From a virus, in the IMG/VR virus record IMGVR_UViG_3300009551_001421, positions 1 through 30,095 of that record: a stretch of 30,095 bases of DNA; one strand, 5' to 3'. The notes below the pieces were generated by a model that was given only the letters and a program-made list of their open reading frames with translations, was not told the origin of the DNA and ran no database searches. How positions within the stretch are numbered: the first letter of the stretch is position 1; each line of letters opens with the position of its first letter. The position numbers and the translations under genes are program-made. Of this stretch, positions 1 to 30,095 are shown piece after piece.

Positions 1-213
1 ATGATCGAATGCACGTTGATTTATCGGAACAAAGATGGCGTGGCGTCCGACTCACTACGATTCAAAAAGCAACTGCAAGCGCTCCCTCGCGTCGGGGATC
101 TAATCATGTGGTCGAATACCGATCCAGCATTTATCGTGACGCAGGTTGTCCACTTGTTAGATCAAAGCGGTTACGGGAATGAGATATTGGTGTATTACCA
201 ATCGCAATCGTAA
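1..213 (+). CDS. Hypothetical 70-aa protein at left edge
   Basis: The frame is open from the first base (ATG) to a TAA at 211-213. I do not recognise the family. The product is a small soluble mixed alpha/beta-looking protein with no signal peptide, membrane segment or cysteine motif. Because the window begins exactly at this ATG, neither its ribosome binding site nor its upstream context can be seen, and an upstream start cannot be excluded. It converges on the integrase gene and shares the hairpin at 218-269 with it. It may be the last host gene before the prophage or a terminal phage gene; nothing here decides which. Confidence 0.55.
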   Translation: MIECTLIYRNKDGVASDSLRFKKQLQALPRVGDLIMWSNTDPAFIVTQVVHLLDQSGYGNEILVYYQSQS

Positions 214-217
214 AAAG

Positions 218-269
218 CGCCGACAAAAAGCCGCCCCATTCTTGAGGCGGCTTTATCACTTAGTCGGCG
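218..269. terminator. Bidirectional terminator between the 70-aa gene and integrase
   Basis: A perfect 9-bp stem (AAAGCCGCC at 227-235, GGCGGCTTT at 246-254) has a 10-nt loop. On the minus strand the stem is followed by five T, as expected for a terminator of the leftward integrase operon. An additional outer stem, CGCCGAC (218-224) with GTCGGCG (263-269), would extend the structure across the integrase stop codon. On the plus strand only a short T run follows, so termination of the 70-aa gene is less certain. Confidence 0.8.
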
Positions 270-1338
270 TTACCTTTTGACCGCGACGCTTTCGAACGTA
301 GATTTCCGTCGTCGTCACGCTCTTGTGGCCCAGCTGTCCTTGCGCCGCCCTCACCCCTTCGGAATCGGTCTTGTCCGTGCCTGCCTTGGCGCGCAGGTCT
401 CGGAACTGGAACTCAGCAAACGGAATTCCGGCATCTTCCCTCGCCTTGTCGAACCTGCTCCGCAAGGTTTCATAGGTGAGCGGCTGGCCCTCTTCGTTCA
501 CCAGCAGGCGCGTTGTCGTTACTTTTCCGACAATACTTCTCTTCCTGGCCAAGATTTTTTCGACAAGCACCTTCAGCTCCCCCGATATTTCGATGCGCAC
601 CTTGCTGTTGGTCTTGTTCTGCGTCACCTCGATGGCGCCCTCGCGGATGTGCTTCTCGTCCACCTTGAGCACGTCGGCCACCCGGCCACCGAGCAGGTAT
701 GCCAGATCCATCGCCTCGCGCAGCACCTGGCCGCTCTTCTCCCATACCAGAGAATACATGTCGTCATAGACATAGACGTCCCGCCCCTCCTCGCGGAACG
801 ACTTGATACCGGCGCAGGGATTGGGCAAATCGGTCAGCCCCTCGGCCCGTGCCGCATTCCAGACGTGCGAAATCAGCGCCTTGTCACGATTGGCCGCTAC
901 GCGCCCTTCGTCGCCCTTCACCTCAAGCCCCTTTTCGCGCAAAGAATCCTGCCGCTTCTTGCTACGCCAGGCCATGTACTGGCGGACGTGGATCGGCTTG
1001 ATTTCTTCGAGCGGCGCCGGTGGATTGTCGAAAAATTCGAAGAGGAACGGGAACTGCCGCAGCTTCTCACGCCTGGTCTTTGGGCTGTTATCCAGCATAT
1101 ATTTCTGCTGATACACCTCGCAGGCATAGCGGAAGGTCACCACCTTGGACACGGTGGAAGGCGGCATCGCCTCCAATTCGGCCCACTTCCGCACGGCCTC
1201 GACGTAGTTAGAGCCGAGCGGAATCTCACGACGCGGCTTGCCGCCGGCATCGTAGTAGTAATAGATCACCCCACTTCGCTGCTCACGCGCACGCATGCCA
1301 CGTGGAAGATTCGAATTTTTCGACGGCCTGCGCCCCAT
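256..1338 (-). CDS. int: Tyrosine-recombinase integrase
   Basis: Site-specific recombinase that would integrate and excise the prophage, 360 aa from the ATG at 1338; a TTG 12 nt upstream would add four residues. The C-terminal catalytic domain shows Arg219 (GGRVADVLK), a lysine in the beta-hairpin near 242-246 (NKTNSK), Arg316 (FRDLRAKAGTD), His338 (GHKSVTTTEIY) and the nucleophile Tyr347. The usual box-II HxxR reads RDLR here, so the first histidine is replaced by arginine, a variant I know from other phage integrases of this type. The N-terminal part, about residues 65-165, resembles a SAM-like core-binding domain. It is the last gene of the leftward early operon, 1 nt after the DUF4224 stop, with a GGGG Shine-Dalgarno inside that gene's end, followed directly by a terminator. 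Confidence 0.95.
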   Translation of the reverse strand: MGRRPSKNSNLPRGMRAREQRSGVIYYYYDAGGKPRREIPLGSNYVEAVRKWAELEAMPPSTVSKVVTFRYACEVYQQKYMLDNSPKTRREKLRQFPFLFEFFDNPPAPLEEIKPIHVRQYMAWRSKKRQDSLREKGLEVKGDEGRVAANRDKALISHVWNAARAEGLTDLPNPCAGIKSFREEGRDVYVYDDMYSLVWEKSGQVLREAMDLAYLLGGRVADVLKVDEKHIREGAIEVTQNKTNSKVRIEISGELKVLVEKILARKRSIVGKVTTTRLLVNEEGQPLTYETLRSRFDKAREDAGIPFAEFQFRDLRAKAGTDKTDSEGVRAAQGQLGHKSVTTTEIYVRKRRGQKVTPTK

Positions 1339-1339
1339 A

Positions 1340-1573
1340 TCATGCCCCAATCACTGCTGGCTTCCATCCCTTTTTCGGGGCCTCTGCCGTGCGGCGCGAT
1401 TCTACCGCCGACAGCAGTACCACCGGCCGGCCGCGCGCATTCGAGATAAACGGAATTCCAATTTCGCGCAGGAATGCAGCCTGCATTTCGTACTTGGTCT
1501 GTTTGATTCCGGCCCGCGTGCTGCCACGCCGGATTCCAGTAAGTTCATCAAGCTCGCTAGAATTTAGAAACAT
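1340..1573 (-). CDS. DUF4224 family protein
   Basis: Small protein of 77 aa whose N-terminus (FLNSSELDELTGI) and the later segment GRPVVLLSAVE match what I know of DUF4224, a family commonly found beside phage integrases. The function is not established; the position immediately upstream of int suggests a DNA-binding accessory or excisionase-like role, which is inference. I chose the ATG at 1573 because AAGGAAAA lies 5 nt before it. An ATG at 1588 would add five residues and create an ATGA overlap with the methyltransferase stop, so translational coupling is also possible. Confidence 0.8.
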   Translation of the reverse strand: MFLNSSELDELTGIRRGSTRAGIKQTKYEMQAAFLREIGIPFISNARGRPVVLLSAVESRRTAEAPKKGWKPAVIGA

Positions 1574-1584
1574 GTGTTTTTCCT

Positions 1585-2625
1585 TCATAAGAGCTCTTGC
1601 ATTACTTCGACAAAGAGCGCCGCTTGCTCGGCATTGATTGCATTGCCATAACCGCGCAGTCGTCCCACTCGGGCGGGTATCCCATGAGCCAGCGGGAATG
1701 TGCCGGGTTCAACTGGCCGCCACTTTCCATCCCGGCAGAGCAGCCAATCAGCAGGCTTCCAAAGGCCGTTAGCCGGGCCGGTTGTGGATTCGATGCGAGA
1801 TTCGCCTGACGCGGCAACTGATCTAGCCGCAGAGATCCGTCCGCCCGCGGCTTGATGTCCGCACCGCTGTCCTTCCAGTCCCGGCTGGTCGGCGTAGTCC
1901 ACCCCGCCAATATCGCTGCGTGATTCAAGGTGATGTTTGGAGTAGTGAAGTCCTGGGATGGCTGACGCACTGCGTCCGTAGCTGTCGTGCTGGGCCATCC
2001 GGCCAGATGCGCGTAATCCTTCAGACCCGAATGCACGCCGTTGCCGCTCGGCCTCTTTTTTCCGCTGATCTTCTGCATAGCGACCTTCCAGCTGCCGCCT
2101 CCGGAATGATCGTGCGCTGCCGGAGTAGGCCATCCAGTACGTGCGGTCTCGGATGTGCGGAGCACCGACGCCCGCAGACGGGAACGCAACCGCCCCGAAG
2201 GCATAGCCCACGGCTTCCAGGTCATCTTGTACAAGGTCGAGCCAAGGATCTCCGTCCTTGCTCGCAACTTGCTCTCCAGCGATGACTGCAGGGCGGCGCT
2301 CTTGGATGAGCCAGTAGAAGGCCGGCCAGAGATGCCGCTCGTCACCAAATCCAGCTCCTTGGCCTGCCGTGGAGAAAGGTTGGCACGGACAGGAACCAGT
2401 CCAAACAGGTCGATCATCTGGCCAGCCGGCGCGGCGTAGCGCGAGTGACCAGCCACCGATGCCGGCGAAGAAATGGCACTGCTCAAATCCTCGCAAGTCG
2501 TCAGGTCGTACATCCTCTATGCTCCTGGTATCTACTTCACCGGCGGCTACGTGGCCACCTTTAATAAGCTCGCGAAGCCATGCAGCCGCGAACGGGTCGA
2601 TTTCGTTGTAATAGGCGCCCGACAT
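1585..2625 (-). CDS. Phage C5-cytosine DNA methyltransferase
   Basis: Predicted DNA (cytosine-5) methyltransferase, 346 aa, transferring methyl from S-adenosylmethionine to phage or host DNA, probably as protection from restriction. Visible motifs are FAGIGG (53-58, motif I), PCQPFS (80-85, motif IV, catalytic Cys81), GEQV (117-120, replacing the usual ENV of motif VI with EQV), RDR (159-161, motif VIII-like) and GYGNAI (325-330, motif X). Between about 170 and 285 the sequence is low in hydrophobic core and rich in charged residues, unlike an ordinary target-recognition domain; that stretch also encodes another protein in a second frame (1602-2513). The ATG overlaps the upstream stop as TGATG. 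The specificity cannot be read from sequence. Confidence 0.85.
1602..2513 (-). CDS. Overlapping ORF fully inside the methyltransferase gene
   Basis: A 303-aa open frame lies wholly inside the methyltransferase gene on the same strand, offset in frame. It has its own AGGAGC Shine-Dalgarno at 2521-2526, 7 nt before the ATG. The product looks like a real protein: [11 protein letters not shown] (46-56), a block with W99-K-P-W, three copies of a GW-(P/T)-x-P/T-x3-D motif (127-135, 172-180, 204-212) and a C-terminal [10 protein letters not shown] (275-284). The last element recalls the LxGFPxxW segment that precedes motif X in C5 methyltransferases. From memory I associate this kind of protein with phage cytosine-methylase loci, annotated as hypothetical. 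The function is unknown; a methyltransferase partner or a detached recognition domain is speculation. Confidence 0.6.
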
Positions 2626-2996
2626 CAGGCCCCCATCAAGGCCCTATCGGGACTTGGCAACGCGCTTTCCAGGCATCCGCTATAGTCGGATAAGCACAGA
2701 CGGCGCGACTTGGCGCAAGCAGGCGCATTGCGGCGCCCTTCTCCGGCATCGTCGCAGTTGATGATGTCGGCCAGTGGCACGCCACGGAATTGCCCGGCCA
2801 GTTCGTTATCCAGCTCTACCCAGGCGAATCGTTCGCCGTTGCCCAGGTGCTGACGGATGACCGATACATAGCCGGCCAGCACACCATCGTCGGGCGTGTT
2901 GAACGTGATACGGTCCAGGGACCGAGGTGGCTGCATCACGAAGTCACGCGGTTTGCTGGCGGGGGCAATCACATCAAATTTCACAGCTGCATTCAT
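2625..2996 (-). CDS. Hypothetical phage protein, 123 aa
   Basis: I do not recognise the family. The start at 2996 is supported by an AAGGAGAAG Shine-Dalgarno at 3000-3008 and an ATGA overlap with the preceding 48-aa gene; an in-frame upstream ATG (3029) lacks this. The first 80 residues look like a compact soluble domain (FAWVELDNELAGQFRGVPLADI). The last 35 residues are cysteine- and arginine-rich and unlike the rest, so the natural C-terminus may differ or the end may be degenerate. The stop overlaps the methyltransferase start (TGATG), implying coupled translation in the early operon. Confidence 0.6.
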   Translation of the reverse strand: MNAAVKFDVIAPASKPRDFVMQPPRSLDRITFNTPDDGVLAGYVSVIRQHLGNGERFAWVELDNELAGQFRGVPLADIINCDDAGEGRRNAPACAKSRRLCLSDYSGCLESALPSPDRALMGA

Positions 2997-3139
2997 TGCT
3001 TCTTCTCCTTGGTGGCCGTTACGGAGCACACGCCAAAGCGATCGACGGCGGCGGCGATCACGTCGCAGCTATGGGCTGCGATGGCGGTGTAGGAATGGCG
3101 TGCGCTGGCAGTGCGCACGACGACACGAAACGCGGTCAT
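2993..3139 (-). CDS. Small early phage protein, 48 aa
   Basis: A 48-codon frame (MTAFRVVVRT... ending TKEKKQ) is locked between its neighbours: its ATG overlaps the stop of the replication gene as ATGA (3136-3139), and its TGA overlaps the next ATG as ATGA (2993-2996). This double overlap, with alanine- and valine-rich coding and no internal stop, makes a real gene likely. Two cysteines (25 and 38) are present but no recognised domain. Such short proteins are common immediately downstream of replication genes in P2-like phages; the function is unknown. Confidence 0.65.
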   Translation of the reverse strand: MTAFRVVVRTASARHSYTAIAAHSCDVIAAAVDRFGVCSVTATKEKKQ

Positions 3140-5187
3140 GGGGCGTTCCCTTTCGTTGGCTTGGTATCAATTGGAAGTTCGGTCACATCGAGCCGGCCGG
3201 CGCGCCAGTTGGCCACCTGGCGAGGCGTGCCTTGACGCGGTGACTTGTCCGGCAGCGGCACCATGCGCGGCCAGGGGCATGCCTTGATGGCATCCCAGGC
3301 CGCCAGTGCGCGACGCTGTTCATCGGCGGTCATGGCCGGCCCTGGCCATGCCGGCATGTCGTCCACCACCGGTCGAGGCCAGGGACATGCGCCCAGGGCG
3401 AGCCAAGCATGATCGATTTGCACGGCCTGGTCGGGCTTGAACATGACCGGTGCTGGTGATGTCTTCGGCTCGAAGGACACATCGGCCGCAAAGTCAGGTC
3501 CAGCGGCCTGCGTACAGTTATTTACACGAGTCCAAGGGAACCCCGAACCCGCCGAAGCGCGGGCGTCGCCTCCTTGAACTGGCGTCCATGTGTGACGGAC
3601 GGATTTGAAAACTACACCGGCCATCTGACGACATTGCACGCCATAGGGCATGACGCGTTCACACTCTTCATAGCGGCCGGTCACGGTCTTGGTTTCCTTG
3701 GCGAGGGTGACCATCAACTCATCGCGCTTCACGATAGCGCCACCTTGGGCGCGCAAATAACCTGCCCAGCAAGCCCGCTTCTCGCCCTCGATCTTTTGTA
3801 CTGCATCCCAGGCGGCGGCCATCGCCGGAGGGGCCTCTTGCACCATGTCTGCCGGCACGCGGCGCAGCTCACGCCAGATGCTCACGGGAGCCCCCCCCCA
3901 CTGCTGGAACTGTCTAATGCCCCAGCGGGCGGCCCAGGCTTCCACGCGCGCCGACGGCGTCAGCTCATAATCGCCGGCCGTGTCAGTGGTCACCACATAG
4001 CCCTCTTTGGTCTTGTGGTCGGCTACGCCATCAATGTTTTTGGCCACATACTTGGCGATGTAGCCGGCGGCGCTGCCCTTCGACCAGTCAATGCGCTTCA
4101 CGTCAAGCCGGCGCTTGAATGCACCCGGCTCGCCGCGGTCCACTCGCCAGGCGTAGCGTTTCATCACGCGGATAGCGCGGCCGGCCACGTCCTTGACGTG
4201 CGGGGTGGTGTAGCCGGGCAAAGCGCGCACAAACACCAGCATGTGCCAGTGCGGGCATCCATCGTGATGCGGTTCGGCAATCCGAAAACCATAGAGGCCG
4301 ATGCCACGCCTAGCCAGGGCCGAGCGTGCCAGCGCTGTCATCTTGCCCAGGTACTTATTCGCCGTGCGCGGGTCGGATCCGTCGTATTTTGGATTGGGCT
4401 TGCCGCTGTGCAGTGTGGCGTGGAAGCGCGACGGGCAGGACCATGTGAGAAACAGACCTTCGTCCTTGCACTCCCGCGCAATGGTTTCAAAACCATTGAT
4501 GCGCAACATCAGCTCACCCCGACGAATGGTTTTGTTCGCGGTGGTTTTCTCGGCCAATTCTGCAATGCTGAATTCCTGGCCGGCCTCATTGCGCACCATC
4601 GTCGCTTCTAGGGCCGCTGCATTGCGCTTGTTCTGCGCTAGGCGCGAGAGCACTGCATCATTGCTGGCATAGGGCTCGCCGTGATAGTGGACATAGCCCA
4701 AGCGGATATTGCCGCCCTCGAAGGCGCGGCCAACCACCTTGCGCAACTGGCGGCGCCACCAGCGTGGGTCTACTACCCGCGCGATGATGGCGCGCAGGTC
4801 ATCGTCGTCCACCTCGGGCACGTCAATGCCGTAATCGCTGCATTCCTGCTCGATGATGTCGCGGGCGTGCGTGTCGGAAATCGCCTTCCAAAGCATCTTC
4901 TTGACGTTCTCCGCGGCCTTCTCGGCAGTGGCGCAGATTTCCGCATCATCCTGTGAAAGATCAATTCCGGCCGGCACGTAGTGCGCGGCAAAGTCACGTA
5001 CGAAATCGAGTGCGACCGGCTCGAAGATCCGGCGCCAGTGCCATACCGACATGAGCTCAAGCGCCTGGCTGACAACACGGCCGCGCCACTTCAGTGGGAT
5101 GCGTTCCAGTTCGCTGGCAAACTGAGGCGAATCGAGAAAGGCCTTGTGCTGGCGTCGCGTCTTCGCATCGACTTTTCTATACTGCAT
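3136..5187 (-). CDS. A: Replication endonuclease, P2 gpA-like
   Basis: Rolling-circle initiator that nicks the phage origin and becomes covalently attached to the 5' end; 683 aa from the chosen start. The HUH metal-binding motif is PHWHM (His313 and His315), and the catalytic pair is Tyr376 and Tyr380 in GYIAKYVAKN, the two-tyrosine spacing of the P2 gpA / phage GPA family. Residues about 245-385 form the nuclease core. The C-terminus is proline/tryptophan-rich and contains ACPWPR twice. I chose the ATG at 5187 (GAAAGAG 6 nt upstream) over 5229, which lacks a ribosome binding site and would overlap the upstream gene by 53 nt. In P2 the origin lies within this gene; I could not pinpoint a nick site here. 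Confidence 0.95.
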   Translation of the reverse strand: MQYRKVDAKTRRQHKAFLDSPQFASELERIPLKWRGRVVSQALELMSVWHWRRIFEPVALDFVRDFAAHYVPAGIDLSQDDAEICATAEKAAENVKKMLWKAISDTHARDIIEQECSDYGIDVPEVDDDDLRAIIARVVDPRWWRRQLRKVVGRAFEGGNIRLGYVHYHGEPYASNDAVLSRLAQNKRNAAALEATMVRNEAGQEFSIAELAEKTTANKTIRRGELMLRINGFETIARECKDEGLFLTWSCPSRFHATLHSGKPNPKYDGSDPRTANKYLGKMTALARSALARRGIGLYGFRIAEPHHDGCPHWHMLVFVRALPGYTTPHVKDVAGRAIRVMKRYAWRVDRGEPGAFKRRLDVKRIDWSKGSAAGYIAKYVAKNIDGVADHKTKEGYVVTTDTAGDYELTPSARVEAWAARWGIRQFQQWGGAPVSIWRELRRVPADMVQEAPPAMAAAWDAVQKIEGEKRACWAGYLRAQGGAIVKRDELMVTLAKETKTVTGRYEECERVMPYGVQCRQMAGVVFKSVRHTWTPVQGGDARASAGSGFPWTRVNNCTQAAGPDFAADVSFEPKTSPAPVMFKPDQAVQIDHAWLALGACPWPRPVVDDMPAWPGPAMTADEQRRALAAWDAIKACPWPRMVPLPDKSPRQGTPRQVANWRAGRLDVTELPIDTKPTKGNAP
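3269..3390. repeat. Short direct repeat in the 3' end of gene A
   Basis: GGCCAGGGGCATGC at 3269-3282 recurs with one mismatch as GGCCAGGGACATGC at 3377-3390, 108 nt apart and in the same frame. Both encode the peptide ACPWPR in the replication protein tail. A partly related GC-rich stretch around 3335-3358 lies between them. The repeat may reflect a duplicated peptide unit or a DNA site near the origin; only the repetition itself is visible. Confidence 0.5.
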
Positions 5188-5530
5188 TGAGGACTCTTTC
5201 GTAGGTCGAGATTGCGCGCAGCACGGCATGGCGCATGGCCAGGCGTTCGGCTTCGGTAAAGGAGTGAATGGGGGATTCCCAGCGGTCCGCCGAGAGTCCT
5301 GCCAAGGCCAGGATGTGCCGGCGCACCGGCTTGGCAGTGGCCGCCCAGGAATAGGCGACGCCGATCTGATGGTTTGGCCGCTTGCGTGTGCGCAGCAGCA
5401 TCATGGCCTTTTCCAGCTCGGCTTTTGCGGCCTCATCACCCGGTGGTGTCGGCACCTGTGCCGCACGCTCGCGCAGCAGATCCGTGGCAGGGCGGAACGA
5501 CGCATGATCCTTGATACGGGCGCAGCGCAT
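5177..5530 (-). CDS. Hypothetical phage protein, 117 aa
   Basis: No family recognised. The protein is basic and mostly helical, with a segment containing KRPNHQIGVAYSW and a C-terminal helix (EAERLAMRHAVLRAISTYERV). Its ATG follows the stop of the 28-aa membrane peptide by 2 nt, and its TAG overlaps the start of gene A by 11 nt, so it is translated as part of the early operon just before the replication initiator. A replication-accessory role is plausible from position only. Confidence 0.65.
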   Translation of the reverse strand: MRCARIKDHASFRPATDLLRERAAQVPTPPGDEAAKAELEKAMMLLRTRKRPNHQIGVAYSWAATAKPVRRHILALAGLSADRWESPIHSFTEAERLAMRHAVLRAISTYERVLNAV

Positions 5531-5532
5531 GT

Positions 5533-5619
5533 TCAGCCTTTCACCCAGCCCAGCGCCGACAACACGGCCGGCGCCAGCAGCAGCAAGCCGGCAACGAAGT
5601 AACTCAGCACGCTACGCAT
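5533..5619 (-). CDS. 28-aa single-span membrane peptide
   Basis: A 28-codon frame starts in a TGATG overlap with the upstream gene (5619-5621 stop, 5617-5619 ATG) and ends 2 nt before the next ATG. The product (MRSVLSYFVAGLLLLAPAVL then SALGWVKG) is one hydrophobic helix with a positively charged N-terminus, so a small inner-membrane protein is likely. An in-frame ATG at 5625 would add two residues. The tight packing supports it as a real gene; the function is unknown. Confidence 0.6.
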   Translation of the reverse strand: MRSVLSYFVAGLLLLAPAVLSALGWVKG

Positions 5620-5846
5620 CACCATTCCCCGAGCAGGCCGTCAATGCGTTGCAGGCGCGCAGCGAGTCGGTTCGAGATGACATTCTTACCTTGCCAGATG
5701 ACGTTCCAGCGCACCTCGTCGATGAGCGCGGCCTCGTGCATCAGCATGCGCTGCGCGCAGCGAAGTTCCTTAAGATCCTCATCCATTCGGAGCCTGATCA
5801 AGGTGAGTGCGTTGATGGCTTTTTGCTGATCGGTAATCGTGGCCAT
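5619..5846 (-). CDS. Hypothetical phage protein, 75 aa
   Basis: A small, entirely helical-looking protein (MATITDQQKAINALTLIRLR...), rich in leucine, arginine and glutamate with heptad-like spacing. I do not recognise a family. Its stop overlaps the ATG of the 28-aa peptide. The 79 nt between it and the upstream ogr-like gene contain no clear promoter or gene. No strong Shine-Dalgarno precedes the ATG at 5846. Confidence 0.6.
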   Translation of the reverse strand: MATITDQQKAINALTLIRLRMDEDLKELRCAQRMLMHEAALIDEVRWNVIWQGKNVISNRLAARLQRIDGLLGEW

Positions 5847-5925
5847 GTTTTTTCAGGGTGAGCGAATCCTGCGTGCGCCATAGGGCGCACGGCAGGCATT
5901 GATTTATCGGGAGTGGGGCGGCCGT

Positions 5926-6186
5926 TTAGACGGTCGCGAGGTCTAGCGTCATCTGATTCTTGGCAGCCAGAAATGCGCGCGAGGAAATCGGAATGCGCAC
6001 TTCTGGATTCGGCATGGCCGACATCGACACCGTGCGCGAGACCTCAAGCGTGGCCACGAAGGTATGGCCGCATTCGACGTTCTGGCACTGGTACGTGATT
6101 TCTTTCATCATCGACGACATGGTGCGGCTCTTAGCCGCGCGCACTGGGCTTTGGCAGTGCGGGCATGGCAGGCTGATTACGCGCAT
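5926..6186 (-). CDS. ogr: Ogr/Delta-type zinc-finger late transcription activator
   Basis: Late-gene activator of the P2 Ogr / P4 Delta family: a small zinc protein that binds upstream of late promoters and contacts the alpha subunit of RNA polymerase. The 86-aa product from the ATG at 6186 shows the family pattern: Cys8-x2-Cys11 (LPCPHC), then Y-x-C34-QNVEC39-GHTF. The longer frame to 6276 is rejected because GGGGGAAAG precedes the internal ATG and known Ogr proteins start just before the first CxxC. In P2 ogr lies after gene D at the end of the late region; here it sits in the early operon four genes from the repressor, so early transcription should supply it. Predicted targets are the boxes near 18912 and 25853. 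Confidence 0.9.
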   Translation of the reverse strand: MRVISLPCPHCQSPVRAAKSRTMSSMMKEITYQCQNVECGHTFVATLEVSRTVSMSAMPNPEVRIPISSRAFLAAKNQMTLDLATV

Positions 6187-6374
6187 GGTGTGGACTTTCC
6201 CCCAACGGGATAGAGCGCCCGGCCCCTGCCGGTGATACGCCTCACGCCGTTTCGTACCGCTGTTTTTACGAGCCATTCCAATGCCTGGTCGATGGACTCC
6301 AGACCTTCCCGCTGACGGATATTCTCAATCATCTGGCGTTCGTCGTCCGACAGCATGGTTTCGTTGGAAGGCAT
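6177..6374 (-). CDS. Hypothetical phage protein, 65 aa
   Basis: Short charged protein with an acidic N-terminal helix (SDDERQMIENIRQREGLESI) followed by EWLVKTAVRN and a basic glycine/arginine tail. The pattern resembles small helical DNA-binding phage proteins, but I cannot assign a family. The stop overlaps the ogr start by 10 nt. The ATG at 6374 has only a weak ribosome binding site; an internal ATG at 6356 is an alternative start. Confidence 0.6.
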   Translation of the reverse strand: MPSNETMLSDDERQMIENIRQREGLESIDQALEWLVKTAVRNGVRRITGRGRALYPVGGKSTPCA

Positions 6375-6411
6375 TTTCAGTTACTCAAAAGTTGCTTATT
6401 CATGCCTTGGT

Positions 6412-6609
6412 TTAGAACGTTGCGCGGGCTACGCTTTCACCATTGCCAGATGCGAGGATTTCGGCGGCTTGGCGCAGAGCAAGCTGCCGCAAGATAGTTG
6501 CGGTCGCTTCACCTTGATAGTGAGCGAGCGATTCAACGATTGCTTGCTCGTAATCATCGAGGCTAAGCATGTGGCGATGCTTGCGGACGCGTTTCGGGTC
6601 TGGATACAT
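6412..6609 (-). CDS. Hypothetical small helical protein, 65 aa
   Basis: AGGGGATAA lies just upstream of the ATG at 6609. The protein begins with a basic segment (KRVRKHRHML) and continues with two predicted helices (DDYEQAIVESLAHYQ and the ATILRQLALRQAAEIL stretch), which could be a ribbon-helix-helix or similar DNA-binding fold. The assignment is weak. It sits between the RHH gene and the next 65-aa gene in the early operon. Confidence 0.6.
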   Translation of the reverse strand: MYPDPKRVRKHRHMLSLDDYEQAIVESLAHYQGEATATILRQLALRQAAEILASGNGESVARATF

Positions 6610-6627
6610 GGCTTATCCCCTGGCTGT

Positions 6628-6843
6628 TCAACGGTGGATTTCTTGTTCGTAGGCTTGAATACCTTTCAGCACCATGAGGCGAAGAAAGGACGAGCGAGTT
6701 CGATGGTCTTGAACCGCATAGGCCGATACTTTTTCCGCCTCGCGAGAATCAAGACGGGTGGTCATAACCACCGAAGTGACATCCGTGGCGGCCGGAATAT
6801 CGGTTTGATTTCTTAATGGCAACGAAATGGCGGATGTAGACAT
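6628..6843 (-). CDS. Ribbon-helix-helix-like regulator, first early gene
   Basis: A 71-aa protein whose C-terminal two thirds fit a MetJ/Arc ribbon-helix-helix: a strand (SVVMTTRLDS, about 24-33), helix A (REAEKVSAYAVQ) and helix B (TRSSFLRLMVLKGIQAYEQE). The start at 6843 is chosen because the upstream in-frame ATG (6909) would lie beyond the promoter. It is the first gene of the early operon, facing the repressor gene, the position occupied by cox in P2. It may therefore control repressor expression or excision; P2 Cox itself is a winged-helix protein, so this would be a functional rather than sequence analogue. Confidence 0.65.
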   Translation of the reverse strand: MSTSAISLPLRNQTDIPAATDVTSVVMTTRLDSREAEKVSAYAVQDHRTRSSFLRLMVLKGIQAYEQEIHR

Positions 6844-6860
6844 AGAGTAAAATTTGTATA

Positions 6861-6908
6861 CGTCACTTAGCAATGACGGAAATATAGTATTTAAAAACAT
6901 ACCCGTCA
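6861..6908. promoter_or_regulatory. Putative repressor operator half-sites
   Basis: CGTCA occurs at 6861-6865 and 6904-6908 and, inverted, as TGACG at 6874-6878. The first pair forms a dyad with an 8-nt spacer at the expected transcription start of the early promoter; the third half-site overlaps its -35. Binding by the XRE repressor or by the RHH protein would occlude RNA polymerase. Which protein binds is inference. Confidence 0.5.
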
Positions 6909-6909
6909 A
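6881..6909 (-). promoter_or_regulatory. Early-operon sigma70 promoter
   Basis: On the minus strand TTGACG (6909-6904) is followed by a 17-bp spacer and TATATT (6886-6881), close to consensus at both hexamers with optimal spacing. The expected start of transcription is around 6874, giving a leader of about 30 nt to the first early gene. It lies in the short gap between the divergent repressor and early genes. Confidence 0.75.
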
Positions 6910-6921
6910 GAGTTTTTCAAT

Positions 6922-7380
6922 ATGGAATTAAATACATTCGGCGAGCGATTGAAGAGCGAGCGCAATAGGCTTGGCCTTTCGCAAGAAGCATTCGCTGCAG
7001 TTGGCGGCGTCAAAAAATTGGCCCAAATTTCTTACGAACAAGGGAAGACACTTCCTGACATCGGTTTTATGGTGGCGGTATCAAAGATCGGCGTCGATGT
7101 CACTTACGTTATGTTTGGGGTGCCTACCCCTGGAGCGATGTCGGCTGAGGAGGATCAGTTATTAAGTGGTTTCCGGAAACTTGATCTGATGGGCAAAGTA
7201 CGAGTACTAGGCGTTATCGAAGGCGCGGTTCCGCAAGAAAAAACCAAGTCGCGACATGTCGTTTCGATTGGAGGCAGTGTCGGCCATCAGGTCAACGGCG
7301 ATGTCTATGGGACCGTCAACAATGGAGATACGCCCGGCAAGGTAAAAGCCGCTCGCGTGAAGGCAGAAAAGAAAAAGTAA
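6922..7380 (+). CDS. XRE-family prophage repressor
   Basis: Likely lysogeny repressor of the early operon, 152 aa. An N-terminal helix-turn-helix of the Cro/C1 type spans about residues 5-65 (FGERLKSERNRLGLSQEAFA... ending near YVMFG). There is no S24/LexA peptidase domain, so RecA-driven self-cleavage is not expected, as for P2 C protein. The C-terminus carries a glycine/valine-rich stretch, SIGGSVGHQVNGDVYGTVNN (115-134), then a lysine-rich tail. It is transcribed divergently from the early operon. Its own promoter is weak by eye (TATAGT at 6883-6888) and overlaps the operator, allowing autoregulation. Confidence 0.85.
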   Translation: MELNTFGERLKSERNRLGLSQEAFAAVGGVKKLAQISYEQGKTLPDIGFMVAVSKIGVDVTYVMFGVPTPGAMSAEEDQLLSGFRKLDLMGKVRVLGVIEGAVPQEKTKSRHVVSIGGSVGHQVNGDVYGTVNNGDTPGKVKAARVKAEKKK

Positions 7381-7471
7381 AAGAGTGTGTAGTTGGGCAT
7401 AGCCCGTGTCGAGCTCATATCTGATTGCTCGCGTAACACGTAGTGGGTATTTAAGCGTTATTGGGGAAGTA

Positions 7472-8167
7472 ATGGAGCACAAGTTAAATGTTGAAGGGGA
7501 AGTCGTTCATCTGGTTAATGGTAGCGTTCATGAAGCACCACAACTGAGTAGTGTGGTTACTCTAAATCTGCTGGGTGATAACAAGAAGGTAGAAACTCTG
7601 ACTCAACTTCAGCGCCGCACCATCGCCGATTTAATTGATCAACTTTGCGCGAAGACTGGCGAGGAACCGTTAGCGCTGTATCGCATAATCTTGACGGATT
7701 TCGGTGCGACAAAAATGAAATTCATGCCGCGTGAAAAGTATCCACAGGTGAAGGCTCAAATTAATCAGTGGATCGCCGAGGCTAAACAGGGAAATGAATC
7801 TCTAGAAAAAGGCACGGTGCCAAGCGGCCCCGCAGTCTCTAAAAGTTCGCCACCCGAAGAGCCCACTCCTCCCGCCGTATCCCCACCTATTTGCTACGCC
7901 TGTGCCGAGAAAGACATTGGGTATATGCGCTTACAGCGAAGCACTCGCGGCCTATGGATCTTGGTCATCCTCCTCGCTTCGATATGCGGATGGTTGCTCT
8001 ACAAAATGCCTGCGCCGGTTGAGCCGGAGCAGGTTGCAGACAATAGCTGCTATTTCGAAGGCAAGGCTTATTCGCGTGGCGGCTCCATCAAAGTGGATGG
8101 CGATCTGATCAAGGAATGCATTTACGACGTGACGACCGGCAAATCATTTTGGTCGAAGCCACGATAG
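7472..8167 (+). CDS. Membrane-anchored protein with ORF6C-like N-terminal domain
   Basis: A 231-aa protein beginning at an ATG preceded by GGGGAAG; a GTG at 7406 would add 22 residues. Segments: a short GEVVHLVNGSV element (9-19) resembling one in the neighbouring repressor; a helical domain about 43-101 (LTQLQRRTIADLIDQL... MKFMPREKYPQVKAQINQWI) that looks like the ORF6C-type C-terminal domain of phage antirepressors; a proline-rich linker; C141-x2-C144; a transmembrane helix about 160-178; and an extracytoplasmic tail with paired cysteines (CYFEGKAYSRGGSI) recalling DUF1496. It may be a lysogenic-conversion or membrane-tethered regulator. It ends with no gap against gene D, which converges on it, and no terminator is visible between them. 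Confidence 0.6.
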   Translation: MEHKLNVEGEVVHLVNGSVHEAPQLSSVVTLNLLGDNKKVETLTQLQRRTIADLIDQLCAKTGEEPLALYRIILTDFGATKMKFMPREKYPQVKAQINQWIAEAKQGNESLEKGTVPSGPAVSKSSPPEEPTPPAVSPPICYACAEKDIGYMRLQRSTRGLWILVILLASICGWLLYKMPAPVEPEQVADNSCYFEGKAYSRGGSIKVDGDLIKECIYDVTTGKSFWSKPR

Positions 8168-9397
8168 TCAATCCGCGTTGTTCTCCGCGATGATCTCGCG
8201 GACCTCTTTGATTTTGGCCCACTCCAGGGCTGCAGCACGGTTGGCACTTTGCTTGGTAGCGTAGGTCCGTTTCAGCGTCTTGGCGTTGTCCGCCTTTCCT
8301 GCCAGCTCGGTGCCCTTGCTGTTTTTCTTCTTCGCTTTGTCGTGCCATTCCGCCTTCACGCCGGTGATGCCTTCCTCCGGATCGTGATCAAGCTCGCGCT
8401 CTGTATCGGCTGCCTCAGATTTCGTTTCGAATTCGATGCGTGTAGTAAACCCGTTGCCGCTGATGGAATGCGTGACGGTTTTCGATAGCCATTCCGTGGC
8501 ATCGATATCTGCCTTGAATCCCGAAACCACTACAGGCGATTGCGGCATGATGCTGGCATCGCCGAGCGCAAGCTGCATCTCGAAAGTAGCCAAGCCACGT
8601 TCAATGCGCTGCCACTCGGCCACAGCGGCAGCACGCGCATCTGCCTCATTCGCAAACGTGGTGCGCAAGCGCTTGCTGTTGCCAGCCTGGCCCGCGACGA
8701 CACTACGGCGTCGTCCGTATTTCTCGTCCATCCAGAAAGCGCGAACGCCGCTATACGCATCGGATTCCGAGCTGTGATATCGGTGCTGGTCCCCCAGCGC
8801 ACGCACCACCTTCACCACTGGCAGCGGCTTGCCGCTGGCAGTGTGGCTCTCGTTGATCGGCATGAACAGCAACGTGTCATTTTTCACCGTGGCCACCGCG
8901 TCATATTTCTTGCCCAGGCGGCGCAGTAGTGCGGAATCGCTCTCATGCGTCTGGTCCAGGTGCTTGATGGCGATGCCGCGCAGGCCGGCCGAGATACCGG
9001 ACGCCAGGCCATTGCCGGCAGCGATGGCATCCACCACGGCGCCGAGCGTGGTCTCATGGAAGCTGCGGTCGCGCTGCTGGCGAAACGCGTCAATCATGCT
9101 GGCCGACCTGGCGCGAATGGTGAGCCGGTCCGGCGCACCGCTATGCTCCACCTCAGAGACCACAAACGCGCCCTTGTCCACCAGCGGCGAACCGAGCCAG
9201 CCAAGCGCAAAGTTCAGCTTGGCGCCCTTGGGCGGTATCTTCAGCTTGCCGTCGGCGTCGTCCAGCTCGATGTCCAGTTGATCGGCTTCATCACCCCGGC
9301 ACTCGCGCAAGGTGATGCTCATGAGCCTGTCGGAGACAGGGCGGCTGATGTCCTTTTCCTCGATGACAATGCGGAAGGCTGGCGCGGTGGTGGTCAT
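8168..9397 (-). CDS. D: Tail hub protein / late control gene D
   Basis: Baseplate hub at the tail tip, homologous to P2 gpD and structurally related to T4 gp27/VgrG; 409 aa against about 387 in P2. Typical features are the opening PAFRIVIEEKDIS, a domain about 60-160 with RLGKKYDAVATVKNDTLLF, and the lysine/alanine-rich C-terminus with a YATKQSANRAAALEWAKI stretch. It is the last gene of the V-D late operon and its ATG overlaps the stop of U (ATGA). Unlike P2, ogr does not follow it. Confidence 0.93.
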   Translation of the reverse strand: MTTTAPAFRIVIEEKDISRPVSDRLMSITLRECRGDEADQLDIELDDADGKLKIPPKGAKLNFALGWLGSPLVDKGAFVVSEVEHSGAPDRLTIRARSASMIDAFRQQRDRSFHETTLGAVVDAIAAGNGLASGISAGLRGIAIKHLDQTHESDSALLRRLGKKYDAVATVKNDTLLFMPINESHTASGKPLPVVKVVRALGDQHRYHSSESDAYSGVRAFWMDEKYGRRRSVVAGQAGNSKRLRTTFANEADARAAAVAEWQRIERGLATFEMQLALGDASIMPQSPVVVSGFKADIDATEWLSKTVTHSISGNGFTTRIEFETKSEAADTERELDHDPEEGITGVKAEWHDKAKKKNSKGTELAGKADNAKTLKRTYATKQSANRAAALEWAKIKEVREIIAENNAD

Positions 9398-9945
9398 TGG
9401 CCAGTCCCTCCGAACTTACCGACGATGCCACCGACCGTGGATTTAACGCCATCGATGGCACTGCCGACCACGTCGCGCGCCTTGTCCGCGATGCTGTTCG
9501 TGACGCCGTCGATGTCCACCATGTTGCGCAGATCCGAGATATCGCCCAGTCCGAGCGACGACAGCACACTGTCGTCTGTGCGCTTCAACTTGATGGTGAA
9601 TTCGATGCGCTTGGCATCGCCGTCGCCATCCAGCACCGTGCGACCCTCGTCCATGCTCTCGATCACATAAGAACCATAAATGCGCCCGGTTCCCTGGATC
9701 AGGAACCAGCTCTTGCCCGTATCAGCCATCAGGCGCAGCGCGTCCAGCGAGAACGCACTTCCAGTCAGCTCGGGTGCAATCCAGCCCGACAAGGTAATGG
9801 TGTCATCTCCCTTGCCGGTGAACTGCACCGCATCGCGCCGGCCCACGCGCGAATTGCTGGCGAACTTCCATTGCGTCTGCCGCTGTAGCTCTTGATAGGC
9901 CAGCGTGGGCAAGCTGAACACGAACATTCCCAAGACCATCATCAT
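9394..9945 (-). CDS. U: Tail terminator-like protein gpU
   Basis: P2 gpU family tail protein, needed for tail completion; 183 aa from the ATG at 9945 (P2 about 159). Family hallmarks are the N-terminal LGMFVFSLPTLAYQELQR, SNSRVGRRDAVQFTG, TLSGWIAPELTG and IYGSYVIES. AAGGAAAA precedes a run of three ATG codons, so the start could be 9945, 9942 or 9939; an upstream ATG at 9966 would overlap the T stop and is less likely. The C-terminal extension is rich in glycine and aspartate. Confidence 0.9.
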   Translation of the reverse strand: MMMVLGMFVFSLPTLAYQELQRQTQWKFASNSRVGRRDAVQFTGKGDDTITLSGWIAPELTGSAFSLDALRLMADTGKSWFLIQGTGRIYGSYVIESMDEGRTVLDGDGDAKRIEFTIKLKRTDDSVLSSLGLGDISDLRNMVDIDGVTNSIADKARDVVGSAIDGVKSTVGGIVGKFGGTGQ

Positions 9946-9956
9946 GACGTTTTTCC

Positions 9957-12581
9957 TTAATCCCAATCTGCAAGGTTCGAGCGCTGGCGCGACGCCTTCA
10001 TGCGGTCGCGACGGTCCAGCTCGGCGGCTACCGCACGGGCGATGGCTTGCTCATCCATGCCGGGCGTCGGCTGGATGATGATTTGCACGGTATCGCCCTC
10101 GTAGACGACGGGCTGCGCACTGCCACCGCTGATCGGCGGCCGGCTATCGAAGGCCATCGCCGGCACGCTGCCGGCGCCAATGGCCACGGCCGCACCAGCG
10201 CTGGCCAGCTTGCCCGCCAGGCTGCTGACCGTAGACAGCGGCCCGTCCTGGCCACGGTTCAAGCCCACGGCAAGGCCTTGCATGGTGTAGTCGCCCAGCT
10301 CTGCAAAGACCCGGCTCGGGCTATGAATATCGAGCTTTTCCTTGAACCAGCCTATAACGCTGGCCCCGGCGCCCAGCACCGCATCCTTGACGGCGCCGAT
10401 GCCGCTGGTGATCCCATTGACCAGGCCGCGCAGGATCATGGCGCCGAACTCGGTAAATTTGGCCGGCAGCTCGATACCGAACCAGCTCATGACGCCGGCG
10501 AACGCCTGATAGAACAGACCCACCGGCGACCAATTTAAGATCAGCGCACCAATGCCGGCCAGGCCGCCCGCGAAGGCGCCGCGCACCTGCCGCCATAGGT
10601 TGCCGAAGAAGCTGGCAATGGGTTCCCAATTCCGGTACAGCAGATAGGCAGCGGCGGCAATGGCGGTCACCGCCAGGCCAATGGGGTTCATCAGGAAGAT
10701 CCGCCCCAGCCACATGAAGACCGTGCCGATGCCGCGCAGGATCGGCATGAGCAAATTCCCCTGCAGTCCAATCTTGGCAAACAGGACGTGCAACATGGCG
10801 TAGGGGCCGATGACGGACGCCAGGGCCAGCATCAGCGGCCCCATCACTACCATGATGGCGGCGATGGCACTGAAACCCACAATCATGGCTTTGGCCGTGG
10901 CCGGGTTGCGCTCCATGAAGCCGGTCAGCGCCTGGACGGCATTGGCGGCCATCTGCAGGCCAGAGGCGTAGAGCGGCAGAATCTTGGTGCCCAGCTCCAA
11001 TTTCAAATCCGCCACCTTGGCCAGGGTTTCCAGTTCCTTGCCGCTGGCCGTGTCCCGGCCGAGCTTGTCGAGCTCGTCGATGTTGGCGGCGCCCCGGTTC
11101 AATTTCTCATTCTTGTGGATCTGCGTGCGCTGCTGGTACATGGTCGAGAAGAGCTGCGCCGCCGTGCGGTTCGAGAAGATCCCACCGATGGCATCGAGGA
11201 TGCCCTTTTCATCGGTGATGCCCTTGCTGGCCAACTGCGGCAGGAGAACTTTCTCCATCCATTCGAATTGATTCTCGCGGAACAGATCCGCGCCCTTGAT
11301 GGCGCCAGGATTCAGGAAGGAAACCTGGCCGGCCTTGTCATGCTTCACCTTGGATTGGTCGCCGATCAGGCCCAGGTCCGACAGCATGGCAATGGAACGC
11401 TTGGTGGTGCGGCCCTGGTACAGGTTTTGGTAAGCGCTCATCATCGAGGTGCCGACCCGGTTGCCGCCCATTTCCTGCACCAGGGATTCGAGCTGGTAAT
11501 AGAAGGCTTCGTCCTTGATGCCCTTGGCCGCAATACCGCCGGTCTTGATCAGGTTCAACCACTCGCCCGGACCGACGCGGCCGCCCGTGGCAGTCAGCAC
11601 CTGCTGCACCATATTGGCCTGCTTGGAGAACGTACCAATGTCCTTGGTGCCGTTGCGCATTTCGATGACCTTGAGCATGTCCATGAACTTGCGCTCGTTC
11701 TCGGCGCCCTCGGCCTCCCCATAGAAGGCGTGATTGCCGAATTTCATCTTGGCCATCATCGGCGCGACCATTTCGGCGTGGTGCGTGTCGCCAAAGGCCG
11801 TAATGCCATCGCGCAGCAACTGCAGATTGTCGAGCTGGCTGGTGCCGTAGGTTTTCATGTCGCGCGCGAACTTGATCGCCTCGGCGGTCGCCGCCGGTCC
11901 CAGGCCGAGCGCACGCACGCGGCCGTTCTCGGTTTCGTAGTGTTTGGCTTCTTTCAAGCCGGCCAGCATCGGCGCGCCCATGGCAGCACCGCTGGCCGTG
12001 GCACCCACGCCGGCCGCTGCCAGGCCGCCTGCCGTACTGCGCAGCTTGTCGGCGCGCTGGCGCGCATTGGCCATGACTTGCTGCTGACGATTGCTGGCGG
12101 CCAGCTTCTTTTGCTGGTCGGCCAATTCGGCGTTGGTGGCGGCGATACTGTTCTTGAGCCAGGTCTGCGCATTGGCGAGCTGGCGCGCGCCAATGCCGGC
12201 ATCGCCCAGGCGTTCGCGCAAGGCACGATACTGCGTGCTTTGCCGCATGCTGGCGTCCTGCAGCGACTTGACGCTGCGCACCGCTGCATTGAATTCGCGC
12301 GTCATGGCGCGGGTAGGGTTCTCGGTGGCCTTCATCCTGGCCGCCAGCTCGGACACACGCTGCTGCGCGGTGGCCAGTTCGGCATTCGTCTTGCGCATGC
12401 CCTGATGCAGGTCACGCAGGCCGTTGAGGTCGCTCTGTTGCTTGTTCAGCTCCCGCAGGCGGTCGCTGGTGTCTTTCAGTGCTTTGCCGGTGTCACGGGC
12501 GCCGCCGGCAATCTTCTTCAGCGGGGCGGTGATTTTCTCCATCATAGAGAACACCACCTGCATTTTCAGTTCATTTGCCAT
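9957..12581 (-). CDS. T: Tail tape-measure protein gpT
   Basis: Tape measure that fixes tail length and probably assists DNA passage through the membrane; 874 aa (P2 about 815). Residues 1-180 are coiled coil (RLRELNKQQSDLNGLRDLHQ and similar heptads). About 180-215 is alanine/glycine-rich (GLAAAGVGATASGAAMGAPM). Two hydrophobic regions lie around 559-597 and 627-650. The C-terminus has the SPSRVFAELGDYTMQGLAVG motif common in tape measures. The ATG directly follows the TAA of the E' frame, so it is coupled to the frameshifted chaperone gene as in most tailed phages. Confidence 0.95.
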   Translation of the reverse strand: MANELKMQVVFSMMEKITAPLKKIAGGARDTGKALKDTSDRLRELNKQQSDLNGLRDLHQGMRKTNAELATAQQRVSELAARMKATENPTRAMTREFNAAVRSVKSLQDASMRQSTQYRALRERLGDAGIGARQLANAQTWLKNSIAATNAELADQQKKLAASNRQQQVMANARQRADKLRSTAGGLAAAGVGATASGAAMGAPMLAGLKEAKHYETENGRVRALGLGPAATAEAIKFARDMKTYGTSQLDNLQLLRDGITAFGDTHHAEMVAPMMAKMKFGNHAFYGEAEGAENERKFMDMLKVIEMRNGTKDIGTFSKQANMVQQVLTATGGRVGPGEWLNLIKTGGIAAKGIKDEAFYYQLESLVQEMGGNRVGTSMMSAYQNLYQGRTTKRSIAMLSDLGLIGDQSKVKHDKAGQVSFLNPGAIKGADLFRENQFEWMEKVLLPQLASKGITDEKGILDAIGGIFSNRTAAQLFSTMYQQRTQIHKNEKLNRGAANIDELDKLGRDTASGKELETLAKVADLKLELGTKILPLYASGLQMAANAVQALTGFMERNPATAKAMIVGFSAIAAIMVVMGPLMLALASVIGPYAMLHVLFAKIGLQGNLLMPILRGIGTVFMWLGRIFLMNPIGLAVTAIAAAAYLLYRNWEPIASFFGNLWRQVRGAFAGGLAGIGALILNWSPVGLFYQAFAGVMSWFGIELPAKFTEFGAMILRGLVNGITSGIGAVKDAVLGAGASVIGWFKEKLDIHSPSRVFAELGDYTMQGLAVGLNRGQDGPLSTVSSLAGKLASAGAAVAIGAGSVPAMAFDSRPPISGGSAQPVVYEGDTVQIIIQPTPGMDEQAIARAVAAELDRRDRMKASRQRSNLADWD

Positions 12582-13027
12582 TTATTCCGCCCCGCTTCTT
12601 ACTCGCGCGCGCTCGCGCCACTTCATGAGGTCTGCCAGTTCCAAGTCCCCCATCGCGGACGGTGGCCAGTGGAATACCGTCGCGATGTCGGCCATGGCGT
12701 CTTCTACTTCGATTGGGAGACCAAGGCGCGGTCCGCCTTCGGTGCCAAAAAAACAGAGACCTCCATGCCGCACTTGATCAGGTCGGCCGGGTCCATGGCG
12801 GCCACATCGAACTGCGTCAGGGCGGGTTCGCTGATACGCGGCAACACTACCTGCAGGGCGCTCACGTTCATGTTCATGAGATCCATCAGGCTGACGCCGC
12901 GCAGGGCCCCGGACTTGGGACGGCGCAGGGTCAGTTCGCTGATTTGGGTATTGCCGCGCGTCAGCGGCTCGTCCAGCTCGATGACGACGGTTTCGATCTT
13001 GGTGGCGGGTGCGGTGGTGGTAGTCAT
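12582..13027 (-). CDS. E': Frameshift product gpE+E'
   Basis: A -1 shift at the heptamer at 12746-12752 joins the first 94 codons of E to a 54-codon downstream frame (GTEGGPRLGLP... ending KWRERARVRSGAE), giving about 148 aa, close to the 142 aa of P2 E+E'. The downstream part ends with the helical FHWPPSAMGDLELADLMKWR segment typical of these chaperones. The E' stop TAA abuts the T start codon. The coordinates describe a joined product, not one open frame. Confidence 0.85.
12704..13027 (-). CDS. E: Tail assembly chaperone gpE (zero frame)
   Basis: Short product of the two-frame tail assembly chaperone gene; 107 aa (P2 E about 91). It keeps the tape measure soluble during assembly. Recognisable by its position between tube FII and tape measure T and by segments IELDEPLTRGNTQISELTLRR and SEPALTQFDVAAMDPADLI. 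It ends shortly after a TTTTTTG slippery heptamer that redirects a fraction of ribosomes into E'. Confidence 0.9.
   Translation of the reverse strand: MTTTTAPATKIETVVIELDEPLTRGNTQISELTLRRPKSGALRGVSLMDLMNMNVSALQVVLPRISEPALTQFDVAAMDPADLIKCGMEVSVFLAPKADRALVSQSK
12746..12752 (-). promoter_or_regulatory. Programmed -1 frameshift slippery site
   Basis: The minus strand carries seven T then GG (12753-12745). In the E frame the heptamer reads T TTT TTG, the same slippery sequence I know from P2 E/E'. The codons before it are GTT and TTT, and the -1 frame stays open to the T start codon. No obvious downstream pseudoknot was identified by eye. Confidence 0.85.
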
Positions 13028-13083
13028 GGTGTTTCCTTGTGAGATAGGGAATAGGGAGAGCCAGGCGGCGTGCCGCCTGGCCG

Positions 13084-13593
13084 TTACAGACCGATGGCCT
13101 TGCGGATGTCGGCGCGGCGATCTTCACCGCCGACGATCTCGATGCCGTTCATGAAGTCGAAATCGAAGATCACCTCGTTGTCGATGGTGAGCTTGTAGGC
13201 GCTGAGCGGCATGCTGAACTTGTGCGAGGTATCGTCGCCCACCTTGGCATTGCCCATATCCACTTCTTTGTAGCGGCCGCGCACGGTGATTTCCACCGCC
13301 TGCACGGAACCGTCATCGTCGTTCTGGTAAGCGCCTGCGAAGCGCAGTTGCACGGCACCGTGGGACTTGGCCGCGTATTGCTTCAGGGCTTCCTTGACCA
13401 GGCCGCCGGCGGTCCACTCCAGCTGGATGGCTTCCTGGCCCAGGTCCACCGACACGGGGCCGGACATCCCGCCCGCGCGGTATTCTTCCATCTTGCGCGA
13501 CAGCTTCGGCAAGGTCACCTCAGTGGCCATGCCGGCAAAGCTGATGCCGTTCTCGAACAGGTTGAAATCCTTCAGTTTGTGGGGCATGCCCAT
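13084..13593 (-). CDS. FII: Major tail tube protein gpFII
   Basis: Inner tail tube subunit; 169 aa (P2 FII 172). Conserved stretches are LPKLSRKMEEYRAGGMSGPV, VQLRFAGAYQNDD, VEITVRGR and the C-terminal IEIVGGEDRRADIRKAIGL. AGGAGC lies 5 nt before the ATG at 13593; a second ATG two codons later is the alternative start. It follows the sheath gene by 44 nt and precedes E. Confidence 0.96.
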   Translation of the reverse strand: MGMPHKLKDFNLFENGISFAGMATEVTLPKLSRKMEEYRAGGMSGPVSVDLGQEAIQLEWTAGGLVKEALKQYAAKSHGAVQLRFAGAYQNDDDGSVQAVEITVRGRYKEVDMGNAKVGDDTSHKFSMPLSAYKLTIDNEVIFDFDFMNGIEIVGGEDRRADIRKAIGL

Positions 13594-13637
13594 GTTTTGC
13601 TCCTATGATGTGAGGACGGGAGGCGGCCGGCTACCCA

Positions 13638-14813
13638 TTAGGCGGCGACGCGCGCGGCGAAGTCGGCCAGGTATTGGTCGGTAATGCGCTGCTGGAACAG
13701 CAGGTTTTCCACGGGCGGCACTGGCGTGTAGCCGTAGTCGATCACGAGCTGGCCGGCCTTCAAGGTTTCCTTTTCGTTGAACTGCTCGTCGAACCAAGCT
13801 TCACCGTCGATGATGTAGCCGCTGGCCTTCAAGGATCGGAACTTGGCATTGATGCTTGCCACCAGATCCTTGACGAGCGAGGGCGTCATCGGCAGGTCGA
13901 CATAGACCATATGCGCCTCGGCAATGGTGTCGGCCAGAACCTGTGCGGTGCGGGTGTAGTTCTCGAAGGGGAAGTAACCGCCCTGGATTTCGCAGGTGCG
14001 CGAGCCCCAGAAGCGGTAGCCGCTCATGTTGATGAGGGTGGTGACTTCCTTGGCATTGAGCACGCCCGCATCGGTGGCCGGGTCCTGCAGATCCCAGAAC
14101 ACGTCCCGGCTGATGCCTGTCGGGCCGCTCACCACCACGTTGGACAAGGTTTTGTGCCAGCCTGTCTGCTCGTCGATCTTGGCGCGCAGGCCCAGCGCGT
14201 AGGCCACGGCCGAGATACTGACGTCCGCGTTCGAGGTTGTGTCCCACGAGACGAATTCCGGCCAGATCAGCATGACCTCACGCTGGCCAAACTCCGCACG
14301 GTAGGCCGTGGCGGCCACCACTGTGGCGCAGTTCCAGCACGATGCGTAGACGAAGGCGCGCAAGGTCTGCGCCAGGGAGGCCAGTGCATTGGTCACCGCC
14401 TTGGTATCCAGGCCAGGCGCACCCAGGATACGCGGCTTGATGCCGAGCTTGGCTTGCGCCGCCAAGAGAGCTTTGGAACCGGTATAGCGGCCCTCGGCCG
14501 AGACGCCGCCGATGACCAGGCTGGTTTGCTCGGCTTCGTCGTCGCCTTCGGCCACGCGGACCAGCACCACCAGCGGTTTAGCTTGTGCCGCAATGGCTTC
14601 CAGCACGCGGCGCATGGTGCCGCGCTTGCCAGCCTTGGCCTGCGCCGCGACCACATTGGTAATCAGAACTGCGGTATCCAGCGGGAAGGCAACCGCATCC
14701 GCATCATCGGCCGTGACGATGACGCCGATGACGGCGGTGGAGATGGTACGGATGGGGCGCGTGCCTTCGTTGATTTCGATGACACGCGCGCCATGGTGAT
14801 AGTCAGCTGCCAT
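13638..14813 (-). CDS. FI: Contractile tail sheath protein gpFI
   Basis: Tail sheath subunit; 391 aa (P2 FI 396). N-terminus DYHHGARVIEINEGTRPIR, sheath segments VYVDLPMTPSLVKDLVASI and INMSGYRFWGSRTC, and the C-terminal ENLLFQQRITDQYLADF are typical of the family. AGGAG precedes the ATG at 14813; the longer frame to 14930 overlaps the upstream small gene and has a low-complexity basic start, so it is rejected. There is no room for a separate promoter like P2 PF, so the gene depends on the V promoter. Confidence 0.96.
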   Translation of the reverse strand: MAADYHHGARVIEINEGTRPIRTISTAVIGVIVTADDADAVAFPLDTAVLITNVVAAQAKAGKRGTMRRVLEAIAAQAKPLVVLVRVAEGDDEAEQTSLVIGGVSAEGRYTGSKALLAAQAKLGIKPRILGAPGLDTKAVTNALASLAQTLRAFVYASCWNCATVVAATAYRAEFGQREVMLIWPEFVSWDTTSNADVSISAVAYALGLRAKIDEQTGWHKTLSNVVVSGPTGISRDVFWDLQDPATDAGVLNAKEVTTLINMSGYRFWGSRTCEIQGGYFPFENYTRTAQVLADTIAEAHMVYVDLPMTPSLVKDLVASINAKFRSLKASGYIIDGEAWFDEQFNEKETLKAGQLVIDYGYTPVPPVENLLFQQRITDQYLADFAARVAA

Positions 14814-14838
14814 ATTGATAACTCCTAGTGAGTGCGGT

Positions 14839-15117
14839 TTAGGCTTGCGCCGGGGATTCTGCGGTCGGCTCTTCCGCCGGTTCGTCCGGCGCGGGAATTT
14901 CTTCGATGACCCACTCGCCGGCGGTGTCATATTCCGGATCCATCGGACGAAAGGGCGAGAGCCAGCGCGCGCGGTGTCCAGTCGGGATTTCCGGCACCGC
15001 CGTCTGCACCGCCTGATAAGGCACGTTGAGACGATCCTCCATTGGGAAGGGGTAGGCAGTCACGGTATGCAGAAAAACGCCGTTGTCGTCGGTCTGGTAG
15101 CAAGTAATCGGGGGCAT
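14839..15117 (-). CDS. Small tail-fibre-associated protein, 92 aa
   Basis: Lies 2 nt after the tail fibre stop, in the position of the fibre assembly gene G of P2 but much shorter. The sequence (MPPITCYQTDDNGVFLHTVT... HRARWLSPFRPMDPEYDTAGEW, acidic proline/glutamate tail) looks like the N-terminal part of short tail-fibre chaperone-like proteins. An assembly role for the fibre is inferred from position; no catalytic or binding motif is seen. Confidence 0.65.
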   Translation of the reverse strand: MPPITCYQTDDNGVFLHTVTAYPFPMEDRLNVPYQAVQTAVPEIPTGHRARWLSPFRPMDPEYDTAGEWVIEEIPAPDEPAEEPTAESPAQA

Positions 15118-15119
15118 GA

Positions 15120-16352
15120 TCAGAGGTGAATACGTGGATTGAATGCGGTGTGTTTGGGGGCTGTTTCTGCCCCTGCGATGCCAGCGGCCACAACGCTGGT
15201 CACTGCTCGCGTGCCAATGGCTTGTGAGCCCCCCGCGCCGTAGGGAACGACATCAGTGCCGCCCACCCCGCTGGAAAAGATCAGGCCGTGGTTGTGGTCC
15301 TTGAGCGTGTCCCCCTTATAAGCGCCGAGCGTGCGCGCACTGCCGTTATCGGCATCCGTGCCGGTGAAACGGGGAAACACGTCACGCAGATCCGGAAAGC
15401 GGAAGGTATTGGCATCCACATCGGCGAACTTGAACGTCTTCGCGGTCCAGTTCGCGGCCGCGACGCTATGCCCGTTCTGCTGTGCCCATGCCCAAATCGA
15501 TGCTTGGCTAATCTTCGAGCCAAGCCCGCCGACCAGGTCGGCCTCATAAGATCGAGGTGCAGCCGTGGTGCCAAATTCCAACGCACCGCAACGCAAGGTC
15601 CGGTAACCATGAAACTCGCCAGTGCCGGCCACGTCCACCCACTCCATCAGGCCAATGCTCTTGACCATCACGACATCGACCAGCTTCTTTGCGGGAATAG
15701 CCGTCAGGAACGGAATCACGCCCGCCATGGCTTGAGCAATCGCGCTGGCCACAAACTCGATATTGGCCACCTGCCCCACATCGGCACCGGCCGCCGGAGT
15801 AGGTGCTACCGGCTGGCCAGTGAACACCGGGGATTTGAGTGGTGCCAGGTCGGCATGCGTATGCGCTTTCGGTGCCGCATAGGCCACGACGGCATCATCC
15901 GCATATTTACGGGTGGCCAGCACCACCGCCGGGTCAATTTTCAGCTCGACGGCTGCAGTGCTCGACACCAACAGGACAACGCGCACGACCTGATCCTTTC
16001 CGGCACCGTCACTCAGCAGAGGCTTATAGCTGGGCGGGCAGTTCGCGACTGCGCACAAGTTGCCGGTATCGTCGAAGATGCCAATTTCACGCACCCACCA
16101 GCCGCCGACATCGGCCGGCAACACCTGTTCGATGATGATTTGGCTGGCGTTCTTCGGATCCTTGTCGAGAGTGTTGATCGGGGCGCGGCGCTGTTCCTTG
16201 ATCAGGCTTGTCTGCTTGCGGTCGGGCACCGGCACGACGCCATTACCATCGCCCACGGCCATGTGCGTGAGCTTCAGTGGAATGCCCAGCGCCAGGGCAT
16301 TGGCGATTCGGGCCTCGCCGATCTCGGTCGGAATAGAAAAATAGGTGCTCAT
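15120..16352 (-). CDS. H: Tail fibre protein gpH-like
   Basis: Receptor-binding tail fibre, 410 aa, clearly shorter than P2 H (about 669). The N-terminal 150 residues are the conserved baseplate-attachment domain (LTHMAVGDGNGVVPVPDRK, DVGGWWVREIGIFDD, SYKPLLSDGAGKDQVVRVVL). The middle is alanine/proline-rich (PVAPTPAAGADVGQ). The C-terminus has a tail-collar-like segment (PDLRDVFPRFTGTDADNGSA) with DHNHG and a terminal FNPRIHL. The ATG overlaps the I stop as ATGA. Host specificity would lie in the C-terminal half. Confidence 0.92.
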   Translation of the reverse strand: MSTYFSIPTEIGEARIANALALGIPLKLTHMAVGDGNGVVPVPDRKQTSLIKEQRRAPINTLDKDPKNASQIIIEQVLPADVGGWWVREIGIFDDTGNLCAVANCPPSYKPLLSDGAGKDQVVRVVLLVSSTAAVELKIDPAVVLATRKYADDAVVAYAAPKAHTHADLAPLKSPVFTGQPVAPTPAAGADVGQVANIEFVASAIAQAMAGVIPFLTAIPAKKLVDVVMVKSIGLMEWVDVAGTGEFHGYRTLRCGALEFGTTAAPRSYEADLVGGLGSKISQASIWAWAQQNGHSVAAANWTAKTFKFADVDANTFRFPDLRDVFPRFTGTDADNGSARTLGAYKGDTLKDHNHGLIFSSGVGGTDVVPYGAGGSQAIGTRAVTSVVAAGIAGAETAPKHTAFNPRIHL

Positions 16353-16966
16353 GGGTAGATGCTCATGATTTCGATGATGTGGGTGGCACAGCCAATAAAC
16401 GGCCGGCCGCTTGCCTCAATGCTTTCAGGTGACCAGGGATAGACCGTGACGGCCTCGCCAAACTGCGCGTATGCGCCCACATTGATCTGTCCACGGGTCT
16501 CCAGATGGATGCGCAGCCCGGTCAAATGGCGGGACAGCGGCTTGGCGTCGTCAATGAGGCGTTCCATTTCGAGGAACATTTCATCGGTGATGCCCGAATC
16601 CAGCACGCCGACCTCAAGAGCAAAGGTGCCGCGCGGGCCGGTCGGCTCGGTCTGCCACCATTCACTGATCTTGATGATGTAGCCCAGGGACTCGACCACG
16701 CCGCGCACGGCCGCGATGGTGCCCTTGTGCTGGTGGATGTAGCGGGCGGCCTTGATCGTGCCTCGCTTGATGGTCTCGGGCCAGGTATCGTCCCAGCGAT
16801 CCACGGAAAAGGACCAGGCCAGGAAGGGCAGCAACTCCACCGGGCAGCGGTCGGGATTCCACAGCAGACGAAGCGGCACCGGCGTGTCGGCCAGGGCGGC
16901 GCAGGCGCGCGCAAGAGCCCGCTCCAGGGGCGTGGTATTGGGCGGCAGGGTCGGGACCGAGTTATA
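16349..16966 (-). CDS. I: Baseplate protein gpI
   Basis: Baseplate wedge component of the P2 gpI family; 205 aa (P2 176). Characteristic segment: LLPFLAWSFSVDRWDDTWPE followed by KRGTIKAARYIHQHKGTIAA and VVESLGY. The ATG at 16966 overlaps the J stop by 5 nt and begins MYNSVPTLPPNTTPLERA; the longer frame to 17038 is rejected for excessive overlap. The C-terminus (PFIGCATHIIEIMSIYP) extends past P2 I. Confidence 0.93.
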   Translation of the reverse strand, partial: YNSVPTLPPNTTPLERALARACAALADTPVPLRLLWNPDRCPVELLPFLAWSFSVDRWDDTWPETIKRGTIKAARYIHQHKGTIAAVRGVVESLGYIIKISEWWQTEPTGPRGTFALEVGVLDSGITDEMFLEMERLIDDAKPLSRHLTGLRIHLETRGQINVGAYAQFGEAVTVYPWSPESIEASGRPFIGCATHIIEIMSIYP

Positions 16967-17885
16967 CATCGTCCACCTCCTCCAGCACTGCGGCGGTGAT
17001 CTTGATGCCAGTACAGCGCGCCGCCTGCGTACGTCCACACAAGATATCGGCGGCCGGTGACTTCACCAAGACATTGCGCACGCCTTCGACCTTCAGCGCA
17101 GCCACGTAGGCATTGCGATAGACGCTATAGCCGAGTGGGCGCAGCGGCTTGGCCATGGCCGCCGCGTTCGCACGCGCGGCATTGACTGCAATAGCTGCCT
17201 CGGGACCTTTCTCGACATACACCACCGCTTCCAGCTCGTAGTCCGTGACCTGGCCTTGCACCACCGACACCAGATCGCCCAGCGGCCGGACATCCTCTGC
17301 CGACAGCGCCGCATCGACGGTTTGCAGCAGGTCAGCCGGCGCCTGCCAGTTATCCGAGTTCGCCAAGACGGCCACCACGACTTCGCACGGTGCCGGGCTG
17401 ACGGCGCGCGCGTCAAGCACGCGCCCGTCGGCACTGCGCGCATGGAATTCATAGGCATTGCGCGGGCCGGCCGTCGAGAGCGCGTCAGGCGCTTCCTGAA
17501 TGCGCAGGCGGTACGCATCGTCGCCTTCCAAGACCTCGGCCACCGGTGGCGAGGCGTCCGGATCAGCTTCGACCAATACCAGGCGCTTCACGTTGGTATT
17601 GGCGCCGATCTGGTCGAGATCTGCGCGGATGGCAAACGACAACATGACTGCCTTGGCGGCATCGTTGACGCGATTGCGCAGCAACAGCTCTTGATAGGCG
17701 TTCTCCTGCAGCAGCTTGGTAGCCGGCTCTGACTCCAGGGAAAGCACATTGGCAGCGGCCTCGCGCTCATTTTCCGGCAGCAGCGCCAGCACGGCCGCCT
17801 TGCGGCTGGCCAGGATCGTTTCGAAATCCAGGGTCTCCAGCACTTGCGGGGCTGGCAGCAACGACAGGTCGATAGGCGAGCTCAT
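16962..17885 (-). CDS. J: Baseplate assembly protein gpJ
   Basis: Baseplate wedge protein of the P2 gpJ / T4 gp6-like family; 307 aa (P2 302). Start SSPIDLSLLPAPQVLETLDF and the segments LLQENAYQELLLRNRVNDAA and YEFHARSADGRVLDARAVSP are characteristic. The ATG overlaps the W stop and its own stop overlaps the I start, in the usual W-J-I order. Confidence 0.95.
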   Translation of the reverse strand: MSSPIDLSLLPAPQVLETLDFETILASRKAAVLALLPENEREAAANVLSLESEPATKLLQENAYQELLLRNRVNDAAKAVMLSFAIRADLDQIGANTNVKRLVLVEADPDASPPVAEVLEGDDAYRLRIQEAPDALSTAGPRNAYEFHARSADGRVLDARAVSPAPCEVVVAVLANSDNWQAPADLLQTVDAALSAEDVRPLGDLVSVVQGQVTDYELEAVVYVEKGPEAAIAVNAARANAAAMAKPLRPLGYSVYRNAYVAALKVEGVRNVLVKSPAADILCGRTQAARCTGIKITAAVLEEVDDV

Positions 17886-18226
17886 TGCGTCGCCCCTTCA
17901 CGGACCTGCACGGAAAATTCGACAGCGGTGCCATTGGTCACCCCTTGGAGCACGACGGAGACTGCGCCGCTGGCATCCCTGTTGAGATTCACCGACGACA
18001 ACGAGATGCGGGGTTCCCACAGCGCCAGACGGTAGGCCACCGCAGCGTAAATGCGCAGGACGGTCACCCCATTCAGGGGTTGGTCGATCAGCTCGGGGAT
18101 TTCCGATCCATAGGCGCGGCGGCAGATGCGGGTACCCAGCGGCGTTAAGAGGATGTCGCGAACGGACTGGCGGATGTGATCCAGCAGAGACATGCTGCGG
18201 CCGGTGGAGGCGTTCATGGCGATCAT
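17882..18226 (-). CDS. W: Baseplate assembly protein gpW
   Basis: Baseplate protein of the P2 gpW / T4 gp25-like family (GPW_gp25); 114 aa (P2 115). Key stretches: LLDHIRQSVRDILLTPLGTR, RRAYGSEIPELIDQPL and ALWEPRISLSSV. The start at 18226 is fixed by the ATGA overlap with the V stop; an internal ATG three codons later is possible. Confidence 0.95.
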   Translation of the reverse strand: MIAMNASTGRSMSLLDHIRQSVRDILLTPLGTRICRRAYGSEIPELIDQPLNGVTVLRIYAAVAYRLALWEPRISLSSVNLNRDASGAVSVVLQGVTNGTAVEFSVQVREGATQ

Positions 18227-18867
18227 GGCAGCGGCACTCCGGATTTCTCATCTCCGCGTTTGACCTCGCCGTGCGGGTGATTGCGCAGACTGATGTTCCC
18301 GGCTTTGACGTCCCCGGTGGCCGTCACGTCGCCCTCGATGACGATTGCTGCGCCACCGCCGCCACCCAGGACCTTGGCACCATTGTTCAGGGCGCTGAAG
18401 CCTTCCACAACGAGATTGCCCTTGATGGTCACGTCACCTGTGCAGGTAGTCTGCGGCGCGTCAGCGGTCACCGCATCTGCCTTCACCAGGGCCGAGCTGC
18501 CGGCCGGCAGGATGGCCGACAGCGAGTGCTGGCCGAAATCGTAGAGAACCACAGCGCCATCCGGGTAGTGGATGGAGCGAATTTTAAGCGAGGTTTGGGG
18601 GGCGGGAGATTCGACCGAGAACAAGCCGGCCAGGGCTTTGCCTTGGGTCAGGTCGCCGTTAGGCGAGAAGACGATGACCTGCTCGCCGATAGACGGCGGG
18701 CACCACTCGATTACATCACCCGCACGCAGGGCAATCCACTGCAGCCAAGTGGTGAGCAAAGTCGGAGACAAGCGCACGCGCACCTTGTCCGCCTTGATCT
18801 CGGCAATCTTGCCGGTGCGGATCAAATTGGGAATGGTGCGAACGAGTTCGGAGAGGTCGGGCGTCAT
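18223..18867 (-). CDS. V: Baseplate spike protein gpV
   Basis: Membrane-piercing spike at the tail tip; 214 aa from the ATG at 18867 (P2 211). Segments: LVRTIPNLIRTGKIAEI, TTWLQWIALRAGDVIEWCPP (OB-fold region), GALxx-type repeats of valine/glycine beta-helix (GDVTIKGNLVVEG, VIEGDVTATGDVKAG) and the C-terminal NHPHG with His197 and His199, matching the iron-binding HxH apex of P2 gpV. No strong Shine-Dalgarno; in-frame ATGs at 18876 and 18903 are alternatives. It is the first gene of the second late operon. Confidence 0.93.
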   Translation of the reverse strand: MTPDLSELVRTIPNLIRTGKIAEIKADKVRVRLSPTLLTTWLQWIALRAGDVIEWCPPSIGEQVIVFSPNGDLTQGKALAGLFSVESPAPQTSLKIRSIHYPDGAVVLYDFGQHSLSAILPAGSSALVKADAVTADAPQTTCTGDVTIKGNLVVEGFSALNNGAKVLGGGGGAAIVIEGDVTATGDVKAGNISLRNHPHGEVKRGDEKSGVPLP

Positions 18868-18911
18868 GCAACCCATGTTGCCGGATCGCGCGCGAGAAGG
18901 CACTTTGCGGC

Positions 18912-18952
18912 GGGTTGTTATCCCGGATATTGCCGCTGCACTCTCAATATCC
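18912..18952 (-). promoter_or_regulatory. Candidate Ogr-dependent late promoter region for V operon
   Basis: On the minus strand an 18-bp box, TATCCGGGATAACAACCC (18929-18912), matches 16 of 18 bases with the box at 25853-25870 upstream of O. Overlapping it is a perfect dyad GGATATTG-N12-CAATATCC (18925-18932 and 18945-18952); a 12-nt spacer between inverted half-sites is the geometry described for P2 Ogr sites (TGT-N12-ACA). The box lies about 45 nt before the V start codon. Binding by the Ogr-like protein is inferred. Confidence 0.6.
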
Positions 18953-19028
18953 GCAATATTTCAACTGAAATAGGACAGTCACTCTCTGCAATTTAGGCGT
19001 AACGCATAGAGAGCAAGATACATCCATA

Positions 19029-19044
19029 CCGAATCTGGATTCGG
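19029..19044. promoter_or_regulatory. Perfect inverted repeat upstream of secreted-peptide gene
   Basis: CCGAATC-TG-GATTCGG is a perfect 7-bp-arm palindrome ending 22 nt before the ATG of the first micro-gene, just ahead of its AAAGGAG. A weaker inverted pair, CTCTCT (18982-18987) and AGAGAG (19008-19013), lies further upstream. It could be an operator or a leader hairpin controlling the peptide genes; no convincing -35/-10 pair was recognised. Confidence 0.4.
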
Positions 19045-19066
19045 GTTCAACCTAAAGGAGAACATC

Positions 19067-19216
19067 ATGCGTATCTATCTGGCACTACTGGCACTCACCG
19101 CAGGTCTGCTCGGAACATCTGGAGCCTATGCCGCCGACACCATCATGTCGACTTCTATCGATTGGGACTTGCTGGGTGAATGGATGCGCGAAGCCGGCCG
19201 GATGCCTCCTGGCTGA
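19067..19216 (+). CDS. Small secreted peptide 1 (49 aa, signal peptide)
   Basis: A 49-codon gene with a strong AAAGGAG 7 nt before the ATG, on the strand opposite to all surrounding late genes. The N-terminus MRIYLALLALTAGLLGTSGA followed by YA-ADT fits a Sec signal peptide with cleavage after residue 22 (A-Y-A). The mature part, about 27 residues (beginning ADTIMSTSIDWDLLGEWM), has amphipathic character and no cysteine. It shares its first 14 nucleotides and the layout of its signal peptide with the next gene, so the two are tandem paralogues. The function is unknown; a lysogenic-conversion (moron) peptide is the likeliest category. Confidence 0.6.
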   Translation: MRIYLALLALTAGLLGTSGAYAADTIMSTSIDWDLLGEWMREAGRMPPG

Positions 19217-19252
19217 ACAGCCTCACTTCTCAATCCAACTTGGAGAGTAACT

Positions 19253-19390
19253 ATGCGTATCTATCTCGTGTATTTCTTGGTGGTAGTCGGGCTCATCGCC
19301 GCGTCTGGTGCTCGCGCAGGACAAACTTGCTACGAGGAGCCAGACGCTCACGGCGCACGGAGCGAGTTGATGAGCACCGCACTGCGCTAA
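19253..19390 (+). CDS. Small secreted peptide 2 (45 aa, signal peptide)
   Basis: A 45-codon gene 36 nt after peptide 1 with GGAGAG 6 nt before its ATG. MRIYLVYFLVVVGLIAASGA then RA-GQT is a signal peptide with probable cleavage after residue 22 (A-R-A), aligning position by position with peptide 1 (MRIYL, G-L-x-A/G-x-SGA, x-A). The mature peptide is about 23 residues, acidic, with one cysteine (Cys26). The mature regions of the two peptides do not obviously align, suggesting fast divergence after duplication or selection on the exported part. Confidence 0.55.
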   Translation: MRIYLVYFLVVVGLIAASGARAGQTCYEEPDAHGARSELMSTALR

Positions 19391-19594
19391 AAGGACGGTT
19401 GGTCCAATCTGAGATTCGGCCAGCCGCGATCGCTCGGCATGGCCGAATCGAATATTCGTGGAGCGTTTTTGAGAACGCGGCTACTGGTGCTGATATCCCC
19501 CGCTATTGATGCTTGGTGGAACTTGGTCAGTTCTCGCTGACCGTACTGGAGCCCGCATATAAAGCGTAGTTACGATGGCTTTCTGCGCTCGCAA
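19391..19594. other. Non-coding gap in accessory island
   Basis: About 200 nt between the second secreted-peptide gene and the coiled-coil gene. The plus-strand frame crossing it (to 19509) begins inside peptide 1 and has no coding character. A short palindromic stretch near 19422-19446 is present, but no terminator with a T tract was found. I see no gene here. Confidence 0.4.
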
Positions 19595-19843
19595 TTATTT
19601 AATATCGTCGTTCGAGGCAGCGGTGAGATCCGAGTATTCAGCTATGTACATCTCTACCTGAAGGCTCAATATCTTCATCTCCGCCAGCATTTTCCGCAGT
19701 GCTCGCATCCCTTCTCGGCATTGCTCGCGCTCAGATGGAATTCCCATATTCAGGTCTTCTACCGAGGTGAGCACAGCTTCGCATACCTTATTCAATTGCT
19801 GCAGCTCAGCGATTTGACTCACGAACTTTTTCTTCTGCTCCAT
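19595..19843 (-). CDS. Hypothetical coiled-coil protein, 82 aa
   Basis: Highly helical protein (MEQKKKFVSQIAELQQLNKV... REGMRALRKMLAEMKILSLQ) with leucine heptads and two cysteines. The ATG at 19843 has AGGTGG about 12 nt upstream; a GTG at 19858 would add five residues. I do not recognise a family. It sits in the relatively AT-rich accessory island between the two late operons, beside the secreted peptides, and may belong to the same cargo. It lies on the late-gene strand, so it may be expressed by read-through from S. Confidence 0.55.
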   Translation of the reverse strand: MEQKKKFVSQIAELQQLNKVCEAVLTSVEDLNMGIPSEREQCREGMRALRKMLAEMKILSLQVEMYIAEYSDLTAASNDDIK

Positions 19844-19921
19844 TTTTTGTCCCGCCACCTGAGAAAAAATACATCCCCAAAATCGACAAATAGTTTCTCA
19901 GCAGTTTATAGCAAGGTCATA

Positions 19922-20386
19922 TCATTTTGTGAGATGTTCTAAGAGGCTACGACGAAGCTCTGCAACATCGCTCGCCGAGAAGCCCAGCAGCGATCGGGCA
20001 GGATATTTGTAATTCGGGCCGCGCGGCGCGACCTTGTCTTGCAGGCCCTCATGATGCACGTGTGCGATACGCGCAACCTTGCCGAAAAAGCCGACCGACG
20101 CCTGATTGGCATCTGCCTGGACTCGCAAGAAGGTGTTCGTCCGAAGCTTGTTGAACATCGCTGCCTTCTGCCGCTTGATCCGTCCAGACTTGCCACGCAG
20201 CTCCTTTCGGTTCTTGCGCGCCGGATAGGGTGTGCCATCGGGCGCTACCTGTTGGGCGATCAGCCGGGCATGCTCCCTTCGCAGATCGTTGGCGACCTGG
20301 CGCACAAGCTGACGCCGTTGCGCCGGCTGTACCTTGGCGATGAGGGCACCGGCCCATTCCTCCAGGCGTTGCAGATCATCACTCAT
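19922..20386 (-). CDS. S: Tail completion protein gpS
   Basis: P2 gpS family (virion morphogenesis), 154 aa (P2 150), required to finish the tail and join it to the head. Conserved: PAQRRQLVRQVANDLR, QQVAPDGTPYPARK, GRIKRQKAAMFNKLRT, FFGKVARIAHVHHEGLQD and RSLLGFSASDVAEL. The start at 20386 is fixed by the ATGA overlap with the R stop; the frame extends to 20407 but that start is unlikely. Last gene of the O-S late operon. Confidence 0.95.
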   Translation of the reverse strand: MSDDLQRLEEWAGALIAKVQPAQRRQLVRQVANDLRREHARLIAQQVAPDGTPYPARKNRKELRGKSGRIKRQKAAMFNKLRTNTFLRVQADANQASVGFFGKVARIAHVHHEGLQDKVAPRGPNYKYPARSLLGFSASDVAELRRSLLEHLTK

Positions 20387-20868
20387 GACAGTGTCGGCAC
20401 GTCCCATTCGGCCAGCAGGCTGTCGCCCTGGTAGAGCTGCCAGAAGTCATCGGCGAATGGCGGGGTGAGATAGGGCTCGCCGGCGTGGATGATTTCCAGC
20501 CGACCGCCATCATGCCGTTTCACAATTGTGCGCTCGGTGAGCGCCAACTTGATCGATAGATCGAGAGAATCGGCACTGTTCATATCCACTTCGAAGCGGA
20601 TGGCTTTCTTGGCGTTCTCGGGATTGGCGAAGGATTCACGCTGATGCACCCGCATCCAGGCCAGCAGCGGTACGAATACCAGATCGAGGTCCAGGCCGAT
20701 ATCAGTCAAGATCAGGTTCAGCACATAGTCATACTCGAAGGAGAGTCCGGCCGCGCCAGTCGCCCGCGAGCCGCCCTCGTCGATGAAGATGTGCAGCTTG
20801 TCCGGGTTCTGCGCCAAGTCCTTAATGGCCTTGCGCAGATAGTCCCGCAGGTTCTTGGGCTTGTACAT
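20383..20868 (-). CDS. R: Tail completion protein gpR
   Basis: P2 gpR family, 161 aa (P2 155), partner of gpS at the head-proximal end of the tail. Start MYKPKNLRDYLRKAIKDLAQ and the segments FEYDYVLNLILTDI and VFVPLLAWMRVHQRE are typical. Its 5' end overlaps the 3' end of the Rz spanin gene by 47 nt. Confidence 0.94.
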   Translation of the reverse strand: MYKPKNLRDYLRKAIKDLAQNPDKLHIFIDEGGSRATGAAGLSFEYDYVLNLILTDIGLDLDLVFVPLLAWMRVHQRESFANPENAKKAIRFEVDMNSADSLDLSIKLALTERTIVKRHDGGRLEIIHAGEPYLTPPFADDFWQLYQGDSLLAEWDVPTLS

Positions 20869-21391
20869 TCAGTTTCTCGCGCAAGGCGTTGTAGGCGTCG
20901 ATCAGGGCGTTGCTTTGTCGGATGGCGTCATCGCCTTCACTGGCGATGTCGTCAAGAAACTCTGCTGCCGCTGGCGTAAGTTCGGCTCGCGCTTCCTGGC
21001 CAGCTCCGCCGGCAGCGCCGGTATCTGTGCAACTGGTGCCGGCGGACACTGGAGCGACGACGGGGACTGACAGCCGGATAGCGCCACTGCGCACGCCAGC
21101 AATATAAGTGTCTTTCTCATGGCGGGCTGCATCCCTTTCATTGGTGAGCTTGTCGGTAATGACCTGGATGGCGTCGCGCGCGTTGCGCTCGGCCTTCAGC
21201 ACCTGTCGCGTGCGTTCGGCCCTGGCGTCCGCCGCTGCCTGATTGGCCACGGCAATGCTAGCCTTCAAGTGGTCAATGTCTGCGTCCTTGCGCCATCCCT
21301 GGATTGCCCAGGCAGATGCGAAGGCAACCGCCAGTAAGCCGACGCCGAGCCCGGCACGCAACCCGGTGCGCCAGGTATCGGCAAGCGTCAT
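20822..21391 (-). CDS. lysB: Inner-membrane spanin, Rz/LysB-like
   Basis: Inner spanin subunit that spans the periplasm and, with the outer subunit, fuses the membranes at lysis; 189 aa. One N-terminal transmembrane helix (LRAGLGVGLLAVAFASAWAI, about 11-30) is followed by a long periplasmic coiled coil (NQAAADARAERTRQVLKAER...). The ATG overlaps the endolysin stop (ATGA). The outer spanin gene is nested in another frame at 20902-21120. Confidence 0.9.
   Translation of the reverse strand: MTLADTWRTGLRAGLGVGLLAVAFASAWAIQGWRKDADIDHLKASIAVANQAAADARAERTRQVLKAERNARDAIQVITDKLTNERDAARHEKDTYIAGVRSGAIRLSVPVVAPVSAGTSCTDTGAAGGAGQEARAELTPAAAEFLDDIASEGDDAIRQSNALIDAYNALREKLNVQAQEPAGLSAQGH
20902..21120 (-). 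CDS. lysC: Outer-membrane spanin lipoprotein, Rz1/LysC-like
   Basis: Nested entirely within the Rz gene in a different frame of the same strand, as in many phages. The 72-aa product begins MRKTLILLACAVALSGC with a lipobox (LSGC, lipidated Cys17) and has a proline-containing mature part (CPPAPVAQIPALPAEL). The start at 21120 is chosen because it gives a normal lipoprotein signal; the frame reaches 21141. Confidence 0.88.
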   Translation of the reverse strand: MRKTLILLACAVALSGCQSPSSLQCPPAPVAQIPALPAELARKREPNLRQRQQSFLTTSPVKAMTPSDKATP

Positions 21392-21918
21392 GCCAACACC
21401 CCGCCGGCATCCAGAAAGGCCAAGTGCAGTTCCTCGCTGGTTTTCAGGGTCGGCAGCACGATGGCGTCACCGTCTTCCCGTGTGAATGCCTTTTCGAGAT
21501 CCACATAGCGATGCTCGAACTGACCATAGCCAGCGCCTGGCAAGGAAGCCCAAATGTTTTTACACTTGGCGATGGCGTCAGCCAGGCGGCCGGCGTCGAT
21601 ATCGGGCAAGGCCCGGCATTCCTTGATCTGCTGCAAGGCGATGGCGTCTTGCACCTCAGGCCCGAACCCGGTCAGCCCGAGCCGCAGGCGATAGATATCG
21701 TAGTAGCGCATTAGCAACTGGTAGCCCCCGGCGGCGGTAGACCAATTCTTGATGCGGGGAATCCAGACCCGCACGCGCGGATGATCGGCGTAGCTGGTGA
21801 AACGGGTGCGGCCGACGATCTGGTCATATCCGCGGTCGCGCGTGGTCGGTGAATTGGACGTGCCTTCGGAGAAGCGCAGCATGCCCAAGAACGCGCGGCG
21901 GTTGTCGGTAACGTTCAC
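21388..21918 (-). CDS. Endolysin, lambda R-like transglycosylase
   Basis: Peptidoglycan-degrading endolysin of the lambda gpR type (GH104 lytic transglycosylase), 176 aa. Recognisable by NRRAFLGMLRFSEGT (catalytic Glu18), GYDQIVG, FTSYADHPRV, AGGYQLLMRYYDIYR, DAIALQQIKECRALP and NIWASLPGAGYGQFEHR. The start is a GTG at 21918 with AAGGAAA upstream, overlapping the holin TGA as GTGA; the ATG at 22005 would lie deep in the holin gene. There is no signal peptide, so export depends on the holin. P2 K belongs to the same general endolysin group. Confidence 0.92.
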   Translation of the reverse strand: MNVTDNRRAFLGMLRFSEGTSNSPTTRDRGYDQIVGRTRFTSYADHPRVRVWIPRIKNWSTAAGGYQLLMRYYDIYRLRLGLTGFGPEVQDAIALQQIKECRALPDIDAGRLADAIAKCKNIWASLPGAGYGQFEHRYVDLEKAFTREDGDAIVLPTLKTSEELHLAFLDAGGVLA

Positions 21919-22289
21919 AGCGTTTCCTTCACGTCGCGCGCCAGCTCGGCAATGTCCTTGCCCTGGCGTCGCTGAAACCACAGCGCCACCGCCCGAGTGA
22001 TCCACCAGGCCGGCGCACCTACCATCAAATCAACCGGTTTCGGGCCGAGCACGGCGGCAATCGTCGGCACATGCTGCAGCAGCACCGAAAATGCCAGGTC
22101 TCCAAACATGATGGAGAACGCTCCCGCGCAGGCCAGACGCACCACGAATTCCTTTTCGTTGAAGGAGCCATCGAGATTGCGCGGGGGCAGGACGATATAG
22201 AGCAGTGCGGCACCGACCATGCCGAGCACGGCCTTGATGCCGTAGATTTTCAGGATGGCAGCGATGCCACCAGCGGATTCTGCTGCCAT
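21915..22289 (-). CDS. Phage holin
   Basis: A 124-aa membrane protein immediately upstream of the endolysin. Three hydrophobic segments are visible at about 16-35, 49-72 and 88-105, with a basic C-terminus (WFQRRQGKDIAELARD), a class I-like holin topology. AAGGGGAAA lies before the ATG at 22289; an ATG at 22325 would add 12 polar residues and could be a dual start tuning lysis timing, which is speculation. Position X-holin-endolysin-Rz matches P2 X-Y-K-LysB. Confidence 0.85.
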   Translation of the reverse strand: MAAESAGGIAAILKIYGIKAVLGMVGAALLYIVLPPRNLDGSFNEKEFVVRLACAGAFSIMFGDLAFSVLLQHVPTIAAVLGPKPVDLMVGAPAWWITRAVALWFQRRQGKDIAELARDVKETL

Positions 22290-22329
22290 AACGTGGTTTC
22301 CCCTTGTCAGTGTTTTCGTATTCATGTTG

Positions 22330-22539
22330 TCAGTCCCACAGGCTGATGCTGTCTTGTGCGGTGCTGGGCGCTTCTACCGCTGCTGGTAGCGTGACCATCG
22401 TTCCCGCTGGCAGCACGGCCCCCAGGGCGGCCAAGGCGGGATTGAGCGCCAACGTCTGCTCCACATAGCCACTACTGGCGCCCAGGTAGCGAAACACGAG
22501 GGCATCGAGGGTGTCGCCCTGCTGGCTGCGCACTTGCAT
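22330..22539 (-). CDS. X: Tail protein gpX
   Basis: P2 gpX family, 69 aa (P2 67), a LysM-like small tail protein. The sequence QQGDTLDALVFRYLG, NPALAALGAVLPAGTMVTLP and the terminal SLWD follow P2 X closely. The ATG overlaps the L stop as TGATG. Confidence 0.94.
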   Translation of the reverse strand: MQVRSQQGDTLDALVFRYLGASSGYVEQTLALNPALAALGAVLPAGTMVTLPAAVEAPSTAQDSISLWD

Positions 22540-23030
22540 CAGATCAGCTCCACGGTTGCATGCGTGCGGCCGAGAATGTCATTGATCGCCCAATGTCCAT
22601 TACGGCGCTGCACGTCCGGGGCCGTGTCCATCCATTCCATGTTTTTCTTGTCGGTGAGTGCGCTCGCGGTGGTGTCGTAATCCCGATAGCTCTCGAAGAT
22701 GTCAGCCTTGGCGAAGCTGTAGACGGCGCGACGATAGTGCGCGACGTACTGGCTTTCACCGTCCACCTTGAGCGCGGGCACCTCTTCCAGCTTCTGGATG
22801 CCCTTGGCCAGGTAACTGGCCTGCCATTCACGCAGCAGCCGATTCGTGGTCAGGATCGCGTCCACCAGGGCCGGACGCAGGCGCGCGTCGGTCACGGTCG
22901 AATCCAGCCGCATGGCATCCCGCATGGCCGGCATGCTGATGTCGGGGAAAAATCCATCATTAGTGATGGCCTTCACATCGGCCGGCACGGTCGGCCCCGC
23001 CGTCACCGGCACGTCGTCGATATAGCTCAT
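22539..23030 (-). CDS. L: Head completion protein gpL
   Basis: P2 gpL family head completion protein at the head-tail connector, 163 aa (P2 169). Markers: NDGFFPDISMPAMRDAMRLD, VTDARLRPALVDAI and VDGESQYVAHYRRAVYSFAK. The start at 23030 (MSYIDDVP) is preferred; the ATG at 23066 would add a proline-rich leader. Neither has a clear ribosome binding site. Confidence 0.92.
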   Translation of the reverse strand: MSYIDDVPVTAGPTVPADVKAITNDGFFPDISMPAMRDAMRLDSTVTDARLRPALVDAILTTNRLLREWQASYLAKGIQKLEEVPALKVDGESQYVAHYRRAVYSFAKADIFESYRDYDTTASALTDKKNMEWMDTAPDVQRRNGHWAINDILGRTHATVELI

Positions 23031-23120
23031 GGTGTTGAAGTCATTGGGGGGCGGTGGCCGAGACATCCGACGAACAATGCCGCTTCCGTCTCGGGCCGCC
23101 CCTGCGCCGTGGGGTGCTCT

Positions 23121-23840
23121 TTACTTGGCCGGCTCGGCGAATTTCTTCAGTCGCCGTTCCAGCCGCTCGATTTCCTTCTTGACGCCGGCCGCCTGGTGCA
23201 GCTCGCTCGCACGGGTGAGGTGCTGCAGCGAAGCCGTGGCGCGGTCAGCGGTGGCCGCCGTGATGTTCTCGGCATCCACCTGATTGACCAGCTCCAGCAG
23301 GGCCAAGCCCAGCGCCTTATGCACCTTGGCGCGTGCTTGGTCGGGGGTATCGGCATTGCCGGTCATGGCCAGCACCTGTTGCAGGATCTCGGCCGCGCGG
23401 GCCGGGTCATCCTTCAGCTTGCCGCCCAGGCTGGCGCCCGCGAACTCATCCTGCAGCAACGTGGGCAAGGTGCGGTCGTACCGATCCGGTAAATTGAACT
23501 GGTGTTCCAGGGCATAGGCCGAGAGCTGCAGGGCGCGTTCGTAGTCGCCGACATCGATGTGCCACACCAGCACGTTGACCAGCACTTCGTCGTGCGCGCC
23601 ACGGCCGCCCGCCAGTACGCCATCAATCCAGTCCTGATAGGCCGGCAGCAGGGTGGCCTTCATCTCGATTTTGCGTTCGATGGACTGGATATTGGACAGC
23701 GTGCGGCGGTCCTCATGGAGCTTCATCAGCATCAGCTCATAGGCGCTGCCAGTGGTCACGCCGCCCGGCTCGCCGGCGGACGCCGCCAGCTTGCCGAGCA
23801 TGCGCTCCCGGTGGCGCGCGGCAGGAGATAGGCGGGACAT
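23121..23840 (-). CDS. M: Terminase small (endonuclease) subunit gpM
   Basis: P2 gpM, packaging endonuclease subunit that cuts cos with gpP; 239 aa (P2 247). N-terminus SPAARHRERMLGKLAA, central LLPAYQDWIDGVLAGGRGAH and VWHIDVGDYERALQLSAYAL are typical. The C-terminal part is helical and charged. The ATG overlaps the N stop as TAATG. Confidence 0.95.
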   Translation of the reverse strand: MSRLSPAARHRERMLGKLAASAGEPGGVTTGSAYELMLMKLHEDRRTLSNIQSIERKIEMKATLLPAYQDWIDGVLAGGRGAHDEVLVNVLVWHIDVGDYERALQLSAYALEHQFNLPDRYDRTLPTLLQDEFAGASLGGKLKDDPARAAEILQQVLAMTGNADTPDQARAKVHKALGLALLELVNQVDAENITAATADRATASLQHLTRASELHQAAGVKKEIERLERRLKKFAEPAK

Positions 23841-24883
23841 TAGGCGCCGCCCGCTGCCGCGTCCTGCAGCACCACGTTTTCCACCAGGGCGGCCAGGCCC
23901 TCGTCCTCGATCACATAGGCGTCATTGGACGATTCATAGTTCTCGATGCGGTCGGCCTTCGGTTCATCGACCACGCGACGACGACGGCCGCCGTTCTGGA
24001 AGTAGATCGACAGGTTGTCCAGGCGGGTAATCAGCATGGCATTGGCCGGGAAGGACGGCACGCGCACCGCCGGCAGGCCGCCGATACGCTTCTGGCTGAT
24101 GATGATGTCTGCGGCCAGGGTCTCGGTCGGCGCCTTGTCCTTGTTGATCAACGGGAAATACTTGTCGTGCAACAATTCACGGCCGACGATGACCACCAGG
24201 CCGGTATCGTCCTGATACCACGGGTCCAGATTGGTCACCGCGTCATATACGGCAGCATCGAGGTTCGCATAGTCCGCACCGGCACCACCGCCGATGATCA
24301 CCTTGCCGGGCAAATCCTGGCCGACCAGGCCCATGACGCGCTGCGGCGAGTTCTCCCGGATCTGTTGCAACCAGCCCTTGTTCACGTCCTGCAGCAGCGG
24401 ATACTGCGTCAGATTGGTATCCGCCGCGACCTTCACGCCGTTGAAACCGATCATGATGCGGTCCAGCGCCTGGCGCTTCAGGATCGCATTGGCCACGCGG
24501 GTCTGGAAGTCTTTGAACTTGGCCCAGGCATCCAGCTTGGCATAGGTGATGTGCGTGTCGAAATTGGTCTTCTCGCAGCGATAGCGGCTGTTGGTCATGG
24601 CCGACGCGTCACGGGTGCTGCGGCGCTTGTCGCCGCGCGTGTCGGTGCGGCTGGCGATGGGACCGGACACGCCCAGGCCGATTTTCTCGCCTTCCAGCTC
24701 ATCGACGCCGATGATGTTGATGCTACCCAGGAATTCGGACGATTCCTGCATCTTGTCTTCCAACTTCTGCTGCACGCTCGGATCCACCGAGAAGGTGGAA
24801 TGGACGGTACCGCCGGCAACATCGTTGAGCGTCGCCAGGCGCGAAGTGTAGGCGTTATAGGCGGCGCGGGTCTGATTCTTCAT
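23840..24883 (-). CDS. N: Major capsid protein gpN
   Basis: P2 gpN major capsid precursor, 347 aa (P2 357). Conserved: N-terminal NQTRAAYNAYTSRLATLNDV, FLGSINIIGVDELEGEKIGL, RCEKTNFDTHITYAKLDAWA, GLVVIVGRELLHDKYFPLIN and AMLITRLDNLSIYFQNGGRR. In P2 the N-terminal 31 residues are removed by gpO; the corresponding region is present here. Transcribed from the O promoter region. Confidence 0.97.
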   Translation of the reverse strand: MKNQTRAAYNAYTSRLATLNDVAGGTVHSTFSVDPSVQQKLEDKMQESSEFLGSINIIGVDELEGEKIGLGVSGPIASRTDTRGDKRRSTRDASAMTNSRYRCEKTNFDTHITYAKLDAWAKFKDFQTRVANAILKRQALDRIMIGFNGVKVAADTNLTQYPLLQDVNKGWLQQIRENSPQRVMGLVGQDLPGKVIIGGGAGADYANLDAAVYDAVTNLDPWYQDDTGLVVIVGRELLHDKYFPLINKDKAPTETLAADIIISQKRIGGLPAVRVPSFPANAMLITRLDNLSIYFQNGGRRRRVVDEPKADRIENYESSNDAYVIEDEGLAALVENVVLQDAAAGGA

Positions 24884-24934
24884 GTGTTCTGCTCCAGTGA
24901 AATGCGGAAATGGTTTGCTTCGTGGGCCGGCAGC

Positions 24935-25777
24935 TTAGAACTCGGTCTGCACGGTGCCGCTGTTGCCGCCACCGGTGGCCGGCGGGCGCTGCACGTTGCT
25001 CTTGTCGGTCAGGTTGATGCTCTGGCGGAATTGCTCGGCAGCGGTCGATTCGTCGCCCACTCGCTTTTCCAGCTTCTCCAGACGCGCAACGACCTCGGCG
25101 ACGTCCTTGCCCGCCTGCGCGGCGGACTGCGCGAACTCGCCGACCTTCTCGGCCACAGCGGTCATGACGGCAACCACGTCGGCGTGCTGGGCATCGGCTT
25201 TCTTCTCGCCGCCACCGATGCGACTGAACAGTTGCTTGATGGTCTCGGCCACGCTCGGGCCGTCTTCCTCGAATTCGAGCTTGGCCTCGATGGCTTCGGA
25301 GAACAGGTTCTCCGGCTTCAGCTTGCGGGGAGTAAAGGGCGAAGCCTTCGGATTGGTGGCCGAGAACTGCAGAATTTCGGTGCCCAGGCTGGCGGGGCTG
25401 TCGGTCACGGCCAGGCCGACCAGGTATGAGCTGCCGGTATCAGCGAATTTGTCGGCCAGCTCGATGCTGGTGAAAATCTTCTGACGGTCCTTGTTCATGG
25501 CGATCAGTGCGGGCGTCGGTTCGATCTGGGCGAACAGGGCCAGGCGCTTACCGTTCTCGGTGTCGACCTCTTCGGCCTTCACTGCCAGCACATCGCCGTA
25601 GGCCTTGAACGGGCCATCAGGAAGCAAGCTGCGCAGATGTTCGACCCACACGCGAGCGCCGTAGGTTTTCACGTTGTAGCTGTCGGCCATCTGCTGGATT
25701 TGCTCGCGGCTGATGCTACGGCCGTCGGTGGTCGCGCCCTCGGTCGCGACGCGGAAAAATTTGCTCTTGGTTGCCAT
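24935..25777 (-). CDS. O: Capsid scaffold and serine protease gpO
   Basis: P2 gpO, combined internal scaffold and prohead protease, 280 aa (P2 284). The N-terminal half is the protease: Asp18 (TTDGRSI), His47 (WVEHLRS) and Ser104 (IFTSIEL) line up with the Asp19-His48-Ser107 triad of P2. The C-terminal half is a coiled-coil scaffold (about 195-250). The end (ATGGGNSGTVQTEF) is flexible. First gene of the head-lysis late operon. Confidence 0.96.
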   Translation of the reverse strand: MATKSKFFRVATEGATTDGRSISREQIQQMADSYNVKTYGARVWVEHLRSLLPDGPFKAYGDVLAVKAEEVDTENGKRLALFAQIEPTPALIAMNKDRQKIFTSIELADKFADTGSSYLVGLAVTDSPASLGTEILQFSATNPKASPFTPRKLKPENLFSEAIEAKLEFEEDGPSVAETIKQLFSRIGGGEKKADAQHADVVAVMTAVAEKVGEFAQSAAQAGKDVAEVVARLEKLEKRVGDESTAAEQFRQSINLTDKSNVQRPPATGGGNSGTVQTEF

Positions 25778-25790
25778 GGATTTTCGCGCT

Positions 25791-25813
25791 CGTTATCGGT
25801 TGATCGGATAACG
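25791..25813. promoter_or_regulatory. Palindrome in O/P divergent region
   Basis: CGTTATC (25791-25797) and GATAACG (25807-25813) form a perfect inverted repeat with a 9-nt spacer, 14 nt upstream of the O start and 108 nt before P. The GATAAC core is the same as in the late box at 25853-25870 and at 18912-18929, so this may be an additional activator site, perhaps for P, or a control site for O. Confidence 0.45.
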
Positions 25814-25852
25814 TCATCTTCTGCCGATGGGCGAAATGCATCAATCAAGTGA

Positions 25853-25893
25853 GGGTTGTTATCGGGGATAGCGACTCGGCAAAGTCCCCGCTA
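25853..25893 (-). promoter_or_regulatory. Candidate Ogr-dependent late promoter region for O operon
   Basis: On the minus strand TATCCCCGATAACAACCC (25870-25853) matches 16 of 18 bases of the box upstream of V, lies about 75 nt before the O start and is oriented the same way relative to its operon. Just upstream is an inverted pair TAGCG (25869-25873) and CGCTA (25889-25893), with a 15-nt spacer. The pairing of box plus dyad at both late operons suggests common control. Confidence 0.6.
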
Positions 25894-25920
25894 CGCGCGC
25901 GCGCCGTCTACGCTTGCGGC

Positions 25921-27702
25921 ATGTTAGAAATTCCAGAAGACATCAAGGACAACATCGACCAGGCGACAGAGCCTCGGCAAGTTGCGCGCCGGCTCTACTT
26001 CGAGGGCTGGCGCATCTCGTCGATTGCGCGCCATCTGAAGATCAAGCGATCTACCGTCAATAGCTGGAAGCACCGCGATGAATGGGAAAAGGTCTCGCGC
26101 CTTGAGCGCGTAGAGATTGCCCTTGAAGCGCGCATAGTGCAACTGATCGCCAAGGAAGTAAAGGGTAATGGCGAGTACAAGGAACTCGACGCGTTGATGC
26201 GTCAGCTTGTGCAAGCGGCGCGCGTGCGTCGCTATGAGCAGCCGGGCGGCAACGAAACCGACCTCAATCCCAAGCTCGCCAATCGCAATGCCGGACCGAA
26301 GAAGAAACCGGTGCGCAACGAGTTCAGCGAAGAGGCACAGCAGCGCATCGTCGAGGCATTCAACGATTCTCTGTTCGACTATCAAAAGGTCTGGTACCGA
26401 AATGGTAGCGAGCGCACGCGCATCATCCTGAAGTCGCGTCAGATTGGCGCGACATGGTACTTCGCGCGCGAAGCTTTGATCGATGCCATCCAGACCGGGC
26501 GCAATCAAATTTTTCTCTCAGCCTCGAAATCGCAAGCGCATGTCTTCAAGCAATACATCATCCAGTTTGCAAAGGACGCATGCGGAGTGGAGCTGTCCGG
26601 CGATCCTATCGTATTGCCCAATGGCGCACACCTGTATTTCCTCGGCACGAACGCACGAACTGCCCAGGGTTACCACGGCAACTTCTATTTCGACGAGTTC
26701 TTCTGGACGCACAATTTCACCGAGCTGAACAAGGTCGCGTCCGGCATGGCCTTGCACAAGAAGTGGCGTAAAACCTACTTCTCGACGCCCTCGGCCACCA
26801 CGCACCAGGCCTATCCATTCTGGACCGGTGAGGCGTTCAACAAGCGCCGCGCGAAGGGTGAAAAGGTCAACATCGATGTCAGTCACAAGCGCCTGTCATC
26901 TGGCTTCACCGGTGAGGACAAGATCTGGCGCCAGATCGTCACGATCATGGACGCGGCGGCCGGTGGCTGCGACCTGTTCGACATTGACGAACTGCGCGAC
27001 TTCGAATATTCGCCGGACCAGTTCGACAATCTCTTGATGTGTAACTTCATCGACGATTCCGCGTCGGTGTTCCCCCTGGCCGACCTGCAGCGCGGCATGG
27101 TGGATTCGTGGGTTGATTGGGATGACTACAAGCCCTTCACGGCACGCCCCTTCGGCCATCGGCCTGTGTGGATCGGCTATGACCCTTCGCTGACGGGCGA
27201 CAGCGCCGGTTGCTCGGTGATTGCCCCGCCGCTAGTCCCTAGCGGCAATTTCCGCATCCTTGAACGCCACCAGTGGCGCGGCAAAGATTTTGCGGAACAG
27301 GCCGCGCTCATCAAGGAAATGACCAGCCGTTACAACGTGCAGTACATCGGTATCGATACCACCGGCATGGGCGTGGGTGTCTTCCCGCTAGTAAAACAGT
27401 TCTTCCCAGGTGCCACCGCCATCAGCTATTCGCCGGAAGTCAAAACGCGGATGGTGTTGAAGGCACAAAACATCATCCGCAGTGGCCGCGTGCAATTCGA
27501 TGCCGGCTGGACAGACATCGCGCAGTCCTTCATGGCCATTCGCAAGATCCTCACGCCAAGCGGCCGCGCTGTCACCTATGACGCCGGCCGCTCGGAAGAA
27601 ACCGGCCACGCTGACTTGGCCTGGTCCGTCATGCACGCCCTCGACTATGAGCCCTTCGAAGGCACCACCGCTAACAACACATCTTCCATGGAGTTCTTCT
27701 GA
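25921..27702 (+). CDS. P: Terminase ATPase subunit gpP
   Basis: Large packaging motor subunit, 593 aa (P2 590). An N-terminal helix-turn-helix (RISSIARHLKIKRSTVNSWK, 31-50) binds DNA at cos. The ATPase has a Walker A-like KSRQIGAT (171-178) and Walker B YFDEF (256-260). The C-terminal nuclease-like domain starts at IGYDPSLTGD. Segments such as GRNQIFLSASKSQAHVFKQY are nearly invariant in P2-type phages. The start at 25921 aligns with P2 P; no strong Shine-Dalgarno is present, and an in-frame ATG at 25849 seems too early. Confidence 0.97.
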   Translation: MLEIPEDIKDNIDQATEPRQVARRLYFEGWRISSIARHLKIKRSTVNSWKHRDEWEKVSRLERVEIALEARIVQLIAKEVKGNGEYKELDALMRQLVQAARVRRYEQPGGNETDLNPKLANRNAGPKKKPVRNEFSEEAQQRIVEAFNDSLFDYQKVWYRNGSERTRIILKSRQIGATWYFAREALIDAIQTGRNQIFLSASKSQAHVFKQYIIQFAKDACGVELSGDPIVLPNGAHLYFLGTNARTAQGYHGNFYFDEFFWTHNFTELNKVASGMALHKKWRKTYFSTPSATTHQAYPFWTGEAFNKRRAKGEKVNIDVSHKRLSSGFTGEDKIWRQIVTIMDAAAGGCDLFDIDELRDFEYSPDQFDNLLMCNFIDDSASVFPLADLQRGMVDSWVDWDDYKPFTARPFGHRPVWIGYDPSLTGDSAGCSVIAPPLVPSGNFRILERHQWRGKDFAEQAALIKEMTSRYNVQYIGIDTTGMGVGVFPLVKQFFPGATAISYSPEVKTRMVLKAQNIIRSGRVQFDAGWTDIAQSFMAIRKILTPSGRAVTYDAGRSEETGHADLAWSVMHALDYEPFEGTTANNTSSMEFF

Positions 27703-28751
27703 TGAAACACAGAGCACGCCGCCGCGCGGCTGCATCCGACAACACCCTGCCGGCCAAGGTCGAGGCGCCACCGCTAGCCGTTGAGGCATTCTCTTTTGGC
27801 GATCCTTCGCCCGTGCTGGAAGGCCGCGACATGCTGGCCGATGTCGAGTGCTACCGCAACGGCGATTGGTACGAGCCGCCCTTGAGCATGGTAGGCCTGG
27901 CCAAGTCCTTGAATGCCAGCGTTCATCATGCCAGCGCGATCTGGTGCAAGGTCAATATCTTGGCCTCGACCTTCCAGCCGTCCGCCATCTTGTCGCGCGG
28001 CGACTTCACGCGTCTGGCGCTGGACTTTCTGCTGTTTGGTAACTGCTATGCCGAGCGGCGCGAGAGCATGACGGGCAAGCTCTTGAACCTCAAGCCAGCA
28101 TTGGCCAAATACACGCGCGTGGGTGTGGAGCCAGGGCGGTATTTCTTCGTCAATGGCTGGCGCGATACCTACGAATTCGAGTGGGACGGTATCTGGCACC
28201 TACAGGCCCCCGACATCAACCAGGAGGTGTATGGGGTGCCGCAGTACGTGAGCGCACTGCAATCGGCTTGGCTCAATGAATCCGCAACTCTCTTCCGCCG
28301 GCGCTACTACCTCAACGGCTCGCATGCGGGCTTCATCCTATACATGACCGACACGGCCAGCAACGTCAATGACGTGGACAAGCTGCGTGAGGCGATGCGC
28401 AACAGCAAAGGGCCGGGCAACTTCCGCAACCTGTTTGTGTATGCACCAGGCGGGAAGAAAGATGGCCTGCAGATCCTGCCGGTCTCCGAGATCGCTGCCA
28501 AGGACGAGTTTTTCAACATCAAGAACTGCACCCGTGACGACGTGCTGGCCGCGCATCGGGTACCGCCGCAGTTACTCGGGACCATGCCCAACAACACTGG
28601 CGGATTCGGCGATGTGACGAAGGCTGCTGCCGTCTTTGGCTGCAACGAGATTGAGCCGTTGCAGGCGCAGTTCCTTTCCTTGAACGAGTGGGCCGACCAA
28701 GAGGTGGTCCGGTTCCGTCCCTATCAGCTTCCTAGCAATGAGGGTAAATAA
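27702..28751 (+). CDS. Q: Portal protein gpQ
   Basis: Dodecameric portal through which DNA enters the head; 349 aa (P2 344). Conserved: PPLSMVGLAKSLNASVHHAS, FLLFGNCYAE, QEVYGVPQYVSALQSAWLNE, RRRYYLNGSHAGFILY and VPPQLLGTMPNNTGGFGDV. The ATG overlaps the terminase TGA (TGATG), so P and Q are coupled as in P2. Confidence 0.97.
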   Translation: MKHRARRRAAASDNTLPAKVEAPPLAVEAFSFGDPSPVLEGRDMLADVECYRNGDWYEPPLSMVGLAKSLNASVHHASAIWCKVNILASTFQPSAILSRGDFTRLALDFLLFGNCYAERRESMTGKLLNLKPALAKYTRVGVEPGRYFFVNGWRDTYEFEWDGIWHLQAPDINQEVYGVPQYVSALQSAWLNESATLFRRRYYLNGSHAGFILYMTDTASNVNDVDKLREAMRNSKGPGNFRNLFVYAPGGKKDGLQILPVSEIAAKDEFFNIKNCTRDDVLAAHRVPPQLLGTMPNNTGGFGDVTKAAAVFGCNEIEPLQAQFLSLNEWADQEVVRFRPYQLPSNEGK

Positions 28752-28753
28752 CC

Positions 28754-28972
28754 ATGAGCGATCACGCCGACAACGCGGACAGCCGCATCTATCGTACTAT
28801 CGCGGCCGGCCTGGCCGCAGCAAGACGAGCGCCAGCGCTGCAGCCTGACTGCCGCTGCCATTTCTGCGATGAGCCCGTAGCCGTTGAGCTGCTGTTTTGC
28901 AATATGGACTGTCGTGATGACTATCAGCGCGAGGCAACTGCTCTGCAGCGCGCCGGCCGGCGCAACAGCTGA
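28754..28972 (+). CDS. Small zinc-finger protein, 72 aa
   Basis: Begins 2 nt after the portal stop. A treble-clef or DksA-like zinc site is suggested by Cys33/Cys35-x2-Cys38 (CRCHFCDE) and Cys49-x3-Cys53 (FCNMDCRDDYQRE). The N-terminal 30 residues are helical (IYRTIAAGLAAARRAPAL). The role is unknown; such proteins occur at this end of several P2-like prophages. A second, frameshifted copy lies 300 nt downstream at 29258-29460. Confidence 0.7.
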   Translation: MSDHADNADSRIYRTIAAGLAAARRAPALQPDCRCHFCDEPVAVELLFCNMDCRDDYQREATALQRAGRRNS

Positions 28973-28995
28973 ATCAAAGGTGGAAAAGGAAAAAG

Positions 28996-29077
28996 GCCTC
29001 GCAGCAAACACTACGAGGCGAAGATGCAACACTAGAGGTATTCTCTTGTTGCACCAGGGGATACCCCGAAATGGGGG
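28996..29077. other. Cluster of three hairpins at the phage right end (cos/att candidate)
   Basis: The gene-free stretch 28973-29190 holds three consecutive foldable elements. First GCCTCG (28996-29001) pairs with CGAGGC (29014-29019), followed on the minus strand by TTTTT. Second TGCAACA (29025-29031) pairs with TGTTGCA (29047-29053), with inner AGAG/CTCT. Third CCCC (29064-29067) pairs with GGGG (29073-29076). In P2, cos lies on the far side of Q, which is this place, and attR must also be nearby. Neither was matched to a known sequence. Confidence 0.4.
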
Positions 29078-29192
29078 CACGCGAATGTAACACATGGGAT
29101 GCCAAATTACACCGGTCGAATGAGAATCCTTGATTTAAACTGAGCAATGCAATAGATTAAGAACGCTACTCCGAACTGTCATGTTTGGATCG

Positions 29193-29226
29193 AGCCCGCT
29201 ACCGCATGGTGGCGGGCTTTTTTTTT
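29193..29226 (+). terminator. Strong rho-independent terminator
   Basis: AGCCCGC (29193-29199) pairs with GCGGGCT (29212-29218), extended by further pairs to a GCAT loop, and is followed by nine T (29218-29226). It would end rightward transcription from P-Q and the zinc-finger gene, or belong to the host locus next to the attachment site. Confidence 0.85.
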
Positions 29227-29257
29227 GAAAGCGTATTCGCGGCGCGTACGCAAAACC

Positions 29258-29460
29258 ATGCAACTATAAGCGAATGCCCTGGCAAGGCGGGCAGTAGGAT
29301 GTATCGAACCATCGCCGCCCACCGGGCCGCCGCACGGCAGGGGCCCGCATTGCTGCCGGATTTCGCCGCCACTTTCGCGATGAAACGGTGGATACGGAGT
29401 TTCCGTTCTGCAATTCCAATTGTCGTGACGATCTCGAGCGGCTCGCAAATGCCACGCAGA
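29258..29460 (+). pseudogene. Frameshifted second copy of the phage zinc-finger gene
   Basis: Aligns with the gene at 28754-28972 from near its start to residue 66. The first half reads SECPGKAGSRMYRTIAAHRA... against SDHADNADSRIYRTIAAGLA; the second half, after loss of one base between 29359 and 29371, reads RHFRDETVDTEFPFCNSNCR against CHFCDEPVAVELLFCNMDCR. The ATG at 29258 is followed by an 8-nt insertion relative to the intact copy. The first zinc-binding CxxC is lost, with Cys replaced by Arg, while FCxxxCRDD survives. It therefore looks like a decayed homologue, diverged well beyond a recent duplication. Confidence 0.75.
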
Positions 29461-29672
29461 TTAAGACCCATGAGATTTTTCTCGCGTGCCGGGATCGACT
29501 CTTTCGCCTTAGCGCTTATATCCCTGAACTGACGCCAGTTTTCTTCGACTTCTGTAAATTGCGATTCCCGCGACGCGAGATCTTCAAGTGAAATACCTGC
29601 GATTTCGGATCATAATAAAAACAGCCAATAATGCCCTGAAGGGCAAGTAGCCAAAAGAGGGGGAGACAGATC

Positions 29673-30095
29673 ATGCTAGAGAGAACTCGCACTCTACTAA
29701 TCGTTGAGGACGACAAAGATGTGCGCGCTATTTTTGCAGAGCTTTTCGCGCAAGAAGGCTATCACGTACTGGAATCCTCAAACGGAGCTGAAGCGTACGA
29801 CACGCTGCTTGGCGTCGGCGTTAAGGTGGATGCCATTCTCACCGATCTCCGAATGCCGATCATGAATGGCCTGGAGCTTGCGATCAAGATCAAGAATGAC
29901 CCGCATTTTTCTTCTACGCCCGTGGTTCTGCTGAGCGCGACTCCGATGCAGAACTCTTGGGAGGCAAGGAGAATCTTTGACGCGCTGCTGGTGAAACCGT
30001 GCCCCCTATCATTGCTCCTTTCCACCATCGAGGCGGTTCAGCCCTCAGATGTGAATATCGCATTGCAGGGCGGACATGAAGCTGCTTTTCGCTAA
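29673..30095 (+). CDS. Single-domain response regulator (CheY-like)
   Basis: Receiver-only response regulator, 140 aa, probably host-encoded. Phosphorylation site Asp58 (ILTDLRMPIMNG), acidic pocket Asp13-Asp14 (VEDDKD), Thr90 (LLSAT) and Lys108 (LVKPC) are all in place. There is no output domain, so it would act by protein contact or as a phosphorelay member; the C-terminal 20 residues extend beyond the fold. GGGGGAG precedes the ATG. The histidine kinase partner is not in the window. Confidence 0.9.
   Translation: MLERTRTLLIVEDDKDVRAIFAELFAQEGYHVLESSNGAEAYDTLLGVGVKVDAILTDLRMPIMNGLELAIKIKNDPHFSSTPVVLLSATPMQNSWEARRIFDALLVKPCPLSLLLSTIEAVQPSDVNIALQGGHEAAFR

Follow-up and report, generated by a model that had tools for sequence, protein, structure and literature searches.

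The locus lies in a window of 30,095 nt, positions 1 to 30,095 of the viral record IMGVR_UViG_3300009551_001421. Judged from sequence (256–1350, 8168–28751), the window resembles a temperate myovirus or prophage, with an integrase at one end, followed by replication, contractile-tail, terminase and portal-like ORFs. A 303-aa frame (1602–2513, minus strand) is situated wholly within a 346-aa methylase gene (1585–2625, minus strand) and is shifted by +1. Its coordinates, strand, length and ATG agree with a preliminary description of the window made without database searches. The features of the locus are:

1585–2625, minus strand: outer frame, C5-cytosine DNA methyltransferase (alpha), 346 aa; PF00145 (E 1e-14), phrog_363 (E 1e-86).
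1602–2513, minus strand: inner +1 frame, 303 aa, proposed beta (variable region and motif IX); phrog_1008 match over the entire product (E 3e-35), open frame, selection.
2521–2526, minus strand: Shine-Dalgarno AGGAGC of the inner ATG, formed by methylase Arg-Ser codons; AGG enrichment.
2371–2388, minus strand: methylase motif IV PCQPFS, outer residues 80–85; inner-frame selection starts about here.
2148–2387, minus strand: inner N-domain, residues about 43–122, helix and hairpin; overlaps methylase motifs IV–VIII.
2134–2166, minus strand: methylase motif VIII region, 11 residues, by alignment.
2001–2135, minus strand: inner module 1, residues 127–171, beginning GWPTPAAHD.
1905–2000, minus strand: inner module 2, residues 172–203, beginning GWPSTTATD.
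1782–1904, minus strand: inner module 3, residues 204–244.
1656–1718, minus strand: inner motif-IX segment, residues 266–286; hhalign to single-chain methylases, E 1e-6.
1636–1653, minus strand: methylase motif X GYGNAI, outer residues 325–330; synonymous constraint relaxes here.

The outer frame is a C5-cytosine methyltransferase by its PF00145 match and by motifs IV (PCQPFS), VI (EQV/ENV), VIII and X. Canonical motif IX (L-P-x-x-x-x-x-M-G-F/Y-P) is absent from the outer frame of the window and present in the +1 frame. The inner 10-residue segment reported opposite the methylase motif X region was found there. The inner protein has no match in Pfam, NCBIfam or PADLOC. The family phrog_1008 is labelled 'DNA methyltransferase' though it is devoid of catalytic motifs; the name was likely carried over from the overlapping gene. 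The methylase ATG and the stop of the upstream ORF (2625–3029, minus strand) overlap as TGATG (window 2623–2629), and the methylase 3' end runs into the start of the ORF that follows (1340–1588, minus strand). These overlaps at both ends suggest that translation may be coupled.

The inner ATG is preceded by ccAGGAGCatagaggATG, in which AGGAGC stands seven bases 5' of the start codon, as first described. The methylase motif VD-x-R-S-I sets an Arg codon at the Shine-Dalgarno position. Of 112 loci with an inner ATG, 61 use AGG at that Arg; none of the 27 loci lacking the ATG does so (Fisher p 2e-8). The share of AGG among other Arg codons is 6.8%. The inner start site is under selection. The association of AGG with ATG therefore favours independent initiation and disfavours frameshifting as the sole route.

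Homologous loci (98, found with either protein) have a stop-free inner frame in 96 cases, at +1 in every case. A broken inner frame beside a kept methylase, the situation named beforehand as speaking against a nested gene, is rare and limited to L078 and L096. Shuffling of synonymous methylase codons within each of the 98 genes yields a mean of about 1–5 stops in the inner frame per gene. For the window the shuffles have a mean of 3.7 inner-frame stops, with zero stops in fewer than 1 in 500. The third frame of the 98 loci contains 4–22 stops. Among 179 loci drawn from viral contigs and from genomes of bacteria, 176 have the overlapping pair. Because the first search used the inner protein and was biased toward it, methylases were refetched with methylase queries, from a Paenibacillus phage and a Bacteroides phage. 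The +1 ORF is longer than in 99% of shuffles in 91 of the 108 distinct genes obtained, typically 200–370 codons vs about 100, in DNA of low to medium GC content (38–60%); 83 end in an LNP-x-x-V-x-x-x-MG-F/Y segment. In mycobacteriophage Graduation the +1 frame is not special (p 0.2, shuffles), and motif IX is in frame.

Selection was followed at codon level across homologous loci. Synonymous constraint was measured at four-fold degenerate codons with unchanged amino acid, with the pre-overlap part as the baseline; pairwise comparisons share phylogeny, and effect sizes are given instead of p-values. Changes between close homologues fall on outer codon positions 1/2/3 in proportions of 18/9/74% before the overlap and 59/27/14% in the middle region, where outer position 1 is inner position 3. 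Relative third-position divergence is 1.0 at outer codons 37–65, 0.24 at 80–95, 0.14–0.71 up to 166, 0.06 at 300–312 (facing a 14-residue inner segment) and 0.80 at 324–336. Synonymous constraint on outer codons thus begins near codon 80 and eases at motif X. In middle segments, which were picked by inner identity, four-fold third-position differences are 0.37–0.40 in the inner vs 0.05–0.15 in the outer frame, and a substitution count aligned on the outer protein agrees. Amino-acid differences in the middle are 0.37–0.46 (outer) vs 0.14–0.31 (inner). The frame-to-frame relay of constraint is repeated in two independent phage sets; in one of them the value for outer third positions is about 0.6 at first, drops to 0.00–0.08 in the middle and recovers to 0.52–0.67 at motifs IX–X.

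Identity of the inner protein to that of the window, compared with synonymous shuffles, is 0.45 vs 0.35 at residues 1–42 (little constraint), 0.66 vs 0.32 at residues 43–128, 0.81 vs 0.34 at the C-terminus and 0.29 vs 0.24 in the tail past motif IX, after about residue 287 (hardly any constraint). Selection on the hidden frame spans about inner residues 43–287 and ends there. It is strong and purifying. In the middle region the inner frame is dominant; methylase third positions are nearly frozen and first positions vary. Purifying selection acts on both frames, the outer one being weakly constrained in the middle. The methylase had been called compositionally odd where the inner frame is richest; its oddity is not a matter of composition alone, since in the middle the methylase frame is under less constraint than the inner one.

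It is very improbable, and contradicted by the codon-level results, that the inner frame is no gene and a by-product of methylase sequence and codon bias. Some conserved inner residues do face methylase motifs, and in GC-rich members shuffles sometimes leave the frame open with a probability of 0.1–0.2 per locus. The methylase protein, however, cannot account for the frozen third positions, the C-terminal identity above shuffles or the start-site association, and the pattern is also present in AT-rich phages. Another reading, in which the inner frame alone matters in the middle and the outer one is an open, non-functional remnant of a frameshifted single-chain methylase, would suit the weak constraint on the outer middle. 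It is considered improbable: nearly all loci keep the outer frame free of stops through the middle, and the motif X region at its C-terminal end is conserved.

The inner protein consists of an N-domain, 1–5 modules and a C-terminal motif-IX segment. Modules have a median length of 34 residues and begin with GW-x-T/S-P; the three GW units noticed at the outset stand at residues 127, 172 and 204. Module types change ordinal position between loci, and the type of window module 3 can stand first, second or third elsewhere. The AlphaFold model of the inner protein has an overall pLDDT of 54, with 73–86 at residues 71–120 (helix and hairpin); in the model of a single-chain relative the module region is below 50. 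A profile search of the PDB, started from the inner alignment, yielded chance-level matches only, and Foldseek with the low-confidence inner model gave nothing below E 0.001.

The modules and motif IX are also present in single-chain methylases. The phrog_1008 profile also matches residues 188–381 of a single-chain methylase, and the C-terminal segments of inner and single-chain proteins align profile to profile (hhalign, E 1e-6). The motif-IX segment of the single-chain profile aligns collinearly, though weakly, with M.HhaI 272–308 (motifs IX–X), and superposition of the single-chain model on M.HhaI gives Z 24 for 238 residues. By these alignments the counterpart of the inner protein in single-chain relatives is the variable region together with motif IX. 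The inner N-domain has no counterpart in single-chain methylases. This extra domain would fit an independent phage protein, e.g., a methylase regulator or a counter-defence protein, merely sharing methylase DNA. Such a protein is unlikely: no stand-alone inner gene was found among the 179 loci (viral contigs and bacterial genomes), and its modules and motif IX are built into single-chain methylases and make up the C-terminal half where the methylase is split.

Four forms were distinguished: nested with motif IX in +1 (window type), +1 frames with modules only, split +1 pairs, and single chain. By regex-based calls, which left some loci in no class (noIX), 69 of 74 classified loci of one group have modules in +1 and motifs IX and X in the methylase frame. 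Rhodococcus phage ReT1v-2 has this form too. The division of labour varies, because in one related clade the outer frame holds both motif IX and motif X, and +1 holds modules alone. Actinophages prophiGD91-2 (gp27) and Wachhund (gp69) have a single chain with motifs I–VIII, LLPTP modules, the segment LAPAFSEWMMGWPAGWV and motif X. In Float294 and Camerico, modules with motifs IX and X form a second gene in +1, with overlaps of 14 and 59 nt. A tree of the catalytic domain gathers the nested form into essentially one large clade (63 of 68 rows; support 99/93, with the bootstrap not fully settled). The phages in this clade have both Gram-negative and Gram-positive hosts, and the other clade holds a mixture of single and split forms.

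Single loci of other structure were recorded. A Pseudodesulfovibrio MAG (L153:2879–4784) contains two methylase/inner overlapping pairs in tandem. At L160:2855–3967 the N-terminal part of the methylase is fused to the C-terminal part of the inner protein, and the methylase C-terminus is in another frame; this fusion ORF is a natural indel or an assembly error. In mycobacteriophage KashFlow (gp113/gp114, L328:1995–3879) a canonical C5-methylase is split just before motif IX (LTPLECERLQGYP); its second piece is in the +1 frame, and there is a long insert.

Programmed +1 ribosomal frameshifting could join the catalytic and inner frames into a catalytic-domain/module fusion. The offset is almost always +1, single-chain relatives of identical order exist, and hidden-frame selection peaks after motif VIII. 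Against such a fusion, the inner frame is open and selected over some 80 codons ahead of motif VIII, a stretch that shifting does not need; the frame has a start of its own, with Shine-Dalgarno and ATG both selected; and a window-type fusion would lose motif X. Frameshifting is regarded as improbable.

The split has precedents among C5-methyltransferases. The beta polypeptide of M.EcoHK31I is encoded inside alpha, in another frame; the genes of M.AquI are adjacent, not nested. The principle is therefore not new. In multispecific C5-methylases of Bacillus phages, exchangeable recognition modules stand in tandem between motifs VIII and IX. These phage enzymes are similar to the present family in the arrangement of their modules and differ in having a single frame. 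M.EcoHK31I (YGGCCR) consists of two polypeptides, with motifs I–VIII and X on the large and motif IX on the small one, and its target-recognition domain was placed on the large one (PMC3404938). M.AquI (CYCGRG) is a natural alpha/beta C5-methyltransferase split within the variable region (PMC3404938).

At the sequence level the window shows the M.EcoHK31I-type split, with motifs I–VIII and X on the large chain and IX on the small chain; nesting of beta in another frame of alpha is found in the window and in the family. The window type is like M.EcoHK31I in the two-chain split with motif IX on the small chain. It differs in the position of the recognition part (on the large subunit in M.EcoHK31I; variable-region modules in the inner frame here) and in occurrence (a bacterial restriction-modification enzyme; a widespread phage family here). 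M.AquI is similar in its alpha/beta split and different in that its small subunit has both IX and X; the Float294 and Camerico pairs are nearer to the M.AquI arrangement than the window type is. prophiGD91-2 gp27 and Wachhund gp69 share the order motifs I–VIII, PTP modules, IX, X, but have a single reading frame without a nested start.

In Escherichia K1 phages both overlapping frames are annotated, as 'C-specific methylase' and 'Mte8-like protein' (inner); no function or overlap analysis of this pair was found in the literature searched. Outside the K1 phages usually one of the two frames is annotated. The annotation of Rhodococcus phage ReT1v-2 (L330:1767–2969) has gp520 as the inner gene and a methylase fragment of 51 aa, but omits the full methylase ORF. 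No description of the overlap was found among CC-licensed PMC papers. Against this literature the breadth, the modular variable region in a hidden frame and the codon-level demonstration appear new.

Both frames are open and selected. The two overlapping frames probably encode one two-polypeptide C5-methyltransferase, with beta nested in alpha. Alpha (outer) would comprise the catalytic domain with motifs I–VIII and motif X, separated by a weakly constrained linker. Beta (inner, +1) would initiate at its own Shine-Dalgarno and ATG and would contain the N-terminal domain, 1–5 exchangeable modules of about 34 residues and motif IX. The modules would sit where the variable (target-recognition) region of C5-methylases lies. 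Alpha and beta would assemble into the active enzyme, beta being the DNA-recognition half. From sequence comparison we infer that beta is translated, that it assembles with alpha and that its modules read the DNA sequence; the hidden frame most likely encodes the DNA-target-recognising part. The preliminary description had proposed a target-recognition or partner polypeptide, and this proposal gains support from purifying selection, from the selected start site and from the apparent correspondence to variable region and motif IX.

For the family as a whole, it seems fairly likely that C5-methylases across phages keep the DNA-specificity half in an alternative frame. Selection would act first on frame 0 (catalysis), then on +1 (recognition modules and usually motif IX), and at motif X on frame 0 again; modules would be swapped in the hidden frame. 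Few long same-strand nested genes have been proven in bacteria or phages, and most such genes are recent. The present nested pair is conserved across phages whose hosts are Pseudomonadota, Bacillota, Bacteroidota and Actinomycetota; if the reading is true, it would be among the most widespread and oldest long nested genes of bacterial viruses. Since pipelines report one frame of the two, it may be that for hundreds of phage methylases specificity was sought in the wrong protein. The hidden frame as determinant of the methylated sequence is now an experimentally tractable question.
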